From positions 122,949-186,948 of the forward strand of contig NZ_KI912407.1 in the NCBI RefSeq assembly GCF_000518245.1: 64,000 nucleotides of DNA, given 5' to 3'. The stretch comes from Brachyspira alvinipulli ATCC 51933 (GTDB lineage Bacteria > Spirochaetota > Brachyspiria > Brachyspirales > Brachyspiraceae). This document shows, in pieces, positions 1 through 64,000 of the stretch (positions within the stretch are counted from its first letter, which is position 1; each line of letters begins with the position of its first letter). The notes under the pieces are model-generated. The model saw nothing but the letters and a program-made list of their open reading frames with translations, was not told the DNA's origin and did not search any database. The position numbers were made by a program, and so were the translations under genes.

Positions 1-236
1 TCATCTAATATTTTTTCATCTGATGCCTCTTTTAATACAAGAGGCTGAAGACAATAAAAGCCTTCATTATTATTTTGATGAAACTCATAAATATCGTTGA
101 GCAAATCGTTTACCTGTATTTCATCCCATCTATACCCTCGCTGATAACTAGGTATAACGAAATTATAATTTAATAACTCTCCTATAGAGCACATTTTTAC
201 AGATTCATTATTTTCTTGATTAGTTGTTTCTGTCAT
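1..236 (-). CDS. DUF262 (GmrSD N-terminal) family protein, 5' part only
   Basis: An open frame begins with ATG at 236 after an AAGGAT ribosome site and runs off the window edge after about 78 codons. Residues ~26-38 read [12 protein letters not shown], the signature of DUF262 proteins, followed by acidic helix-like sequence and [11 protein letters not shown], a typical DUF262 segment. DUF262 is the nucleotide-hydrolysing N-terminal domain of GmrSD-type modification-dependent restriction enzymes and of related stand-alone proteins. The rest of the protein, including any HNH (DUF1524) nuclease domain, lies outside the window, so a defence role is inference from the family only. Confidence 0.75.
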
Positions 237-268
237 ATATAATCCTTAAAACTAAATATATGCCATAT

Positions 269-300
269 AGTATAACACATTTTTACGACAAAAACTGTCG
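269..300 (-). promoter_or_regulatory. Candidate promoter/operator of the DUF262 gene
   Basis: On the minus strand a TATACT -10 box (269-274) lies 33 bases before the start codon at 236. Just upstream is a small inverted repeat, CGACA-N5-TGTCG (286-300). No good -35 box is seen at normal spacing, so the repeat could be an activator or repressor site. Alternatively it could be a weak terminator for the upstream oppA-like gene. Confidence 0.35.
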
Positions 301-362
301 CAAAATTTCGTTTTTATATATTAAGGGTTATATATGATTTTTATTGAAGTATTAATTATTTA

Positions 363-1967
363 TTACTCTAAATAAGCATTAAAAAATCTATATAAACCTT
401 GCGAATCATATTCTACACCTTTTAATCTAGGTGAAACAAGCAAAGCTTCAGAATAAAAATATATTGGCATTATAGCATTGTCATTCATAAAAATATTTTC
501 TGCTAAATGAAGAGCATGCATTCTTATTTGATTATTTTTGTTGGTAGATGCTATGTCTATATATTCATCAAAGGCACTATTTGAATATGAACCATAATTG
601 TTTGGAGCATCACTTTTAAAAATATTTAAAAAGTTTATAGGATCATTATAATCTGCATACCATAAATAAACAGCTAAATCGAAATTTCTGTCATACATGT
701 TTTGTAGATAAGAAGCCCATTCATGCTTAACTATTCTTACATCTATGTTTAAATTCTCTTTAAGCATACTCTGAACAGCATCAGCAATATTTATATCAAA
801 CTCTCTTGTAGCTATAAGCAAATCAATTACAGGAAAATTTCTTCCGTTTTTGTATCCTGCTTGAGATAATAATTTTTTTGCTTCTTCTATGTTTTTCTGA
901 TAGTTGGAAGATATTATATACTCTCCTGCTTTAGTTCTGAAATCTCCGTCTATATCATTAATACCATAAGGTACTAAACTTCCAGCAGGTTTTTCTCCGC
1001 ATTTTGTAATAGAGTTTACAATATATTCTCTATCAATGGCTAAGGATAATGCACGTCTTACTCTGCTGTCTTTCAATGCTTCTTTATTATCTAAATTAAA
1101 TCTGTAATAATATGATGCAGCTACTGGTACAATATGAACTATTCCTTTTTGCTTTAGGCTTTCAATATCGTTTCTAGGAAAAGGCTTTGCAAAATGAATT
1201 GAATTATTAAGCACACCAGCAAGAGAAGTATTAGGCTCTTCCATCAAAAGAAAAGTTAATTTATTAGGCTTTATATTTTCATTGTTCCAATAGTTGGTAT
1301 TTCTTTCTAGTATTATGCTCTTATCGAAATTTCTTTCAGTCATTTTAAAAGCCCCGTTTCCTATATATGTTTCAGGTTTTAGAGTCCATTTATCATTATA
1401 TTCATTTATTATATCTTCACGAACAGGATAAAAAGGAGGATAAGCAGCCAACTCTAAAAAGTATGCTGTAGGGCTATTTAATTCTACTTCAAATGTATAA
1501 TCATCTATTGCTTTTACTCCAAGTTCTTCTATAGTTTTTTCGCCGCTTATAACTTCTTTGGCATTTTTTATCACTTCAAAATAATAGCTGTATTTATTGG
1601 CAGTTTTAGGATCAACGGCTCTCCTCCAAGTATAAACAAAGTCCTGTGCTTTAACTTCTTTTCCATCGTTCCATTTCGCATTGGTTCTCAAATGAAAAGT
1701 GTAAATATTTCCTTCTCTATTAATATCCCAGCTTTCAGCAGCTCCTCCTATTATTTTATTGCTGGCATCTTTTTTTGTAAGCCCTTCAAAAGCATGAAGA
1801 ATATATATCATAGTGAGATTATCAGTGTTTAAAGTTGGATCCATAGTCAGAGGTTCCGGAGCAAGATTTATAACAATTTCATTATTTGTAATTATTTCTT
1901 TTTTAGAACAAGATACGAATACAATTAATAGCATTAATAAACCAGCAGTAATTATTTTTTTTAACAT
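363..1967 (-). CDS. Oligopeptide ABC transporter substrate-binding lipoprotein
   Basis: A 534-residue extracytoplasmic solute-binding protein of family 5 (OppA/DppA). The N-terminus is a lipoprotein signal with lipobox FVSC (Cys20), so the mature protein should be membrane-anchored and capture peptides for an ABC importer. Family features include NLAPEPLTMDPTL near residue 34, WNDGKEVKAQDFVYTWRR near 100, and the RRALSLAIDR motif near 307. The length is normal for the family. No permease or ATPase genes are adjacent, so it is either an orphan binding protein or works with components encoded elsewhere. The peptide substrate cannot be deduced. Confidence 0.9.
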   Translation of the reverse strand: MLKKIITAGLLMLLIVFVSCSKKEIITNNEIVINLAPEPLTMDPTLNTDNLTMIYILHAFEGLTKKDASNKIIGGAAESWDINREGNIYTFHLRTNAKWNDGKEVKAQDFVYTWRRAVDPKTANKYSYYFEVIKNAKEVISGEKTIEELGVKAIDDYTFEVELNSPTAYFLELAAYPPFYPVREDIINEYNDKWTLKPETYIGNGAFKMTERNFDKSIILERNTNYWNNENIKPNKLTFLLMEEPNTSLAGVLNNSIHFAKPFPRNDIESLKQKGIVHIVPVAASYYYRFNLDNKEALKDSRVRRALSLAIDREYIVNSITKCGEKPAGSLVPYGINDIDGDFRTKAGEYIISSNYQKNIEEAKKLLSQAGYKNGRNFPVIDLLIATREFDINIADAVQSMLKENLNIDVRIVKHEWASYLQNMYDRNFDLAVYLWYADYNDPINFLNIFKSDAPNNYGSYSNSAFDEYIDIASTNKNNQIRMHALHLAENIFMNDNAIMPIYFYSEALLVSPRLKGVEYDSQGLYRFFNAYLE

Positions 1968-2075
1968 TTGTTTTTCCTTTGCATTAATTTATAAAAATTA
2001 CACTTATATTATTGTTATAATATATTTTTGTTCCTAATAAGATTATAGGATTAAATAAATTTTCATTATAATTTT

Positions 2076-3422
2076 TTAATTAGTATTTAGTATATCATTT
2101 ATAGAAGATATACATAAATCAATAGCCTTATCTATTTCTTCTTCATTAATTATCAAAGGAGGATTAAAATAAATAACATTTCCCAAAGGTCTTAATAAAA
2201 GTCCTCTTTGAAGTGCCTTTTTATATATTTGATAACCCATTCTAAGTTTTGAGTCAAATCCTTCTTTTGTATTTTTATCAGTAACTAATTCAATGGCATT
2301 TATAAGCCCTATGTTTCTAATCTCTCCTATATTTGGGTGATTAAGTAATTTTTCTTTTAATTTATTATTTAAATATTTTGCTCTTACTTGTGCCTTGTTT
2401 ATAATATCATCTTCTCTTAAAACTTTTTGTACAGCCAAAGCAGCAGAACAGCCTAAAGGATTTCCGCTATAAGTATGACTGTGCATGAATGCCTTTCCTT
2501 CATTATAGTCAGCATAAAAAGCATTGTATATTTTGTCTGTTGTTATTGTTATTGCCATAGGCATATATCCGCCTGTGAGTCCTTTTGAAATACACATTAT
2601 ATCTGGTGTGATATTGGCATGATCGCATGCAAACATCTTTCCTGTGCGTCCAAAATTTGTAGCTATCTCATCAACTATAAAAACTACATCGTATTTATCG
2701 CAAAGCTCTCTTAATTTTTTTAAGTATAGCGGAGGATATATTCTCATTCCTGCACTAGCCTGAAGTAAAGGCTCTACTATCACAGCACAAGTTTCCTCTC
2801 CGTATTTTTCAAACTTTTTTTCAGCATCTTCAAAACATTCGCATTTGCAATTTTCTCTGTTTTGATTGTATTTGCATCTGTAGCAGTCAGGAGCTTCTAT
2901 ATGTATAGTATCCATTAACATTGGTTTGTATATTTTTGCATACAGGTCCAAACTTCCAACTGATAATGCCCCTATAGTTTCACCATGATAACCGTCTGTA
3001 AAGCACATAAATTTTATTTTTTTAGTATTGCCTGTTTGATGATGATATTGAAAAGCCATTTTTAATGCCGCTTCTACAGATGAAGAACCATTATCAGAAA
3101 AATTGAATTTAGTTAATCCTTTTGGAATTATTTTTATAAGCTCTTCGCATAATTCAATAGCTCCATTATGTGAAAAGTTTGCAAATATAACATGTTCAAG
3201 TTTGTCAAGCTGTGCTTTAATATTTGCATTTATTTTTTCATTGCAATGACCAAGAAGATTGCACCACCAAGAACTTACAATATCAATATACTCTTTTCCA
3301 TCTTTATCGTATAAATAAATTCCTTTGCCTCTATCTATAATGATTGGAGGAAGTTCCTCATAATCTTTCATCTGTGAGCAAGGATGCCAAATATATTTTA
3401 AATCCTTTTCTTCTAATGTCAT
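2076..3422 (-). CDS. bioA: Adenosylmethionine-8-amino-7-oxononanoate aminotransferase
   Basis: Class-III PLP aminotransferase that converts 7-keto-8-aminopelargonate to 7,8-diaminopelargonate with SAM as amino donor. BioA hallmarks are YIWHPCSQMKDY at the N-terminus, VSSWWCNLLGH, DEIATNFGRTGKMF, and the PLP lysine in CISKGLTGGYMP near residue 278. An upstream in-frame ATG at 3458 would overlap bioD. I prefer 3422 because AAAGGA lies six bases before it and it gives the family N-terminus. It is last in the birA-bioB-bioD-bioA operon. An inserted Cys-rich loop, CYRCKYNQNRENCKCEC, is unusual and might bind metal. Confidence 0.93.
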   Translation of the reverse strand: MTLEEKDLKYIWHPCSQMKDYEELPPIIIDRGKGIYLYDKDGKEYIDIVSSWWCNLLGHCNEKINANIKAQLDKLEHVIFANFSHNGAIELCEELIKIIPKGLTKFNFSDNGSSSVEAALKMAFQYHHQTGNTKKIKFMCFTDGYHGETIGALSVGSLDLYAKIYKPMLMDTIHIEAPDCYRCKYNQNRENCKCECFEDAEKKFEKYGEETCAVIVEPLLQASAGMRIYPPLYLKKLRELCDKYDVVFIVDEIATNFGRTGKMFACDHANITPDIMCISKGLTGGYMPMAITITTDKIYNAFYADYNEGKAFMHSHTYSGNPLGCSAALAVQKVLREDDIINKAQVRAKYLNNKLKEKLLNHPNIGEIRNIGLINAIELVTDKNTKEGFDSKLRMGYQIYKKALQRGLLLRPLGNVIYFNPPLIINEEEIDKAIDLCISSINDILNTN

Positions 3423-3450
3423 AATGATTCCTTTATTTAAATAAAAAATA

Positions 3451-4122
3451 TTATTCAAAAAGAGTTTCTATATTTTGATTTTTTTGATCTAATTGCAAAA
3501 CACCATCTACAACAATACCTATTACTTTTACTCCTGTCATCTCTTCTATCATTTTTTTATTATCATTATGCATTTCATTTGCTGTTTCAAATCTGTTTAA
3601 TATCAAACCATTTATTTTTAAATTTTTACTTCTCATATATTCTATAGTTAAAACAGCAGAATTAATTGTACCAAGTCCTGCATCTGCAATTATAAGAGAA
3701 GGAATATTTAATTCTTTTATAATATCTTCTAAAAATATTTTTTGATTATTATCATAGCGAATAGGGCATATTATACCGCCGCTTCCTTCTACTATCATAT
3801 AATCATGTTTATTGTATATTTTTTTATAAGCATTTTTTATAAACTCTATATCTGGAGGGTTACCCTCAATTTGTGCTGCCAAATGAGGGGAATATGCATG
3901 CTTATAAGTATATGATACCATTTCATCATAAGAATCTGATAAATCAGCTTTTTGTTTTACATACCAAGCATCACTGTCTGTTATATCATTACTTCCGCTT
4001 AATGCTGCTTTATAATATCCTATATTTAATCCTTTATCTTTCATATGTTTTGCGATTAAGCCTGATACATAAGTTTTGCCTATATCTGTACCTGTTGCTG
4101 TTATAAAAATAGCTTTAGCCAT
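3451..4122 (-). CDS. bioD: ATP-dependent dethiobiotin synthetase
   Basis: Closes the ureido ring of dethiobiotin from diaminopelargonate, CO2 and ATP. The 223-residue protein opens with the BioD P-loop ITATGTDIGKTYVS (residues 7-20). It also has the EGSGG motif of the family, and its length is usual. It lies between bioB and bioA in the same direction with short gaps, consistent with one transcript. Confidence 0.93.
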   Translation of the reverse strand: MAKAIFITATGTDIGKTYVSGLIAKHMKDKGLNIGYYKAALSGSNDITDSDAWYVKQKADLSDSYDEMVSYTYKHAYSPHLAAQIEGNPPDIEFIKNAYKKIYNKHDYMIVEGSGGIICPIRYDNNQKIFLEDIIKELNIPSLIIADAGLGTINSAVLTIEYMRSKNLKINGLILNRFETANEMHNDNKKMIEEMTGVKVIGIVVDGVLQLDQKNQNIETLFE

Positions 4123-4158
4123 ATTAATATTTCCTAATAAATTAATCTTTATTATAAA

Positions 4159-5160
4159 TTAGTCTTCTTTTAATTGTATTTTGTAACCTAATTCTTCAAC
4201 CATTTTTTTATCTGTTTCTATTGAAATGCCGGCAGTTGTGAGCATATCTCCTGTTATAGCTGCATTAGCTCCAGATAAAAAGCATGATTTTCCTTTGTCT
4301 TTTAAAAGTCCTCTTCCGCCTGCAAGTCTTATGAATGCTTTAGGATTAATAAATCTAAATATTGCGATTATTCTTCTCATATCATCTTCACTAAGAGGCT
4401 CTATGTTTTCAAAAGGAGTGTTTGCTATAGGATTAAGCATATTCACAGGTATTGACATTATTCCAAGCTCTCTAAGTTCTATTGCCATATCTATTCTGTC
4501 TTCCCAAGTTTCACCCATTCCCATAATACCGCCGCTGCATACAACCATTCCTGCTTTTTGAGCTCTTTTTATAGCTTTTATTTTATCATCATAAGTATGA
4601 GTAGTGCATACTTTAGGGAAAAAATTTCTTGAGGCTTCTAAATTATTATGAACTCTTTTAAGTCCTGCTTTTTTCATTTTACTAAATCCTTCCTCATCAA
4701 GCAAACCTAAAGAGGCACATATATATCCGTCAGTTTCTTTATTAAGAGTTTCAACAGTATCGTATATTTCATCAATTTCTTTTCCGTATAAAGCTCTTCC
4801 TGATGTTACTATAGAATATCTCAAAACACCTTTATCAAAATCACTTTTCCCCTGTTCTAATATTTTTTCTTTATTTAAAATATCATACTCTTCGCATTTT
4901 GTATCATAATGAGATGACTGGGCACAGAATTTACAGTTTTCTGAGCATTTTCCGCTTTTAGCATTTATTATAGAGCACATATCAAATGTATTAGAACAAA
5001 AATATTTTCTTATTCCATTAGCTATAAAACATAAATTATCCAATGGTGCTTCTATTAATTGCATAGCTTCTTCTTTTGTTATATCAAATCCTTTTATTAT
5101 TTTCTGTATTAATTCTTCTAATGATATTTCTTTTTTTATGATTAAATCTATATTGTTCAT
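4159..5160 (-). CDS. bioB: Biotin synthase (radical SAM)
   Basis: Inserts sulfur into dethiobiotin to make biotin. The radical-SAM cluster motif is CSENCKFC with Cys72, Cys76 and Cys79. Other BioB features are SSHY after the cluster, GGIMGMGET, the NMLNPIANTPFE segment, and IRLAGGR near the C-terminus, whose Arg binds the [2Fe-2S] cluster. An AGGAGG site precedes the ATG, 14 bases after the birA stop. At 333 residues it is full length. Confidence 0.95.
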   Translation of the reverse strand: MNNIDLIIKKEISLEELIQKIIKGFDITKEEAMQLIEAPLDNLCFIANGIRKYFCSNTFDMCSIINAKSGKCSENCKFCAQSSHYDTKCEEYDILNKEKILEQGKSDFDKGVLRYSIVTSGRALYGKEIDEIYDTVETLNKETDGYICASLGLLDEEGFSKMKKAGLKRVHNNLEASRNFFPKVCTTHTYDDKIKAIKRAQKAGMVVCSGGIMGMGETWEDRIDMAIELRELGIMSIPVNMLNPIANTPFENIEPLSEDDMRRIIAIFRFINPKAFIRLAGGRGLLKDKGKSCFLSGANAAITGDMLTTAGISIETDKKMVEELGYKIQLKED

Positions 5161-5174
5161 TTTAAACCTCCTAT

Positions 5175-6158
5175 TTATGATAATCTATGATTTATACTTC
5201 CTGATATAATTCTATCAATTTTACCGTCTTGAAATTCTGCTACAAGAGCAAAAGTTTTATCTATATCGAGAACCTTTACTATATGTTCTTCATTATGTAT
5301 ATTAAGCAAAACTTTTTTTCCTATTAAAAAAGAACGTTTTTTATATTCATCATAAAATGCTGCATTATTAAAATAGTATTCATACATTTTTTCTAATATT
5401 TTAGCTATCAAAATATTTCTTATATCTTTGTGATTTTCTGTATTATTAATTGAAACAGCTATATTATTAATCTCTTCAGGAAAACCATTTTTAGGAAAAT
5501 TAACATTAATACCTATTCCTATAACAGCATATTCTAATTTTCCGTCTTCAAAACTAAAAGCTCCTTCTGTAAGTATTCCGCATACTTTTTTATCATTTAT
5601 AAATACATCATTAATCCATTTTATCTGTGTGTTTTCATTTGAAATTTCTTCTATAGACTTTGACACAGCCATAGCCGCAGCAGTAGTGATAAATGAACTG
5701 TTAAAAATTTTTTTCTCTTTTTTTAGATTGAGTATGATACTCATATATATTCCTGTACCATAAGGAGAGAAAAAAGATTTTCCATTTCTTCCGTATCCGC
5801 TTGTCTGCTCTTCTGATAATACAACTGTTCCGCTTTCTGCTCCTTTTATTGCAAGTCCTCTAGCTATAATATTTGTAGATTCAACTGTTTTATATATAAT
5901 AAAATTAAACTTATCATCATATTTAGACATGTTATTTTTTATGATTTTTGATGATAAAATATCTGTGTCTATTGACATTACATATCCTTTATTAGATACT
6001 GCTTTAATGTCATAACCTTCATTTTTAAGAGATTTTATTGATTTCCAAACTGCAGCACGGCTTACATTCAAGCTATTTGCCAATTTTTCACCAGATATAT
6101 AAAGACCTTTATTTGATTCTAATATGGATATTATATCTTCTTTTATATTTCTACTCAT
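5175..6158 (-). CDS. birA: Bifunctional biotin-protein ligase / biotin operon repressor
   Basis: A group-II BirA of 327 residues. A winged-helix DNA-binding domain occupies residues 1-60, with recognition helix NVSRAAVWKSIKSL. The ligase domain follows, with the biotinyl-AMP loop GYGRNGKS (121-128), KWIND (180-184; the usual Pro is Ile) and KKVCGILTE. It attaches biotin to carboxylase subunits and should repress this operon when biotin is plentiful. It is the first gene of the operon and so represses itself. The ATG follows the -10 box by only six bases and has no Shine-Dalgarno sequence, which suggests a leaderless mRNA. No other in-frame start would keep the DNA-binding helix. Confidence 0.93.
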   Translation of the reverse strand: MSRNIKEDIISILESNKGLYISGEKLANSLNVSRAAVWKSIKSLKNEGYDIKAVSNKGYVMSIDTDILSSKIIKNNMSKYDDKFNFIIYKTVESTNIIARGLAIKGAESGTVVLSEEQTSGYGRNGKSFFSPYGTGIYMSIILNLKKEKKIFNSSFITTAAAMAVSKSIEEISNENTQIKWINDVFINDKKVCGILTEGAFSFEDGKLEYAVIGIGINVNFPKNGFPEEINNIAVSINNTENHKDIRNILIAKILEKMYEYYFNNAAFYDEYKKRSFLIGKKVLLNIHNEEHIVKVLDIDKTFALVAEFQDGKIDRIISGSINHRLS

Positions 6159-6164
6159 AGAAGT

Positions 6165-6217
6165 AGAATAACATATATTAAATAATTGTCAACCATAAAA
6201 ACATAAAAGGTTTACAA
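6165..6217 (-). promoter_or_regulatory. BirA operator overlapping the bio operon promoter
   Basis: Positions 6186-6217 read TTGTCAACC, 14 bases, GGTTTACAA. The two 9-base arms are inverted repeats matching at 8 of 9 positions and fit the bacterial BirA box (TTGTTAACC-N14/15-GGTTAACAA). Read on the minus strand, the proximal arm contains a perfect -35 box TTGACA (6187-6192). After 16 bases comes TATTCT (6165-6170) as -10. Repressor binding would therefore directly cover the -35 element. Confidence 0.88.
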
Positions 6218-6220
6218 TTA

Positions 6221-6541
6221 TTATATTTTCTTTTTTTCTAATAATAATTGTTTTTTTTTCAATTTATATTGAATTATAAACTCATTTATTTTTTCTTTAG
6301 CATCATCATTGAATACATTATCCAGTTTTTTATACATATCTTCAAATTTTTTTATTTCAAAATCCATTTTTGCCATTGCTTTTATCAAGGCAGAAGCTTT
6401 TTCCCTTCGGCATTGCGTTTCTATTTCCATAAGCCTTTGATATGAAGCTTTAATATTTTCCATAGCTTCCTTATACGCTTCATCTTTAGCTTTTGCCATA
6501 AATATATTTATAATATCATTAATTATAATGTCAGCCATCAA
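6221..6541 (-). CDS. Small charged coiled-coil protein, last gene of the dynamin operon
   Basis: 106 residues, not recognised by family. The sequence is almost entirely helical and highly charged, with heptad-like runs between residues 15 and 100 and a lysine-rich C-terminus. It has no signal peptide or membrane segment. It follows the 146-residue gene by 26 bases in the same direction, and the next downstream gene, birA, has its own promoter, so this is the operon's terminal gene. An accessory or scaffold role for the GTPases is inference from position. Confidence 0.7.
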   Translation of the reverse strand: MMADIIINDIINIFMAKAKDEAYKEAMENIKASYQRLMEIETQCRREKASALIKAMAKMDFEIKKFEDMYKKLDNVFNDDAKEKINEFIIQYKLKKKQLLLEKKKI

Positions 6542-6567
6542 TAATTTCCATTTATAATATTTAACAT

Positions 6568-7008
6568 TTAATCTGCTTTATCGAATTTGTCAATTTTATC
6601 TATAAATTGAATAATTATTTTAGAGAATTCATCTCCAGTAATATTTGAAGGGGCATGCTCGTAAAAGTCTTTCATCATTAATCTAACCACTTCCATTTTT
6701 TTTATAGTTTGATTAGTATCAGCTTCTTTTTTGGCAACATAAGCTTGGGCTTCTTTTATTAAATAATTACCTTTAGCATCTAATTCTCTAACTATTGCTT
6801 CAGATTGTGCTTTAATTTTTTGTATTGATACTATATCTGAAGCTATTTGAAGTATAGAGTCAAAATTATCAGCAGCAGCATTAATTAATTTATCTGCATT
6901 TTGTCCTTTAAATGCAACACTATTATTATCTTTTACTATTTCAGGATTAATAGCATCATCAATTTTTTTTATGCTTCTTGTGCTTTTTTTTAATTCAAAA
7001 TCTCCCAT
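6568..7008 (-). CDS. Coiled-coil protein in the dynamin operon
   Basis: 146 residues with no recognised domain. Residues ~45-110 form a long predicted helix (ADNFDSILQIASDIVSIQKI onward) with heptad character, and the C-terminal segment is acidic. It is soluble and has no export signal. Its start lies five bases after the stop of the upstream GTPase gene, so translation is probably coupled. A role as partner of the dynamin-like GTPases is likely from context only. Confidence 0.7.
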   Translation of the reverse strand: MGDFELKKSTRSIKKIDDAINPEIVKDNNSVAFKGQNADKLINAAADNFDSILQIASDIVSIQKIKAQSEAIVRELDAKGNYLIKEAQAYVAKKEADTNQTIKKMEVVRLMMKDFYEHAPSNITGDEFSKIIIQFIDKIDKFDKAD

Positions 7009-7013
7009 AATTT

Positions 7014-8798
7014 TTATGCTCCTATTTCATTTTTAATTCTTTCTACATTATCAAGTAATTCCATAGTTTCTTTTTCATTAGGAATTTCTTCTTCATATTC
7101 ATATTGACTAGAAAAATTATCAAAAATTTCTGTAATATTTTTTTTATTCTCTTCCCTAAGTTTTTCAAGATCTTTAATTATTGCAGGCTTAGCCTCTTCA
7201 TACCATTTTTCAACACCATCTTTAACTTTTCCTTTTAATTTAGATTTCCAAGTAGCATAATCGATAATCATAGAAGCTAATTCAATTACAACAGCAGCAG
7301 CAGCACCTATTGCCTTTGTAGATGTAGCTCCTATTTTTGATAGGAATTGTTTTAAAGCATTATGCGTAGATTTTGAGAAAGTTTTTCCAAAAATTTCTCC
7401 TATTTTCTTTAATAAATGAGAAGCAGCATTTGCAACACCTGCAGCAGCTTTTCCGGCACCGCCGTATTTAGCAAAATAACCTAATAATCCTTGATTAAGT
7501 ATTTTTTCTCCAAGTTTTTGTGCAATATTAATCTGTGCTTTATCCATAAAAGATGAAAATATTATTTCTATTTTACCAACAAATTGATTTATTACAGTGT
7601 TTAAATAATTTTCTAACTGCTTATCCAAATCTTCAAGTTCTATTGAAATATATCTTTGAACTTCAGATACTTCCTGTTTTATTGTAAATGGAAGTAAATG
7701 ACTATTAACATAAGCTATAGTCTCATCTTTAAGCATTCTGTCTTCAGCATCTATAGAAGAACATATTTTTGAATTTACTACAGGAATAACATCTTGAAGT
7801 TTTTTCTTAACATTATTAATAACTCTGTCAAATGTGCTATCTATCATTTCAATAGCTTTAGATTTCTTGTTTTTGAATTCTTCAATTTCTTTTTTTATAG
7901 CTTCTTTTTGTTCTCTATTTAATTTAATACTTTGATATCTTTTATTTACTTCAACTTCACATTGGTAAAATAAATCTAAAATAAAATTATTAAAATTATT
8001 TTTTAAAGCTTCCTGTCTTTCTTGAGAATGTATTTTTTCTTCTATATACTTCCATAATTCACAAGATTGAGGAAGAGGATAGTCTTCTGTTTGTATAGCA
8101 TTGATTATAAAATATTTAGGTTCATAATTTAGTATGTCTTTACCATATCTTAATATTTCTTTTATACGATTATCTTCTGCTGTTCTTCCCTCTGGTACTC
8201 TATTAATAACTATTGACACATCTACATCATTTCCTAAAAGTTCTTTTAAAAAATTTAGAAAAGTAAAGTCATTTTCCTGTATTCCTATTTTATAATTTAC
8301 AACATATATAACTACATCACTATTTGGTAAAAATTCTTTTAATACTTCTTCATGTTCAGAAACTATAGAATTATAACCAGGCGTATCAAAAAGCCTTAAA
8401 CCATTAAAATTATAATCTTTAATATTAGTTTGAAGTCTTAATCTTTCTAATTCTTTATCTGGATTTTTAGCAAGCTCATCAAAAGTTTCTTTATCTATAA
8501 TTTCCATTGTTGCATCTTTATTGATGGCATAGTATGATTTTTCTTTTGCTTCATTGTCTGATAATATTTCTATGATGCTTCCTGTAGAAGGAGATGAACT
8601 TACATACAAAATATTTTCCTGCATTAATCCATTTAAAATACTAGATTTTCCGCTGCTTGTTTCTCCTAAAAATACAACGAAACTATCCGGATTATCTATT
8701 CTGTTCTTTAGGAATTTGGCAAGAACTATTAATCTGCTGTCATTTATATTATTACATAGAGAATATACCAATTCCATTTTTTTTACTAATTCTTGCAT
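7014..8798 (-). CDS. Dynamin-like GTPase (third of the cluster)
   Basis: 594 residues from the preferred ATG at 8798, which has AAGGAG seven bases before it and begins one base after the upstream stop. An ATG at 8816 is possible but would overlap. The N-terminal GTPase domain has P-loop GETSSGKS (45-52), a Thr-rich switch, DTPG (138-141), and a degenerate G4 motif, INRVPEG (~198-204). A long helical stalk follows. A Gly/Ala-rich hydrophobic stretch at ~435-510 resembles the membrane paddle of bacterial dynamins, then a coiled-coil C-terminus. It probably remodels or tethers membranes on GTP hydrolysis. It shares architecture but little sequence with its two GTPase neighbours, suggesting a hetero-oligomer. 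Confidence 0.85.
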   Translation of the reverse strand: MQELVKKMELVYSLCNNINDSRLIVLAKFLKNRIDNPDSFVVFLGETSSGKSSILNGLMQENILYVSSSPSTGSIIEILSDNEAKEKSYYAINKDATMEIIDKETFDELAKNPDKELERLRLQTNIKDYNFNGLRLFDTPGYNSIVSEHEEVLKEFLPNSDVVIYVVNYKIGIQENDFTFLNFLKELLGNDVDVSIVINRVPEGRTAEDNRIKEILRYGKDILNYEPKYFIINAIQTEDYPLPQSCELWKYIEEKIHSQERQEALKNNFNNFILDLFYQCEVEVNKRYQSIKLNREQKEAIKKEIEEFKNKKSKAIEMIDSTFDRVINNVKKKLQDVIPVVNSKICSSIDAEDRMLKDETIAYVNSHLLPFTIKQEVSEVQRYISIELEDLDKQLENYLNTVINQFVGKIEIIFSSFMDKAQINIAQKLGEKILNQGLLGYFAKYGGAGKAAAGVANAASHLLKKIGEIFGKTFSKSTHNALKQFLSKIGATSTKAIGAAAAVVIELASMIIDYATWKSKLKGKVKDGVEKWYEEAKPAIIKDLEKLREENKKNITEIFDNFSSQYEYEEEIPNEKETMELLDNVERIKNEIGA

Positions 8799-8799
8799 A

Positions 8800-10578
8800 T
8801 TATTTCTCCTTGGCATTTAATGATTGTAAATAGTTAAGATCTTCTTGTAGCTTATTTAAATCATATTCTTGTTTGAAGTCTTTTTTTATAAGTTCTTCAT
8901 TCTCTCTTTTCATCTCTTTAAATTCTTTTTTTCTATCATCAACATAATCCTCTAGAGATTTTATAATAGCAGTATGCATATTATTAAAATTACCTGTTAT
9001 ATTATTTTTTATGCCGTCTTTGAATTCTTTGAAATAATCTTCTAATTCATCTTTTACTTCACTAGCTCTTTGTGCTAAAATTGCTTTTCTAGATTTAGAA
9101 CCAATAAATGCAGATATTAAACTTATAGCAGTACCTGCCAATAATCCTACTGCAGCACCTAAAGGTCCTCCAATAGCACCACCTATTGCCATTCCTGCAA
9201 ATACTCCGCCTACACTTCCTCCTATTTTTATACCGACATCTAATCCTTTTTCCCATTTGAATGATTGAGGTTTACTAAAACTCATATTATTAAATGAAAG
9301 TTTATAATCTTCATTGTTTATGATATCCGATAACTCTAAAATCTGTTTTTCAATTTCGAATCTAATACTTGTAAACTCATCTAATACAGCATTTGATATC
9401 TCAGAATAATAATCTCTTTGATAATCTTCAAATGATTGTGATAGATTAGGACCATCTACAACTCCTTGATCTATAATATTATGCATTTGAGATCTAAATT
9501 TACCAAAATATTCAACTGATATATTTTCAGCAAAATTACGTATAGATTTTTTTGCATTATTTAAATAATTTATAATGCTTTCTACCTTTTCTTCTATTTC
9601 TATATTCTGTTTTTTAAACTTATTTTCATTTTCTTCTAATTTTTCTTTTAATTGTTCATTACTGCCATTAACAGCTTCTATTAAATCTTTAATAGAATCT
9701 ACAGCAGATTTAATATAATTATTTAATCTTATATTAAAAATTTCTTCAGATTTTATTTTATTATCATGCGCAAAGTTTTCTAATTTTTTTAATAATACTT
9801 CGATATTAGATGATTTAATTTTTTCCTCGTCTTTATATATTCTTCCATAAGCTGCCTTATAAGCATTTACAACCATAATATCTTCTTTAAACTCTGTTTT
9901 TATTTTTTCAGCTATAGACTTTAAAATTTTTGTATTATAATCTATAGCTTCTTCTATCTCTCTTTTGTTCTCTCCAAATTCATTTTGTACAAAGATAACA
10001 TTTGTAAATATCTCCCATATAGATCTTATAAATACTTCTTCATGCCTTCTTATAGTTGGTGATGTAGGTATAACAAATAAAGCACATGATAAATTTTCTA
10101 TATATTTTTTTGTAGTCTTTTCATTGTTTTTAGTTAAACTTCCAACCCCCGGCAAATCAACTATAACAAGTCCATTTTTTAATATTTCAAGCGGTCTAAA
10201 AAGAACTATTTTTTCAACATTTTTTTCATTGCCATGATTATAATTATTATCAACATACTCTTTTAATTCATCCATAGTATGTACTATTTCAATCTTATCA
10301 GAATCAAAAAAATAAACTTCTGCTTTTTTATCTTCACCATATTTTACTTCCACAGGTACGCAAGTAGTTTCATCTGCTTCATTAGGAAGTATGTTTTCAG
10401 CAAGTATGGAATTAATTAATGTACTTTTTCCCATTCCCTGCATACCAAGTACTGGAACTATATCTTCTCTATTGTTAGAAATTTTGTTCTTTATTTCAAG
10501 AAGTTTTGTACCTAATTTATTTTCTTTAGAATAAAAATCTAATATATTTATTAATTTATCTTCTAATACTATATTCAT
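8800..10578 (-). CDS. Dynamin-like GTPase (second of the cluster)
   Basis: 592 residues. The GTPase domain shows GMQGMGKS (45-52), TTCVPVE as switch I near 71-77, and DLPGVGSL (141-148). The G4 motif is degenerate (VQNEFGENK). Helical stalk segments cover ~270-350, and a Gly-rich hydrophobic hairpin near 440-490 (e.g. GGSVGGVFAGMAIGGAIGG) suits a membrane-insertion paddle. The C-terminus is coiled coil. The start ATGA overlaps the stop of the upstream coiled-coil gene by four bases, a sign of translational coupling. The family is the bacterial dynamin-like proteins; the specific function is unknown. Confidence 0.85.
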   Translation of the reverse strand: MNIVLEDKLINILDFYSKENKLGTKLLEIKNKISNNREDIVPVLGMQGMGKSTLINSILAENILPNEADETTCVPVEVKYGEDKKAEVYFFDSDKIEIVHTMDELKEYVDNNYNHGNEKNVEKIVLFRPLEILKNGLVIVDLPGVGSLTKNNEKTTKKYIENLSCALFVIPTSPTIRRHEEVFIRSIWEIFTNVIFVQNEFGENKREIEEAIDYNTKILKSIAEKIKTEFKEDIMVVNAYKAAYGRIYKDEEKIKSSNIEVLLKKLENFAHDNKIKSEEIFNIRLNNYIKSAVDSIKDLIEAVNGSNEQLKEKLEENENKFKKQNIEIEEKVESIINYLNNAKKSIRNFAENISVEYFGKFRSQMHNIIDQGVVDGPNLSQSFEDYQRDYYSEISNAVLDEFTSIRFEIEKQILELSDIINNEDYKLSFNNMSFSKPQSFKWEKGLDVGIKIGGSVGGVFAGMAIGGAIGGPLGAAVGLLAGTAISLISAFIGSKSRKAILAQRASEVKDELEDYFKEFKDGIKNNITGNFNNMHTAIIKSLEDYVDDRKKEFKEMKRENEELIKKDFKQEYDLNKLQEDLNYLQSLNAKEK

Positions 10579-11216
10579 TTTTTTCTCCCAAATAAACGTT
10601 TATAAAATGGTAAAGATAAATACTCTAAAGTTTCTTCAAATTCTTTAATCTTTAGACTATATTCCTCTTTTGATTTTTCCATACAATCTTTAATGTATGA
10701 TATATCGGTTTCTAGCTTTTGTATTCTATTTTCTATATTTGAAGTTAATTCTATTTTTACATTTTCTATAAGTTCTTTATTTGAATCTATTTTACTGTTA
10801 ATATCTTCTCTTATATTATTTAATTCTGTATTAATAGTATTTTCCATATCTTTAATATTGTTTAATTCTGTATTAATACCATTTGCTATATCTTCTTTAG
10901 ATTTAGTAATACAATTTTCTAAGTAATTTTTATTTTCTTCTAAATCATTTTTGGAAAGTTCATTGCTTGCTTTATTCAATATATCTTTTATATTTTTATT
11001 TGCTTCTTCAAAGGCTTCTTCCAAAGTTTCTTTTATATTTTCTAATTTTCTATCTAATTTATTTAACTCATCTTCAAATGATAAATTTGAAATATTCTCT
11101 CTAATATTCTCTAGAACAGCTTTTTGATTTTCTATTTTTTCTAATATATCACTTGAAATATTTCTTTTTATATCTTCCATTAATTTCTTAGCAGTATTAT
11201 CTGCTCTAAGTATCAT
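10575..11216 (-). CDS. Long coiled-coil protein between two dynamin genes
   Basis: 213 residues, almost entirely helical. Repeated short units such as NTELNNI and KEDIANGI across residues ~70-190 suggest a continuous coiled coil. The C-terminus, YLSLPFYKRLFGRKK, is aromatic and basic and could touch membrane. There is no signal peptide and no recognised family. It overlaps the next GTPase gene by four bases. Its place between two GTPase genes suggests a bridging or adaptor subunit, like the helical partners in other bacterial dynamin pairs; this is inference. Confidence 0.75.
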   Translation of the reverse strand: MILRADNTAKKLMEDIKRNISSDILEKIENQKAVLENIRENISNLSFEDELNKLDRKLENIKETLEEAFEEANKNIKDILNKASNELSKNDLEENKNYLENCITKSKEDIANGINTELNNIKDMENTINTELNNIREDINSKIDSNKELIENVKIELTSNIENRIQKLETDISYIKDCMEKSKEEYSLKIKEFEETLEYLSLPFYKRLFGRKK

Positions 11217-11227
11217 AACATAACTCC

Positions 11228-13714
11228 TTATTTTCTTATTCTTAATATATTTGCTATATTATCAGAAACATTTTTATCTAAAAAAATACTATATTCTTTT
11301 TCTATTTCTCCTATAAGTTTTATCTCATCTTGAAGGTTTTTACATGGTTTTAATTGATGTTCTATAAATGATAAATTATATATAGGGTTTTCACTATTAA
11401 TAATTATAATAGATTTACAATTAGTAATTTTTTCTATTTCTTCTTTGAAATCTAAAATAGATGAAAGCATTTCTGTAAAACTATTACTATTTATAAGCTG
11501 TTCAAAGTCTTCTATAACTAAAAATAAAAAATTACTATTTGATAATTTATCAAGCAATTTTATATCTTTAATTTGTTTTTTATTAAATCCTATTTGAGCA
11601 TTAAGCATTAAATAAATATTATTATATCTATTAAAACTTATATTAATTTCATTAGGACTATATAAAAGGTTTAATGAAAAAGGTGAATCTTTTAATATAG
11701 AAGAAACATAATTTTTCATTTTATCATTAATTTCTACTATTTTATTAAAAAATCTTTTTATAAATAAACTTATAGATTGACTATCCCAACCTATTATCAT
11801 ATCATTTGCTTTATATATTTTTAAATGATTTAATAAGTTTTTCATTACTTCATCATTAAAGCTATATATAATGTATTCAGATAATAAAGAGAAATTATAT
11901 ATATAGTCATCAATTTCTATTTCTTCTAATGATATATTATTATCTTTCGTTGTTTCTTCTTTTTTTGATTTGTTGATATTGTTATGTTTTTTTAGACTTC
12001 TATAACCACGAAGTAAATTATCTAGTTCTTCTATTATAGATTTTGTTTCTTTTTGACTTAATAAGTTTTTTTGTTTATCTTCATAACTTCTTCTTTCTCT
12101 TTCCAATGCTAAATCAAATTGACCTGTTATAAATGAAAATTGATTATAATATTCTTCTATAGTTTTTGAATATATACTTTTTATCCTTTGTATATATTCT
12201 TTTATATTTTTCTCGGTTGCTTCCTTATTTATTTCTGTTTCATATTCTGTTATTTCTTCTTTTCCCCAATTATTATTACCCCAATCAAAAAATCTTGCTA
12301 CTCCAGCAAAAAATCCAGGTTTGTCTCTCCATCTTTTTACTGGTTTTTTATCTTTTTGTACTTCTAAATTATACTGTGATACATTAACTTGACTGAAAGT
12401 TATATCTCTAGGAGGTATATTTAATTCTTTTGATATATTTATCAAGAAATTATAATAATTTTTAATAGTTTCTGTTATACCTTTTTCAAAATTATGTGCC
12501 ATCTCTTTAGTTTTTTTTACTTTATCTTCTATATTCCCAGAGTTTAAACTAACATTTGTCATTTCAGATAAAGCATTAAAAAATATGCCTAAAAAGCTAG
12601 AAGAACTACTATTATTTTTATTAGCTGTATTGTTACTATTTAATGAATCATAACTAAATAAATTAAATAACTTTTCTATGTTATTATCAAAATCTTCTTT
12701 AGCTTTATTAATTTTAGAATCGTAACCTTCATATTGAAATTTGATATTATAATTAATTCCGCTTAACCTTTTTTTCTCATCTGATATTAATAAATCAAAT
12801 TTACTAATTATACTATCTATTCTTTCTTCATCTATATTAGGTTTTTTATCATTAACCAATTTATTAACATTAGAAACGAATTCATCAAATCTATCTTCAT
12901 ACTTTTTTTCAATATTTATGTTTTCTGTTTTTTTTCTTAATATAAGGATAGAAGATAATTGGCATATAACTACAGACTGTTTATCATTTATATTACTATT
13001 GTTAATTATTCTTATAAGTCTATTTTTATGTTCCAAAGCAACTTCATCAGCACTTTTTGTACCTTCTATATTAGGGAGCACAGAATCAAGCATATTTTGT
13101 ACTATAACAATAGGAATGTTTCTTGAAGCAATTTTATTTATAATTTCTCTAGTTTTATCATCACTATTTGTTTTTGTAGTTGTTACGTATATACATATAT
13201 CTATTGTAGGAAGTAAAGTATCTAATGTAAGTTCCTCATGATATTCTAAGCCGTACGCTTCTAATCCAGGACTGTCTATTAATTCTATATCTTTATCTAA
13301 ACTAAAATATGGTGTATATATTTCAAGGAATTCTACTCTGTTTTTATTATTTTCATTATATCGTTCATCATTATATTGTAAGATATTCTTAGGTAATACA
13401 TTATCATATTCTTTTTTTCTTCCATCATTAAAATATATGATTAACTTTTCATTATTCCCATAAAAACAACTTGTTATACTGCTTGAATTTGGTACTACAG
13501 CTGTAGAAAGTATTTGTTTTCCCATTATTGCATTAATAAGAGTAGATTTTCCGCTGCTTGTAATACCAATAATACCTACTCTTACCCTATTATTTCGCCA
13601 TTTTTCTTTTCTATTTTCAAGCCAAACAATATCTTCATTATACCTTTTTTTAACATTTGTATTTTTTGATAAAATTGGAATTATATTATTTATTAATTCT
13701 AATGCAGTAGACAT
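11228..13714 (-). CDS. Large dynamin-like GTPase, first gene of the cluster
   Basis: 828 residues. The GTPase core has GITSSGKS (50-57), NSSSITSC as switch I (~76-83), DSPGLEAYG (147-155) and a degenerate G4, VQNMLDSV. A helical stalk follows. Residues ~375-395 are Ser/Asn-rich, around a weak hydrophobic patch (SSFLGIFFNALSEM). The C-terminal ~200 residues form a separate domain with a run of beta-alpha-like segments (NFLFLVIEDFEQL, CKSIIIINSENP). No strong membrane hairpin is visible, unlike in the other two GTPases. The promoter lies directly upstream and leaves essentially no leader before the ATG. It should initiate expression of the six-gene operon. Confidence 0.85.
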   Translation of the reverse strand: MSTALELINNIIPILSKNTNVKKRYNEDIVWLENRKEKWRNNRVRVGIIGITSSGKSTLINAIMGKQILSTAVVPNSSSITSCFYGNNEKLIIYFNDGRKKEYDNVLPKNILQYNDERYNENNKNRVEFLEIYTPYFSLDKDIELIDSPGLEAYGLEYHEELTLDTLLPTIDICIYVTTTKTNSDDKTREIINKIASRNIPIVIVQNMLDSVLPNIEGTKSADEVALEHKNRLIRIINNSNINDKQSVVICQLSSILILRKKTENINIEKKYEDRFDEFVSNVNKLVNDKKPNIDEERIDSIISKFDLLISDEKKRLSGINYNIKFQYEGYDSKINKAKEDFDNNIEKLFNLFSYDSLNSNNTANKNNSSSSSFLGIFFNALSEMTNVSLNSGNIEDKVKKTKEMAHNFEKGITETIKNYYNFLINISKELNIPPRDITFSQVNVSQYNLEVQKDKKPVKRWRDKPGFFAGVARFFDWGNNNWGKEEITEYETEINKEATEKNIKEYIQRIKSIYSKTIEEYYNQFSFITGQFDLALERERRSYEDKQKNLLSQKETKSIIEELDNLLRGYRSLKKHNNINKSKKEETTKDNNISLEEIEIDDYIYNFSLLSEYIIYSFNDEVMKNLLNHLKIYKANDMIIGWDSQSISLFIKRFFNKIVEINDKMKNYVSSILKDSPFSLNLLYSPNEINISFNRYNNIYLMLNAQIGFNKKQIKDIKLLDKLSNSNFLFLVIEDFEQLINSNSFTEMLSSILDFKEEIEKITNCKSIIIINSENPIYNLSFIEHQLKPCKNLQDEIKLIGEIEKEYSIFLDKNVSDNIANILRIRK

Positions 13715-13721
13715 GTATTAG

Positions 13722-13749
13722 ATTATATCATAAAAAAAAATATAATCAA
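13722..13749 (-). promoter_or_regulatory. Promoter of the dynamin-like GTPase operon
   Basis: Minus-strand TTGATT (13744-13749), 16-base spacer, TATAAT (13722-13727). Seven bases separate the -10 box from the ATG at 13714, so RNA should start at or one base before the start codon. No Shine-Dalgarno sequence is present, which predicts a leaderless transcript. Confidence 0.65.
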
Positions 13750-13957
13750 CTTTTTTATATGTAATTGTACATTAAAAATCAAATCTATATGTATATAATA
13801 TATTCATTGCTTGTAAATTTAGATATAAACAGTATAGATTATATACAAGATTCAAAATAAAGTGTATTAATATTATACCATTAATTAGTTTTTAATTTTA
13901 CAAATATCAATAAAATAACAATTAATGTATTATTTTAATACTAAAAATCAAATTTTA

Positions 13958-14040
13958 TTGGTACAATTCTTGCATATATATTAGTGTAGCGATGATAAAA
14001 ACTTAAAAAAGTTACAAAATATATAAAGATGCTACATTAA
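13958..14040 (+). promoter_or_regulatory. Candidate sigma-54-type promoter and leader hairpin of the hsp20 pair
   Basis: In the 366-base gap before the first hsp20 gene, 13958-13974 matches the -24/-12 pattern, TTGGTAC then five bases then TTGCA, with GG and GC at the correct 12-base distance. Two conserved positions differ. Ten-base arms TTAGTGTAGC (13981-13990) and GCTACATTAA (14031-14040) are inverted repeats with one mismatch around a 40-base loop and would fall in the 5' leader. No CIRCE element is present. The remaining AT-rich sequence (13750-13950) shows nothing I can assign. Confidence 0.35.
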
Positions 14041-14080
14041 ATGAAATTAGAAATATAAAAGTTAATAAGGAGTTTTAACT

Positions 14081-14503
14081 ATGACTAAAAACATATTTTT
14101 ACCAGCTTTACATACTATATTAGATGATTTTAGAGGTTTTGATGAAGCATTTAATGGCTTATACAATAGTAATGAAATAAAAAGAGCATGCCACTATAAT
14201 ATAGAAGAAAATGATAAAAACTACTCTATAGAAATAGATATGCCTGGAGTAAAAAAAGAAGATTTAGAAATAGGTATAAAAGAAAATGTATTATCTATTT
14301 CTGCTAAACGCAAAAAAACAGTAAAAACAGAAAATGGAGAATCCAAAGAAGAAATCATATCAAGCTATGAACAAAGCTTTAATGTAAGCACAAAAGGTAT
14401 TGATATAGAAAATATAGAAGCTAACTTAAATAATGGAGTTTTGACTATAGCTCTTCCAAAAAAAGAAGAGATTAAATATGAGAAAAAAATTAATATAGCT
14501 TAA
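14081..14503 (+). CDS. Small heat-shock protein, Hsp20 family
   Basis: 140 residues with an alpha-crystallin domain from about residue 42 to 135. It includes YSIEIDMPGVKKEDLEIGI and the C-terminal GVLTIALPKK (the family GVLxIxxPK motif). It acts as an ATP-independent holdase for unfolding cytosolic proteins. AAGGAG precedes the ATG. The N-terminal tail, which starts KNIFLPALHTIL, is shared with the downstream paralogue. A possible sigma-54-like promoter and a leader inverted repeat lie upstream. Confidence 0.93.
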   Translation: MTKNIFLPALHTILDDFRGFDEAFNGLYNSNEIKRACHYNIEENDKNYSIEIDMPGVKKEDLEIGIKENVLSISAKRKKTVKTENGESKEEIISSYEQSFNVSTKGIDIENIEANLNNGVLTIALPKKEEIKYEKKINIA

Positions 14504-14560
14504 TGAGTTTAATTAGAGGTTTATGAGAATTTTTAGAATATGAAATAAGGAGATTTCAAT

Positions 14561-14992
14561 ATGTCAAAAAGAATATTTGTACCAACTTTACATTCAATTT
14601 TTTCAAATACTAATAGATACAATAATCCTGTAGGAAATTACAATCATTACAGAGATTATGAACATAGAATGCTTGATTATAGAATAGATGAAGATGAAAA
14701 GAGCTACTGCCTAGAAATAGATATGCCTGGAGTTAGGAAAGAAGATTTAGAAATAGGTATAAAAGAAAATATATTATCTATTTCTGCTAAAAGAAAAAAA
14801 ATGATGAAATCAGATGATGGAGAAACAAAGGAAGAAGTTATTTCAAGTTATGAGCAGAGTTTCAATATTAGTACAAAAGGTATTGATGTAGAAAATATAG
14901 AAGCCAACTTAAATAATGGAGTTTTAGTTATAAACCTTCCAAAGAAAGAAGAGTTTAAGTATGAGAAAAAAATTGAGATTAAAGGGGAATAA
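14561..14992 (+). CDS. Small heat-shock protein, Hsp20 family (tandem paralogue)
   Basis: 143 residues and a close paralogue of the preceding gene. The segment IDMPGVRKEDLEIGIKENIL is nearly identical, and both carry SSYEQSFNxSTKGID. The alpha-crystallin domain ends in GVLVINLPKK. It has its own AAGGAG site 57 bases after the first stop and is probably co-transcribed. The pair may form hetero-oligomers, as IbpA/IbpB do. A strong bidirectional terminator follows. Confidence 0.93.
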   Translation: MSKRIFVPTLHSIFSNTNRYNNPVGNYNHYRDYEHRMLDYRIDEDEKSYCLEIDMPGVRKEDLEIGIKENILSISAKRKKMMKSDDGETKEEVISSYEQSFNISTKGIDVENIEANLNNGVLVINLPKKEEFKYEKKIEIKGE

Positions 14993-15044
14993 TAAACAAT
15001 AAAATAAGCATTTCAAATTCATAATATATAATCCATAATAATAA

Positions 15045-15072
15045 AAGGCGTATGTTTAAACACATACGCCTT
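15045..15072. terminator. Bidirectional terminator between hsp20 and the symporter gene
   Basis: A perfect 11-bp stem, AAGGCGTATGT / ACATACGCCTT, with a 6-base loop. T-rich sequence follows on both strands. It serves the convergent hsp20 (plus) and symporter (minus) units. Confidence 0.9.
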
Positions 15073-15091
15073 AATTTTGTTTATTAAAAAA

Positions 15092-16381
15092 TTAACTCCA
15101 TTTACTCATATCCATTTGTTTAGTCAATTTAGCAACAACAGCAGTACCGCATAAATCTCCTGATATATTCAAAGCTGTTCTTCCCATATCAAGTAAAGCA
15201 TCTATTCCTACTATCATACCATAAGCAGCAGCCACATTAGCATTAGAATTAATATCTAGTCCTATAGAATTGAGAACCATTAAAAGCATAATAGAACCGG
15301 CTCCAGGAACACCAGCTGTACCAATAGCAGCCAAAACAGACACTATAACAACCGTTAATTGAGAATCAAAATTCAAATGATTTCCGCTTGCATTAGCTAT
15401 AAAAATAGCACAAATACCTAAATATATTGCAGTACCATTCATATTTATAGTTGCACCTAAAGGTAAAGTAAAGCTATAAATACCTTGATTAATTCCCATT
15501 TGTTCATCGGCAATTTTCATAGATATAGGCAATGTTCCGCCTGAAGAACGTGTAACAAAGGCTGTAAATAAAGGCTCAGAAATCTTTTTTAAGAATTTAA
15601 GAGGGTTTATTCCAAAAATAATATTTATTATACTGTAAACAATCACTAATTGAATGATAAAAGAAAAATAAATAGTGAATGTAACTTTAAATAAAGAACC
15701 GAATGAACTAGGTCCGTTTTTAGCAAATACTGTAAATATCAATGCCAAAACACCTATAGGAGCATAGAACATTATCCATCCTACAATTTTGATTATAATA
15801 TGTGTACATCCGTCAAAAAATTTATACACTATCTCAGCATTTTCTTTTGTTTTTTCATTGTGTCTGCAAAATGCCAATGATATTCCAAAGAAAATAGCAA
15901 AAAATATAGTAGGAAGAACATCTCCGTCACCTTTTGCAAATGAAGCGAATGGGTTTGTAGGTATTGTGGAAAGTAATGTATCTATAAAACTTGGTTTAGT
16001 AAACTCTTTAGTTGCCGCCATAGCAAAATCTAAATCCATTCCCAAACCCGGTTTAAATATATTGCCTATAAAAAGACCGAATATAGATGATATTGCTGAT
16101 GTTACTATATAAAATGCCAATATTATAATACCAACTATACCTAAATCTTTAGGCGATATGCTTGATACTCCGCTTATTAAAGTAAAAAGTATTACAGGCA
16201 TTACTATCATTTTTAAAAGTCTTATAAATATAGTGCCTATAGGATCAGCTATAGCTATAAGTTTTGCAGTAGTTTCAGCAGAAGCATTTAATGAAACTAT
16301 CATACCAAGTACAGCACCTGCTATTAAGCTTATAAGTATAAAAATCAGCAGCTTGCTTTTAACATCTTTAAGCATACTCAT
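15092..16381 (-). CDS. Dicarboxylate/amino acid:cation symporter (DAACS, GltP type)
   Basis: A 429-residue inner-membrane transporter of the sodium/proton-coupled glutamate/aspartate/C4-dicarboxylate family. Visible hallmarks are the serine-rich hairpin-1 segment FVTRSSGGTLPIS, NMNGTAIYLG in transmembrane segment 7, GTAGVPGAGSIMLL in hairpin 2, and DMGRTALNISGD in segment 8, whose Asp and Arg bind substrate. These point to an acidic amino acid or C4-dicarboxylate rather than a neutral one. It is monocistronic between two terminator regions. Confidence 0.9.
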   Translation of the reverse strand: MSMLKDVKSKLLIFILISLIAGAVLGMIVSLNASAETTAKLIAIADPIGTIFIRLLKMIVMPVILFTLISGVSSISPKDLGIVGIIILAFYIVTSAISSIFGLFIGNIFKPGLGMDLDFAMAATKEFTKPSFIDTLLSTIPTNPFASFAKGDGDVLPTIFFAIFFGISLAFCRHNEKTKENAEIVYKFFDGCTHIIIKIVGWIMFYAPIGVLALIFTVFAKNGPSSFGSLFKVTFTIYFSFIIQLVIVYSIINIIFGINPLKFLKKISEPLFTAFVTRSSGGTLPISMKIADEQMGINQGIYSFTLPLGATINMNGTAIYLGICAIFIANASGNHLNFDSQLTVVIVSVLAAIGTAGVPGAGSIMLLMVLNSIGLDINSNANVAAAYGMIVGIDALLDMGRTALNISGDLCGTAVVAKLTKQMDMSKWS

Positions 16382-16569
16382 AAAAAAAATCCTTAAATAA
16401 TTATTATTCTGTATTTTAAATTATGTTAATAAATATTAAAAAATCAATACTACATAAGATTATTTAATATTTTAAATTTAAAAAATATAACTTTTTTGTT
16501 CTATAATAATAAACCAATACAATAATAATAATTAAAATTTTATCCGTAAAAAATACAAAAATATGTACT

Positions 16570-17838
16570 TTATAAATTATATCTTCTCATAAATATTACA
16601 AAATATATTATTCCTATGAAAAACGGAATTACAGAGGATACAGACATTGAAGCATATATACCCAAAAATCCAATACTGTTTTCCAATATCCTTGATAAAA
16701 TAACTTTAAAGAAGATTGAATCAATAAATGAATTAATAAATGATAAATATGATTTCTGCATGCCTATAAGAAAACTATCCAATATATACATAACAGCATA
16801 AATAATTCCATTAAAAGAGGCGCATATTCTTAAGTAAAATACGGCATCATTTACTGTCTTTTCATCGCCGCTGTAAAATAAAGATATAATATCTATTGCA
16901 AACAAATGTATAAATATAATTGCTGCTGCTGTAATCAATATATTGAAAAATATTCCAAACACAACAATATTTTTTATTTCTCTATAGTTCCTCTCACCAA
17001 TATTTTTTGAAACAATTATACTCAAAGCCTCCCCTACAGACCAAGAAATCATGCCTATAAAAGTATTGATTTTTAATCCTATTGTGAATCCCGCTATTAC
17101 ATCATATTTATTCATCATTATGTTAACTATAAAATACGACATATTTATTATAAGCATTTGAAATATGCATGGAAAAGAAAGTAATATCAATTCTATTATA
17201 ACTTCTGTATTAATATCAAAACTTATATACTCTCTTACAAAATATAATGATAATAAAAAACTTATAGCCTGCGATATTACAGTAGCTAAAGCAGCACCTT
17301 TTACAGACATACTCAATAACACTACGAACAAAAAATCAAGTATAATATTAATCAAAGCGGCAATTATAATAAAATATAATGCAGCTTTTTCCTTTCCTAT
17401 TGATTTTATTACAGATGATAAAGAAGAATATAAAAACATAAATGATACGCCTATAAAAATTATTCTAATATAATCATAAGCATAATTAAATGATTCCTTT
17501 GGTATATTCATAAAAATTAATATTTGTTTAGAAAATATTATACCTATTATTGAAATTATTATAGAAGACAAAACAGCTAGAAATATTAAATTGCCGATAC
17601 TTTGTTTATATTTTATTATATCTTTAGAGCCTCTGTATTTGGATATTATAACAGAACCTCCTATAGATAAACCCAAAGATATAGAATTTACTATAAACAT
17701 AATTGAAGCACAATTTCCCAATGCAGCAATTCCCTCTTTTCCTACTGTATGCGAAATGAATATTATATCTATTATGCTGTATAAATATTGAAGTGTATTA
17801 GAAATAAATAATATAATTGAAAATTTGATTAAATACAT
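16570..17838 (-). CDS. MATE family efflux transporter
   Basis: 422 residues with about 12 membrane segments and the two-fold MATE repeat. Family segments include SIIDIIFISHTVGKEGIAALG (first helix pair) and SVGEALSIIVSKNIGERNY. It exports organic cations or metabolites in exchange for sodium or protons. It is slightly short at the N-terminus. The long 5' leader can fold so that AUG and flanking bases are base-paired (17837-17983), implying post-transcriptional control. It is monocistronic; the substrate is unknown. Confidence 0.88.
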   Translation of the reverse strand: MYLIKFSIILFISNTLQYLYSIIDIIFISHTVGKEGIAALGNCASIMFIVNSISLGLSIGGSVIISKYRGSKDIIKYKQSIGNLIFLAVLSSIIISIIGIIFSKQILIFMNIPKESFNYAYDYIRIIFIGVSFMFLYSSLSSVIKSIGKEKAALYFIIIAALINIILDFLFVVLLSMSVKGAALATVISQAISFLLSLYFVREYISFDINTEVIIELILLSFPCIFQMLIINMSYFIVNIMMNKYDVIAGFTIGLKINTFIGMISWSVGEALSIIVSKNIGERNYREIKNIVVFGIFFNILITAAAIIFIHLFAIDIISLFYSGDEKTVNDAVFYLRICASFNGIIYAVMYILDSFLIGMQKSYLSFINSFIDSIFFKVILSRILENSIGFLGIYASMSVSSVIPFFIGIIYFVIFMRRYNL

Positions 17839-17983
17839 GAAACTTTCCTTGAATTAAAACAAAAGACAAATGCATACAAAAAATTTATAAACCGCAAAGA
17901 ACTGCAGTATAATTATTTTTTAGTATGCCCCAACAATAATTTTATAAAATACTGTAGGAGCTTAATTCAATAACAAGTTTCAT
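17837..17983 (-). promoter_or_regulatory. Structured 5' leader RNA of the MATE gene (candidate riboswitch-like element)
   Basis: On the minus-strand RNA, 5' arm 17983-17962 pairs with 3' arm 17857-17837. This gives two perfect 9-bp helices separated by a 4x3 internal loop. The 3' arm holds the AAGGAAA ribosome site and the AU of the start codon. Nested inside are CUACAGUAU (17957-17949) with AUACUGCAG (17910-17902), 8 of 9 pairs, and a 7-bp stem AAUUAUU/AAUAAUU (17941-17935 with 17917-17911). The inner 17-base loop contains GGGGCAUAC. Its GCAUAC (17928-17923) can pair with GUAUGC at 17877-17872, making a pseudoknot. I do not recognise it as a known class. Confidence 0.5.
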
Positions 17984-18115
17984 ATATCTATATTATTTGA
18001 ATCAATATAATTGTCAAGTATTGATATTATTGTGATTTTATTTTATTATATATAAAATGTATAATTAAAAAAAATAATAATATATAAATACACTACACTA
18101 TAATAGTATATATTA

Positions 18116-18144
18116 TTGACATAATATCAAATTAATTTTATAAT
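18116..18144 (+). promoter_or_regulatory. Consensus sigma-70 promoter of the surface-protein cluster
   Basis: TTGACA (18116-18121), exactly 17 bases, TATAAT (18139-18144): a perfect match to the housekeeping consensus. Transcription should begin near 18151, giving a leader of about 23 bases without a clear Shine-Dalgarno sequence before the ATG at 18174. An ATG at 18145 lies before the predicted RNA start and opens only a short frame. Confidence 0.85.
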
Positions 18145-18173
18145 ATGAAAAAATTATTTATAAATATACTAAA

Positions 18174-18956
18174 ATGTTTAGCATTAAAACACATTTCATA
18201 AAAATAGTATCAATAATAATTCTTCTATTATCCTTACTATCATCAAGTTTGTTTGCAGAAATAGATTTTAATTTGATTATGCCGTTTGGGTATAATTTCA
18301 CTTTCTCTGATGCAAAAATCACAGAAAGTTATATTTCCTTAATATCTTTAAAAAATACGGATTATTATGAAGTCGGCGTACAGTCTCAAATAGGATATAA
18401 TTTTGATACAAAAAATAGTATTTTTAAAAGTATAAGTATAATGGCTGAAATAGGATATCAATTATCCCCAATGTCAGTATCTTATAATAATTCCTACAGC
18501 GAAGTTACAAACAATATATTATTTCACACTTTACATATAGGATTAATTCAAAAATTCTATGTGCTTGACAGATTATCATTCGGTATAGGAGGCGGAATAA
18601 GAATACCTTTTTCTGCCGATGTTAAAGTATACGGAGATGATTTAAGATACCCGCCTATTCCAACTAATAATGGAAAATATGATTATAGTTATATAAAATC
18701 TTTATTCAACAGCAGAGTTATTCCATATATAAAATTGACTATGGACGGATATTATTTCTTTAATGATTTTGTTTCTTTGATTATAGGTCTTTATATCACA
18801 TACAGTATGGATATGAACTTTAATACAGATAAATTGAATTCCGCTTTTCGCACTGCATATTATCATAACTACTCATATTCATCTATAGGTGCGGGTATTA
18901 ATATAGGTTTATCCATTGGAAGAAAAGGAAGCAATGAAAGAAAAATAATTGAATGA
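18174..18956 (+). CDS. Outer-membrane beta-barrel protein, paralogue 1 (type A)
   Basis: 260 residues with an N-terminal signal peptide (hydrophobic run IVSIIILLLSLLSSSLFA, cleavage near LFA-EI). The rest is alternating aromatic/hydrophobic strand-like sequence typical of a small outer-membrane barrel. Shared family blocks are IDFNLIMPFG just after the signal, FHTLHIGLIQKFY, GIGGGIRIPFSADV and VIPYIKLTMDGYYFF. It closely resembles paralogue 3 (type A). The function is unknown; surface exposure is likely. It is the first gene behind a consensus promoter. Confidence 0.8.
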   Translation: MFSIKTHFIKIVSIIILLLSLLSSSLFAEIDFNLIMPFGYNFTFSDAKITESYISLISLKNTDYYEVGVQSQIGYNFDTKNSIFKSISIMAEIGYQLSPMSVSYNNSYSEVTNNILFHTLHIGLIQKFYVLDRLSFGIGGGIRIPFSADVKVYGDDLRYPPIPTNNGKYDYSYIKSLFNSRVIPYIKLTMDGYYFFNDFVSLIIGLYITYSMDMNFNTDKLNSAFRTAYYHNYSYSSIGAGINIGLSIGRKGSNERKIIE

Positions 18957-18978
18957 TTAACTTAAAGGTTATTATTTT

Positions 18979-19728
18979 ATGAGAAAGTATTTAAAATACA
19001 TTATACTTATTTTTATTTTTTATAATAATGTTTTTGCAGGCATAGATTTTTCTTTATTTGTACCTATTGACGGAAATGTATCTATTTTAAATAAACGTAT
19101 AAATACTCAAGATCATTTAAGAAATATATATGAATACGGATATTGGAGTGCGGGCGTTCTTTCTGAAATAGGATATAATTTTAAATTTGATAATAAATAT
19201 ATTAATAGTTTAAGTATAGTAGGAACTATCGGATATATGGCTTCAACACTTCCTATTGAAGTTAGTAAAGAACTAATCGGAAGATTTTATGAAGTTACAT
19301 TTTTACATACATTAAATACAGGAGCTTCAGTAAAAATCATTAATAATATAACTAATTATAATCTTTCTTATTCTATAGGATTAGGAGGAGGAATAAAAAC
19401 TCCGTTTAGCGGAAATGTTATAAGTCAGCTGGCTGCTGCAGATGAATCTGTTTTAACAGGAAAAGAAGAATATAATTTCAGCGACATAAAAAAAGTATTT
19501 AAAAGCGTTGTTATACCATATATAAAACTTGATGTTAATTTGTATTATCATTTAACTAAAAATGTATCATTTATGGCAGGACTTTATTTTAATTATAACT
19601 TTGCTTTTAAATACAATACTGATTATATAAATAATTTTGCAGGTGTAAAAGTATTTGATAAATTGGAAGCTTCCAGCTTTTCTATGGGAGTATCTTTGGG
19701 ATTTGCTATAAGGGATAATGGGTATTAA
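18979..19728 (+). CDS. Outer-membrane beta-barrel protein, paralogue 2 (type B)
   Basis: 249 residues with a signal peptide ending near VFA-GI. Barrel blocks are GIDFSLFVPIDGN, FLHTLNTGASVKI, GLGGGIKTPFSGNV and VIPYIKLDVNLYYHL. The blocks LHTLNTG and ESVLTGKEEY ally it with paralogue 4 rather than with its immediate neighbours (type B). It starts 22 bases after paralogue 1, in the same direction, with AAGG upstream. Probably surface-located; role unknown. Confidence 0.8.
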   Translation: MRKYLKYIILIFIFYNNVFAGIDFSLFVPIDGNVSILNKRINTQDHLRNIYEYGYWSAGVLSEIGYNFKFDNKYINSLSIVGTIGYMASTLPIEVSKELIGRFYEVTFLHTLNTGASVKIINNITNYNLSYSIGLGGGIKTPFSGNVISQLAAADESVLTGKEEYNFSDIKKVFKSVVIPYIKLDVNLYYHLTKNVSFMAGLYFNYNFAFKYNTDYINNFAGVKVFDKLEASSFSMGVSLGFAIRDNGY

Positions 19729-19731
19729 TTT

Positions 19732-20535
19732 ATGAGAATTATAAGAAATATTATTATTATACTAACTATAAACTGTTTTAATATATTTGCTTTAAATATA
19801 GATTTTAATTTATCTATACCTATGGGAGCAAATTATGACTTTTTAAATGTATCCATAGACGAAAATATGCTTCTGGCTAATTCTCCTATAAATCCTATAC
19901 CCAGAACATCATTAAAAAGCGATTTTGCATTTGAAATAGGAGTTTTGGCACAGCTTGGATATAATTTTAAATTGGAAAACAGTGTGTTAAAAAGTACAAG
20001 CACTATGATTGATTTTGGGTATTATTTATATCCTATGGCTGTTAATTACAATCAAAGCATATTAGGAAATGAAGAAGTAAAAACAGTTATAACATTTCAT
20101 ACTATAAATATAGGCGGTATTCAAAAATTTTATTTAGGCAACAATTTTGCTGTAGGTTTAGGTGGCGGAGTTAAAATACCTATGTCATATACATTCAATA
20201 ATATAGATTCAAAAATAAATAATCCTCTTCCGCAGGATAATAAAGGAAACCGTGATTATATAAAAACAATTTATGACAGTAAAGTAATACCTTATGTTAA
20301 ACTTACATTAGAAAGCTTCTTCTTTTTCACTGATAATATAGCAATTAATTTGGGAATGTATGTTTCATATAATATAGGTATGAATTACAATGTATATAAA
20401 TTAAATACCGATATCGCCAATGCCAATAATACTGCAAATGAAAGATATTATAATAAATTTAATTCATCATCTTTGGGTGTAGGGTTTATATTAGGAGCTT
20501 CTTTCACAAGAGTTAATCCTAAACTGCAAAATTAA
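19732..20535 (+). CDS. Outer-membrane beta-barrel protein, paralogue 3 (type A)
   Basis: 267 residues with a signal peptide ending near IFA-LN, followed by IDFNLSIPMGANY. The type A blocks FHTINIGGIQKFYLG and VIPYVKLTLESFFFFTDN match paralogue 1. It starts three bases after the stop of paralogue 2, so translation is probably coupled. Extra low-complexity loops (NTDIANANNTANE) near the C-terminal third may be surface loops. Function unknown. Confidence 0.8.
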   Translation: MRIIRNIIIILTINCFNIFALNIDFNLSIPMGANYDFLNVSIDENMLLANSPINPIPRTSLKSDFAFEIGVLAQLGYNFKLENSVLKSTSTMIDFGYYLYPMAVNYNQSILGNEEVKTVITFHTINIGGIQKFYLGNNFAVGLGGGVKIPMSYTFNNIDSKINNPLPQDNKGNRDYIKTIYDSKVIPYVKLTLESFFFFTDNIAINLGMYVSYNIGMNYNVYKLNTDIANANNTANERYYNKFNSSSLGVGFILGASFTRVNPKLQN

Positions 20536-20546
20536 TAATTAAAAAA

Positions 20547-21377
20547 ATGGAAAATAAAAAAATGAAAAGAGCTATTATTTATATTTTATTATTTATTTTA
20601 TCTGTTTTTAACAGCAGCAGACTTTTTGCAGGTATAGAAATTGATGCATATATTCCGTTTGGTATAAATGAAACAGATATTAACAGCACGGTAAAAAATA
20701 AAGATTATACAGAGAATTCATTTAAAAAGTTTTATGATGAAATTGCAGCAGAAACAGGAATTTTAGTAAGAGGCGGTTATAATTTTGATTTACAAACACC
20801 TATAATAGACAGCTTAAGTTTAATGCTTGATATAGGCTATTATATGTCGCCAATATCTATATCTTATGTACACTCACTTATAGGAACAATATCTGAAACA
20901 ACTTTGCTTCATACATTAAATACAGGGCTTGCATTAAAATTATATTTTTATGCTCCTATAATAAATCTTTACTACTCCATTACATTAGCAGGAGGAGTAA
21001 AAACCCCATTCGGCGGAAATGTTTTAAATAACAGTGCTTTAGGAAATGAATCTATACTATCTGATAAAGATGCATACGGATACAGAGATATAAAAAACTT
21101 ATTTAAAACTCCTGTTATAGGCTACTTAAAATATAATGTTGATTTTTATTATATGCTTACAGAAAAAGTATCAATTATGTACGGTCTTTATCTTTCTTAT
21201 GATTTCGGAATGAGCTATAATACAGAATTTTTAAATAATCATTTAAAATATTATGAAGTACCTCCTCTAATTCAGTCTCCGATATTCGGTTCTATGAGCT
21301 ATAATAATTTAAGTGTAGGCATTTCATTCGGGCTTTCTTTCGGAAAAACTCATCCTAAAGTGAAGTATGGATATTAA
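20547..21377 (+). CDS. Outer-membrane beta-barrel protein, paralogue 4 (type B)
   Basis: 276 residues. The signal peptide ends near LFA-GI, followed by EIDAYIPFGINE. Type B blocks LLHTLNTGLALKLYF, GGVKTPFGGNVLNN and ESILSDKDAY match paralogue 2. It starts 11 bases after paralogue 3. The second in-frame ATG (residue 6) is an equally plausible start. Function unknown. Confidence 0.78.
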   Translation: MENKKMKRAIIYILLFILSVFNSSRLFAGIEIDAYIPFGINETDINSTVKNKDYTENSFKKFYDEIAAETGILVRGGYNFDLQTPIIDSLSLMLDIGYYMSPISISYVHSLIGTISETTLLHTLNTGLALKLYFYAPIINLYYSITLAGGVKTPFGGNVLNNSALGNESILSDKDAYGYRDIKNLFKTPVIGYLKYNVDFYYMLTEKVSIMYGLYLSYDFGMSYNTEFLNNHLKYYEVPPLIQSPIFGSMSYNNLSVGISFGLSFGKTHPKVKYGY

Positions 21378-21568
21378 ATTTTATCAATATGAAATTTGTA
21401 ATTTTTGTTTAATAAAATAATATTATTGTATATTTTTTTTGATTTATTCTACTATTTATACTTAAAAGTATAAAAAAGCCATATTTTTTTGTAAATTATT
21501 TATTATATTTAAAAATATTAGACATTTAAATTAAAATAGGTCTGTCAAAAATAGGAGGATACAAATAT

Positions 21569-22144
21569 ATAAAAAAGATAACTTGCATTTTCATTATCTT
21601 TTTAGTTTTATTTAATTTTTATGCCTGCAGTAAAAACAACACATTAAACCCTACAACATCACAGTAGCAGCAACATACTAATTTAGAGATAATATATTTA
21701 GATGAGAAAAACAACGCGGTTACAACACCTACTGATAAAGTTGCTATGATGTTAGAAAATGACAGCAATTTACTTATGATTTGCGAAAAAACATCTTCAG
21801 ACAATTATTCAGTTTATATAGCAGATAACGTTAACAACTCTATAACAACTATGTATTATACAAATAAATCTGATTTTCCTCATCAAATGAATACATCAAG
21901 CGGTAATGAATTATTGAGAGGAATTTTAAGTCCTCACCGTAAAGATAGAGAAAATTTTGATATACGATGGTATGATGAACAAAATAATGACGAAACAATT
22001 AATGATATACCATTAAAAAAAGATATATATTCCCATACAAAATATCAAGGTGTAAATGATCAGACAGATTATCAGATAAAAATAATAAAAATAAGTTTAA
22101 AAATATTGGATGCTTTATCTTCATATTCTCTTACTATAAAATAA
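21569..22144 (+). pseudogene. Broken lipoprotein gene (lost start codon and internal TAG)
   Basis: After an AGGAGG site (21553-21558) the frame begins with ATA where ATG is expected. It reads IKKITCIFIIFLVLFNFYAC, a lipoprotein signal with Cys at codon 20. The frame then hits TAG at 21665-21667 in a CAG-TAG-CAG context, so a glutamine codon has probably become amber. The same frame stays open to the TAA at 22142-22144 and has a coding-like composition. An internal ATG at 21746 could give a 132-residue remnant without a signal. Two lesions in one frame favour a pseudogene. A single sequencing error is less likely to explain both. Confidence 0.7.
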
Positions 22145-22187
22145 AGAATATTTTTTAATAAATTTGTTAGAATCAGAGGTTTTAATT

Positions 22188-22787
22188 ATGATAAAAAATA
22201 TATTTATAATAATTGCTTTAATATTTTTTACAGTATCATGCAAAAATGTAAAAATATTAGACCCGAATGAAAGAAATGTTGAAGTTCAGTATTTTCAGAA
22301 TGATAAGCCTCATAGATATATTACTCAAAATGTAACAAGCCATATGAAGTTCAGATTAAAAGATTTTGCCAATGATTTTACAAATATATGGTGTGTAGAG
22401 TGGGAATTTGGCAATAAATATTTAAGGGCATGCGACTTGTATAGAAAAAAAGATATATTTACTATAGATTTTGACAGGGGTGATTATAATTATATAGACT
22501 ATATGCAGCACTCCTATTATACCATTAATGGCTTTATAAATAGTTTTAGAGTTACTAATGTAAATGTAAGCGGCAGTCAATTAACATTATATTTTGACAG
22601 ACAGGTTAATGGCAAAGCCAATATTGTAATGATAGATTTGGGGATTGATTTAGATACTCTAATGAGCGGCATTAAAAATTACAGCTATTTATCGGATAAA
22701 GAAAATTATAATCACAAAATTGTTGTTCTTACGATGTATATATATGGTATACTTCAGCAAAGCGATATAATATCAAAAGACTTTTAA
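22188..22787 (+). CDS. Lipoprotein of unknown function
   Basis: 199 residues from the preferred ATG at 22188, which has GAGG before it and gives a clean signal MIKNIFIIIALIFFTVSC (Cys18). An upstream ATG at 22164 would add eight residues that spoil the signal. The mature part is mixed alpha/beta with WCVEWEFGNKYLRAC in the middle; I do not recognise the family. It sits inside the surface beta-barrel cluster in the same direction and is probably an envelope protein. Confidence 0.7.
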   Translation: MIKNIFIIIALIFFTVSCKNVKILDPNERNVEVQYFQNDKPHRYITQNVTSHMKFRLKDFANDFTNIWCVEWEFGNKYLRACDLYRKKDIFTIDFDRGDYNYIDYMQHSYYTINGFINSFRVTNVNVSGSQLTLYFDRQVNGKANIVMIDLGIDLDTLMSGIKNYSYLSDKENYNHKIVVLTMYIYGILQQSDIISKDF

Positions 22788-22905
22788 TTTTGATAAAAAG
22801 TACAAGGAGAATTTTTTAAATAAATATAAAAAAGGAGGATTAAATAAAAATTGTTAGTATAAAATGGCAGAGGGTTATAGGCGAACAATTTTTATTAACA
22901 ATAAT

Positions 22906-23676
22906 ATGAAAGCAGTAATTATTTTTTTAATTGTTAATATTACTTTATTTGCTCAGTTTGAAATAAATGCCTTTGTTCCTTTCGGGCTTAATGGGAGTTT
23001 CAGCAGTATAAAATTAAGCAACCCTAACCGTACATATCAAAGCATAAAGGGAGATATAGGCGGCGAGTTAGGAGTTATTGCCCAGCTTGGATATAATATG
23101 AAATTGAATAAGGACATTCCTATAAAAAGCATAAGTTTTCTTTTGGAAACGGGCTATTATTTAAATGCTAATACTATAACTTATGATTATCCGTATGCCG
23201 AGTCATATAATTATTTTGAAATGTCTGAAACTGTGATTATGAATAATATTTTAATAGGCTTTAATCCTAAAATAAATTTCCGCAATTTTTCATTAGGTAT
23301 AGGCGTAGGAATGAAAATACCGTTATCCGCTGATGTATTAGAAAAAAGCAATGATAAAGGCGAGACAATGAAAGAAAATACTATTTTTGAAGGCTCTTTA
23401 ATGTATCAGGATAAAAAGCATTGGAATTATGATGTTATAAAAAAATTGTATAAAGAGTCAGTGTCTCCTTATATAAAAATAAACTTTGAAGGGCTTTATT
23501 ATTTCACTGATAAACTAGCATTTTTATACGGAGCTTATATAGCCTATGATTTTTCGATGCCTTATAATACCGATAATATACAGATAGTAGATAAAACTTT
23601 AATAAAGAGTTATCAATTATCATATTTATCATTTATGTTTTATTTAGGAGTGTCATTCGGAAGGAATAATAATTAA
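22906..23676 (+). CDS. Outer-membrane beta-barrel protein, paralogue 5 (type A-like)
   Basis: Starting at 22906 gives 256 residues with signal MKAVIIFLIVNITLFAQ. An ATG at 22864 would add 14 polar residues in front of the signal, so I prefer the internal start, although neither has a good ribosome site. Family blocks are FEINAFVPFGLNG, FSLGIGVGMKIPLSADVL and SPYIKINFEGLYYFTDKLA. It is closest to types 1 and 3 but diverged. It is separated from the other four by two lipoprotein genes, suggesting older duplication or rearrangement. Two unused AGGAG-like sites upstream (22804, 22833) hint at local decay. Confidence 0.75.
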   Translation: MKAVIIFLIVNITLFAQFEINAFVPFGLNGSFSSIKLSNPNRTYQSIKGDIGGELGVIAQLGYNMKLNKDIPIKSISFLLETGYYLNANTITYDYPYAESYNYFEMSETVIMNNILIGFNPKINFRNFSLGIGVGMKIPLSADVLEKSNDKGETMKENTIFEGSLMYQDKKHWNYDVIKKLYKESVSPYIKINFEGLYYFTDKLAFLYGAYIAYDFSMPYNTDNIQIVDKTLIKSYQLSYLSFMFYLGVSFGRNNN

Positions 23677-23913
23677 TATTTTTACCCTAAACTTAACTAT
23701 TTAATAAAGTAATTAAAAGTATTTTTTATGCAAACTCAGTTAAAGGAAAAATAGCTGCCCTAGATATAAATTTACTATAAAAAATACTAATAGATAAAAA
23801 ATTATAAATCTATATTGACTTTATTTTTTTGTGATATAATATCTCTTCCCATGCACTTATTTATGTAAAAAAGAAAATTCATACTATATTAAAATTCATT
23901 ACCGAGGAAAATT

Positions 23914-25287
23914 ATGGAAAAAGATAATATGCTTGAATTAACAGAAGGCAATGTAAGCAAAAGCCTTATAAAATTAGTTATACCAATGATATTAGGAAAT
24001 TTATTAAACATAGCATATAATATAGTTGATACAATTTGGATAGGACAAATGATAGGCCCTAAAGGACTAGGAGCTATTGCTGTAAGTTTCCCTATTATAT
24101 TAATATTAATGGCTATTGCATCCGGAATAACTGTTGCAAGCAATATTTTAATAGGACAATTTTTTGGTGCTAAAGATTATGATGCTGTGCTTCATGCTTC
24201 AAAAGTTTCTACTACTATAAGTTTAATAACCGCTTTAACTTTGGCAGGACTTGGATATATTTTTGCTCCTCCTATAATGAAATTTTTAAATACAGCAGAC
24301 AGCATAATGGAATATTCTGTAAGCTATTTCAGAATCAGCATGATAGGTTTTCCTTTTATGTTTTATTATTTTTTGGTATCTGCATTGCTTAGAGGTATAG
24401 GAGACACTGTAAGACCTTTAATATTCTTGGCAATAGCTTCTGTATTGAACTTAATATTAGATCCGTTAATGATAAAAGGAATAGGACCATTTCCTGCTAT
24501 GGGACTTGACGGAGCTGCTTATGCCACTGCTTTTTCACAGTTTGTATCTGTTTTGGTCAGCATGATATATTTAAAAATGAAAAACAGTATTGTTAAAGCT
24601 AATCCTTTTAATATAACTTTCGATTTTAATATAACCAAATTAATGCTTAAAATAGGAATGCCTTTTGCCGCTATGCAGTTAATAGTATCTATAAGCTGGA
24701 TGTTTTTAAATAGACTTATAAATACTTATGGTGAATCAGCTTCCGCTTCTGTTGCTGTATCTATGAGAGTGGACTCTTTATCATTTCTTCCTCTTTTGGC
24801 ATTATCAGCAGGTATTGCCACTATGGTAGCTCAGAATATAGGTGCCAACAAAATGGAGAGAGTTAAAGAAATATACAAAGTAGGAACTATTCTTTCTATA
24901 GGAATATCTGCATTTATGGCATTATTTTCTGTATTATTTCCGGAACTTATTGTAAGAATGTTTACGGATGATATGAGCGTTTTAAAATATACAAGAAGTT
25001 ATATTTATGTTGTAATGCCTTCTATAATAATGCTTTCTGTTATGTTTGCAACTAATGGAGTAATAAACGGTGCCGGTAAAACTTTCATGCTTATGATATT
25101 TGCATTTATGGCGCATGTTTTAATAAGAGTACCGCTTGCCTATATAATATCTCCTAAAATGGAGCTTTGGGGTATATGGACTGCTATGGCAATAAGCAAT
25201 CTATTTAGCATGAGTTTTAGTCTTATGTATTATTTTTCTAATAGATGGAAAAAAGGTGCTAATATAGCTTCTCATTCAAACGCTTAA
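23914..25287 (+). CDS. MATE family efflux transporter
   Basis: 457 residues and about 12 membrane segments, full length. Family signatures include the opening LTEGNVSKSLIKLVIPMILG, NIVDTIWIGQMIGPKGLGAIA, and LSAGIATMVAQNIGANKMERV at the start of the second half. It belongs to the NorM/DinF-like branch and differs clearly from the MATE protein at 16570-17838. It exports drugs or metabolites in exchange for cations. GAGG precedes the ATG, and the leader is short with no obvious structure. Monocistronic. Confidence 0.92.
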   Translation: MEKDNMLELTEGNVSKSLIKLVIPMILGNLLNIAYNIVDTIWIGQMIGPKGLGAIAVSFPIILILMAIASGITVASNILIGQFFGAKDYDAVLHASKVSTTISLITALTLAGLGYIFAPPIMKFLNTADSIMEYSVSYFRISMIGFPFMFYYFLVSALLRGIGDTVRPLIFLAIASVLNLILDPLMIKGIGPFPAMGLDGAAYATAFSQFVSVLVSMIYLKMKNSIVKANPFNITFDFNITKLMLKIGMPFAAMQLIVSISWMFLNRLINTYGESASASVAVSMRVDSLSFLPLLALSAGIATMVAQNIGANKMERVKEIYKVGTILSIGISAFMALFSVLFPELIVRMFTDDMSVLKYTRSYIYVVMPSIIMLSVMFATNGVINGAGKTFMLMIFAFMAHVLIRVPLAYIISPKMELWGIWTAMAISNLFSMSFSLMYYFSNRWKKGANIASHSNA

Positions 25288-25390
25288 AAAATTAATTTAT
25301 TAAAAGATTGATTTTTTTGATAAAAGTATTATAATTAAAAGTTGTATAATTTGTTTACATAATTATTTTTTAATTATAACGAGGTGTTAT

Positions 25391-25903
25391 ATGGAGTTAA
25401 AAGATTACATAAGAGATATACAAGATTATCCAAAAAAAGGCATACTATTTAGAGATATTACAACATTGCTTCAAAATAAAGATGCTTTTAAATTGGCAAT
25501 AGATAAAATGGCAGAACAAGTTTCAAATGAAAAGATAGATTTTGTAGTAGGAGCAGAAAGCAGAGGTTTTTTAATAGGTTCTGCTTTAGCTTACAAAATG
25601 AATTGCGGTTTTATACCTGTTAGAAAAAAAGGAAAACTCCCTTATAAAACTATTTCAGAAGAATATGCTTTAGAATATGGTACTGATACTTTATTCATGC
25701 ATGAAGATGCTCTTAAAAAAGGAGACAGAGTTTTAATAGTTGATGATTTAATAGCTACCGGAGGCACTGCATTAGCAATGATAAAAATGGTGGAAAAATT
25801 AGGAGGAATTGTAGTTGGATCATCCTTTTTAATAGAGCTTAAAGAATTAAATGGAAGAAAAGAAATATCAAAATATCCTATTAATGTTTTGATACAATAT
25901 TGA
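25391..25903 (+). CDS. apt: Adenine phosphoribosyltransferase
   Basis: Salvages adenine to AMP with PRPP. The 170-residue protein has the type-I PRT fold. DYPKKGILFRDITTLL near the start and GAESRGFLIGSALAY are Apt-specific, and VLIVDDLIATGGTALA is the PRPP-binding loop. The length is exactly typical. A GAGGTG site precedes the ATG. Confidence 0.96.
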   Translation: MELKDYIRDIQDYPKKGILFRDITTLLQNKDAFKLAIDKMAEQVSNEKIDFVVGAESRGFLIGSALAYKMNCGFIPVRKKGKLPYKTISEEYALEYGTDTLFMHEDALKKGDRVLIVDDLIATGGTALAMIKMVEKLGGIVVGSSFLIELKELNGRKEISKYPINVLIQY

Positions 25904-26003
25904 TATTATTTCTTATTGACTTTTAATAACTTTTATTATAGAATTATCGAAAAATTATAAAGCAAAATTTATTTAAATAAATATATTTTAAGGAGAGACT
26001 TAT

Positions 26004-26270
26004 ATGGCATCTATTAAACCATTAGCAGAAAGAGTGCTTTTAAAAGTATTGGGACAGGAAGAAAAAACTTCAAGCGGAATATTTATTCCAGATACATCTA
26101 AAGAAAAAACTCAAAAAGCAGAAGTTGTTGAAATAGGCGACAGCGAAAATATAAAAGTAAAAAAAGGCGATATCGTTATATATGATAAATATGCTGGAAT
26201 ACAAATAAAAGAAGGCGATACTGAATATTTAATAGTAAAAAATGAAGAAATAGTTGCTCTTATAAAATAA
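26004..26270 (+). CDS. groS: GroES co-chaperonin (10 kDa)
   Basis: 88 residues. KPLAERVLLKVLGQEEKTSSG holds the start of the mobile loop that docks on GroEL, and GDIVIYDKYAG is the conserved C-terminal half. It caps the GroEL chamber during folding. It has its own AAGGAG site and a strong terminator directly behind it, so it is transcribed alone. groEL is not adjacent, which is unusual. No CIRCE operator is visible upstream. Confidence 0.95.
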   Translation: MASIKPLAERVLLKVLGQEEKTSSGIFIPDTSKEKTQKAEVVEIGDSENIKVKKGDIVIYDKYAGIQIKEGDTEYLIVKNEEIVALIK

Positions 26271-26290
26271 TAAATAGCTATAAAGAATAC

Positions 26291-26332
26291 AAAAAAGAAC
26301 ACTAAGCTTCAAAAAAGCGGTGTTCTTTTTTT
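26291..26332 (+). terminator. Rho-independent terminator of groS
   Basis: Stem GAACAC (26297-26302) / GTGTTC (26320-26325), extended by A6/T6 pairing, with a 17-base loop. A run of seven T follows. Confidence 0.85.
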
Positions 26333-26495
26333 ACTTATTGATAATTATGATAGTTATATTTATTGTTAATAAAACTTTTTCGTATCATAAAGAATTAATA
26401 AGGTTAAATAATATATCAAAATATATTATTTAATTTTATTAATTTGTTTCATAAAAATAGTATAGTCTTTAAATTTATCAGGAGTTTTTTTATAA

Positions 26496-27668
26496 ATGCT
26501 GAAATATTTTATAATATTTATTGCACTATTGAATGTTATATATGCACAAGAATCTACAACAAATCAAACTAAAACATCAGAATATACTTTTACATACGAA
26601 AAAGAAAATAACTTTAATATATCTGACACTAATGCCTTAAATGAAGTTTCAATAATGATTGAAAGAAGAGGTCTTCCTCTTGTTAATAGATTAGTAAGAT
26701 TTACATCATTAAAGCCTGATGTATTTACATTTGAAAATACAACAGAAAATGAAATATCTTTAAAAGAGATGGAAGAAGAAGAAAATACTAATGAAGTAGA
26801 TATATATACAAATGTTTATGTAGTTCCTACAGATGAAAACGGTGTTGCAAAAGCTAAACTAAATTTAAAAGGTACTGGTGAAGGTGTTGTTCTTATGCAT
26901 ATACTTTATGTAGGATCAACAGGCAATACAAATATATCTTATGAAGAATTTGCTCATGTAAACGTTTATGATGATAATGACAACTTTTCATATAAAATAT
27001 TAAATGGAGATGGAAAAAGTATAAATGTCAAAGGTTCCATGATAATGACATTAACATTATTTCCTGCCCTATTTTTAGTTGCCATAGCATTAATATTAAT
27101 AAGCTATTTCAAGCATATTTATGATGAATACAGAACTGCTAAATCTAAAATAATAATGTATACTTTCTTTGGATTTAGTGCCATAAAAAAGAATTTTAAA
27201 TTGATGATGATAATTATATTAATAGAATTGATTATAGTTGCAAGTTTTATGTTTTTAGATAGTTATATTTTCTCAGTATTATTAATAGCTTTCTTTATAG
27301 CAGGATTTATAGTAAAGAGAGAGAAAATATACTCTATAGCATTCTTTATACTTGCATGTATTTCAATGATATATCTTTATCTTCAAACATTTATGAATTA
27401 TTTAGGGCTTGAATGCCTATTTAATTCCGGCATAATGGGAAATCCTGTATTTATATTCTTATTATTTATAATATTAACAGCATTATCAGGCGGAATATAT
27501 ATACCATTATCCATCTTAGTTTTATATAAAACTATATTTAATATAAGTGACTTATCTTTAATTATGGCATTGATTGGAATATTTATAGCATCTGTTCTTT
27601 ACATAGTTAAAGTAAAAAAGGATATACCATTTTTATATTCTTTAAATCTGTTAAAAATAAAAGATTAA
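26496..27668 (+). CDS. Membrane protein with extracytoplasmic N-terminal domain
   Basis: 390 residues, family not recognised. A cleavable signal (FIALLNVIYA) is followed by about 165 residues of beta-rich, probably periplasmic sequence, with segments such as VDIYTNVYVVPTDENGVAKA that resemble an Ig-like fold. About seven hydrophobic helices follow from residue ~185, with a KHIYDEYRTAKSK cytoplasmic loop. The arrangement suggests a sensor or envelope-assembly protein, but no catalytic motif is visible. The next small gene starts six bases later and is co-transcribed. Confidence 0.7.
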   Translation: MLKYFIIFIALLNVIYAQESTTNQTKTSEYTFTYEKENNFNISDTNALNEVSIMIERRGLPLVNRLVRFTSLKPDVFTFENTTENEISLKEMEEEENTNEVDIYTNVYVVPTDENGVAKAKLNLKGTGEGVVLMHILYVGSTGNTNISYEEFAHVNVYDDNDNFSYKILNGDGKSINVKGSMIMTLTLFPALFLVAIALILISYFKHIYDEYRTAKSKIIMYTFFGFSAIKKNFKLMMIIILIELIIVASFMFLDSYIFSVLLIAFFIAGFIVKREKIYSIAFFILACISMIYLYLQTFMNYLGLECLFNSGIMGNPVFIFLLFIILTALSGGIYIPLSILVLYKTIFNISDLSLIMALIGIFIASVLYIVKVKKDIPFLYSLNLLKIKD

Positions 27669-27673
27669 TTATT

Positions 27674-27952
27674 ATGATTTTTGATTTAATTAGAGATTTA
27701 GAACTTATTTTATCAGATATTACTTTTACAGGTATAAATAATATTGATTATAATGTAATAGATAAAATTACCTCTATTTCAAAACAGTTTGAAAAAATAG
27801 GCATGAATCATTTGAAAGATTTACTAATTGATTTAATCGATTCAATAAAAACATATAAAATAAATGAAAATAAAAAAGAAAATATCAAGCTGGTAGTTAG
27901 TAATATTTCTAAAATAGAGTTTTATATAAGAAATACTTTATCTTATGAATAA
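27674..27952 (+). CDS. Small helical protein of unknown function
   Basis: 92 residues, soluble, with amphipathic helices and no recognised motif. It follows the preceding membrane-protein gene by six bases in the same direction, so the two probably act together. It converges with smpB. Confidence 0.6.
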   Translation: MIFDLIRDLELILSDITFTGINNIDYNVIDKITSISKQFEKIGMNHLKDLLIDLIDSIKTYKINENKKENIKLVVSNISKIEFYIRNTLSYE

Positions 27953-27963
27953 ATACTGAAAAA

Positions 27964-28443
27964 TTATTTTTTAATATATCTTTCCATTTCTCTGTCTAAA
28001 GTTTTTCTTTTTAGAGTTTCTCTCTTGTCATGTAATTTTTTACCCTTTGCAAGTGCAAGTTCTACTTTAACTTTACCTCTTGAAAAATAAAGTTTAATTG
28101 GTATAAGAGTAAGTCCCTGCTCTTTGATTTTTACATATAAACGTTTTAATTCACGTTTTTTCATTAAAAGTTTTCTTTCACGCAAAGGCTCATGATTATT
28201 TCTATTGCCGAAATGATAAGGAGATATATGCATATTAACTATAAAAAGTTCGCCTTTTTTAAAAGAAGCATAAGAGTCTGCCATATTTACGCTGCGTTCT
28301 CTTAACGACTTAACTTCTGTACCAAGCAGAACAATACCAGCCTCAAATTTTTCTATAAGCTCATAATTAAAAAGGGCTTTCTTATTCTTAGTTATTTCTC
28401 CGGAGGAAATAGTATTGCTAGATTTTTTATCCTTTTTACTCAT
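27964..28443 (-). CDS. smpB: SsrA-binding protein SmpB
   Basis: Binds tmRNA and delivers it to stalled ribosomes for trans-translation. The 159-residue protein carries the hallmark segments NKKALFNYELIEKFEAGIVL, LGTEVKSLRERSVNMADSYA and HEPLRERKLLM. The C-terminal tail is basic (KGKKLHDKRETLKRK), as needed to enter the decoding centre. AAAGGA lies just before the ATG. tmRNA itself was not found in this window. Confidence 0.96.
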   Translation of the reverse strand: MSKKDKKSSNTISSGEITKNKKALFNYELIEKFEAGIVLLGTEVKSLRERSVNMADSYASFKKGELFIVNMHISPYHFGNRNNHEPLRERKLLMKKRELKRLYVKIKEQGLTLIPIKLYFSRGKVKVELALAKGKKLHDKRETLKRKTLDREMERYIKK

Positions 28444-28523
28444 AATCCTTTACCATTTCATAAAGTATATAGATTATACTAAAAAAATTATATTTTGTCA
28501 AAATATTTTATAAATTACAAAAA

Positions 28524-28560
28524 AATAAGAGTTAGAATAAAAGAAATTCCAACTCTTATT
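28524..28560 (-). terminator. Terminator of the DUF305 lipoprotein gene
   Basis: A 15-bp stem with one mismatch (AATAAGAGTTAGAAT against ATTCCAACTCTTATT) and a 7-base loop, 17 bases beyond the stop at 28578. A short T-rich tail follows on the minus strand. Confidence 0.8.
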
Positions 28561-28577
28561 ATTATTATTTAACTACA

Positions 28578-29255
28578 TTACTTATTAGTTAATGTACTAA
28601 GCATATTATTCATGTCGTATATTTCTTGTTCCTGAGCTGCTATTATTCTATTAGCTATTTCTTTTATTTTATCATCTTTTGTATACTCTAATATTTTCTT
28701 TGATACATCAATAGCACCCTGATGATGAGGTATCATACCTTTTAAGAAGTCAATATCATTATCAGCAGTAACTTCTATTGCAGACATATCAGCCATCATT
28801 TTATTCATAAGAGCTTCCATATCATTTCCTATAGCATCAGTATCAATCTCTGCATAGCTTATATTTTTACCTTCTAATTCTTTAATTAAATCAGTAAACT
28901 CAGTAACTTCTTTTTCCTGTTCTGATATTATATTATTTGCTAATTCAGTTAATGTCTGATTAGTTGTTGTCTCTAATAATTTTTTAGAGGATAAAATAGC
29001 GCCCTGATGATGAGGTATCATATTAGCTAAAAAATCAACATCAATATTTGCTGTTTTTTGAAAAGGCTGTTCCATCATAGGAGCATGCATTAAATTGATT
29101 ATTTCAGAACCTACTGTATTATGTGCAGAATGTGCTGAATGATCCATAGCAGCTTGATTAGTATCAGTAGAAGCACTGTCTCCTGAAGTTTTCTGTCCGC
29201 ATGACATAATTAAAATAGAAGATAACATCATAAATATAAAAATTATTTTTTTCAT
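28578..29255 (-). CDS. Lipoprotein with two DUF305 domains
   Basis: 225 residues with lipobox LIMSC (Cys19). The Thr/Ser/His-rich linker AMDHSAHSAH is followed by two DUF305 repeats. Each has the signature MIPHHQGAI (near residues 79 and 173) and EQE ending the helix pair. DUF305 is a ferritin-like four-helix fold linked to copper or other metal handling in many bacteria, and the His-rich linker fits metal binding. It is divergently arranged with the rhodanese lipoprotein gene. Metal specificity is unknown. Confidence 0.88.
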   Translation of the reverse strand: MKKIIFIFMMLSSILIMSCGQKTSGDSASTDTNQAAMDHSAHSAHNTVGSEIINLMHAPMMEQPFQKTANIDVDFLANMIPHHQGAILSSKKLLETTTNQTLTELANNIISEQEKEVTEFTDLIKELEGKNISYAEIDTDAIGNDMEALMNKMMADMSAIEVTADNDIDFLKGMIPHHQGAIDVSKKILEYTKDDKIKEIANRIIAAQEQEIYDMNNMLSTLTNK

Positions 29256-29340
29256 TTTTCCATCCTTTAAAGTTAGTGCTATCTAAAACTATTTATTTGA
29301 TTAATTGTAAAATAAAAAATATTATTTATTATATATACAA

Positions 29341-29368
29341 TTGACTTTATATGCATATATATTATAAT
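29341..29368 (+). promoter_or_regulatory. Promoter of the rhodanese lipoprotein gene
   Basis: TTGACT (29341-29346), 16-base spacer, TATAAT (29363-29368). The ATG is 36 bases downstream, with GGAAGG between. Confidence 0.7.
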
Positions 29369-29403
29369 CGTACGCAAAAATATTTACGGAAGGTTTAATC
29401 ATT

Positions 29404-30834
29404 ATGAAAAAGTTATTATCTATAACTATTATATCTTTTTTTATTTTTCTAATTTCATGTTCTCAAAAATCTGATAATACAGATGCTGCTGTTTCTAAAG
29501 GTACTGTAACAAATATATCCATTGAAGAAGCAGAAAAACTTTTGGGAAATACAAACTATACTTTTATAGATGTAAGGCAGGAATCAGAATATATAGGTTG
29601 GAAAATAAATTCGTCTGAAGGCGGACATATAGAAGGAGCTTATGATTTCACAGCAGACTGGTTTGATATGTTAGCATCAGATAAAGAAATTTTAACAGAA
29701 TTGGGAAGAAAAAAATTATATCCTCCTATGAATTTAATTATTTATGATACAAAAGAAGTTGATACTAACACTGCTCAAAAATTTGCTAATTTAGGATTTA
29801 ATGTAATGACTCTTGACGGCGGAATAGATGCTTGGTTAGAAAAAACAAAAAGACCATTAGAAAAAATGCCTAATTATGAAATATTAGTTTATCCTAAATG
29901 GGTTTATGATTTAACACAAGGAAATAATCCTGATATACCTAAAAATAAAAAATTTGTTATAGTGGAACTAAGTTACAGCGATATGGAAGCAGATTATGAG
30001 AAAGGTCATATACCTGGTGCTGTTCATGTTGATAGTAAAGTCATAGATGTATCAGGACCTCAAAATTTAGAAGAATATGAATTTCTTACTTTAGAAGAAA
30101 AGGCTAAATTCTTCAGAAGACCGGATGATGCTAGTATAGAGAAAACTTTATTGAGTCTTGGTATAGATAAAGATACTTTAGTTATAGTATACGGACCTAA
30201 ACCTTATGCTAATACAAGATATGCTCTTATTATGAAATATGCAGGTGTTGAAGATGTAAGAGTATTAAATGGAGGAATTAAAAGATATAAAGCGGATAAT
30301 CTGCCTTTAGAATCCGGAAAGGTAACACCTACTCCAGTAGCAAGTTTCGGAGTAAAAGTACCTGCAAATCCTCATTGGATAATAGACTTGGAAGAAGAAA
30401 AACAGCTTATTAATGATACAAATGCCGTTATAGCATCTGTAAGAAGCTGGCCTGAATATTTAGGAGAGGTAAGCGGATATACATTTATAGGCGAAGCTAA
30501 TGATATACCTAATTCAAGATTTGCTTATGCAGGTTCTAATCCTTATAATTTATTAGACTACAGAAACCCAGATGAAACTATGTTTAACTATCAAATAATA
30601 GAAGACAGATGGATATTATGGGGAATAACACCTGATAAAAGAATATCATTCCATTGCGGAACCGGATGGAGAGCAAGCGAAACTTTATTCTATGCTTTGG
30701 CTTTGGGATGGACTAATGTAACATTATATGACGGTGGATGGTATGAATGGCATTTATATGAGGATCTTCCTAGAAAAGAAAAAGGAGTTCCTAAAGATGC
30801 GCCTGAAACTCCTGTATTTCATTATACTTGGTAA
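29404..30834 (+). CDS. Lipoprotein with three rhodanese-like domains
   Basis: 476 residues with lipobox LISC (Cys19). Three rhodanese-fold units follow. The first (about 35-160) has FIDVRQESEYIG and HIEGAY but no catalytic Cys in its loop (IIYDTKEV). The second (about 175-310) has HIPGAVHVD and again no Cys (VIVYGPKPY). The third (about 325-460) has the active loop FHCGTGWRAS with Cys418. So only the C-terminal unit can form a persulfide. The enzyme probably transfers sulfur from thiosulfate or a related donor outside the cytoplasm. It is followed at ten bases by a membrane-protein gene. Confidence 0.88.
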   Translation: MKKLLSITIISFFIFLISCSQKSDNTDAAVSKGTVTNISIEEAEKLLGNTNYTFIDVRQESEYIGWKINSSEGGHIEGAYDFTADWFDMLASDKEILTELGRKKLYPPMNLIIYDTKEVDTNTAQKFANLGFNVMTLDGGIDAWLEKTKRPLEKMPNYEILVYPKWVYDLTQGNNPDIPKNKKFVIVELSYSDMEADYEKGHIPGAVHVDSKVIDVSGPQNLEEYEFLTLEEKAKFFRRPDDASIEKTLLSLGIDKDTLVIVYGPKPYANTRYALIMKYAGVEDVRVLNGGIKRYKADNLPLESGKVTPTPVASFGVKVPANPHWIIDLEEEKQLINDTNAVIASVRSWPEYLGEVSGYTFIGEANDIPNSRFAYAGSNPYNLLDYRNPDETMFNYQIIEDRWILWGITPDKRISFHCGTGWRASETLFYALALGWTNVTLYDGGWYEWHLYEDLPRKEKGVPKDAPETPVFHYTW

Positions 30835-30843
30835 AAATATTAA

Positions 30844-31356
30844 ATGAAAAAAATAATACTTGTTTTATTATCTATATTATTTTTAGTTTTAACACAGTTG
30901 GCAAAAATTTATATACCAAATGCAGGATTTTTATATAGCAATATTGTATATATATTTTTGCTGACTATAGGTTTAGGATTATGGCAAAGTATATTATTTA
31001 GCTTTATTTATTTTGCTTTAATGCAGTATTTAACATTAAAAGCTGGAGGAAATATAAACATTTCATCTTTCTTAGTAGCTGCATTTCAATCTTTAATAAT
31101 ATATTTATACTGCAAAAAAACATTTAATATAAAAAAGGCTGTAATTACTCCAATAATATTATCAATATTCGCATCTCTATTTGGAATAATTTTAAATGCA
31201 GTTTTGACTAATAATATGTCTGATATACCAGCAAAGTATATAAACTATATGATATACTCTTGTAAAAACGGATCTCTATTTTATAAATATTTCTTATCAA
31301 GTTTTATTTGCTATATATTATATAAATTAATATATTTATTTGATAAAAATAAATAA
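30844..31356 (+). CDS. Small integral membrane protein
   Basis: 170 residues with about five hydrophobic helices and a basic C-terminus. A KAGGNINISS loop follows the third helix. The size and topology recall ECF-type substrate-binding S components, but no diagnostic motif is visible, so this is only a suggestion. It is co-transcribed with the rhodanese lipoprotein, ten bases upstream. A bidirectional terminator follows. Confidence 0.65.
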   Translation: MKKIILVLLSILFLVLTQLAKIYIPNAGFLYSNIVYIFLLTIGLGLWQSILFSFIYFALMQYLTLKAGGNINISSFLVAAFQSLIIYLYCKKTFNIKKAVITPIILSIFASLFGIILNAVLTNNMSDIPAKYINYMIYSCKNGSLFYKYFLSSFICYILYKLIYLFDKNK

Positions 31357-31371
31357 TCAATAAATAAAAGT

Positions 31372-31404
31372 AGGGCATTATATGAAAACATATTATAATG
31401 CCCT
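31372..31404. terminator. Bidirectional terminator between membrane-protein gene and fabH
   Basis: A perfect 11-bp stem, AGGGCATTATA / TATAATGCCCT, with an 11-base loop. It sits between convergent genes. Confidence 0.85.
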
Positions 31405-31456
31405 ATAAACATTTATACAGTCGATTTTTATTATTAGGAAAATTTCTTATTAAATA

Positions 31457-32425
31457 TTACCAAATCATTAATGTAGAACCCCAAGTAAATCCTCCGCCGA
31501 ACCCTGTAAGAAGAACTAAATCTCCGTCATTAATTTTATTATTTTCCAAAGCATCAGTTAATGCTAGTCCAATACTTGCAGAAGAACAGTTTCCGAATTT
31601 ATTTAATACTACGCTTACTTTCTCCATAGGAAGACCTATTCTTTTAGCAACAGCCTGCATTATTCTTAAATTAGCCTGATGAGGAACGAAGAAGCTTACA
31701 TCTGATAATTGTTTTCCTGATGTTTCTAAAACTTTATCTATACTGTTTGAAAACTCTGTTACAGCTCTTTTGAATGTTTCAGAACCATCCATATGTATTT
31801 TAAACTCTGGAGCTTCTAAATCATTAGCTCTTATGGGACATACACTTCCGCCATTAAGAACTATACTCATATCAGGTTCGCTTTGCATATGCATGCCTAT
31901 AATTCCTTTACCATCATCTCTAGTAGTTATTAATGAAGCAGTAGCAGCATCTCCGAAAAGAATGGCAGTTCCTCTATCTTTCCAATTAATATCTTTTGTT
32001 AATTTTTCGCAAGACACTATAAGAACATTTTTACATTGACCGCTTTCTATTAATGCAGTAGCAGTATTTAATGAATATATATATCCAGAACAAGCAGCTG
32101 ATAAATCCAAAGCAAAGCAATGCTTCAATCCTAAAGCATTTTGTATTTGTCCTGCCATTGAAGGGAATATATAATCCTTTGTTACAGTAGGAACTAAAAT
32201 AGCATCAACCTCATTCAAATCAACACCTTTTTTTTCTAATTTCCTAACAGCATTAAGCCCCATTTCAAATATTGTTTCATCTTCTCTAGCCATATGTCTA
32301 GTTTCTATTCCAGTACGTGTTATTATCCATTCATTATTAGTATCCAATATGCTCTCAAAGTATTTATTGTCTAATATCTTCTCAGGAACGTAATATGCTA
32401 TATTTTTAATATATGCTCTTTTCAT
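31457..32425 (-). CDS. fabH: Beta-ketoacyl-ACP synthase III
   Basis: Starts fatty-acid chains by condensing acyl-CoA with malonyl-ACP. The triad is visible: Cys in LDLSAACSGY (~112), His in FVPHQANLRIM, and Asn in NKFGNCSSASIGL. The start codon at 32425 is preferred over 32437 because GGAG lies six bases before it; it gives 322 residues, the usual length. The gene stands alone here and not in a fab cluster. Convergent with the upstream plus-strand operon. Confidence 0.94.
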   Translation of the reverse strand: MKRAYIKNIAYYVPEKILDNKYFESILDTNNEWIITRTGIETRHMAREDETIFEMGLNAVRKLEKKGVDLNEVDAILVPTVTKDYIFPSMAGQIQNALGLKHCFALDLSAACSGYIYSLNTATALIESGQCKNVLIVSCEKLTKDINWKDRGTAILFGDAATASLITTRDDGKGIIGMHMQSEPDMSIVLNGGSVCPIRANDLEAPEFKIHMDGSETFKRAVTEFSNSIDKVLETSGKQLSDVSFFVPHQANLRIMQAVAKRIGLPMEKVSVVLNKFGNCSSASIGLALTDALENNKINDGDLVLLTGFGGGFTWGSTLMIW

Positions 32426-32661
32426 AGTGCTCTCCATAATTTATACTTAACTAGGATTTTCATTATAATAGTGTAGTTTACAAATATCAAAAAATCTATA
32501 GCTAATAATAACTATTTTTTCAAATTTTGTACTAGTATATATAACTATATTTGCTTTTTATTGTTTTTTACATATTAAATTATATAAAAATGATAAATAA
32601 ACTAATTGCATATTAAAGAATATCAATTATAATTGAATATAATAAATTAAAGTGAGAAGTT

Positions 32662-33423
32662 ATGAAATTATTTGTTAGCGATTATGATATGACTATATAC
32701 ATACATGAAAAAATAGATGATAGTGTATTTGATGCCGTAAAAAAATGGAGAGAGGCAGGAAATATATTTGCTATTGCCACTGGAAGAAACAAATTTTCTA
32801 TATTTGAACATATTGACAGGCATGGATTGGAATTTGATTATTTGATAGCTAATAATGGAGCTTTAGTTTTTAATGGAAAAAGAGAGACAATATTTAAAGA
32901 TACTATTGATGATGATATTTCTTATGATGTTATAAAGTTTCTGCATGATGCTTTTGAAGGTACTGTAGAAATTGCAAATGATGAATATATTATATCTGTA
33001 AAATCTAAAGACGGTAAAGATATACTTCCTTTCAGAGTTGATAAAAAAATAAATATTAATGAAATATATAATATAAAAAATATCATACAGATAAATAAAA
33101 TGGCTGCTGATTCTAAATCCACAGAAGAAGTAGCAAATGCTGTAAATAATAAATTTAATAAAGTTATAGCATATCCAAATATTAGAACAGTTGATATAGT
33201 AAAAAACAGTGTAAATAAAGCCAATGGTATTAAATTCTTAGAAAACATTATCAAAAAAAATAATAATATAGATAAGATTTTAGTAACCGGCGATTCAAAT
33301 AATGATATAGAAATGATTAAGCAATATAACGGCTACGTTCAGATAAATGCGAAAGAAAATGTTAAATCTATAACAAATAAATATTTTAATATTATATCTG
33401 ATATTATTTATAAAGAATTATAA
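32662..33423 (+). CDS. HAD-superfamily (Cof-type) phosphatase
   Basis: 253 residues. Motif I is VSDYDMTIY (Asp7 nucleophile, Asp9), motif II is ATGRN, and motif IV is GDSNNDIEM; a Cof-type cap lies between. These enzymes dephosphorylate sugar phosphates or nucleotide cofactors such as FMN or PLP, and the substrate cannot be told from sequence alone. A GAAG-type ribosome site precedes the ATG. Confidence 0.88.
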   Translation: MKLFVSDYDMTIYIHEKIDDSVFDAVKKWREAGNIFAIATGRNKFSIFEHIDRHGLEFDYLIANNGALVFNGKRETIFKDTIDDDISYDVIKFLHDAFEGTVEIANDEYIISVKSKDGKDILPFRVDKKININEIYNIKNIIQINKMAADSKSTEEVANAVNNKFNKVIAYPNIRTVDIVKNSVNKANGIKFLENIIKKNNNIDKILVTGDSNNDIEMIKQYNGYVQINAKENVKSITNKYFNIISDIIYKEL

Positions 33424-33432
33424 AATACACTA

Positions 33433-33461
33433 TTGATTTAAATACCCTATCAAGGTATAAT
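33433..33461 (+). promoter_or_regulatory. Promoter of the UGA-containing mini-gene
   Basis: TTGATT (33433-33438), exactly 17 bases, TATAAT (33456-33461). It starts just after the stop codon of the HAD gene and is placed to transcribe only the tiny gene at 33487. Confidence 0.7.
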
Positions 33462-33486
33462 AAAATAAAAACATATAGAGGTATTT

Positions 33487-33570
33487 ATGTGAGGAATTGC
33501 ATGCATAATCGGTCTGATTATAGCTGGAATAGTTAGTCTAATTGATAGATTTAAAGGAAAAAAAGAATAG
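33487..33570 (+). CDS. 27-codon single-span membrane protein with in-frame UGA at codon 2 (candidate selenoprotein)
   Basis: An AGAGG site five bases before ATG is followed by TGA as codon 2. Then comes GIACIIGLIIAGIVSL, a clear transmembrane helix, and IDRFKGKKE, a basic cytoplasmic end, before TAG. The unit has its own promoter and terminator, so only the UGA prevents normal translation. Hairpin 33505-33521, 12 bases after the UGA, fits bacterial SECIS rules, so UGA may encode selenocysteine. The alternative is a nonsense mutation of TGG, TGT or TGC, making it a pseudogene. The cellular role is unknown. Confidence 0.6.
33505..33521 (+). promoter_or_regulatory. SECIS-like hairpin within the mini-gene
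   Basis: Perfect 6-bp stem ATAATC / GATTAT closing the 5-base loop GGTCT, extendable by GC/GC across one bulge. The apical loop begins 18 bases after the TGA. Bacterial SECIS elements need 16-37 bases and a G in the first two loop positions. The GGUCU loop also occurs in the E. coli fdhF element. Confidence 0.5.
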
Positions 33571-33602
33571 CCCTGCATTATTAAAATGCAATAATACAGG
33601 GC
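33570..33602. terminator. Bidirectional terminator after the mini-gene
   Basis: A 13-bp stem with one mismatch (GCCCTGCATTATT against AATAATACAGGGC) and a 7-base loop. It overlaps the last base of the mini-gene stop and lies 24 bases from the convergent amidohydrolase stop. Confidence 0.9.
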
Positions 33603-33625
33603 ATCTTATTTAAATAAGAAATTAA

Positions 33626-35344
33626 TTATGCTGCTTGATAAACTAATTTTCCGTCTATATAAGTTTTTAATACTTTAGTCTTAGTAATATCTGTAGGAGC
33701 TATTTCAAGAATATTTTGATCTAATATTATAAAATCTGCTTTTTTTCCTACTTTTATAGAACCTAAAGTATCTTCAGCAAAATTCTGATAAGCACCATTT
33801 ATTGTAGCAGAGTCCATCATCTGTTCAACACTTACTATTTGGTCAGCACCAAGTAATGAATCAAGCTCACCTTCTAAATTCATTCTAGTAGCACCAATCT
33901 GTATACCATCTAAAGGTCTAGGAGGAACTGTTACAGGATAATCGCTTGCAAGTGATACAACACAGCCTGCATCAAATAAATCCTTCATAGGATATTCATG
34001 CTCTGCTCTCTCTCCTAAATAAGGAAGCTCTAATTCATAATAGTATCCGTCTTCTTTGAAGAACCAATAAGGATTAGCAACTGCAACTATATTTAATTCT
34101 CCCATTCTTTTTATATCATCTTTATTAACTACTTGTAAATGTGTTATAGCATGTCTTTTGTTAGTAGCACCAGTTGTTTTTTGAACATGCTCAAGAGCAT
34201 TAATAGATAATCTTGCTGCTGCATCTCCTATAGAATGTATATGTATTTGAAGTCCTAACTCTTCAGCTTTCAAACATATTTCATTCATAGCATCCTGCTC
34301 CCAAAGTCCTACACTTCTAAATCCAGGATCAGAAGTATAATCTTCAAGCATGTATGCTGTTTTTCCTTCTACTACACCGTCTGCAAATAATTTTACAGTT
34401 GTAAGTTTAAATTTATTTCCATTAGCTTGTTTTTTCAAATCAGCTATTACATTTAAATTTGATATAGGATCATTCTCTGCAAGAACTTGGAATCCTGAAA
34501 AATAAGTTAATTTTAAATCGCCGCTTTTATCAAGTTCATTTAAAGCAGAAAATAAATTTTTTCCGTCTGTATTCATATTTAACAAAGGATTGAATATAGA
34601 TGTAACTCCATAAGATAGAGCTTCATCCTGATATGCTAATATACCACTTTTATATTCTTCAACAGAATAATCCGGTAATTTAGTTAATATTAAATCCTGA
34701 GCCTTTTCTCTGAATGTTCCTGTAGGCTCTTTAGTAACTGGGTCTCTTTCTATTACTCCACCTTCAACATCTGGAGTATTAGCATCAACTCCTGCAATTT
34801 CCATAGCTTTAGAATTTACCCAAATAGAATGATAATCCTGAGATGTTAATACTATAGGAATTTCTGTAGAAATTCTATCAAGTACATCTTTAGTAGGACC
34901 ATTCTTAGGAGTATATCCATTGCCCCATCCGGAACCTCTCAATATTTTCAAACCTTCATGCTCAGCAACAAAGTTTGAAACTATTGTCTCATAATCTTTC
35001 ATTGACTTTCCGTCATATAATTCTACTTGGTATAATTTACCTATACCGCCTAACTCAGCATGTGCATGAGCTTCAAAAAAACTAGGCATCGCCATACCGC
35101 TTTCTAAATTAATTACTTCGGTATTATCACCTATAAACTCTTTTACTCCTTCTTCATCTCCAACATATTGATATACACCATCTTTAATAGCAACAGCAGA
35201 CACCATTTTATTATCCGCCTCAGAAGTGTATATTGTACCGGTTATCACAGTATCTGCATATTTACTTCCGGCACCATTACCGCAACCAATAATAATAAAA
35301 GAGAAAATTAGTAAAATGATTGGTAATAACGTTTTTTTGTTCAC
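33626..35344 (-). CDS. Exported amidohydrolase lipoprotein (YtcJ/Amidohydro_3 type)
   Basis: 572 residues with lipobox IIIGC (Cys21). The metal-dependent hydrolase fold is indicated by FFEAHAHAELGG (the HxH-type motif), HIHSIGDAA, HAITHLQVV and LASDYPV. The C-terminal beta domain has GSIKVGKKADFIILDQN, typical of the superfamily. The YtcJ group hydrolyses amide or imide bonds of small molecules, but the substrate is unknown. Export as a lipoprotein is less usual and suggests a scavenging role at the cell surface. Confidence 0.88.
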   Translation of the reverse strand: MNKKTLLPIILLIFSFIIIGCGNGAGSKYADTVITGTIYTSEADNKMVSAVAIKDGVYQYVGDEEGVKEFIGDNTEVINLESGMAMPSFFEAHAHAELGGIGKLYQVELYDGKSMKDYETIVSNFVAEHEGLKILRGSGWGNGYTPKNGPTKDVLDRISTEIPIVLTSQDYHSIWVNSKAMEIAGVDANTPDVEGGVIERDPVTKEPTGTFREKAQDLILTKLPDYSVEEYKSGILAYQDEALSYGVTSIFNPLLNMNTDGKNLFSALNELDKSGDLKLTYFSGFQVLAENDPISNLNVIADLKKQANGNKFKLTTVKLFADGVVEGKTAYMLEDYTSDPGFRSVGLWEQDAMNEICLKAEELGLQIHIHSIGDAAARLSINALEHVQKTTGATNKRHAITHLQVVNKDDIKRMGELNIVAVANPYWFFKEDGYYYELELPYLGERAEHEYPMKDLFDAGCVVSLASDYPVTVPPRPLDGIQIGATRMNLEGELDSLLGADQIVSVEQMMDSATINGAYQNFAEDTLGSIKVGKKADFIILDQNILEIAPTDITKTKVLKTYIDGKLVYQAA

Positions 35345-35536
35345 TTTTTGTAAACTCCTTTAAAATAAATTTTTTAAAATGAGATACGATTTTATATTAA
35401 CTTTTCAATATATACAATAATATATATGCAGTTTTTTTTATTATTATTAAAAGAAATTTAAGTTTTATACAGTTTTGTAGTAAATGAACAATAATTAAAT
35501 AAGTTCAGAACTATTTTTTATTAAAATAAACTAATA

Positions 35537-35947
35537 TTAATTTGAATATTTTTCTAATAATTCATCTATTAGCTTTATTTTATCTTTATTTTTTATATGA
35601 TAGAATTTACCTATTGTAGTAGGAAAATAATCTTCTTCTTTTAATTTATATATTTTTACTTTGGCAGCTATTACCCAATCTACAATATTAACTCTCTCAA
35701 TTTCATTTTTAGCAAATTTAATATTGAACTTATCAAGAGAATCAGAATCAGTTAAAGCCTCTGCAACGGCAACCGCAGTTAAACCATCTGCTATCATTAT
35801 TCTAGTTCCTTTTAGAAATTTTTTCTCTTTTACCTTTTCTGCTCCAGCCTTCACTTCAGCAAATACAATATTATGTTTATAGAATATATCTAAAAGTTTA
35901 ATATCACCATGCTCCCCTCTTCTGCTTCCAAATTTGACATACTGCAT
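35537..35947 (-). CDS. Conserved-looking protein of unknown function
   Basis: 136 residues, soluble, alpha/beta-like and basic. FAEVKAGAEKVKEKKFLKGT and IMIADGLTAVAVAEALTDSD are the most ordered segments. No family is recognised. It lies 16 bases after prmC in the same direction, and AAGGAG precedes its start. Operon membership suggests a housekeeping role. Confidence 0.65.
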   Translation of the reverse strand: MQYVKFGSRRGEHGDIKLLDIFYKHNIVFAEVKAGAEKVKEKKFLKGTRIMIADGLTAVAVAEALTDSDSLDKFNIKFAKNEIERVNIVDWVIAAKVKIYKLKEEDYFPTTIGKFYHIKNKDKIKLIDELLEKYSN

Positions 35948-35963
35948 ATCATACTCCTTATAA

Positions 35964-36836
35964 CTAACAATTCTTCATGTTCTCACAAACAAGAAATCTG
36001 TCTTTTCCGCTTAAATCTTTTTTTACCAATACATTTTTCATATTTAAAGAATTGCATATATTAATCAATGCATCTCCCTGATCATAGCCTATTTCAAAAA
36101 AGAAAGCCCCATAATCTTTTAAATATTTTTCTATTATACTTAAAAAACTCTTATAAAAATCAAGCCCATCATAACCTGAATACAATGCATTTTGAGGCTC
36201 GAATTCCAAATCTTTTTGAAGCGCATATTTATCTCTCAAAGGTACATAAGGTGCATTTGAAACTATTATATCAAATTTATTTTTAGGTACGAAAGTTAAA
36301 GCATCAGTATTTATTATATTTATAATTTTTTCATCGCCTAATATATTTAAAGCATTTTTATTTATAACTTGAAAAGCTCCATTGCTAATTTCAATCGCTG
36401 TAATATCAATGTTTTTATTCTGATCTAAAAATAATTTTTTTAATGTTATAGGTATATTTCCACTTCCAGAACCAATATCGCATATTGAAATATTATCTTT
36501 ATCTTTTGTATAATCCAACACCAAATCAATAATCTCTTCAGTTTCAGGTCTTGGTATAAGCACATTATTATCAACATAAAAATCGAATCCGTAAAACTCT
36601 TTTTTATTTATGATATAAGATAAAGGCTCATAATTAAGACGTCTATTTATAAGACTCTCTATCATATTTATTTCTTTTTCTGTAAGTTCTCTTAAACCTT
36701 CTGATATTAATTTTATTTTTGTAAGGTTCAAGGCATGCATTATAATAGTTTGTGTTTCAATATAAGAGACTTTATAATCATTATTAATTTTTTCTAACTT
36801 CTTGGCGTAATTAACTATTGCTTGATTGATATTCAT
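35964..36836 (-). CDS. prmC: Release-factor glutamine methyltransferase (PrmC/HemK) with variant active-site motif
   Basis: Methylates the GGQ glutamine of RF1/RF2 with SAM. The 290-residue protein has the N-terminal helical domain with PLSYIINKKEFYGFDFYV. The SAM loop is ICDIGSGSGNIP, and the C-terminus has FFEIGYDQGDAL, which is diagnostic of PrmC. The catalytic NPPY motif reads NAPY (IVSNAPYVP), with Ala replacing the first Pro. It is in an operon with a cupin upstream (eight-base gap) and the 136-residue gene downstream. Confidence 0.88.
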   Translation of the reverse strand: MNINQAIVNYAKKLEKINNDYKVSYIETQTIIMHALNLTKIKLISEGLRELTEKEINMIESLINRRLNYEPLSYIINKKEFYGFDFYVDNNVLIPRPETEEIIDLVLDYTKDKDNISICDIGSGSGNIPITLKKLFLDQNKNIDITAIEISNGAFQVINKNALNILGDEKIINIINTDALTFVPKNKFDIIVSNAPYVPLRDKYALQKDLEFEPQNALYSGYDGLDFYKSFLSIIEKYLKDYGAFFFEIGYDQGDALINICNSLNMKNVLVKKDLSGKDRFLVCENMKNC

Positions 36837-36844
36837 TATAAAAA

Positions 36845-37174
36845 TTAATTATTCAAAAAATCTTCTCTTTGAGGTGTGAAAGTATCTAATAGTTTTCCTT
36901 TTTTAATACATTTACATCCATGAGCCATGTTTTTAGGAAAATGTAAACTATCACCTGCTTTACATAAATATTTCTCTCCATTAACAGAAAACTCAAACTC
37001 CCCTTCTATAATATAAGTAATTTGTTCATGTTCATTATGAGAATGAGCTTCAGCTACAGCTCCTTCATCAAATTCCATATAAACTGTCATAAGATTTTTA
37101 GAATGTGCTAATACTCTTCTTTTTAGTCCGTTTCCTAGATTTTTTAATTCGGTTTTATTAAAATCCTGATACAT
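36845..37174 (-). CDS. Cupin-domain protein
   Basis: 109 residues forming one small beta-barrel cupin. Motif 1 is EAHSHNEHEQITYIIEGEFE (metal ligands His, His, Glu) and motif 2 is PKNMAHGCK. Such proteins bind sugars or act as small-molecule isomerases, dioxygenases or sensors. First gene of the cupin-prmC operon. Specific function unknown. Confidence 0.82.
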   Translation of the reverse strand: MYQDFNKTELKNLGNGLKRRVLAHSKNLMTVYMEFDEGAVAEAHSHNEHEQITYIIEGEFEFSVNGEKYLCKAGDSLHFPKNMAHGCKCIKKGKLLDTFTPQREDFLNN

Positions 37175-37262
37175 AATTATTCCTCTATATAATTAGTATA
37201 TATTTTTTATAGTTTAACAATTTTAATTTAGAAATTCAATAATATTTTATGATAAATTGTTA

Positions 37263-37802
37263 TCAACTTTTTATTATAGATTCATCTTCCCAAATCTTAG
37301 GAACCATAGTAGCATTTGAATATGTATGAAAAAATAATTGAAACTCTCTTTTTTTAAACTCACCATTATATATAAAAATCTCTTGAGTTTTTTCTCCTGA
37401 TTTCATTAAATATCCTGTGTATTCAAAATCATTTTTCAAACAAAAATTGACAAGTTTAGCTTTTCTAGTGTAATCTGATTTATCAATAGACATTATAATT
37501 TTAGCTGTAGAATATTTTTCTTTTAAAATTTTTAATATATTAGAACCATATCCTTTAGAACGCATATTTTCATCAACAGCCAAAAACATAATAAACAGGA
37601 TATTATTAACTTTAGCCATATATGTAAAACCAACTAGCTTATCATTATCATAAAATGAAAGAAAGTCTGTTGTCTTAGTAAAAGACATTAAAAACATCAT
37701 CCAAAAAGGTATTTTTTCCTCTTTAGGAAACGAGGAATCATATATTTCTTTAATTTTTTTACGACTAATTCTTTTTCTAGCTTCTTTAATTATAAGTTCC
37801 AT
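37263..37802 (-). CDS. GNAT-family N-acetyltransferase
   Basis: 179 residues. The acetyl-CoA loop is seen as VDENMRSKGYGSNIL (R/QxxGxG type), and the preceding strand LVGFTYMAKVNNILFIMFLA fits the GNAT core. Substrate unknown. It begins right after the 16S rRNA terminator on the same strand and has its own AAGT-rich leader with no clear promoter seen. Confidence 0.8.
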   Translation of the reverse strand: MELIIKEARKRISRKKIKEIYDSSFPKEEKIPFWMMFLMSFTKTTDFLSFYDNDKLVGFTYMAKVNNILFIMFLAVDENMRSKGYGSNILKILKEKYSTAKIIMSIDKSDYTRKAKLVNFCLKNDFEYTGYLMKSGEKTQEIFIYNGEFKKREFQLFFHTYSNATMVPKIWEDESIIKS

Positions 37803-37811
37803 TATTAAAAC

Positions 37812-37837
37812 AAAAAAACCAGCCTCAAAGGCTAGTT
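37812..37837 (-). terminator. Terminator of the 16S rRNA gene
   Basis: A 9-bp stem (AACTAGCCT on the minus strand pairing with AGGCTGGTT, one G-U pair) and 3-base loop, followed by a T run on the minus strand. It lies about 90 bases beyond the 16S 3' end, and no 23S gene follows. Confidence 0.85.
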
Positions 37838-37923
37838 TATTAACGAGGTATAAAAAATATAATATGGAAAAAATTCTTTCAAATATGAATAGCAGTAAGA
37901 TTTAAGTCGGACAATCTCCGAAT

Positions 37924-39438
<1,515 letters not shown>

Positions 39439-39602
39439 CACTTTTGTGAATCTGAAATGATTCTTTATATTATCATTCTACTGAATGATGATTTACTTAC
39501 TTAAAGAAATGTTACAAATTGTAACCGTTGGGTCATAGAACTTATTAAGTTCATTTACACCAGTTGTGTTTTGTTTTTCTTAAATTGCTTCTGCTATCCA
39601 TA

Positions 39603-39696
39603 TTTCAAAGAACTTTTTGTTCCCGTTGTTTCAAGCGATGTTTTTTATTTCTCATCGTTTGTTTTATTATTATAGCACAGGGGCAAAAAAACACAA
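39603..39696 (-). promoter_or_regulatory. 16S rRNA promoter and boxA-like antiterminator
   Basis: Minus-strand TTGTGT (39691-39696), 16 bases, TATAAT (39669-39674), then GC-poor leader. AGTTCTTTGAAA at 39614-39603 resembles the boxA antitermination element (TGCTCTTTGAAA-like) expected in rRNA leaders. About 165 bases of leader follow before mature 16S. The plus-strand sequence from 39700 to 40035 is very AT-rich and I see no gene in it. Confidence 0.65.
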
Positions 39697-40039
39697 TACT
39701 AAAAATCCGCTTTTTTTATTTTTTTTAACCTAAAAACTATATAATTAGATATATATACAACATATCATACATATTTTAGTAGCAATTATCAAAAACACCT
39801 AAAAAACGATATCTTACAACCAAGAATTTATCTCTAGTTTTCATAATTTCATACCAAATTTTTGAATTTCTTTTATAAAAATGGTCAAATTTTATATAAT
39901 TTTATATAATTGATATATGATTTTAAAAATATTTTTTTATTTTTTTATTAAAATACCAGGTTTTATTATAAAAATTATCAAAAAAAAAATATATTTATTT
40001 TATAGAAACTTATTAGAAAAATTAACCAAAATAACAATT

Positions 40040-40104
40040 ATTTTTTACTAGACAAATATAAAAAACACCTCTATTTTTTACTAGACAAATATAAAAAACA
40101 CCTC
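40040..40104. repeat. Tandem direct repeat of a 32-base unit
   Basis: Two identical 32-base copies, 40040-40071 and 40073-40104, separated by one T. The core is TTTACTAGACAAATATAAAA, ending in ACACCTC. A fragment, AAAAACACCTA, recurs near 39792. It lies between the rrs promoter and the winged-helix gene. Possible protein-binding sites or recent slippage. Confidence 0.85.
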
Positions 40105-40164
40105 GTATAAAATTAATAAAAACAAATCCGATAAAAATCCACCAAAACAAATAAAAAATAAAAC

Positions 40165-40193
40165 TTGATTTTATATTAATTTAGATATATTAT
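40165..40193 (+). promoter_or_regulatory. Candidate promoter of the winged-helix gene
   Basis: TTGATT (40165-40170), 17 bases, TATTAT (40188-40193), some 30 bases before the proposed TTG start. A TATATA lies one base further on, so the exact -10 is uncertain. Confidence 0.5.
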
Positions 40194-40222
40194 ATAAGAG
40201 CATATAATTGGAGAGTATTATT

Positions 40223-40963
40223 TTGGAAACCATGATAGATATCATTAATAGAGCACAGTTAAAAAACATAGATGAAGATGCATTTTTGTCTATAGCTTCA
40301 ATATGTTCTTTTATTCCAAAATCTATTACTGAAAACAATACTTGGAAAAAACTTCCATTATCAGCAAAAGAAGTATACAGAACTTTAGTTGCTAATTATG
40401 ATTATAAATTAGGAATATCTCAGATAACACATTCTCAGATATTAAATGAAGCTGGTATAGGAGGAAATGCTACTATAGTAAAATCTTTGGATACTTTGGA
40501 GGAAAAGGGATTTATTACAAGAGTAGAGTCTAAAGTGAAAAGTCATCATTATTTAATGCCTTATCAGGAAAGATTTTTTGCTTCTGTATGTAATTTACAG
40601 GTTAGAGACTTCTCTTCTCTTTATACTATTAATAAAAAAACAAAAAAAGAAACTCAAATTAAACAATCTATTGATAAACTTTTTTTCAAAGTTTGTTATA
40701 ATTTAAGTTGTCTAGAGATAGATAACCCGCAAAAATTAATAGATAAGTATTCATCAGATGGTAATCAGCTTAGAACTATACTTTCTATGTGCAACTACAT
40801 ATATATAGCAAAAAAATATGGTTTAAATAAAAACATAAATTTGAATGATTATCTTATAGATTACTTAAAAAAAGGAAATATAACTGAAAATTTATTTGAT
40901 AATGAAACTATGAATACTATAAAAAATATATTAATAAAGAACAAACAAAATATAACAGAGTAA
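40223..40963 (+). CDS. Winged-helix DNA-binding protein
   Basis: About 246 residues if it starts at the TTG at 40223, which has GGAG nine bases before it; ATG 40232 is the alternative. Residues ~45-105 form a winged-helix unit (LPLSAKEVYRTLVANY, ISQITHSQILNEAG, ATIVKSLDTLEEKGFI). This resembles MarR-like or replication-initiator folds. The C-terminal half is helical with no known domain. It ends five bases before the Lys/Thr-rich LysM gene, so the two share a transcript and it may regulate or accompany that envelope protein. Function unknown. Confidence 0.7.
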   Translation: METMIDIINRAQLKNIDEDAFLSIASICSFIPKSITENNTWKKLPLSAKEVYRTLVANYDYKLGISQITHSQILNEAGIGGNATIVKSLDTLEEKGFITRVESKVKSHHYLMPYQERFFASVCNLQVRDFSSLYTINKKTKKETQIKQSIDKLFFKVCYNLSCLEIDNPQKLIDKYSSDGNQLRTILSMCNYIYIAKKYGLNKNINLNDYLIDYLKKGNITENLFDNETMNTIKNILIKNKQNITE

Positions 40964-40967
40964 TACT

Positions 40968-43364
40968 ATGGCAACAAAGAAAACTACAACAAACAAAGAA
41001 ACAACAACAAAAAAAACTGCATCAGTGAAAAAAGCAGAAGAAACTCCTAAGAAAACTACAGCTAAAAAAACAGCAGAAGAAACTACTAAAAAAACTGCAT
41101 CAAAAAAGAAAGAAGATACTACTACTGCTAAAAAAGATACAGCTAAAAAAGAAAGTACCGCTAAAAAAACTACATCAGTAAAAAAAGCAGAAGAAACTAC
41201 TAAAAAAACTACTGCAGCTAAAAAAACTGCAGAAGAAACTTCTAAAAAAGAAGATTCTGTTAAAAAAACTGCTGTAAAAAAAACATCATCTGTAGTGAAA
41301 AAAGAAGATGAAGTTAAAGCCATAGAGGTTGATAAAATAGAAAAACCTAAAACATTAGATTCTATAATAAAAAAAGAAGATGAAAAGAAAGAAGAAAAAA
41401 AGGATTTAAAAGAATTAATAAAAAGTTCTCAGGATAGAAAAATATCATTAAAAACTTCAACTCCTGTTAGAAAAATAGATTCTATAAAAACAGAAACTAC
41501 AGATTCAAAACCAGAAAGAGAATCTATAACTTTATTAAAAGAAGCTATAAAAGCTAAATCAAAAAATGTATCAAGACCTGTTAGTGTAAAAAAAAGAATA
41601 CTTATAGATGATAATGAAGACAGTATAGCAAATGATAATATACCTTTGAATATATCAAAACCTGTATCATCATCTTTATTTAATAACAATGAAACTGTAA
41701 AAGAAAAAGATGAAAATGTATTTTCTTTTAATAGATTTGATTCAGATAAAAAAGAAAATGAAGAAAACATTTCAGATAATTTTGATAATAAAGAGGATAA
41801 TTATTCTAAAATTTCTTCATCCTCTTCTATAACTGATACATATCATTTTGAAAAATTAGATGAAAACAATGATGAAGATAAAGATATTGAAGAGACAAAA
41901 ACAGATAATGTTGATTTAGTAAGTGATGATAACGAAGAAGAAAAAGATGAAATTGTAGAAAAAATCGCAGATGAATCTGAAGAAACAGAAGACGTTAAAG
42001 ATAATATTGAAAATAATAAAGATGAAGACGATATAAAAGAAGAAGTAGAGGAAGTTACTGAAACTTTAGAAATAAAAGAAATAGCAGAGGTTGCTGAAAC
42101 AGAAGATATAAAAGAAGATGAAAAAGAAAAAATCGAAGAAAAAGCAACTTATAGTAAAAGCGATATATTTAAAAGAGTTGTAATACCTAATTTAAATGAT
42201 AGTGAAGAAGTACAAAAATCCAAATTTAATCAAGAAGAAATGGATAAAGCAGTTGAAAGTGCTCCTATAATACATGAAAATGAAAAAGTAGAAAATTATA
42301 AAAATTACACACTTGATAAAACAATAGAAGATGAAAAAACAGAAGATAATGAAAAACTTCAGGAACTTAGAGAAAAAGATATAAAAATAATAGAAACAGA
42401 AGATGAATTAAAAACATCATCTTTCCCTGAAATAGAAAGAAAGCCGGTAGAACCTTATGTTGCTCCAGCACATTCTATGGAAAATGATAAGAAACAAAAT
42501 AAACTTGTACCAATAATCGGTATAATTATAATAATTTTAGGTTTATCATTCTTAGGTATACAGTTTTTTACTGGAAAAAACAATAATAATACTGATGATG
42601 GATTTTATGATATTGTAACAAATGAAACTATAGATAATAATGTTAATACAAATAATAATGCGGCATTAATACAAACAAATACTATAAAAGAGGATACTAA
42701 CACTACAGTAAGACCTCAAACTAATAATACAAGACCGCAGACTAATAATGCTGTTAATACTCAAACTAATACAAGACCACAAACTAACACTACAGTAAGA
42801 CCTCAAACTAATAACACAAGACCGCAAACTAACACTACAGTAAGACCTCAAACTAATAATAATACAAGACCGCAGACTAATAATGCTGTTAATACTCAAA
42901 CTAATACAAGAGTGCAGACTAACACACCTCCTACTCCTCCAAAAGAACCAGAGATAACTCCACCTACACCTCCTACTCCTCCACCTAATCCTCCTACAGC
43001 CAATAACACAAATGCTTCAATATCTGGAATGAATCAGAATAATAATATATCAGGTCTTAATACATATAAAACACAATGGAATGATACGCTATCTTCTATA
43101 GCTACAAAAGAACTTGGAGACGGTAGAAGATGGCCTTCTATATTTGTACTTAACCAAGATTTAATGAAAAGTCCTGATGATATAGTATTTAATATATATA
43201 TAAAAATACCAAACGGCGGTAAAAAAAAAGTTGATGATATGACAGATAATGAAAAAAGAAGTTTATATAATGATTATCTAAAAGTAGCTGAAATATATTC
43301 AAAAATTGGAAAATCAAATCAGGCAAATACAATTAAATCTCAAGCAAATTCTATATTAAAATAA
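40968..43364 (+). CDS. Lys/Thr/Ala-rich membrane protein with C-terminal LysM-like domain
   Basis: 798 residues in five zones. Residues 1-110 are lysine/threonine/alanine repeats (KKTAEETTKKTA type), like histone-H1 or AlgP tails. About 110-500 is acidic and disordered (Glu/Asp/Asn rich). About 513-535 is one transmembrane helix (LVPIIGIIIIILGLSFLGI). About 581-655 holds repeats of RPQTNNT / NAVNTQTNT. Then a proline linker (TPPTPPTPPP) leads to a LysM-like domain at ~698-750 (YKTQWNDTLSSIATKELGDG). There is no N-terminal signal, so the basic tail should be cytoplasmic and the LysM periplasmic. It may link DNA or an acidic partner to the cell wall. Confidence 0.85.
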   Translation: MATKKTTTNKETTTKKTASVKKAEETPKKTTAKKTAEETTKKTASKKKEDTTTAKKDTAKKESTAKKTTSVKKAEETTKKTTAAKKTAEETSKKEDSVKKTAVKKTSSVVKKEDEVKAIEVDKIEKPKTLDSIIKKEDEKKEEKKDLKELIKSSQDRKISLKTSTPVRKIDSIKTETTDSKPERESITLLKEAIKAKSKNVSRPVSVKKRILIDDNEDSIANDNIPLNISKPVSSSLFNNNETVKEKDENVFSFNRFDSDKKENEENISDNFDNKEDNYSKISSSSSITDTYHFEKLDENNDEDKDIEETKTDNVDLVSDDNEEEKDEIVEKIADESEETEDVKDNIENNKDEDDIKEEVEEVTETLEIKEIAEVAETEDIKEDEKEKIEEKATYSKSDIFKRVVIPNLNDSEEVQKSKFNQEEMDKAVESAPIIHENEKVENYKNYTLDKTIEDEKTEDNEKLQELREKDIKIIETEDELKTSSFPEIERKPVEPYVAPAHSMENDKKQNKLVPIIGIIIIILGLSFLGIQFFTGKNNNNTDDGFYDIVTNETIDNNVNTNNNAALIQTNTIKEDTNTTVRPQTNNTRPQTNNAVNTQTNTRPQTNTTVRPQTNNTRPQTNTTVRPQTNNNTRPQTNNAVNTQTNTRVQTNTPPTPPKEPEITPPTPPTPPPNPPTANNTNASISGMNQNNNISGLNTYKTQWNDTLSSIATKELGDGRRWPSIFVLNQDLMKSPDDIVFNIYIKIPNGGKKKVDDMTDNEKRSLYNDYLKVAEIYSKIGKSNQANTIKSQANSILK

Positions 43365-43398
43365 TTCAATTAAAAAATCCCATTTAGCGATATAAACA

Positions 43399-43773
43399 AT
43401 GAAAAGATTCAATAAAAATAAGAATGCAAAATTAGAATTCTCATGTACAGGATGTGGTATATGCTGTAAAGAAAAGGGATATGTATTTTTTAATGATAAT
43501 GATATAATAAATGCCTCTGAATTCTTAAAAACATCTCCTCCTGTTTTCATTAATAAATATCTAGAGTACGAAGAAAATTACGGATATTATATAAGAATAT
43601 CTGAAGGAGAAAGCTGTCCATTTCTTGATGAAAATAATAGATGCACAATCAATGACGCTAAACCGCATCAATGCAAAACTTTTCCATATTGGAAAGAATA
43701 TATGGATAAAAATGGTAATATAATAGCAGGTAAATTCAATAGACCCTGCCCGGGTGTAAAAATCAAAAAATAA
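43399..43773 (+). CDS. YkgJ-type cysteine-cluster protein
   Basis: 124 residues. The N-terminal CTGCGICCK and the later CTINDAKPHQCKTFPYW and RPCPG make eight cysteines in the spacing of the YkgJ (UPF0153) family. That family probably coordinates zinc or an iron-sulfur cluster. Cytoplasmic. It starts 34 bases after the LysM gene in the same direction. Molecular role unknown. Confidence 0.85.
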   Translation: MKRFNKNKNAKLEFSCTGCGICCKEKGYVFFNDNDIINASEFLKTSPPVFINKYLEYEENYGYYIRISEGESCPFLDENNRCTINDAKPHQCKTFPYWKEYMDKNGNIIAGKFNRPCPGVKIKK

Positions 43774-43855
43774 TTTTTTTGCTTATTTCATTTTTTTTAA
43801 AAATATTATATAATAATACGTTGTTAATGGATAATATGTATAGGAAAAATAAATA

Positions 43856-45307
43856 ATGAGTAATGATTTGATTAGTAAATATGATGCTTTATCTGTAAAA
43901 GATATAAAAGCTATTAAGGATCAATTAATAGCACATAATATACCCCTATTTAGATTAGACAAAGAAAAAAATATCATATCGTTTCCAACAGAACAATTAA
44001 GTATTATAATAGATAATGAAAAATACGCTAATTTAAAATTATATATACCAAAACATTTTTCTGTATTTATAGAAGAATTCAAATCTATAATCAATACAGC
44101 AACTAATAATGATAACGATTCTTCCGCTCCTTATGTATTTAGAACTCCGAAAGAATCAGAAAAAGAGATGGGTAAGAGAATATCTGAAATCTCTAAAATG
44201 ACATATAAAGAAAAAGTTAATACTATAGAAAATTATAATAAAGAACTTAAAGAAATTAAAATAGATGAACAAGCCGGATTAACAAAAAATGCAGCTCAGC
44301 AAATAGTTAATGTTGGAAATGATGTTGGACTTATAGCTAAAGTTACAATGTTTGAAAGCATACAAAAAATTAAAGGCGAAGAAATTACACAAGAACAGGC
44401 AAAAATAGAGAATCAGGAAATAACAGAAACAACTACAAATCTTGTTACTACTATAGTTGATATGCTTGCAAATAATACAGAAACACAAAAAGTTTTTGAT
44501 GAATTAAGAAATTATTCTGACGGAGGAGTAATGTCTCATTCCAACAGAGTTTTTATTTCTTATGTTAATTTTATGGCATTTTATAACAATCTCATAAACA
44601 GAAGACATTTAGTTCATAAAATAAGAACATCATACACAAACAAATATAAGAAATTTTATGAACAAGTTGAAGCTGTATTTAGCAAAGCAGATATACATAA
44701 AAATTTAGCCACTGTTGAAGATTGTATTGATAAAGGGGTAAAGGTTATAGGCGAAAAAGAAATGAATCTTTATGCTGTAGGTGCTTTGCTACATGATATA
44801 GGAAAGGTCAAAGACTTAGATTATTTTGAAGGTGCTACTGGAAGAGATTATGAGAGAATAAAGAAGCATTTATTTAATAGTTATGCCTTGGTAAGCCAAA
44901 CTTCTGAATATCCTTTAGAGGTTATATTAACTGTAGCATTACATCATGAATATTATGGTTTAGGATATGGCCCTTATCAGCATTTATATGAATTAAAACT
45001 AGCTAAACATCCTAATTTCCAAATACAGAGAATAATGACTTATGATGCTAAAGCTATAGATGAATGTGATGCTTTTGCTTATTTCCCTGCTAAAATGCTT
45101 GAAGTTATAGATGTATACGATGCTTTAATAGACCCTGCACGTAAATATAGAGGCGGTAAAACTTTCACTCCTGAAGAAGCATTAAACATAATGAGAGAAG
45201 ATTTTATAGAAAAGCATGTTAAACTAGATCCTATACTATACGATGTGTTTGTTGAGTTTTTAAGCAATTCTATAGAACAGGATTTGATGACTTGCAAATT
45301 ACTATAG
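43856..45307 (+). CDS. HD-domain phosphohydrolase (degenerate HD-GYP)
   Basis: 483 residues. The N-terminal ~200 residues are charged and helical with no known domain. The C-terminal half has an HD core: HSNRVFISYVNF, LLHDIGKVKDLDYFEG and TVALHHEYYGLGYG. This resembles HD-GYP cyclic-di-GMP phosphodiesterases, but the GYP signature reads GYG. The His-Asp metal pair is intact, so phosphohydrolase activity is plausible. Another HD-GYP-like gene (54154-55383) has the reverse defect. Confidence 0.82.
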   Translation: MSNDLISKYDALSVKDIKAIKDQLIAHNIPLFRLDKEKNIISFPTEQLSIIIDNEKYANLKLYIPKHFSVFIEEFKSIINTATNNDNDSSAPYVFRTPKESEKEMGKRISEISKMTYKEKVNTIENYNKELKEIKIDEQAGLTKNAAQQIVNVGNDVGLIAKVTMFESIQKIKGEEITQEQAKIENQEITETTTNLVTTIVDMLANNTETQKVFDELRNYSDGGVMSHSNRVFISYVNFMAFYNNLINRRHLVHKIRTSYTNKYKKFYEQVEAVFSKADIHKNLATVEDCIDKGVKVIGEKEMNLYAVGALLHDIGKVKDLDYFEGATGRDYERIKKHLFNSYALVSQTSEYPLEVILTVALHHEYYGLGYGPYQHLYELKLAKHPNFQIQRIMTYDAKAIDECDAFAYFPAKMLEVIDVYDALIDPARKYRGGKTFTPEEALNIMREDFIEKHVKLDPILYDVFVEFLSNSIEQDLMTCKLL

Positions 45308-45362
45308 TAGTATACTAAAAAAGTCTATACAGTTTTATACAAAATTACTGAAAAATAGTATG

Positions 45363-45435
<73 letters not shown>

Positions 45436-45442
45436 TTAAAAC

Positions 45443-46099
45443 TTAATTATTTGTAACAGCGGTCTGATTATTATTATTAGTTGCTTGCTGCTGTAATTCT
45501 TCTAATTTAGCAATGCCATCTCTATAAGCTGAAAATACCATCTGCCAATTAGTTGTAGCTAAAGGAGAAACATATATATCATCATAAGTCTCTTCATTAA
45601 ATTCGTTTACAAAATTAAATCTTATATTAGAAATAGGTCTGCTTGCGAAACTTTCAAACTCAGCATCATCATTAAACTTATATCTAACTTCAACATCATA
45701 AAATCTTAAATCACCCATCATAAACGGATTATAAATAACCTTCTGAATATTAGATAATTGAACAGTGCTTCCGTCATCAAAAGTAAATATTATAGGAGTT
45801 CCCCTATTTACTAATATTTGACCTGGATACTTATATCTAAACTCTAATGTTATAGTTCTGCCTGCTCTTTTATAGAATCTAAATCTGTTATCTCTTAAAT
45901 ATTTATATGTATCCTTCCATGATGTATATATATTCATTTTTGAAGTCAATTTATCTCTTTCTGTAAAGAATAATCTACTTTTTAAAATATCATTAGTTGC
46001 ATTTGAATTGTTTGTCTGCATTGCATCATTAGTTTGCTGTGAATACAAACATGAAAAATATACAAATATAATAAAAAATGAAATTAATAATTTATTCAT
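45443..46099 (-). CDS. Exported protein of unknown function
   Basis: 218 residues from the ATG at 46099, which has GGAG nine bases before it; the ATG at 46114 would lengthen the signal. The signal is MNKLLISFFIIFVYFSCLYS, cleaved after a Ser or lipidated at the Cys (a poor lipobox). The mature part is beta-rich, with RAGRTITLEFRYKYPGQI and YDVEVRYKFNDDAEFES, then a helical Gln/Asn-rich tail. No family is recognised. It is probably periplasmic or surface-associated. Confidence 0.72.
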   Translation of the reverse strand: MNKLLISFFIIFVYFSCLYSQQTNDAMQTNNSNATNDILKSRLFFTERDKLTSKMNIYTSWKDTYKYLRDNRFRFYKRAGRTITLEFRYKYPGQILVNRGTPIIFTFDDGSTVQLSNIQKVIYNPFMMGDLRFYDVEVRYKFNDDAEFESFASRPISNIRFNFVNEFNEETYDDIYVSPLATTNWQMVFSAYRDGIAKLEELQQQATNNNNQTAVTNN

Positions 46100-46208
46100 T
46101 TTATTATTCTCCATTATAAATATAACCTATATAATATTAAGAACGGAATATTAATGGTTAAAATTAAAGACAAGTAGGTATTTTTTTTTTTTAAATTGAA
46201 TAATAATA

Positions 46209-46236
46209 TTGACACCTTCAAAATATTTGTTAGAAT
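46209..46236 (+). promoter_or_regulatory. Promoter of the HMA-domain gene
   Basis: TTGACA (46209-46214), 16 bases, TAGAAT (46231-46236), thirty bases before the ATG at 46266. No clear Shine-Dalgarno sequence is present. Confidence 0.65.
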
Positions 46237-46265
46237 AATCTAATAAATGTTAAAAGTAATATTTA

Positions 46266-46631
46266 ATGGAAAGTGTAATAATTATAACTGCTATTATAAT
46301 AATAGGAATTATAGCAGTATTAAGCTATATAAAGAAAATGAAATCAGGAAGCTGCTGTTCTGGTGAAATTAAATGCTGCAATGAAAAAGTTAAAGTAAAA
46401 GATAAAAATAAAAATCATTATCCATATAAAAAAATATTAAAAATAGGTGGAATGACCTGTACTAATTGTGCTAGAACAATAGAAAACAATTTTAATAAAC
46501 TTGGAAATGTATATACTAAAGTAAATTTTGATAAAGAAGAAGCTGAGATTCTTATGAAAGAAAATATAGATGATAAAATATTTGAAAATATTATAAAAGA
46601 ATCCGGGTACAGATATTATATAAAGGAATAA
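46266..46631 (+). CDS. Membrane-anchored heavy-metal-associated (HMA) protein
   Basis: 121 residues. An N-terminal membrane helix (residues 3-20) is followed by a cysteine-rich segment, GSCCSGEIKCC. The C-terminal HMA domain has the metal site GGMTCTNCA and the beta-alpha-beta pattern of copper chaperones. The N-terminal half looks like FeoB-associated small Cys-rich membrane proteins, so this is an uncommon combination. It probably passes Cu(I) or another soft metal near the membrane. It stands alone, with its own promoter and terminator. Confidence 0.85.
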   Translation: MESVIIITAIIIIGIIAVLSYIKKMKSGSCCSGEIKCCNEKVKVKDKNKNHYPYKKILKIGGMTCTNCARTIENNFNKLGNVYTKVNFDKEEAEILMKENIDDKIFENIIKESGYRYYIKE

Positions 46632-46657
46632 AAAAGGAGGCTTTGAAGCCCCCTTTT
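46632..46657. terminator. Bidirectional terminator after the HMA gene
   Basis: Stem AAAAGG-A-GGCTT / AAGCC-C-CCTTTT with a 2-base turn (one mismatch), between convergent genes. Confidence 0.8.
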
Positions 46658-46671
46658 GTAAGTTGTATAAA

Positions 46672-48945
46672 TCAATTATTATTTACTTTTTCTTCTTCCT
46701 CTTTTTTATCTTCGTCGCCTTTAGCAACTACAGCAGCCTCTTCTTTCTTAGGTCTTGCTCTGAAAGAGTTTAACATAGTATAAGCAACAGCCACATTTTC
46801 CTCACCAGAAGAAGATGCCACTCTGAAAGCCATTAGAGAAGAATATCTGCTTCTGCCATAAGCATATCTAAATCCAATCTCAACACTTTCACCTGGATCT
46901 ATATCTACTTTTTCACTATCAAGCACTATTGTTGATAGAGCCTGAGATAAATCTGTTTTAATAGTTACATCATTTTGTCTCTTAGATGTTCTATTAACTA
47001 TAGTAAGCACACCTGTTCTATTGCCCTCATCAAGTTTAACTGTAACATTGAATGGGTTTTCTGAATATTTCTCTTCTATTCTTGAAACTATAGAAGCATT
47101 AATATTAGCCCACTCTTTTATATTGTTTCCAGAACCTCTAAACTTAGACCATAACATTCTTGAAATATCATGGAAGAATATACCTCTTATTCTGCTGCTT
47201 CTATTAAATTTAGCTTCAGATTCATACATTCTTCTCATATATTCTAATTCCGGTCTCAAACTTCCGTCCTGAAGTCTGTTATCTATCATATTTCCAACTA
47301 ATACATTATATTCGCCTGATAAATACTGAGGCCAAGCAGCAAGCATACCAACATGCTGAGCACGATTAGCTTCGTATATCATAACTGCATCGTAATCTAT
47401 ACCAGCATCAAAGAACATATAAGGATCTTGTCCATGTTCCTGACCATGATTCCAACCTAAAGTAAATGCCCATAATTTTTTCTTAATTCCTGATTCTTTT
47501 ATAGCTTTTATTATCAATGATTCTTTATGAGCTCTAAACCATCTCCATTTCATACCTATTTCTTTTCTGCCTCTATTAACAGCAAGCCAACGCATTCTAG
47601 CAGGCTTACTCATAGTAGACCAGTTAGCAGGAACATAAACACCTGTAAGCTCAACCATTTCATCAACCATCTCGTAACCATCTACTTCACCTGTACGTAT
47701 AAAGTCAAGTCCTACATAAGATATATTAGGGTTAGCATCATATCTTTTCAATATATCTATAATGTCCTGAACTCTCTTAGGGTCAGCCAAAGATATATGT
47801 CTGCTTTCTACCAAACTTTGAGTAGCAGAATTATATCCAACTGATACCTCATATCCGCCTTTTCTAGCACCGCCGCCTGCCGCAAAATAACTCATAACAT
47901 AAGCACCAAGCTCAACATTTCCTTTAGCTCTGCTGTCAGCCAAATTTTCAATATTTTTTATCATAGCTTTAGCCCAAGGCTCTTCAGGAGTAATACCTCC
48001 AGTCCATCCTGTAGTCTGTCCCCCTATAGCCCAGAACATATCGCATTTCATATATCTAACCCAGTCATATATAGCATCATAAGTTGTAGGTTCGCCTGTT
48101 TCTACGCTAGGTATCTTTTTAGTAGTTAAATCTATTGCATATTCTAAAGTAGCTATTTTTTTAGTTTCTTTAGCAGGAGGAGATTGTCTTCCTTTAACTG
48201 TAAAGTCTTTTGTATAACCAAAAACTCCGCTCTTAGTTTGAACCAAAACTATAGCCTGATATTCTCCTAAAACTCCTCCGAAAGGATGCAAATATGTTCC
48301 TTTATATTGAGAGTTTCTAACTTTAAATACATTAATTGAATATCTTTCATCGCCGTTTTTTCTTACTATCCTGTCTTTCTTATATCTTACATAAATACTT
48401 ATATTATTTACAACATCCTCAGTATAAACAGAAGCATTTATTACAACTGGTTCATATCTAAAAACAGATATTTTAGATAAATCTATTGATACTCTAGGAG
48501 CTTCTCTTTTTCTAGAGTTAAGTATTGCAGCATCAATTGCTCCGCTTAATTGATCGGCAGCTTTATCTGTTGTATTGGCATTAAATACCATTGCAGGAAG
48601 TATATTAGGATTAGGCATTGAAGAACTAAATTCATCATCGCTTAAAAGCAAATCCTGGCTTAAATACTGTATATCTTCATCAGCACTTATATCCTCATCT
48701 GTATAAATATCTTCCAAATCTACAGATAAATCATAATCATATATAGGTTTCGATGTAACAAGCGAAAGCGAATCCGGATTGTACATATCTATTCTATGAT
48801 TTTTAGGATCCTCACTATCAATGTTGTAGGTATTATCATTATTATAACTAAGTATAGTCATTCTCTCACCTATACCAAATGTAAGAGAGACAAGTGCTAC
48901 GGATATGAGCAATAATATTGTAGTGGCTATTATACTTTTTTTCAT
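46672..48945 (-). CDS. Large exported protein, possible glycoside-hydrolase-like barrel
   Basis: 757 residues. A signal or anchor helix at residues 5-25 is followed by an acidic region to ~125. An Ig-like beta domain covers ~150-250 (SIDLSKISVFRYEPVVINAS, YRGTYLHPFGG-like strands). A central ~290-610 alpha/beta region may be a TIM-type barrel (ISYVGLDFIRTGE, KLWAFTLGWNHGQEHG, GIDYDAVMIYEANRAQ, RIRGIFFHDIS). A second beta domain lies at ~650-720. The C-terminus is Lys/Glu-rich. Acidic residues at strand ends suggest a hydrolase, but no family signature is certain. Its abundance of aromatic motifs suggests a carbohydrate or envelope role. Monocistronic. Confidence 0.65.
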   Translation of the reverse strand: MKKSIIATTILLLISVALVSLTFGIGERMTILSYNNDNTYNIDSEDPKNHRIDMYNPDSLSLVTSKPIYDYDLSVDLEDIYTDEDISADEDIQYLSQDLLLSDDEFSSSMPNPNILPAMVFNANTTDKAADQLSGAIDAAILNSRKREAPRVSIDLSKISVFRYEPVVINASVYTEDVVNNISIYVRYKKDRIVRKNGDERYSINVFKVRNSQYKGTYLHPFGGVLGEYQAIVLVQTKSGVFGYTKDFTVKGRQSPPAKETKKIATLEYAIDLTTKKIPSVETGEPTTYDAIYDWVRYMKCDMFWAIGGQTTGWTGGITPEEPWAKAMIKNIENLADSRAKGNVELGAYVMSYFAAGGGARKGGYEVSVGYNSATQSLVESRHISLADPKRVQDIIDILKRYDANPNISYVGLDFIRTGEVDGYEMVDEMVELTGVYVPANWSTMSKPARMRWLAVNRGRKEIGMKWRWFRAHKESLIIKAIKESGIKKKLWAFTLGWNHGQEHGQDPYMFFDAGIDYDAVMIYEANRAQHVGMLAAWPQYLSGEYNVLVGNMIDNRLQDGSLRPELEYMRRMYESEAKFNRSSRIRGIFFHDISRMLWSKFRGSGNNIKEWANINASIVSRIEEKYSENPFNVTVKLDEGNRTGVLTIVNRTSKRQNDVTIKTDLSQALSTIVLDSEKVDIDPGESVEIGFRYAYGRSRYSSLMAFRVASSSGEENVAVAYTMLNSFRARPKKEEAAVVAKGDEDKKEEEEKVNNN

Positions 48946-48987
48946 ATTGATTTGCTTCCAATTTTTTTATTTTTATTTAATTTATTA

Positions 48988-49914
48988 TCAAGTGTTCTGT
49001 CTAGAATGCTTTGAATGTTTAGGATGCTTAGCTATTTGCTTTTTCAAATGCGAAGAATCCACATGAGTATATATTTCTGTAGTGGTTATATCAGAATGTC
49101 CTAACATCCTTTGAACAGATCTCAAATCTGCTCCATGCTGTATCAAATGTGTAGCAAAACTATGTCTTAATGTATGAGGATAAATATTTTTTTCTATACC
49201 ACTCTTTTTCATGGCTTCTTTAACTATTTTCCAAATACCAACTCTTGAAATTTTATCGCCTCTGAAGTTTAAAAATAATTCGCTAGTCTTTTTCCCTTTA
49301 ACCATTATAACTCTGCTAGTTTGTATATATCTTTGCAAAATATCCAAGGCTCTGTCATTAATAGGCACTATTCTTTCTCTTTTACCCTTACCGCATATCT
49401 TCAAATATTTACCTTCAAAAAATATATCATCAATCTTTAAAGAACAAATTTCACTAACTCTTAAACCAGATGAATACATAAGTTCAAAAATAGCTTTATC
49501 TCTTAAGCCTTTATCTGTTTTCTCATTATGCACAGATAATAAATCATCTACTTCTGTTGCAGTAAGAGATTCAGGCAATACTCTTTTTAAACGTATAACT
49601 TCTAAATTATCTGTAGGATTTTTAGAAATGTAATTCTCCATTACTAAAAATTTATATAAGTTAACTATGCTAACTTTATTTCTAGCTACAGTTCTTGATT
49701 TTGAACCTTGCTCCTTTCTTTCGCTAAGAAATTTCTCAATATCTTTTCTTGTGGCTTTTAGAATTGTCTTTTTATTCCTACTTAAAAAATCAAGATATAT
49801 AACAATATCTCTTTTATAAGATTCCAAAGTATTTGATGACAAGCCTTTTTCTACAGCCTCATAGTTTAAATACATTGATAATATTTCTTGATCTGAAACC
49901 TGTTTAACTGACAT
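48988..49914 (-). CDS. xerD: Tyrosine recombinase XerC/XerD type
   Basis: 308 residues. The N-terminal SAM-like domain has LSSNTLESYKRDIVIYLDFL. The catalytic set is visible: Arg in SSGLRVSEICSL, the HTLRHSFATHLI box with His and Arg, His in LGHSDI, and the Tyr nucleophile in TTEIYTHV. Its length and lack of neighbouring phage genes indicate chromosomal dimer resolution and not an integrase. No dif site was identified in the window. Confidence 0.92.
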   Translation of the reverse strand: MSVKQVSDQEILSMYLNYEAVEKGLSSNTLESYKRDIVIYLDFLSRNKKTILKATRKDIEKFLSERKEQGSKSRTVARNKVSIVNLYKFLVMENYISKNPTDNLEVIRLKRVLPESLTATEVDDLLSVHNEKTDKGLRDKAIFELMYSSGLRVSEICSLKIDDIFFEGKYLKICGKGKRERIVPINDRALDILQRYIQTSRVIMVKGKKTSELFLNFRGDKISRVGIWKIVKEAMKKSGIEKNIYPHTLRHSFATHLIQHGADLRSVQRMLGHSDITTTEIYTHVDSSHLKKQIAKHPKHSKHSRQNT

Positions 49915-49954
49915 TGAAATCTGCCTCTTAATTTAAGATATAATATACAAAATC

Positions 49955-49989
49955 AAGTTGACATTGATATTTAAGGATATTGTCAACTT
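49955..49989. promoter_or_regulatory. Inverted repeat upstream of xerD
   Basis: AAGTTGACA (49955-49963) and TGTCAACTT (49981-49989) are perfect inverted arms, with ATAT/ATAT pairing inside. The gap from 49915 to 50220 otherwise holds only AT-rich sequence and the small palindrome CCCTCAGGG. The repeat could be an operator for xerD or a protein-binding site. TTGACA on each strand also fits -35 boxes. Confidence 0.45.
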
Positions 49990-50230
49990 AAAATGATTAT
50001 CGACAATATTTACTATTTATTTAAACATAATACATTACTTAATAAAAATATTACATTAACTAAACATAAAATTTAAAAGTGTAAACTTATTTAAAAATAA
50101 TAAGATAATTATAAGTGATAATTTTTTTTAAATTAAAATGCTAAACATAAAAATTGAAAATCCATTTACTATACGTACAATTTTTTATTAGCAATAATAA
50201 ATATAATAATCCCTCAGGGATACATATAAC

Positions 50231-50503
50231 TTAATTTATTAAGACGTAGGCAAGCATAGCAATAAAAATAAGCGAGCTGGAACATTACCGAAGGTACACA
50301 GTGTGTGAGTTAATTTATTAAGACGTAGGCAAGCATAGCAATAAAAATAAGCGAGCCGGAACATTACCGAAGGTACACAGTGTGTGAGTTAATTTATTAA
50401 AACGTAGGCAAGCATAGCAATAAAAATAAGCGAGCCGGAACATTACCGAAGGTACACAGTGTGTGACTTAATTTATTAAGGCGTAGGCGAGCATAGCAAT
50501 AAT
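50231..50503. repeat. 79-base tandem repeat, three full copies and one partial
   Basis: Copies start at 50231, 50310 and 50389 with an exact 79-base period. A fourth, truncated copy (50468-50503) ends in the start codon of the next gene. Copies differ by only a few bases; each begins TTAATTTATTAA and contains GTAGGCAAGCATAGCAATA and CGAAGGTACACAGTGTGTGA. The unit is more GC-rich than its surroundings. It lacks inverted termini or an open frame. Confidence 0.95.
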
Positions 50504-51488
50504 GAACAAAAAAATTTTTTTAGACAAAAATGAAAATCCATACAAGCCATCCAAAAACATTATTAAAGAGCTTGAAAAATTTGATGTAGATTCATTAAAA
50601 CTTTTTCCTGAATTTATACCGGAAAAATTAGATAAAGAAATGTCAAAATACCTTAATATAGAAAACGAGAATATAATATCTGTTAATGGAATGTATGAAG
50701 CATTTACATGCATAATAAACTCCTATGACAAATATAAAATATTTCTGCAGGAGCCTTACAGAGATCTATATACTAGAATATTAGAATATTGCAAAATTAA
50801 TTATGATGTTATAGAGGCTAAAGAAGATTATAATATAAATCTCAAAAAAAACATAAGAAATAAAAACTCAATAATAATAACAAGCAATCCTAATGCAGAA
50901 ACCGGAATGTTTATAAACATAAAAGAAATAGAAAATTTTTTAAAGCATTATGAAGGTATTTATGTAATAGATGAATCATATATCAACTTTGCAGGTGAAA
51001 GTGCAATAAATTTAATTAACAACTATGACAACTTAATTATAATAAGATCTATAGCTCATTCGCATTCCATCTCAGGACTTAATATTAACTTTATAGTTTC
51101 AAATAAAAATAATATAGAAAATATGTCCAAATTAAGACAAAAATATGGAATAAATAAAATATCAGAAACAATAGCTATAGCAGCTTTAAAAGATAAAGAA
51201 ACATCATATAAAAATATATTTGATATAGTATTAGAAAGAAACAGACTAGATACATTATTAAGTAAAGAAGGTTTTATAGTAATACCTTCAAGAGCGAATT
51301 TTCTTTTGATAAAACATGTAAATAAGGATTCAGATTTTATATATAATGAGCTGATAAAAAGAAGTATATTTGTAAAGCAATATAATAAAGAAAATATATT
51401 AGCAAATTTTTTAAGAGTTACAATATCAAGTCCTAAAATAAATAATATCCTTATTAATGAATTAAAAGCAATTGTAAATATTCAATAA
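50502..51488 (+). CDS. Histidinol-phosphate-aminotransferase-like protein lacking the PLP lysine
   Basis: 328 residues with the fold-type-I pattern of HisC: an N-terminal LDKNENPYKPS, ITSNPNAETGMF, YVIDESYINFAG, and the C-terminal FLRVTIS. In HisC the strand after the Asp leads to RTxSKxxxLAGxR. Here it reads RSIAHSHSISGLN, so the catalytic lysine is His186 and the following Arg is Asn. Transamination should be lost; a substrate-binding or altered-chemistry role is possible. The ATG lies inside the last copy of a 79-base repeat and has no good ribosome site, so transcription and translation signals were probably rearranged. It stands alone with no his genes nearby. Confidence 0.75.
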   Translation: MNKKIFLDKNENPYKPSKNIIKELEKFDVDSLKLFPEFIPEKLDKEMSKYLNIENENIISVNGMYEAFTCIINSYDKYKIFLQEPYRDLYTRILEYCKINYDVIEAKEDYNINLKKNIRNKNSIIITSNPNAETGMFINIKEIENFLKHYEGIYVIDESYINFAGESAINLINNYDNLIIIRSIAHSHSISGLNINFIVSNKNNIENMSKLRQKYGINKISETIAIAALKDKETSYKNIFDIVLERNRLDTLLSKEGFIVIPSRANFLLIKHVNKDSDFIYNELIKRSIFVKQYNKENILANFLRVTISSPKINNILINELKAIVNIQ

Positions 51489-51548
51489 TTTATCAAGCTG
51501 CAATATTTCTCATTATAAAAAATTAAATATAAAAATAATAAATAACTA

Positions 51549-51579
51549 TTGACATTGGAGTGCACTTCAATGTTATAAT
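51549..51579 (+). promoter_or_regulatory. MerR-family-type promoter of the alcohol dehydrogenase gene
   Basis: TTGACA (51549-51554) and TATAAT (51574-51579) are separated by 19 bases. The spacer is filled by a 22-base palindrome (51552-51573) with the core TTGGAGTGCACTTCAA, matching in 10 of 11 pairs. An over-long spacer holding a dyad is the hallmark of MerR-type activators, and the dyad resembles AdhR/NmlR operators. No MerR gene is in the window. Confidence 0.75.
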
Positions 51580-51609
51580 AGTGTCATAATTATAGAAAGG
51601 AGTTATTTT

Positions 51610-52695
51610 ATGTTATTGGATAAAAACTTAGAAGAAGCTAATTCAGGTAAAAGAATAAATGCTAAGGGTTATGCTGTTCATAGCAAAACAGATACTTTTA
51701 AACCATTTGAGTTTTCAAGACATTCTATGGGAGATAATGATATTTTGATAGAAATAATGTATGCAGGAATATGTCATAGCGATATACACTCAGCTAGAAG
51801 CGAATGGCATGAAGGCATATACCCTATGGTTCCAGGACATGAAATTGCAGGCAAGGTTGTTGCTGTTGGTAAAAATGTTACTAAATTTAAAATAGGAGAT
51901 TATGCAGGTGTAGGATGTATGGTTAACTCATGCGGAGAATGTGAAGCATGTAAAAGAAGCCATGAACAATTCTGCGAAAGAGGACAAACAGTTCTTACTT
52001 ATGATTGTAAAGATCATTTCCATAATGATGAACCTACTTATGGTGGTTATTCAAATAATATAGTAGTAAGCGAAAAATTTGCTATTACTGTACCTAAAGA
52101 TGCCCCAATGGAAAAAGTTGCTCCATTACTATGTGCTGGAATTACAACTTATTCTCCTCTGAAGTTTTCAGGTGTTAAAAAAGGCGATACAGTAGGTGTT
52201 GCTGGTTTCGGCGGACTTGGATCTATGGCTGTAAAATATGCTGTTAATATGGGTGCTGATGTATATGTATTTGCCCGCAATGATAAAAAGAAAAAAGAAG
52301 CATTAGAAATGGGAGCTAAAGATTTATTTACTTCTACAAAAGATATTAAAGTACGTTTTGATTTAATAATATCAACTATACCTACAGGATATAATGTTAA
52401 TGATTATGTAGATTTACTTAAATATGGCGGAGAAATGGCTATTGTAGGACTTCCTCCTGCCGAATTAAAACAAAGTATAGATTTAGCAAGATTAATATTT
52501 GCAGGCGGTAAAAAAGTTTATGGTTCTATGATAGGCGGTATAAAAGAAACTCAAGAAATGCTTGATTTTTCATTAAAGCATAAAATATATCCAGAAACAG
52601 AAATTATATCTGCCAACCAAATAGATGAAGCATACAATAAACTTACAAGCGGGCAAGCTAAATTCAGATATGTAATAGATATGAAAACTCTATAA
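51610..52695 (+). CDS. Zinc-dependent NADP alcohol dehydrogenase (YahK/cinnamyl-alcohol type)
   Basis: 361 residues. The catalytic zinc ligands appear in YAGICHSDIHSAR and VPGHEIAGKV. The structural zinc loop is GCMVNSCGECEACKRSHEQFC in shape (four Cys). The Rossmann motif is VGVAGFGGLGSMAVKYA, and LCAGITTYSPL is typical of the CAD/YahK branch that reduces aldehydes broadly. AAAGGAG precedes the ATG. The MerR-type promoter predicts induction by aldehydes or electrophiles, so detoxification is the likely role. Confidence 0.92.
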   Translation: MLLDKNLEEANSGKRINAKGYAVHSKTDTFKPFEFSRHSMGDNDILIEIMYAGICHSDIHSARSEWHEGIYPMVPGHEIAGKVVAVGKNVTKFKIGDYAGVGCMVNSCGECEACKRSHEQFCERGQTVLTYDCKDHFHNDEPTYGGYSNNIVVSEKFAITVPKDAPMEKVAPLLCAGITTYSPLKFSGVKKGDTVGVAGFGGLGSMAVKYAVNMGADVYVFARNDKKKKEALEMGAKDLFTSTKDIKVRFDLIISTIPTGYNVNDYVDLLKYGGEMAIVGLPPAELKQSIDLARLIFAGGKKVYGSMIGGIKETQEMLDFSLKHKIYPETEIISANQIDEAYNKLTSGQAKFRYVIDMKTL

Positions 52696-52810
52696 AAATT
52701 AATACATTCTCAAAAACAAAAACTTTTATGCAATAGGGTATTTTATTACTCTATTGCTTTATTATTTTATACTATTAACAAAACAGTAAAAAAATATATA
52801 ATATAAATAT

Positions 52811-53896
52811 ATGATTAATATAAATAATAAATATTTAAATATTATTACAAATAATAACAAGTCTCAAATAAAAGACGGTGATGTAGTAAGATATTCTGTA
52901 ATGCGTAAACTTGACTCTGATAAAGCATTGATAAATATTATGGGTAATAAAGTTATAGCATTATTCAAAAATGGAATAACAGAAAAAGGTTTTGCATTAG
53001 TGTCTAAAAAAAATGGTGAAATAACCTTAACTATCTTAAAAGATGCAAGCAGCATTAAAGAAGCAAGAGAAAATATTAACAATCAGAAAAACGCAGAAGT
53101 AACAGTTAACATAAATACAGAAAAATCAGAAACTGCATCTATTCTAGCTCAAAGAGGTGTAAAGCCTAGTTATGAAAATATTAAATATTTTGAAACAATA
53201 TTAAAATATCTTCCAGACTTAGATATTAACAAAAAAAAGTTCATATTAAATGCGATGTCTAATGGTGTATATTTAACGGTAGAAGAAATAAACACTTTAG
53301 GAAATATTTTTAAAAAATTTAATGACATTATAAGCGTCATAAAAAACTCTAACAAAAATAACGAAACAGCCGAAATATTACTAATGCTTGCTGACAACGT
53401 TTTGCAGCAAAATGATAAGGAAAAATTAGATAACTATATATCTACAAATGCTAATTTTGGTATATGGTTTATGCTCTTTGATATGCTTCATAGTGAATTA
53501 TCCTCTGATAGTTCTAATATGCTGAAGCTGCTTTTAAAAATACTATCTGCCAATAAAAGAAATAGGAGTCTAAAAGAGTCTTCATTTATGATTCCTATAC
53601 CATTTATGATAGATGGAGAAATAAAAGATGTACTTCTTTATATAAGCGGCAGCGAAGAAAAAAGAACTAACAAACAATTTACTTTTATAGCTTATGATGA
53701 TGACAAAGAGCTATGTCAAATATCTATATCAAAAAATAATGATAATAAGTATTTGATATGTATTAGATTTTTTGATGAAAAGTTATATAATAAATGCAAT
53801 AATATCAGAGAAAATATAGAAAGAGATTTAACTAACTTTGATAATATAAAATTAGAAATAAATTATATTAATAATGGCGGAAAAAACAATGAATAA
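52811..53896 (+). CDS. FliK/YlqG-like protein
   Basis: 361 residues, Asn/Lys rich, with no signal or membrane helix. The N-terminal KDGDVVRYSVMRKLDSDKAL resembles a small beta domain, and the C-terminal ~110 residues (FMIPIPFMIDGEIKDVLLYI, ISKNNDNKYLICIRFFDEKL) resemble the FliK C-terminal fold. It overlaps the next, FlhB-C-like gene by eight bases. The same pair occurs as ylqG-ylqH in Bacillus subtilis. I infer a flagellar hook-length or export-linked role. Sequence evidence alone is weak. Confidence 0.6.
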   Translation: MININNKYLNIITNNNKSQIKDGDVVRYSVMRKLDSDKALINIMGNKVIALFKNGITEKGFALVSKKNGEITLTILKDASSIKEARENINNQKNAEVTVNINTEKSETASILAQRGVKPSYENIKYFETILKYLPDLDINKKKFILNAMSNGVYLTVEEINTLGNIFKKFNDIISVIKNSNKNNETAEILLMLADNVLQQNDKEKLDNYISTNANFGIWFMLFDMLHSELSSDSSNMLKLLLKILSANKRNRSLKESSFMIPIPFMIDGEIKDVLLYISGSEEKRTNKQFTFIAYDDDKELCQISISKNNDNKYLICIRFFDEKLYNKCNNIRENIERDLTNFDNIKLEINYINNGGKNNE

Positions 53897-54149
53897 AAAA
53901 ATTGAAAATGCTGTGGCTCTTCTCTATAATAAAGAAATACATCATGCTCCTGTTGTTATATCTAAAGGCAGTAATTTCTTAGCAAAAAGAATGGTTGATA
54001 TAGCAAAAAAAAATAAAGTGCCTGTTGTTTCAGATGAAGAAACAGCTAATAGTTTAATGCATTTAGATATAGGAGAGGAAATACCTTATTCACTTTATGA
54101 GGCTGTAAGCATTATATTAAAACATATATATAAATTAAAGGCAGAGTGA
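53889..54149 (+). CDS. FlhB C-terminal-domain homologue (FlhB2/YlqH)
   Basis: 86 residues from ATG 53889 (GGCGGA before it; an in-frame ATG at 53874 is less likely). The whole protein matches the cytoplasmic FlhB/EscU tail: ENAVALLYNKEIHHAPVVIS, FLAKRMVDIAKKNKVPVVSD and GEEIPYSLYEAVSIIL. The self-cleaving NPTH motif of full-length FlhB is absent, as in YlqH-type stand-alone versions. It may substitute for FlhB's C-terminal part in export-substrate switching. Confidence 0.88.
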   Translation: MNKKIENAVALLYNKEIHHAPVVISKGSNFLAKRMVDIAKKNKVPVVSDEETANSLMHLDIGEEIPYSLYEAVSIILKHIYKLKAE

Positions 54150-54153
54150 AACG

Positions 54154-55383
54154 ATGGGAAATTTAACTAGCATAAAAACTCAAGATATAAAAACTAAAGC
54201 TGAAAAAAAAGATGTTTATTTAGATAATGATTTTCTTGCTATTACAGGATATATAGATATCAAAGAAGAAGATATAAAAAGATTAAATAAATGGAATATA
54301 GAAGAAATATATGTTGAAGATAATAGCTCTATATCTATAGATACCAAATCAGCTGCAGACTTTGATAAATTCTTAAGAGAATATAAAGTATTCAAAAAAA
54401 TATATTTAAATATAATCAAAAAAGTAAAAAATAATCTAGGTAATTATAAAAATAATAATATAGTAAATATTAATGAACTTAATGAAATTATAGATGAAAT
54501 ACTTGATATTATGAATAGAAATTTAAATAGCGTATTGCAGCTTTTTAATTTAAGTGGTTTACCAAAAGTAGAAGAATATTATATAAGATCTTTAAATGTA
54601 TCCATGATATCAATGATTATTGGGCGTTCAATGAAATTCTCTGAGAGCAGAGTAAAAAGGTTGGGAGTTGGTGCTATGCTTTATGATATAGGATTAACCA
54701 AAGTACCTGACAAAATATTAGGAAAGCTAGGAAAATTCACAACAGATGAATATAACGAAATAAAAAAACATACAGTTTACGGCTATAAAATCATGAAAAC
54801 TAATTTTAGATTTGATGATGAAGTAGCTATGATATCTCTTGCACATCATGAATTTTTTAACGGTAAAGGTTATCCTAGAGGACTAGTAGGAAATCAAATA
54901 CATTTATATGCCAAAATTGTAGCAATAGCCCATTCAGTAGAAAAAATGCTAAAAAGCAATAGATTTGAAAGTTATAAACAAAAAGGACATGAACATAAAT
55001 CTACTTTTAGCTTAATGCTTGAAAAAAGTTCTGAAAATAAAAAGAAAGATGTATTTTTATCAGATGCTGTTAGAGAGATTATGCATGGTGCTAATACAAA
55101 ATATGATCCTACTATATCAAAAACTTTTGTAAGTATATTCACCGTTTATCCTATAGGATGTATTGTAATTTTAAATGATAATAGAAAGGGATTAGTTTTT
55201 GCTACAAATCCTAATTTTCCTATAAGACCAATAATAAAAATAGTCTCCAATGAAAATGGAGAATTAATAAATGATGGAGAAACTATTAATTTATTAGAAA
55301 CTAATAAATTATTTATAGTTGCTGTAGATAAAGATCATAATTTCTTAGAGGAGGTAAAAACCAAAATATTTGAAACAGAATAA
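54154..55383 (+). CDS. HD-GYP-like protein with a substituted HD histidine
   Basis: 409 residues. A ~130-residue N-terminal region is followed by an HD-GYP domain with ISLAHHEFFNGKGYPRGL, a good HHExxxGxGYP signature. In the metal-binding core the usual LLHDIGK reads MLYDIGL, so the HD His is Tyr and the Lys is Leu. Cyclic-di-GMP hydrolysis is therefore doubtful and a binding/sensor role is possible. It starts four bases after the flhB2 gene, which suggests it belongs to the flagellar unit. Confidence 0.82.
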   Translation: MGNLTSIKTQDIKTKAEKKDVYLDNDFLAITGYIDIKEEDIKRLNKWNIEEIYVEDNSSISIDTKSAADFDKFLREYKVFKKIYLNIIKKVKNNLGNYKNNNIVNINELNEIIDEILDIMNRNLNSVLQLFNLSGLPKVEEYYIRSLNVSMISMIIGRSMKFSESRVKRLGVGAMLYDIGLTKVPDKILGKLGKFTTDEYNEIKKHTVYGYKIMKTNFRFDDEVAMISLAHHEFFNGKGYPRGLVGNQIHLYAKIVAIAHSVEKMLKSNRFESYKQKGHEHKSTFSLMLEKSSENKKKDVFLSDAVREIMHGANTKYDPTISKTFVSIFTVYPIGCIVILNDNRKGLVFATNPNFPIRPIIKIVSNENGELINDGETINLLETNKLFIVAVDKDHNFLEEVKTKIFETE

Positions 55384-55398
55384 AAGTAATATTAAAAG

Positions 55399-55764
55399 AT
55401 GACTAATAAAAAAACTATAGGCAATCTAGGAGAGGATATTGCCTTAAGATATCTTGAGAATATGGGATTTACTCTATTAGAAAAAAACTTTAGAGCTAAA
55501 AACACCAGAGGCGAGATAGATTTAATAATGACAAAAGGAGTTGTTATTGTGTTTATAGAAGTAAAATATCGAAGACAAGGAAGTTTTGGATATGCAGCTT
55601 ATTCTATATCTGAGCGAAAAAAGAAAAAGCTCTATAATACAGCTGAAGAATACTTAATTTCTAAAGGATTAGGTCTTAACCAAAAATGTTCTTTTGGGGC
55701 AGTTTTAATAGACGATACCCACCATCAAAGAGAAATATCTTATATAGAAGATATATTTATTTAG
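55399..55764 (+). CDS. YraN/UPF0102 family endonuclease-like protein
   Basis: 121 residues of the restriction-endonuclease-like fold. NKKTIGNLGEDIALRYLENM and FRAKNTRGEIDLIM, followed by VVIVFIEVKYR, give the E-x(n)-D-x(n)-ExK catalytic pattern. The cellular role of the family is not settled; it is often next to rnhB or flagellar-accessory genes, as here. 15 bases after the HD-GYP gene. Confidence 0.9.
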   Translation: MTNKKTIGNLGEDIALRYLENMGFTLLEKNFRAKNTRGEIDLIMTKGVVIVFIEVKYRRQGSFGYAAYSISERKKKKLYNTAEEYLISKGLGLNQKCSFGAVLIDDTHHQREISYIEDIFI

Positions 55765-55774
55765 GGGTATTATC

Positions 55775-55903
55775 ATGAAAACAGCAGTAAAAATTAATCC
55801 TGAAAAAATAGATCTATATAAGAAAAAGTTAAAAGATGAAAAATACATTAATAAAGCTATAGAAAGATTGGCAGGGCACTTAATAAGTGCAGTAATAGAT
55901 TAA
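55775..55903 (+). CDS. Small helical protein of 42 residues
   Basis: ATG at 55775 has AGGGG before it; the frame ends with TAA at 55901-55903. The product is basic and helical, beginning MKTAVKINPEKIDLYKKK and ending HLISAVID, with no hydrophobic span. It follows yraN by ten bases and precedes kdsD by 27, so it fits the operon. Function unknown. Confidence 0.6.
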   Translation: MKTAVKINPEKIDLYKKKLKDEKYINKAIERLAGHLISAVID

Positions 55904-55930
55904 AATACAATAAGGTAAATAAAAACTTAT

Positions 55931-56896
55931 ATGAATATAATAGAACGTGGAAAAACTACTCTTTTACTTGAAAGTGAAAACTTAAAAAAATTATCTGATA
56001 ATTTGGACAGTAATTTTGAAAATGCTGTAAAAGAGTTGTTTAAAATAAGTGGCAGAGTTATAACTTCCGGAGTTGGCAAAAGCGGACATATTGCAAGAAA
56101 AGCAGCTGCTACTTTTGCCTCCACAGGAACACCAAGTTTTTTTGTTGATCCAAATGAGTGTATGCATGGTGATTTCGGAATGATAACAAAAACAGACTGC
56201 TGTATATTATATTCTAAAGGCGGAGAATCAAGAGAAATAATAGAGCTTGTTAATTGGCTATGCAGACAAAATATACCATACATAGCAATTACAAATGAAA
56301 TAGATTCAACCTTATCTAAAAATGCAAAAATAACACTGCTTACATATGTAGAAGAAGAGGCTTGTCCTTTAAAACTAGCTCCCACTGTGAGCACAACAGC
56401 TTCTCTTGCTTTATCAGATGCTTTGGCCACTGCTTTAATGGAATTAAGAGGATTTAAAGCAGAAGATTTTGCTGTATTTCATCCTGGCGGAAGTTTAGGA
56501 AGACAATTAGCAAAGGTTAAATCTATTATGCATACTGACAATCTTCCTATAATTAATCTTACAACTACATTACAAGAAGCATTATTTAAAATAATAGAGT
56601 GCAAACTTGGAATAGCTATAGTTGTAGATGATAATAACATATTAAAAGGAGTAATCGTAGACGGAGATTTAAAAAGATTACTCATAAAGAATAATGATAT
56701 ACAAAATATACTATCTCAAGAAGTACAAAATATAATGAATACTTCCCCAAAATTTATTTATGAAGATACTTTAATTGGTGAAGCACTTCATATGATGGAA
56801 GGCAAAATAACAAATTTAATCGTTGTTGAAGAAAATACAAATAAACCTATAGGTATTGTTCATATACATGATATTCTAAAAATAAAAGCATTTTAA
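55931..56896 (+). CDS. kdsD: Arabinose-5-phosphate isomerase (KdsD/KpsF/GutQ)
   Basis: 321 residues. The SIS domain has TSGVGKSGHIARKAAATFAS, HGDFGMI and LYSKGGESREI, and FHPGGSLGRQL ends it. Two CBS repeats fill ~205-320. It converts ribulose-5-phosphate to arabinose-5-phosphate, the first step to KDO, implying a KDO-containing envelope glycolipid or related sugar. No ribosome site is obvious (AAATAAAAACTTAT before the ATG). Confidence 0.93.
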   Translation: MNIIERGKTTLLLESENLKKLSDNLDSNFENAVKELFKISGRVITSGVGKSGHIARKAAATFASTGTPSFFVDPNECMHGDFGMITKTDCCILYSKGGESREIIELVNWLCRQNIPYIAITNEIDSTLSKNAKITLLTYVEEEACPLKLAPTVSTTASLALSDALATALMELRGFKAEDFAVFHPGGSLGRQLAKVKSIMHTDNLPIINLTTTLQEALFKIIECKLGIAIVVDDNNILKGVIVDGDLKRLLIKNNDIQNILSQEVQNIMNTSPKFIYEDTLIGEALHMMEGKITNLIVVEENTNKPIGIVHIHDILKIKAF

Positions 56897-56934
56897 ATAA
56901 ATTTACTTTTCATAAAAATGCTTGTTATAATAAT

Positions 56935-59238
56935 ATGAAACAAAATAAAAAAATATTCATATTCTCATATTCAGCACTTATAGTTATAATTATTCTTTTT
57001 ACAGCAATTTTAAGCATGCTTGGAAATATTCAAAGAATAGGTTATTTATCAGATTTTGATCATATACTAGAAAATAAATACTATTTCAAACTTAAATTTG
57101 ATAGTAAAATATTTAAAAACAATAAAATATACACTGTATACCCTAATACTAATGAAATGCCTAAAAATGTAACTAATATAAAATGGAGCGGCACTTATTA
57201 CGGAAATCTTGTTATAGGCGACAGCAGCATACAATTAAATAAGAATGATAAAATAGATAATATTAAATATAAATTAAAAATAAATAATAACGTTATATTT
57301 TTTGCTCTTTTTATTATTATACTATTTCCAATACTCTATTTTTATATAATACCAAACATTTTAAAAAATTATAAAGCATATATTTTTTTATTTATATTAA
57401 ACAGCGTTTTATACTTATCTGTAATCAATTTTATAATGCCGTCATTTTCAATGATGCATCTAAAATTTAATATATATGATTTTTTATATTCATATTTATT
57501 TACAATGACAGCATATAGTCTGATTTTTTACAATCCTCTAAATAAAAGATTTAAAAATATTAGAATAATATTAGCATCTCTGTTTTGCATAATATCAATG
57601 TTTTCTTTTTTCGTAATAGAGACTATAAGCTTAACAGTACTTAATATGGTTATACTATTTTCTGATATGCCTAATCTTTATGCCTCTCTTATTACTGTAC
57701 TTCCAATGTATTTGAAAATTATAACTATAACTGTAAGTATAATATATTTTTCTTCTTTAATATTTTTTATATTATTATTCATCTTTAATATATACAAAAT
57801 ATTTATAGAAAGAAGCAAAATATTATCATTAGTTATGACAATTTCTATAATATTTATAGTATTTATTTTATTCTTCAAACCTAAAAATATAGATATATGG
57901 AGTATAGATTTTGTAAGAAATGCAAACAGAAAAGGAATAATAAACACTATAAACTATAGAATAAATTATGACAGATTAAATGAGATTAAACCAAACAAAG
58001 AGCTTGTATCAGAATCAATTAATTTATTAAAAGAATATGAATCCAAAAGAGAAATTTCAGAACTTTATTTAAAATCTACAAAAAATATTTTTAATGAAAT
58101 AAACAAATTAGAAGATATTAACATTAATAGTACAAATGATATTGAAAATGCCGAAAGAAATAAAAAAATAGAAGAGTTAAAGAAAAGTTTAAAACGCGAT
58201 GTTTATCTTATATTTTTAGAATCTTTTTATGATTATTCTCATTTCTCAAAATTATTTCAAAAAGATCCTTTTACAAAAGAATATAGGAAATGGGCTAATG
58301 CTTCAAGAAAAATAGCACCTAATGTAAATAATGGAAGTTTTTATGCTAGACTTTCCGGATTAACAGGCTCTTCTCCTCTTTATCCTAAAACTCAATCAGA
58401 AAAAATAGAAAGTACTCTTCCCGATTTGCTTTCTAAAAATGGTTATACTACAATAGCTTTGGAAGAAGCACTTAATACATATAATTTAAAAACTTTCTAT
58501 CCATCTATAGGTTTTAAATCTCAAGTATTCGGATTAGGAACTACAAATATAAATACTTATTTAAACACCAATATTAATAATTTAGAAAGCCCAGTATTTG
58601 CAGCAGGATTTACAATATTAGGTCATACAGATTCTCATTTATCAAATGATTTAAATATATCAGAAAACAATAAAAAATTTTTAGAATATTTTGAAGGAAA
58701 TGATCAGCTTCATATAATGGAAACACTAGACAATTCAGCAATGACAGCCATTGAAATAATAAAAATAAGAGACACAATACTTAAACATTCTCCGAATGCT
58801 GTTATTATCTTCAAACATGATCATTTATACCCTTATTTAAAAGCTATAATAGAACGTTCTAAAATAGATGAAAAAATAAAAACTAATTTTTTAAATGATT
58901 ATAAACCCTCCCCTATTTTAATTTGGGACGGCGCTAATGGAGCATATAAAGCACCTGAAAATTTTAAACCAGAAAATATACCATTATTTATAGCTGTTAA
59001 TTTAAATATTGATTACACCAACAGTGTAATATCTCTGCTATACAAAGAACAAATAGATAATACAATAAGTACTTACAATAGATTTTATTATACTACAAAT
59101 AATTCGCCAATAGAACAAAGCGAAGTGTCTAACCTTACAATATTCAAATATGAAAATGCTCAGAGAATATTATCTCAAGATATTTTTCAGGGTAAAAAGC
59201 ATTATTATAATATAATTAAAGAAACTACTAATAAATAA
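56935..59238 (+). CDS. Membrane sulfatase-fold enzyme (LtaS/phosphoglycerol-transferase-like)
   Basis: 767 residues. Roughly seven membrane helices lie before residue ~325, plus a juxta-membrane beta segment at 50-110. The soluble sulfatase-fold domain starts RDVYLIFLESFYDYS, where the Glu matches a metal ligand of LtaS. APNVNNGSFYARLSGLTG holds the likely nucleophile (Ser in the place of the LtaS Thr), and IIFKHDHLYPY supplies a late metal-binding His/Asp. It is probably an outward-facing phosphoglycerol or phosphoethanolamine transferase that decorates an envelope glycan. It directly follows kdsD, which fits an envelope role. Confidence 0.82.
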   Translation: MKQNKKIFIFSYSALIVIIILFTAILSMLGNIQRIGYLSDFDHILENKYYFKLKFDSKIFKNNKIYTVYPNTNEMPKNVTNIKWSGTYYGNLVIGDSSIQLNKNDKIDNIKYKLKINNNVIFFALFIIILFPILYFYIIPNILKNYKAYIFLFILNSVLYLSVINFIMPSFSMMHLKFNIYDFLYSYLFTMTAYSLIFYNPLNKRFKNIRIILASLFCIISMFSFFVIETISLTVLNMVILFSDMPNLYASLITVLPMYLKIITITVSIIYFSSLIFFILLFIFNIYKIFIERSKILSLVMTISIIFIVFILFFKPKNIDIWSIDFVRNANRKGIINTINYRINYDRLNEIKPNKELVSESINLLKEYESKREISELYLKSTKNIFNEINKLEDININSTNDIENAERNKKIEELKKSLKRDVYLIFLESFYDYSHFSKLFQKDPFTKEYRKWANASRKIAPNVNNGSFYARLSGLTGSSPLYPKTQSEKIESTLPDLLSKNGYTTIALEEALNTYNLKTFYPSIGFKSQVFGLGTTNINTYLNTNINNLESPVFAAGFTILGHTDSHLSNDLNISENNKKFLEYFEGNDQLHIMETLDNSAMTAIEIIKIRDTILKHSPNAVIIFKHDHLYPYLKAIIERSKIDEKIKTNFLNDYKPSPILIWDGANGAYKAPENFKPENIPLFIAVNLNIDYTNSVISLLYKEQIDNTISTYNRFYYTTNNSPIEQSEVSNLTIFKYENAQRILSQDIFQGKKHYYNIIKETTNK

Positions 59239-59317
59239 AATAATATTGATAAAATTATATCAAAGTTATATAATGTATTTATTATATAACAATAAAATTT
59301 TTTAAGGAGATTTTTCA

Positions 59318-59971
59318 ATGCGTTTTTTTATAGATACAGCAAATGTTGATGAAATTAGAAAAGCTAATGATATGGGAGTAATTTGCGGTGTTACTACTAA
59401 CCCATCATTAATAGCAAAAGAAGGAAGAGATTTCAAAAAAACTATAGAAGAAATTACTACTATAGTTGATGGCCCTATATCTGGGGAAGTTAAAGCAACT
59501 ACTGTTAAAGCTGAATATATGATAGCAGAAGCTAGAGAAATTGCTAAAATACATAAAAATATGGTAGTAAAAATTCCTATGACTGATGAAGGTTTAAAAG
59601 CTGTAAAAGTATTATCTAAAGAAGGAATCAAAACTAATGTTACTTTAATATTCTCAGCTAATCAGGCATTACTTGCAGCAAGAGCAGGGGCTACTTATGT
59701 ATCTCCTTTTATAGGAAGACTTGATGATATATCTGTTGATGGACTTGAACTTATAAGAACTATATCAGAAATTTTTGCAACTCATGCAATAGAAACAGAA
59801 ATTATTTCAGCAAGTGTACGCCACCCTATACATGTTACAGAATGTGCATTAGCAGGTGCTGATATTGCTACTGTTCCTTATAGTGTAATTGTACAAATGA
59901 CTAAACATCCATTAACCGATCAAGGTATAGAAAAATTCAAAAAAGATTATGAAGCAGTATTTGGAAAATAA
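59318..59971 (+). CDS. fsa: Fructose-6-phosphate aldolase / transaldolase-like protein
   Basis: 217 residues, the compact TalC/FSA class. [18 protein letters not shown] and [16 protein letters not shown] open the barrel, the Schiff-base lysine is in MVVKIPMT, and [20 protein letters not shown] and [10 protein letters not shown] follow. It interconverts fructose-6-phosphate with dihydroxyacetone and glyceraldehyde-3-phosphate, or acts as transaldolase; the two cannot be told apart here. AAGGAG lies before the ATG. Monocistronic. Confidence 0.93.
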
Positions 59972-59990
59972 TTGTTAATAACAATTTTTT

Positions 59991-60021
59991 AAATGGAAGT
60001 ATTAATAAAATACTTCCATTT
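59991..60021 (+). terminator. Terminator of fsa
   Basis: A perfect 13-bp stem, AAATGGAAGTATT / AATACTTCCATTT, with a 5-base loop, preceded by a T run and followed by AT-rich sequence. It may also stop the small minus-strand frame at 60046. Confidence 0.9.
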
Positions 60022-60045
60022 AAAATTCATTTAATAAAATACCAC

Positions 60046-60177
60046 TCATAGTAAGCCTATAATATTATTGTTATCAGTTTGTACATCTTTGTAAAGAATA
60101 TCATTATACTCGTCTATCAATAATATATAGTCTTCATCTGTAAAAAAATAAAAAATATTGTCTAAAAATTCTGTCAT
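60046..60177 (-). CDS. Possible 43-residue acidic protein
   Basis: A minus-strand frame with GGGG six bases before its ATG. The product begins MTEFLDNIFYFFTDEDYI and is rich in Asp/Glu and aromatic residues, without a membrane span. A hairpin follows it. The rest of the 59972-60390 gap (60178-60317) shows only AT-rich sequence and one copy of the direct repeat noted below. Confidence 0.4.
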   Translation of the reverse strand: MTEFLDNIFYFFTDEDYILLIDEYNDILYKDVQTDNNNIIGLL

Positions 60178-60272
60178 AGTTTACCCCATTTATCAAAATT
60201 CAATCTCTCTCATAACTCTCTATTAAAAATATAATAATTTTATAAAAAAAGTCATAAAGAATTTATAAAAAC

Positions 60273-60357
60273 AAACTGAACAATTTCGTACCAATGTTTT
60301 TATTTTCGATTTCATTATTGACAAAAGCATCTATTATGTTAAACTGAACAAAGTTCA
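60273..60357 (+). promoter_or_regulatory. Promoter with duplicated AAACTGAACAA element before the small lipoprotein genes
   Basis: TTGACA (60318-60323), 16 bases, TAAACT (60340-60345) forms a promoter 46 bases before the ATG at 60391. The 11-mer AAACTGAACAA occurs at 60273-60283 and at 60341-60351, overlapping the -10 box. The second copy continues into the dyad TGAAC-AAA-GTTCA (60345-60357). This looks like a regulator site. Confidence 0.5.
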
Positions 60358-60390
60358 TTATAAACGAATATTTTTTCAAAGGAGTTTTTT

Positions 60391-60681
60391 ATGGTAAAAA
60401 TTATAATTTTATTATTAGCAATGTCCATATTTGCTCTTTCATGTTCTTATCAGCATAGGCATTTAGTTGGAGATGGTCCTCAAACAGGTGTTACTTTGAG
60501 AAGAAAGCAATGGTATGCTCTATGGGGATTAGTACCTATGAATGATGTAGATACTGAAAGATTAGCAGGAGGTTCTGAAAATTATGAAATATACACAAGA
60601 ACTAATGCAGGAGATTTCTTTATAAATCTTATTACTGGTATACTTGGTTTTACCAGCAGAACTGTTACTGTTAGAAAATAA
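60391..60681 (+). CDS. Bor/Iss-like small lipoprotein
   Basis: 96 residues with lipobox ALSC (Cys18). The mature sequence has RRKQWYALWGLVPMNDVD, AGGSENYEIYT and a final SRTVTVRK. It shows the pattern of the Bor/Iss-type lipoprotein family (a W-LxxLVP block, then AGG-NY, then a TVTV end), known in lambdoid phages for serum resistance and widespread in genomes. Family assignment is from recalled pattern. It heads a two-gene lipoprotein operon. Confidence 0.7.
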   Translation: MVKIIILLLAMSIFALSCSYQHRHLVGDGPQTGVTLRRKQWYALWGLVPMNDVDTERLAGGSENYEIYTRTNAGDFFINLITGILGFTSRTVTVRK

Positions 60682-60689
60682 AATTAATT

Positions 60690-61271
60690 ATGAAAAAAAC
60701 ACTATATTTATTATTAACACTATTTTTAATTTCATGCGAAAATAATTCTTCTAACGCTGATATATTTTCTAATAGAGATATAAATTTTAAAAAATTAAGT
60801 TTAGGTGACAATAAATCATATGAAGATAAACATCATATTTCAAATATAAAAGTTAAACTTATTCCTTTATATAATTCTATTAAACTATCAGATAAAGAAA
60901 AAAATTGTATAATAGAAAATACAGGTTATGCTAAAGATCTATATTATATAGACAGCATGTTTTTAAATGAAAGTAAAGAAACTACTTGTTTTGTAGGATA
61001 TATGCCTAAGAACAAAAATTCTTTAGATAATCTTATTGCTTATATAAACAGCATGAATCATGACAACAATATATTAAAAAACTATTTTATAGTAAATGGA
61101 AATAAAAATATACAATACAAAATACAATTACAAGATACTATTTTATTTTTTGTGATATTTGAATCAAAAAATTCAAATTACCTTGTATTGAGTTACACAT
61201 TTCCATCATACAATGATTACGACTCTATGTACAGCATTGCAAATTCGATTAATTCAGTAGAGTTTTATTAA
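60690..61271 (+). CDS. Lipoprotein of unknown function
   Basis: 193 residues with lipobox LISC (Cys16). The mature protein is Lys/Asn-rich and mixed alpha/beta, with SKETTCFVGYMPKNKNSLDN and a C-terminal LVLSYTFPSYNDYDSMYS. No family is recognised. It starts nine bases after the Bor-like gene, in the same transcript, and ends at a strong hairpin. Confidence 0.7.
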   Translation: MKKTLYLLLTLFLISCENNSSNADIFSNRDINFKKLSLGDNKSYEDKHHISNIKVKLIPLYNSIKLSDKEKNCIIENTGYAKDLYYIDSMFLNESKETTCFVGYMPKNKNSLDNLIAYINSMNHDNNILKNYFIVNGNKNIQYKIQLQDTILFFVIFESKNSNYLVLSYTFPSYNDYDSMYSIANSINSVEFY

Positions 61272-61275
61272 CACT

Positions 61276-61308
61276 TTGGGGAGAAGTTTTTTAAAAAATT
61301 CTCCCCAA
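61276..61308 (+). terminator. Terminator of the two-lipoprotein operon
   Basis: A perfect 10-bp stem, TTGGGGAGAA / TTCTCCCCAA, with a 13-base T/A-rich loop, four bases past the stop codon. Confidence 0.9.
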
Positions 61309-61374
61309 TTTATATTTAAAACCACATGTATAATAAAATTATAAATCAATCATAATATAATCCAATTTCATTAA

Positions 61375-61572
61375 ACGTGTGTTAAATAAATTCAAAATCT
61401 AATAAAAACTTGGGCGGGTATGTAATGAAAGTTTTAAAATTTAATTACACTCTCCCACTCTCTATTCTTATTAATTTTATTTTAAATATAATATCTATTT
61501 ATTTTTTGTTTAAAAAGAATCTTTAGCACCTACCCAAGTTTTATTTAAATTTGATATATAATTCACGCACGT
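61375..61572. repeat. Imperfect inverted-repeat element, MITE-like
   Basis: Arm 1 (61375-61419) and arm 2 (61528-61572) are inverted copies of about 45 bases. The outer part is ACGTGTGTT against ACGTGCGTG and the inner part AAAACTTGGGCGGGT against AAAACTTGGGTAGGT. About 108 bases lie between, with no open frame. A third, partial copy of the outer part lies at ~61639-61668 and runs into the 3' end of the next gene. This fills most of the 61272-61655 gap. Confidence 0.55.
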
Positions 61573-61655
61573 ATAGCGAGGTTAAATATACAGATTTGTT
61601 TGCAATTCAAATTTTATTAATATTATAAATTCTACTAACCGTGCGTTTGATAAAT

Positions 61656-61925
61656 TTAAAGCCAAGTTACAAACTGTACAGCATTTAAAAGCTTTAACTG
61701 TTCCTCTCTCCTTTCAATCTCTTTTTTCACTTCTGCAATACATTCATCTATTTTATATTTATTTTTTTGATATTTGAAAAGTTTATTTTGTTTTTGCTTG
61801 TCAGTCATTTTATTGATTTTAGCCGACAATTTCTTTAAAAACATTTTATCTCTGATTATTTTTCTTTTTACATTCAATTTAAATATACTCAATTCAATAG
61901 GCGATCTTAAAGGATTAATAATCAT
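61656..61925 (-). CDS. Small basic coiled-coil protein
   Basis: 89 residues, highly lysine-rich and helical throughout (KLSAKINKMTDKQKQ, ECIAEVKKEIERREEQLKLL), with no export signal. AGGAGG precedes the ATG at 61925. Its 3' end overlaps a partial copy of the inverted-repeat element, so the C-terminus may be recent. Function unknown. Confidence 0.6.
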   Translation of the reverse strand: MIINPLRSPIELSIFKLNVKRKIIRDKMFLKKLSAKINKMTDKQKQNKLFKYQKNKYKIDECIAEVKKEIERREEQLKLLNAVQFVTWL

Positions 61926-62057
61926 AAAATACCTCCTGATTTAGTTAGATACTTTTTTATTATTTATATTCAATAAATTAGATAAAATATAATTAATTAT
62001 ATTAATATACATATTTTATTATATTTTATTGATATTTAATATTATATACAAATATAA

Positions 62058-62744
62058 TTAAATATCAATAATAAATAAAATATTTTTATGTAAAAAGCAA
62101 AATAAAGACTGTAAATATTACAGCCTTTATTATACTTGTTTCAAAACTAAAATAAGAAATATTTATACTATTTATTTTTTAGTGTTTTTATTTTTTATAA
62201 TCGGGGCTTTGCCCCCGCTGTGCGTGCCTTCGGCAACCCCACTTCTTTTATTGGTATAAAAGAAGCAAAAGAACTGCAATTTTATATATTAAAGTTAATT
62301 ATTATACAACATATAAAACATTATTTTACTAATTCTTCGACTAATTTTGTCAAGTACTTTTGAAACAAGTCTATTAAAAATTAATCAATATTTTTTATTT
62401 TTCAATGAATGTATATTCTTTATTATTATAGTTAAAAAAAGAACCAGACACAGCCCGCCTGCGTCGAAAGGCTGCATTTTTAATGCTAAAATTTAAGTTT
62501 TATCCTATATTTAATACGTATTACCAATATATAAAACTGAAGTAATTGCGTTTTTTGCAACTTTGACGAAGTCCGCAGAGCGTGTGCAACAAAAAAGTTG
62601 ATAAAATTTTTATAAAAATAAATTGACAAACTATATTAGTTTCAGTATATAAAAAATATTAAATATCAATAATAATGAGTATATTTTTATATGAAAAGAA
62701 AAAAATAAAGACTGTAAACAAAAAATATTCACAGTCTTTATATA
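62058..62744. repeat. Repeat-flanked 0.6-kb intergenic block
   Basis: Two imperfect direct copies of ~80 bases (62058-62134 and 62659-62744), each starting TTAAATATCAATAAT and ending in a hairpin with AATAAAGACTGTAA, flank ~520 bases without a gene. Inside are two more GC-rich short segments. One is CGGGGCTTTGCCCCCG with GTGCCTTCGGCAACCCC (~62203-62240). The other is around GCCTGCGTCGAAAGGCTGC and GACGAAGTCCGCAGAGC (~62455-62590). No ORF or RNA gene is recognised in 61926-62772. Confidence 0.6.
62706..62740 (-). terminator. Terminator of ligA
   Basis: A 10-bp perfect stem, TAAAGACTGT / ACAGTCTTTA, with a 15-base loop, followed on the minus strand by a T run, 33 bases after the ligA stop. A related hairpin at 62101-62131 is its duplicate. 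Confidence 0.8.
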
Positions 62745-62772
62745 TTTATAATTATTATTTTTATTTTAATTA

Positions 62773-64000
<1,228 letters not shown>

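Follow-up and report, generated by a model that had tools for sequence, protein, structure and literature searches.

A dynamin is an unusual thing to find on both sides of the living world as a weapon against viruses. The family is one of the rare ones to take part in antiviral defence in animals (Mx, GBP and IRG proteins) as well as in bacteria (DynA and Eleos), and how the bacterial members arrest phage is little understood. In a stretch of 64,000 nucleotides from Brachyspira alvinipulli ATCC 51933 (hereafter "the window"), three different dynamin-like GTPases are encoded in one operon, interspersed with three small proteins. What does a bacterium do with three dynamins and their partners? 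A sequence-only reading of this DNA had proposed a complex for membrane remodeling, envelope repair or defence against phage. In this report, we found that the locus is a real, portable and conserved six-gene cassette. Judging from the genome context of its relatives, we lean toward the view that it is a membrane-acting anti-phage system.

Architecture of the operon

Six close-packed open reading frames, separated by short gaps or overlapping, occupy positions 6221-13714 of the minus strand and are arranged in the transcription order A-B-C-D-E-F (Table 1); all lie where the sequence-only reading had placed them. Three encode dynamin-family GTPases (A, C and D) and three encode small proteins (B, E and F). 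For gene D, a Shine-Dalgarno sequence (AAGGAG) precedes only the inner of the two candidate ATG codons, making the 594-residue product that had been assumed earlier the better choice.

Table 1. Positions of the six genes and associated features in the window.
Feature	Position	Strand	Description and basis
Gene A	11228..13714	-	828-aa dynamin-like GTPase; mitofusin/BDLP-like GTPase and stalk at ~1-586, C-terminal alpha/beta domain at ~600-828
Gene B	10575..11216	-	213-aa coiled-coil protein; lies between A and C in other loci; alignment
Gene C	8800..10578	-	592-aa BDLP-like, LeoBC-like dynamin; Pfam, PADLOC, BDLP1 profile and model
Gene D	7014..8816	-	600-aa LeoA-like dynamin (probable start 8798, 594 aa); most conserved member
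Gene E	6568..7008	-	146-aa small helical protein; HMM matches in six-gene loci only
Gene F	6221..6538	-	105-aa small coiled-coil protein, start ATG at 6538; alignment
Putative sigma-70-like promoter, TTGATT-16-TATAAT	13722..13749	-	Sequence and scan; weak, not enriched over shuffles
Extent of inserted cassette	6220..13790	.	Empty-site comparison with L126, L127 and L129

The operon had also been credited with a single leaderless promoter, a proposal that we can sustain only in part. The element TTGATT-16-TATAAT ends 7 nt before the start codon of A, and no Shine-Dalgarno sequence precedes that gene. Because no ribosome-binding site lies between the element and A, a leaderless message starting from it is plausible. 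However, promoter-like elements are common by chance in DNA this rich in AT: we counted 57 such sites in the region, no more than in shuffled sequence (mean 68.8).

Elsewhere in the window (18174-21377), four consecutive open reading frames encode proteins of 249-276 amino acids, at least three of which fall into one sequence cluster. One begins with a signal-peptide-like stretch, and together they are perhaps a tandem family of envelope proteins.

The dynamin-family proteins

All three large proteins match the Dynamin_N family (PF00350) well above its cut-off of 27 bits (A, 67.5; C, 84.0; D, 77.9). Motifs G1 to G3 are intact in each, with a P-loop, a G2 threonine or serine and a DxPG sequence, and they are kept across the family. 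Motif G4 has degenerated, furthest in C and D, yet it is conserved within each of the three protein families: QNMxD in A, QNKWN or QN(E/N)F in C, and N(M/R)CP in D. The combination of P-loop and D-x-P-G with a degenerate G4, first read from the window copies, is thus a property of the whole family. Profile comparisons relate both C (7e-31) and A (1e-18) to Nostoc BDLP1, and D to IniA (2e-8). Structure models of moderate confidence extend this likeness. Along its entire length, the C model (mean pLDDT 66) aligns to BDLP (Z 20, 511 residues), CjDLP1 and IniA (Z 22), and residues 1-586 of the A model (mean pLDDT 63) align to mitofusins, BDLP and IniA (Z 18-23).

The sequence-only reading had named the lack of a dynamin stalk or paddle as a finding that would refute its proposal, and the proposal withstood this check. 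A long helical stalk appears in the models of A (1-586) and C; for D, the coverage of the LeoA profile points to one. Hydropathy analysis revealed a glycine-rich hydrophobic paddle segment in every C protein that was checked (near residues 450-495 in the window copy) and a hydrophobic segment in most D proteins (near residue 500 in the window copy), although the D protein of L103, a shorter locus of the kind described below, does not have it. In A, hydropathy analysis found no paddle. While C and D are both of the BDLP type and have a predicted membrane paddle, A has instead a predicted alpha/beta domain in its last 230 residues, with conserved W-D, N-x-Q-x-G and N-P-x-Y motifs. No relative of this domain was found among Pfam or PDB sequences, and the fold search barely covered it; the domain may still prove to have a known fold.

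The small partner proteins

In alignments, B consists of conserved ends that flank a variable coiled middle; an acidic D-x-T motif marks the N-terminus, and an aromatic/basic tail, P-x-Y/x-KR-x-F, marks the C-terminus. In a Pseudobutyrivibrio locus (L061:12239-13123), the orthologue of F is fused to an LRAT (lecithin retinol acyltransferase) domain (PF04970, 3e-22). The H, H and NCEHF residues of the LRAT family are kept in this domain, and we take them to be an apparently intact catalytic triad. We also considered E and F as relatives of one another. Their faint profile similarity (E-value 0.023) is too weak for that conclusion, though they are possibly distant paralogues.

Conservation and distribution of the cassette

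Nine other loci, from Clostridia, Lachnospiraceae and Paenibacillales, carry this set of six genes in an identical order, making ten loci in two phyla. One is on the plasmid pART37 of Paenibacillus sp. 37, whose products are 27 (A), 34 (C), 39 (D), 26 (E) and 26% (F) identical to those of the window, with 21% for B at an E-value of 0.002. Others are in Anaerovirgula multivorans, a Pseudobutyrivibrio MAG and a Lachnospiraceae MAG; three came from a search of Clostridiaceae (L099, L101 and L119; the A gene of L119 is split), and L120 and L154 complete the set. In L154, B was assigned by its position and coiled-coil character, as it does not match the B profile. A shorter A-B-C-D form, without E and F, occupies about 20 Clostridium-family loci (in one of them, L102, B was not recognized). 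A and B therefore accompany C-D throughout, and E and F do so in ten loci.

Recurrence of the order in these distant genomes, at nine further six-gene and about 20 four-gene loci, places the arrangement beyond chance, and we reject the notion of a local oddity. Scattered homologues that never co-localise had been named as the finding that would tell against the operon; the homologues are in fact always co-localised. The gene number and order were, as had been suspected, unfamiliar: our literature search, in which the Eleos papers were covered incompletely, found no earlier description of the six-gene cassette.

Carriers are sparse. They amount to 1 of 29 genomes of the host family, 1 of 397 and 2 of 392 genomes in other searches, and 23 of 206 Clostridiaceae, mostly with the four-gene form. 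Neither C nor E has a homologue of this type in the 28 other genomes of the host family. In 296 genomes from the spirochaete phylum, a search yielded dynamins that stand alone or are built differently, together with a 54-residue relic (see below), and no second full set among the loci examined. We thus rejected the idea of a spirochaete-specific feature; the set is a mobile accessory cassette. A phage-borne origin was likewise considered, but in searches of viral contigs, phage records and plasmids the sole carrier was pART37.

Unrooted trees of both C and D split the six-gene from the four-gene form with full support. In Clostridium, the four-gene form is apparently chromosomal and partly syntenic. 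Five of the four-gene Clostridium loci (L103, L104, L113, L115 and L117) are preceded, at a distance of one or two genes, by a gene for a protein of about 205 residues that falls into no known family; the L103 copy has no match in Pfam.

Insertion site

The operon is a clean insertion of about 7.57 kb between birA and hsp20. In three congeners (L126, L127 and L129) the site is empty, with birA and hsp20 adjacent and approximately 365-380 bp apart. On the left, homology to the congeners gives out at the stop codon of F (~6219-6224), and on the right it begins again at ~13790-13854; the insert thus comprises the operon and about 75 bp. It contains no integrase or transposase. The GC content of the operon is 24.2%, against 28-29% in its flanks. 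Patchy distribution and transfer as a unit, two signatures of defence systems, are therefore both evident.

Two further observations concern the genus. A fourth congener, L125, has an unrelated TPR-repeat gene in the birA-hsp20 gap (window 6158-14081), so the site tolerates insertions. Further, 54 residues of A survive in genome G001 (L046:10756-10968). They share 61% identity with the window protein and are encoded elsewhere in the chromosome, with thiamine-type genes on one side and an aroB-like gene on the other. We read this remnant as the trace of a second acquisition and loss.

Defence genes near the relatives

We scanned the flanks of the eight other six-gene loci then available with PADLOC, using 14 four-gene loci and random stretches as controls. 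Matches to PADLOC families numbered 270 for the six-gene loci, 6 for the four-gene loci and 67, scattered, for the random stretches. Scored by hand, established defence genes or WYL regulators flank five of the eight six-gene loci and none of the 14 four-gene loci (p = 0.002); established defence genes alone flank 3/8, against at most 1/25 (p = 0.04). WYL regulators, which co-localise with phage defence systems (PMC9122601), are found at half of the eight loci.

The defence-island company of these relatives is varied. L060 is flanked by DISARM and Gabija-like genes (DrmB, a C5 methylase, OLD and UvrD) as well as a WYL regulator, and L061 by a WYL gene directly upstream and type III Cas10/Cas7-type genes downstream. 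UzuA lies directly upstream of L120 (7e-79), accompanied by a DUF2357-PDDEXK nuclease. Near L045 are a putative phage abortive infection domain (AbiC), a KAP NTPase and a UvrD (GajB-like) helicase. A WYL regulator and a DNA methylase accompany L101. L119 is set among serine recombinases and a split gene that, from its sequence and the PADLOC tally, appears to be WYL-like. A GajB-like helicase is encoded upstream of L154, a locus identified afterwards. The window locus itself stands alone between biotin and heat-shock genes, with no defence gene beside it.

At L060, the GajA-like (OLD nuclease) gene of the adjoining Gabija-like system is split into two open reading frames (L060:12232-14226). 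This system may thus be inactive, and we infer that the two GajA matches in the tally come from the split gene. An assignment of Gabija at L045 was withdrawn, as the 947-residue protein encoded upstream of the GajB-like helicase has no PADLOC match.

Function of the cassette

The case for an anti-phage function is built on several features. The six genes keep their order in ten loci and two phyla, their distribution is patchy, and the window copy is a clean insertion with a lower GC content than its surroundings. Defence genes and WYL regulators flank the six-gene loci but not the four-gene ones. C and D match LeoBC and LeoA in the order of Eleos, a single dynamin (DynA) protects Bacillus populations (PMC8844932), and the F protein of L061 carries an LRAT domain. 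Other facts count against this reading: the defence association derives from eight hand-scored loci, the window locus has no such neighbor, searches of phages and viral contigs brought up no relative, the LRAT fusion occurs in one locus only, and the models of A and C are of moderate confidence. The membrane or anti-phage complex proposed at the outset is thus supported as a hypothesis, the anti-phage part of which draws on genome context.

The main rival takes its model from the role proposed for DynA under antibiotics: the three dynamins would survey the inner membrane and reseal it when damaged or stressed, and any relief from phage would be a side effect. Its best argument is the four-gene core, which is chromosomal, partly syntenic in Clostridium and away from defence genes, and which for these reasons could be a membrane-maintenance machine. 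DynA indeed works in membrane surveillance (PMC8844932), and the window copy adjoins hsp20 stress genes. The latter surroundings, however, are a mere insertion site, given that congeners have hsp20 without the operon. Nor would a housekeeping role predict that the remaining family genomes in the sample lack the cassette, and the defence genes and WYL regulators near the six-gene loci also speak against it. We regard membrane repair as possible, but on the doubtful side.

The mobility of the cassette invites another thought, namely that it serves an element rather than its host by maintaining a plasmid or other element or by blocking incoming elements other than phage. One copy resides on pART37, that of L119 lies among serine recombinases, and the window copy is an insertion. 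Yet the conserved unit has no integrase, replication or partition gene, and most copies appear to be chromosomal; such a function seems improbable to us. We deem it quite improbable, too, that the operon assists vesicle release or secretion. This role was proposed for LeoABC in enterotoxigenic E. coli, where loss of LeoAB lowered vesicle-associated secretion (PMC4159319). C and D are similar to LeoBC and LeoA, but secretion genes were not noticed near the loci. Further, most carriers are Firmicutes-type bacteria, which generally have no outer membrane.

In our best reading, the anti-phage system is built around an Eleos-like core, to which a third dynamin and three conserved partners have been added. 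C and D would pair up as membrane-embedded dynamins, after the manner of Eleos and the Campylobacter DLPs, and they would assemble on the inner membrane when phage disturb it. A, lacking a paddle, would act as a soluble mitofusin-like GTPase whose orphan C-terminal domain senses or gates this assembly. The coiled coil of B could tether the components to one another, and E and F could link assembly to an effect on the lipid bilayer; in the L061 relative, this effect would be built into F as an LRAT acyltransferase/phospholipase-like domain. The membrane might thereby be sealed or disabled, and phage release delayed or aborted. The known anti-lysis action of DynA (PMC8844932) shows a membrane-acting defence mechanism to be possible. 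A bolder version would see in the cassette a new class of bacterial immune machine. Three dynamins with non-redundant roles would join one coiled-coil ruler and a pair of small adaptors in a membrane-remodeling complex that detects phage damage through the C-terminal domain of A and directs its output at lipids (by LRAT in one lineage). We offer this version tentatively and think it rather unlikely to be correct.

Nature has provided a dissection of this cassette by retaining it with and without the E-F pair, which suggests the parts that convert a membrane machine into a defence system. E and F may have brought about this conversion from a membrane-maintenance machine. The LRAT fusion, in turn, points to lipid modification as a concrete biochemical output.

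Comparison with known dynamin systems

In PADLOC, the best match of D is LeoA (84.7 bits, model positions 97-544 of 559) and that of C is LeoBC (61.9 bits, positions 122-563 of 601). The E. coli order is leoC-leoB-leoA, and LeoC and LeoB represent one split dynamin (PMC4159319); C-D therefore stand in the order of Eleos. The likeness to LeoABC and Eleos pointed out by the sequence-only reading is accordingly right for these two genes, though the sequence matches listed for D did not include 4AUR, the LeoA crystal chain. Beyond the two adjacent dynamins that it shares with Eleos (LeoBC and LeoA), the cassette has four more conserved genes: that of the dynamin A with its orphan domain, that of the coiled-coil protein B and those of the small proteins E and F. 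We do not file it as Eleos, because the constancy of A and B beside C-D, and of E and F in ten loci, defeats a two-gene definition.

Bacillus DynA, which protects populations by delaying lysis (PMC8844932), is related through the dynamin family; its profile matches D with 53.9 bits and C with 33.5 bits. In DynA, however, two dynamin halves are fused into a single polypeptide of about 1190 residues, whereas A, C and D are separate single-GTPase proteins with partners. Nostoc BDLP1/2, Campylobacter DLP1/2 and mycobacterial IniA/IniC have the fold of C and D and a paddle like the one predicted for these two, but occur as pairs or single genes without A-B-E-F partners.

The premise that bacterial dynamins come singly or in pairs proved too narrow. 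Differently built operons with three dynamins in tandem were found on an E. coli plasmid (L141), on a Lysinibacillus plasmid (L143) and at L047 and L059. Their proteins differ in size from A, C and D and resemble them weakly, and no homologues of B, E or F were recognized; the L141 operon ends with a CFI-box protein of 829 amino acids. These four operons may be further undescribed dynamin systems.

Follow-up and report, generated by a model that had tools for sequence, protein, structure and literature searches.

A conserved leader RNA in Brachyspira predicted to occlude the start of a MATE exporter gene

In the 64-kb stretch of Brachyspira alvinipulli DNA that was analysed (the window), the gene for a drug/toxin exporter of the MATE family is preceded on the minus strand by a leader RNA that extends from 17983 to 17839, as the original prediction had proposed. 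The modelled folds, which were conserved in 17 leaders and lost with the gene, support the view of a conserved RNA that covers the exporter's start, and the leader looks like an undescribed RNA on/off switch. Whatever its trigger, the element probably acts in cis on translation of the exporter. That it is a genus-specific translational off-switch, opened in riboswitch-like fashion by a small molecule at a core formed by the P1 internal loop and the P2 junction, is a tentative but serious possibility. Members of the genus Brachyspira are gut spirochaetes, among them gut pathogens of pigs and birds; every close relative of the MATE gene that has a named record comes from this genus.

The predicted fold is closed by two perfect 9-bp helices, P1a and P1b, which were read from the sequence at the positions originally claimed for them and which enclose P2, P3 and P4 (Table 1). 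Between the two helices lies an internal loop in which GUUA (17974-17971) faces GGA (17848-17846), the core of the Shine-Dalgarno (SD) sequence AAGGAAA, so that the second strands of P1a and P1b flank this core. Once P1 is formed, the AUG at the start of the leader and the AUG of the MATE gene both fall within P1a, and GGA is held in a loop inside the P1 stack. The idea that the start codon is masked therefore stood in part: the A and U of the AUG are paired, but the GGA of the SD is unpaired. Translational masking is well supported by this modelled anatomy. In contrast, the proposed kissing or pseudoknot interaction of GCAUAC with GUAUGC was not borne out; in the best fold these strands form the nested stem P3, and in some relatives a plain hairpin is formed.

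Table 1. Predicted elements of the MATE leader and its surroundings (window coordinates).
Feature	Position	Strand	Remarks
MATE family efflux transporter, 422 aa	16570..17838	-	TIGR00797 180 bits (cut-off 147); MatE PF01554
-35 hexamer TTGACA	18012..18017	-	position kept at 18 of 19 homologous loci (G020: TTGAAA)
-10 hexamer TAATAT, 16-nt spacer	17990..17995	-	predicted start 7 nt downstream, at 17983
Possible leaderless mini-ORF MKLVIELSSYSIL, then stop	17942..17983	-	prediction only; MKLVIE then stop in ten relatives
P1a 5' strand AUGAAACUU	17975..17983	-	invariant in 17 leaders
P1 internal loop, 5' side GUUA	17971..17974	-	invariant
P1b 5' strand UUGAAUUAA	17962..17970	-	UA/AU compensation at the seventh pair in some relatives; six carry a mismatch there
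P2 hairpin, lower stem GCUCC/GGGGC, upper stem ACAGUA/UAUUGU	17927..17961	-	best fold; relatives
P3 5' strand GCAUAC (formerly the 'kissing' element)	17923..17928	-	nested stem in best fold
P4 hairpin ACUGCAG-UUCU-UUGCGGU	17891..17908	-	4 of 7 pairs changed on both sides (17 leaders)
P3 3' strand GUAUGC	17872..17877	-	partner elsewhere in type B relatives
P1b 3' strand UUAAUUCAA, pairs with UUGAAUUAA	17849..17857	-	best fold; pair counts
Shine-Dalgarno-like AAGGAAA	17844..17850	-	unchanged across the 17 kept leaders; decayed G015 has AAGAAAA
P1a 3' strand AAGUUUCAU, pairs with AUGAAACUU	17837..17845	-	contains A and U of the MATE AUG

Fold energies, all of them secondary-structure predictions, placed the leader well beyond chance. 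The minus strand of 17830-17990 folded to -48.7 kcal/mol, whereas shuffled sequences averaged -24.5 (z -7.3; none of 200 shuffles as low). The predicted transcript alone, taken from the first base of the upstream AUG as far as the MATE AUG, folded to -41.4 kcal/mol (z -7.2). When the leaders of the window's 44 ORFs were compared, that of the MATE gene had the lowest z (-7.0); the next was -4.1 and the median -0.4. An RNA on the opposite strand was rejected, since the plus strand folded less well (-28.8, z -4.9).

By DNA search, full-length homologues of the leader, 19 in all, were found in 17 of 26 Brachyspira genomes, while three sister-genus genomes had none. Each is located at the 5' end of a MATE ortholog (66-85% identical) or its remnant. 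The covariance search that had been suggested as a check, carried out with model R1, recovered these 19 places again and nothing further, whether run over 29 genomes of the family or 296 of the phylum. The failure of the original prediction to place the RNA in a known class was upheld: Rfam gave no match at gathering score, and at E values up to 10 it gave no riboswitch, the hits being pntA and two microRNA families, each scoring well under its gathering threshold. In the searches made here, the leader had neither an Rfam match nor a paper describing such an RNA in Brachyspira. Two arrangements were found among the relatives. In type A, which includes the window, the partner of GCAUACU lies after P4; in type B, AGUAUGC lies directly downstream and gives a local hairpin, and an additional hairpin fills the space. 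In these modelled folds the P3 5' strand retains a partner although the partner has moved. Two genomes, G024 (L009 and L020) and G004 (L010 and L021), carry two copies of the leader with a MATE gene or remnant, one of type A and one of type B.

The natural loss of the exporter provided a comparison between leaders with and without a gene to serve. The fold was kept in all 17 leaders whose MATE gene was intact or only recently broken (z -4.3 to -8.7), including three with a frame-broken gene (G003, G005 and G010; z -6.8, -6.1 and -6.5). At G004b and G015, where MATE was reduced to fragments, the fold had collapsed (z -1.8 and -1.3, respectively), with damage in P2, the SD and P1; the changes in G015 struck P1, the SD, P2 and P4 at sites that were mostly constant in the kept leaders. 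Since the fold was kept with the gene and collapsed where the gene had rotted, it is tied to the exporter. As read from these genomes, this series, which rests on two loci, gives the strongest argument that the fold acts on behalf of the MATE gene; for a lineage-specific RNA, comparative evidence is seldom so clean, the fold being gone only where the gene was gone. The exporter itself seems to have been lost repeatedly, with three frame-broken loci and two remnants.

Conservation was strongest in the 5' arm. In the alignment of 17 leaders the first 20 of 20 columns were invariant, and 27 of the first 28 were invariant or nearly so, the unpaired GUUA and AA included. By comparison, only 6 of 52 four-fold sites were invariant in 13 intact MATE genes, the proteins of which were about 75% identical (median). 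Paired bases were found in 98.1% of cells, as counted in an alignment made with the covariance model and sampled from one genus. Alignment A5 was used for these counts because those from A4 were inflated by a weak plus-strand R1 match in L015, which was rejected as a reflection of the near-palindrome. Changes on both sides occurred at five pairs. P4 holds four of these; the fifth, at the end of P1b, was UA in seven leaders, AU in four and mismatched in six, and its AU form arose in two separate places on the gene tree. The covariation score was 0.123, higher than in any of 500 shuffles (mean 0.074) or any slide (maximum 0.038), in an alignment fitted to this structure. Compensatory change was thus present in P4 and at the pair that closes P1b. 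No variation was seen in P1a or in six of seven P1b pairs, and since the masking helices are nearly invariant, covariation is uninformative for P1a and most of P1b.

The invariant unpaired GUUA and AA represent more than pairing alone explains. A static structure, which would hold the exporter constantly low or stabilise the mRNA and respond to no signal, would account for the very stable P1 and for the fact that no alternative fold was found; however, such a stem should drift through compensatory changes and would have no need of invariant unpaired bases, and we consider this explanation improbable. The strict invariance of both arms and of the unpaired bases would also fit specific recognition of the P1/P2 core by a protein, small RNA or RNase that sets exporter translation or mRNA decay. 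Against such a partner, there is a single element per locus, at one gene, and the DNA search of its own genome revealed no second convincing copy; binding of this kind is improbable. Two readings at the DNA level were set aside. A mobile-element inverted repeat was rejected, the element occurring once per MATE locus and its arms having unequal middles (GUUA/GGA), and a pair of DNA operator half-sites was judged less likely, as the middles differ in length and sequence.

The promoter hexamers lead to a predicted transcription start at or adjoining 17983, a base that opens the P1a 5' strand and is also the A of an AUG. An RNA start inside 17837-17983, named beforehand as a finding that would count against the leader, is not what this promoter predicts. 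The best-scoring distance from the -10 hexamer to the AUG was 6 or 7 bases in 14 of the 19 loci; the other loci, in which the choice of -10 is ambiguous, had 5 or 8. Judged from sequence, the mRNA may begin AUG AAA CUU GUU AUU GAA, that is, with a leaderless MKLVIE mini-ORF. The stop of this mini-ORF was at codon 7 in ten leaders and at codon 13 or 14 in nine. By hand inspection of two leaders, no other MATE start codon was present between the in-frame upstream stop and the AUG. No hairpin resembling a Rho-independent terminator was found in 16300-18300, so control, if any, is more likely to be translational.

The predicted start at an AUG raises the alternative of a translation attenuator, in which a ribosome initiating or stalling on the MKLVIE mini-ORF would hold the 5' arm and prevent P1, allowing translation of the exporter. 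A translation inhibitor or altered leaderless initiation would then be the signal, as in attenuators of the ermC or cat-86 type. The AUG was present in all loci except the decayed G015 (GUG), codons 1-6 were invariant, and the Val and Ile codons would account for three of the four invariant unpaired loop bases. The 5' arm would also be accessible, being predicted to be 82-95% unpaired in a 60-nt nascent RNA in 17 of 17 leaders, and P1 is stable enough to require a ribosome for its opening. However, the CAUG palindrome means that pairing through the MATE start codon (the CAU of UUUCAUG) automatically yields the upstream AUG. Furthermore, the variable stop position and the complete lack of synonymous changes count against the attenuator, the conservation of P2 is left unexplained, the -10 assignment is ambiguous in several loci, and no evidence for leaderless translation in Brachyspira was found. 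On balance the attenuator is unlikely, although credible. In ermC and cat-86 type attenuators the ribosome site is part of a stem, and a leader peptide can be encoded on the 5' side of that stem. The Brachyspira leader shares this layout, before a gene for export as those are before genes for resistance or export, but its mini-ORF would be leaderless, would start with the stem itself and would have no SD, and it lacks a conserved stop. That the mRNA opens with a leaderless mini-ORF that is itself an antisense lock on the exporter ribosome site, the two start codons sharing a helix and a ribosome on the first opening the second, would make this a new RNA class; we regard this as rather unlikely. 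If the mini-ORF did work in this way, it would be an unusual coupling of translation stress to export.

For the off-switch opened by a small molecule, the following sequence of events is proposed. Transcription would start at or next to 17983, and the first approximately 20 bases would remain single-stranded while P2, P3 and P4 fold. These bases would then capture the last approximately 20 bases of the leader to form P1, which would leave the SD and the MATE AUG inside a nearly continuous, interrupted helix and block 30S loading by default. A signal linked to the substrate of the exporter would open or prevent P1, and the exporter would be made; the most likely signal would be a small molecule bound at the invariant core of the P1 internal loop and P2 junction. 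Blocking the first 16 bases was predicted to cost approximately 7-15 kcal/mol. With the 5' arm blocked P1 was lost, and the SD remained covered in part by a weak hairpin (about -4 kcal/mol) that involves the beginning of the coding region.

Secondary-structure prediction gave no conserved competing fold that would free the ribosome site. The motif UUAUUG occurs both in the P1 5' arm (17973-17968, minus strand) and in the P2 3' strand (near 17938, minus strand); in principle the 5' arm could pair with the P2 5' strand, and no stable alternative was predicted. Since P1 is predicted to be stable and no conserved competing fold was found, any signal must act against a stable helix. From the sequences we infer three candidate openers of P1: a ligand that redirects the fold, a ribosome on the 5' arm, or a protein or RNA partner. 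The invariant unpaired bases speak for a specific binding core, as does an almost invariant P2 base; the predicted start at an AUG speaks for a ribosome.

Ligand sensing by the leader, as put forward in the original prediction, is plausible and putative. The leader agrees with the general description of a riboswitch in being a conserved, structured leader of a plausible target gene. Translational riboswitches sequester the ribosome site, with the SD and AUG held in the 3' strand of the closing helix, and the closing helix of the Brachyspira leader has the same arrangement; by its modelled fold the leader would work like such a ribosome-site-sequestering switch, and it belongs to none of the Rfam classes tested. 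It differs in having no known ligand class and in being confined to a single genus. Two observations argue against a small-molecule switch: the closing helix P1 is predicted to be stable without any ligand, and the RNA occurs at one gene family only, whereas riboswitch classes usually serve several genes. If the leader does sense a compound, its ligand would show what the exporter, otherwise anonymous, naturally transports.

Leader RNAs upstream of MATE-like transporters have been described in the guanidine-IV (GGAM-1) riboswitch and its Gd4v variant, which consist of two hairpins joined by a pseudoknot, the 3' hairpin resembling a Rho-independent terminator; guanidine-IV was reported from several phyla, Spirochaetes among them (PMC7736828, PMC9788692). 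The Brachyspira leader resembles these RNAs in its association with a MATE gene. In contrast, it is a multibranch fold closed by P1 that sequesters the SD and AUG, and neither a terminator nor a supported pseudoknot was found in it.

Several other features were observed in the window. The second most structured leader region (26353-26498, plus strand; z -4.7) is a long AU hairpin that precedes a 390-aa ORF (26496) and lies approximately 590 bases after a phosphoribosyltransferase-like ORF (25391-25903); it may be a terminator or spacer element. A 16S rRNA gene is located at 37924-39438 on the minus strand, with 23S and 5S unmatched within the 64 kb in the Rfam scan. A series of paralogous ORFs of approximately 250-280 aa, with signal-like N-termini and similar motifs (18174-21377 and 22864-23676, plus strand), resemble surface or outer-membrane proteins; a perfect TTGACA-17-TATAAT promoter (18116-18144), divergent from that of MATE, precedes the first of them. 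Two Hsp20-like ORFs lie side by side at 14081-14992 (plus strand), and an Hsp20-like reading frame is also found 3' of the MATE remnant in G015 (L018), which suggests an old shared gene neighbourhood.

Follow-up and report, generated by a model that had tools for sequence, protein, structure and literature searches.

A 27-codon gene with UGA as its second codon: a probable membrane selenoprotein family confined to Brachyspira

The 64-kb stretch of Brachyspira DNA analysed here (the window) contains a stand-alone gene of 27 codons that very probably encodes a selenoprotein, with UGA at codon 2 read as selenocysteine (Sec); insertion of Sec in vivo is what we infer from sequence comparison. This reading rests on the conservation of the UGA, the evolution of the frame that follows it, a SECIS hairpin, the exchange of the stem of that hairpin in a divergent homologue (G019), the joint loss of the UGA frame and the hairpin in decayed copies, and the Sec machinery of the genus. 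We also consider it probable that this is the smallest known selenoprotein encoded by a single gene, with Sec at residue 2, and that it represents a genus-specific membrane family lacking a Cys counterpart, from a class of micro-selenoproteins invisible to annotation and to TGA/Cys searches.

The gene and its surroundings

The 27-codon ORF (Table 1) is the only candidate in the window that combines a ribosome-binding site, a start codon, TGA and a further 20 codons. Its product reads M-Sec-G-I-A-C-I-I-G-L-I-I-A-G-I-V-S-L-I-D-R-F-K-G-K-K-E in full. The original prediction gave the gene a promoter, ribosome-binding site, ATG and terminator of its own, and the first three were found as described. 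The promoter is also conserved in relatives whose upstream genes differ, while promoter-like sites are not enriched in the 2-kb region (15, against 15.2 in shuffles of this AT-rich DNA). The Shine-Dalgarno sequence lies 12-14 nt from the ATG in L017/L019-type sequences. The terminator, by comparison, does not belong to this gene alone: the hairpin is real and common to both convergent genes. It was scored on the minus strand in the scan, and the U-run on the plus strand is weak in the window and strong in several relatives (L004-L008).

The promoter spacer carries a dyad (ATACC-N7-GGTAT, 33442-33458) that recurs as ATAC-N8-GTAT in most relatives and of which no further copy was found in the window. 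It may be an operator, in which case the gene would be regulated.

Table 1. Features of the 27-codon gene and its neighbours in the window
Feature	Coordinates	Strand	Remarks
ORF, 27 codons	33487..33570	+	M-Sec-GIACIIGLIIAGIVSLIDRFKGKKE; ATG 33487-33489, TGA, 25 sense codons, stop TAG ending at 33570; 17 intact species orthologues, frame-specific protein-like evolution
In-frame UGA, codon 2, putatively read as selenocysteine	33490..33492	+	Present without exception in the intact orthologues and also in the divergent homologue of G019
Sigma-70-type promoter TTGATT-17-TATAAT	33433..33461	+	Kept in most relatives
Shine-Dalgarno GAGG	33478..33481	+	GGAG, 5-7 nt before ATG, in most relatives
SECIS hairpin AUAAUC[GGUCU]GAUUAU	33505..33521 (loop 33511-33515)	+	Starts 12 nt, and loop 18 nt, after UGA
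Terminator-type inverted repeat	33570..33602	.	Between ORF and convergent amidohydrolase gene
HAD (Cof-type) hydrolase, upstream neighbour	32662..33423	+	Pfam PF08282; not next to the ORF in several relatives
Amidohydrolase family 3 lipoprotein-like gene, convergent downstream neighbour	33626..35344	-	Pfam PF07969; absent from some orthologous loci

The usual locus of the gene is the HAD-hydrolase/amidohydrolase/yraN-like/prmC region, with variable neighbours on both sides, and the copy in genome G013 is located elsewhere, adjoining a sugar operon. As far as we can see, the HAD hydrolase is not functionally linked to the gene, and no partner gene was apparent in the neighbourhood across the orthologous loci. 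Elsewhere in the window, positions 29404-30834 (+ strand) encode a lipoprotein-like protein of 476 aa that contains three stretches of rhodanese domain, and the spurious-looking ORFs at about 37931-38122 (e.g. ...LAVRLTTSGKTNSDGVTGGVYNPRERIHRS) are of the kind that overlaps rRNA genes and may point to one near 38 kb.

Conservation of the UGA codon

DNA similar to the region is present in 21 of 26 Brachyspira species genomes. The 27-codon ORF is intact in 17 of the 26, with 14 distinct sequences, all of which begin ATG-TGA-GGA and encode Cys at codon 6; the UGA predicted at codon 2 is thus kept in every intact copy. A longer, divergent homologue in an 18th species genome (G019) also starts with ATG-TGA. 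Neither Cys nor Trp occurs at codon 2 in any of the 17 intact orthologues or in G019. The prediction had named Trp at this position, together with a hairpin that is not conserved, as the mark of a nonsense mutation; the relatives, searched for TGA, TGC, TGT and TGG, carry TGA only, and their hairpin is conserved.

The same codon-2 pattern was scanned across 84,980 species genomes (GTDB), where the family proved to be confined to Brachyspira and to TGA; the matches in other genera lack the shared C-terminus and look like chance. A profile search of 296 Spirochaetota genomes returned no convincing family member outside Brachyspira. No homologue with Cys at the Sec position was found in either set; such homologues are usual for selenoproteins, although not required. 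In IMG/VR, one viral sequence starting with Cys was matched that had no further similarity, and a second pattern gave none. Likewise, no diverged copy was detected in the no-match genomes G001, G002, G012 and G021 or in genera of the same family, at the prmC/aroC loci where these were found.

Copies that have degenerated are also informative. In three genomes (G003, G011 and G015; loci L018, L021 and L022), the copy is disrupted both in its UGA reading frame and in its hairpin. In G018 (L009, 1556), an in-frame deletion of 12 nt has removed Cys6 and left the hairpin 6 nt from the UGA, and this copy is probably non-functional; the deletion amounts to a natural test of the SECIS spacing rule. 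About a third of the species lack the gene or have a decayed copy, yet all of them still possess the Sec machinery; the gene is therefore dispensable.

Protein-like evolution after the UGA

In the UGA frame (frame 0), no stop interrupts codons 3-27 in any of the 14 distinct sequences, and 43% of the codon differences are synonymous. The differing codons have a mean BLOSUM62 score of +2.75, compared with -0.39 in column shuffles, and none of 300 shuffles reached the observed value. Of the other two forward frames, one has 83 stops and the other 35; an antisense frame is likewise free of stops but scores far lower than frame 0. By these measures, the region downstream of the UGA is evolving as protein-coding sequence in the UGA frame. 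A conserved in-frame UGA followed by coding conservation, as expected of a bacterial selenoprotein gene, was found here.

These data bear directly on the explanation that the UGA is a true stop, either closing an AUG-UGA two-codon ORF or arising by mutation, with the downstream conservation owed to a regulatory or small RNA that contains the hairpin. UGA does serve as an ordinary stop codon here, ending 6 of the 45 long ORFs in the window, and the hairpin is nearly invariant, as an RNA element might be. Outside the hairpin, however, the sequence changes as coding sequence does, and only in the UGA frame: the end codon is conserved at position 28, replacements are conservative and even the 12-nt deletion in L009 is in frame. 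Since the gene has kept its own promoter and the next gene is usually convergent, it is best described as a stand-alone gene and not as a leader. We regard a true stop as very improbable.

The SECIS hairpin

The six-pair stem and GGUCU loop were confirmed at the predicted distances from the UGA. According to published rules, a bSECIS has a loop of 3-9 nt with a G in its first two positions, a distance of 16-37 nt, a stem of 4-16 bp and an MFE <= -7.5 (PMC13188914). The hairpin of the window agrees with these rules, as had been claimed for its spacing and loop G: its stem is 6 bp, its loop GGUCU, its distance 18 nt and its free energy -8.6 kcal/mol. The parallel drawn with Escherichia coli fdhF also held, as in the SECIS of that gene, too, the apical loop is GGUCU and its distance from the UGA exactly 18 nt. 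The fdhF stem is longer and GC-rich, and its gene encodes a large enzyme with Sec at codon 140. No SECIS family, nor any other meaningful match, was returned by an Rfam scan of the region.

Taken singly, the hairpin is not unusually stable (z -0.8 to -1.8), 9% of the synonymous recodings of a single sequence reach its stem length, and in L017/L019-type sequences the MFE fold of the single strand is not the SECIS hairpin, so that the case for it rests on comparison. Within the stem, Ile8 is encoded by ATC in 17/17 orthologues and Leu10 by CTG in 16/17, while across four neighbouring genes in these genomes the two codons make up 2.6% of Ile (ATC) and 0.8% of Leu (CTG) codons. None of the 51 invariant Ile columns in those genes is composed of ATC throughout. 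Changes within the six-pair hairpin are restricted to loop positions 3 (U to G) and 4 (C to U) and to the first base of the outermost codon, and the two loop Gs are invariant in all orthologues. The stem is kept constant by codons that are very rare elsewhere; on this comparative evidence, selection acts on the hairpin as RNA.

A divergent homologue with a different stem

The G019 homologue (L086), located between prmC and aroC, reads SD-ATG-TGA-GTA-GGG-TGT... and would yield the product MUVGCIFGIAAGLVALVDKIKENKQRKLEEENSEVTEDSIIEDIDENIN. Its hairpin, UGCUGCU[GGUCU]AGUGGCA, has a wholly different stem and the same GGUCU loop, 27 nt after the UGA. Spacing and loop agree with the bSECIS rules, and the MFE of -7.2 falls slightly outside the limit of -7.5. 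As in the window, the hairpin alone is not significant, and the 57-nt stretch from the UGA to the hairpin folds no better than shuffles. In 5000 synonymous recodings of either sequence (the window ORF or G019), a six-pair hairpin with a GGUCU loop never appeared. We consider G019 the strongest single argument for a selenoprotein, because a SECIS replaced under selection by SelB should look like this, with its loop retained and its stem unrelated.

The Sec machinery and other selenoproteins of Brachyspira

The absence of Sec machinery would have counted against the original prediction, but selA, selB and selC are present and contiguous in the genome of the window. Both selA and tRNA-Sec were found in 26/26 Brachyspira genomes, although in the incomplete G021 selA is partial and the tRNA match lies below threshold, and SelD has been reported in B. 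hampsonii (PMC5330540). As the machinery is universal, no correlation exists between loss of the gene and loss of the machinery.

Decoding of the UGA by other means, namely near-cognate readthrough by tRNA-Trp, is very improbable. Low-level readthrough of UGA by Trp-tRNA is common, and a gene of this size would permit it. Yet no homologue has TGG at this position, a SECIS of the same geometry as those of grdB and fdhF has been kept, G019 has a version of its own, and the genome encodes tRNA-Sec and SelB.

The genus already has recognised selenoproteins against which the 27-codon gene can be compared. The glycine reductase genes GrdA and GrdB of the window's genome each carry an in-frame TGA, and share with the new gene the genus, the machinery and, in grdB, a SECIS with a GG(U/A/C) loop 18 nt after the UGA (GGU in the window's genome). 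They differ in being large soluble enzyme subunits with internal Sec and in being absent from half of the genus, where the 27-codon gene is often present. Indeed, grdB is missing from 13/26 genomes, all of which have kept selA and tRNA-Sec, which implies that the machinery is maintained there by other selenoproteins.

The Sec.1 and Sec.2 thioredoxin-like selenoproteins (PF13192) are likewise genus-wide in Brachyspira and missed by annotation, but have a thioredoxin fold and Cys homologues (PMC5330540). The Brachyspira copies were described as one with Cys and two with Sec (PMC5330540), whereas G000 has three adjacent PF13192 genes (G000:C5:210962-212084; L099 positions 980, 1435 and 1881), each with an in-frame TGA near its start. 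The study in question, made in 2017 on B. hampsonii 30446, extended annotated genes and required TGA/Cys pairs (PMC5330540). That strain carries the 27-codon gene (L040), which the screen could not find because the gene has no Cys homologues and only annotated genes were extended.

Predicted properties of the peptide

A strongly hydrophobic segment, residues 2-19 (mean about 2.8 Kyte-Doolittle), precedes the motif DKxKGxKE; the family pattern is MU(G)(I)xCxIGLII...DKxKGxKE, with a conserved positive C-terminus. Hydropathy and the charged end predict a single membrane helix oriented N-out/C-in. The C-terminus would stay inside, and the N-terminus with Sec2 would lie at or beyond the outer face of the membrane. 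On a helical wheel, Sec2, Cys6, Gly9, Ala13, Ser17 and Asp20 share one face (80-160 degrees). A selenenylsulfide between Sec2 and Cys6 (i, i+4) is possible, as is the binding of a metal or of a partner protein by this pair, and the small residues lining this face would suit it to contact with another membrane helix. Methionine aminopeptidase removes Met before a small second residue, which would here expose Sec as residue 1.

The likeliest role of the peptide is that of a small accessory protein serving a membrane complex in redox reactions or metal handling, although we put this at somewhat short of an even chance. It resembles CydX and MgtS, small accessory proteins of about 30 residues with a single membrane helix, but these have no Sec/Cys pair, and the peptide has no family match. 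No family in Pfam, NCBIfam or PHROGs was above threshold. A 170-185-aa Brachyspira protein gave weak profile matches (L103, L104, L105 and L107) and was set aside, since only its N-terminal membrane anchor is similar; this anchor (MSELLIYLIIAVIWGIVSLIQK...), found genus-wide, resembles the helix of the peptide, probably in composition only.

It is also conceivable, although unlikely, that the selenoprotein is mainly regulatory or toxin-like, that is, a small hydrophobic peptide made only when Sec-tRNA is available and acting as a selenium-gated membrane signal or in the manner of a type I toxin. Its very small size, single hydrophobic helix, monocistronic gene, promoter with a dyad and dispensability across the genus would fit, as would a weak resemblance to the phenol-soluble modulin helix. 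That resemblance (phenol-soluble modulin alpha, 15.6 bits against a cut-off of 30) is sub-threshold, however, and no toxin family was matched in Pfam or PHROGs. Moreover, no antitoxin or antisense gene is evident, and a pure selenium gate would have no need of the conserved Cys6 and Sec/Cys helix face.

Novelty and implications

The gene represents a new family of a known kind, unusual in its 27 codons, its Sec at residue 2 and its want of a Cys counterpart, and would rank among the smallest known selenoprotein genes. The methanogen VhuU-type selenopeptide (listed in PMC13188914 under MvhA/VhuA/VhuU) is also a very short Sec polypeptide. It differs in being archaeal, in relying on a 3'-UTR SECIS and in forming the C-terminal piece of a NiFe hydrogenase, and no sequence relation between the two is known. 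The suggestion that such a selenoprotein would be novel or easily missed stands: no sequence or motif match was found among the 119 prokaryotic families of a 2026 selenoproteome review (PMC13188914, Table 1), nor any very small or N-terminal-Sec bacterial selenoprotein in the open-access literature searched. Catalogues depend largely on annotated genes or Cys homologues, which is how the gene escaped even the TGA-ORF screen of B. hampsonii 30446, and other micro-selenoproteins may be missed for the same reason.

In the mechanism that we propose, the SECIS hairpin would recruit SelB and Sec-tRNA-Sec, and the UGA at codon 2 would thereby be decoded as Sec in the first elongation step after initiation. 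If this is correct, Sec can be inserted directly after initiation, and SelB must act on an initiation complex while the SECIS is positioned at the mRNA entrance. Selenoproteins would then extend into the size range of bacterial micro-proteins, and about ten Brachyspira species that lack grdB would gain a further selenoprotein.
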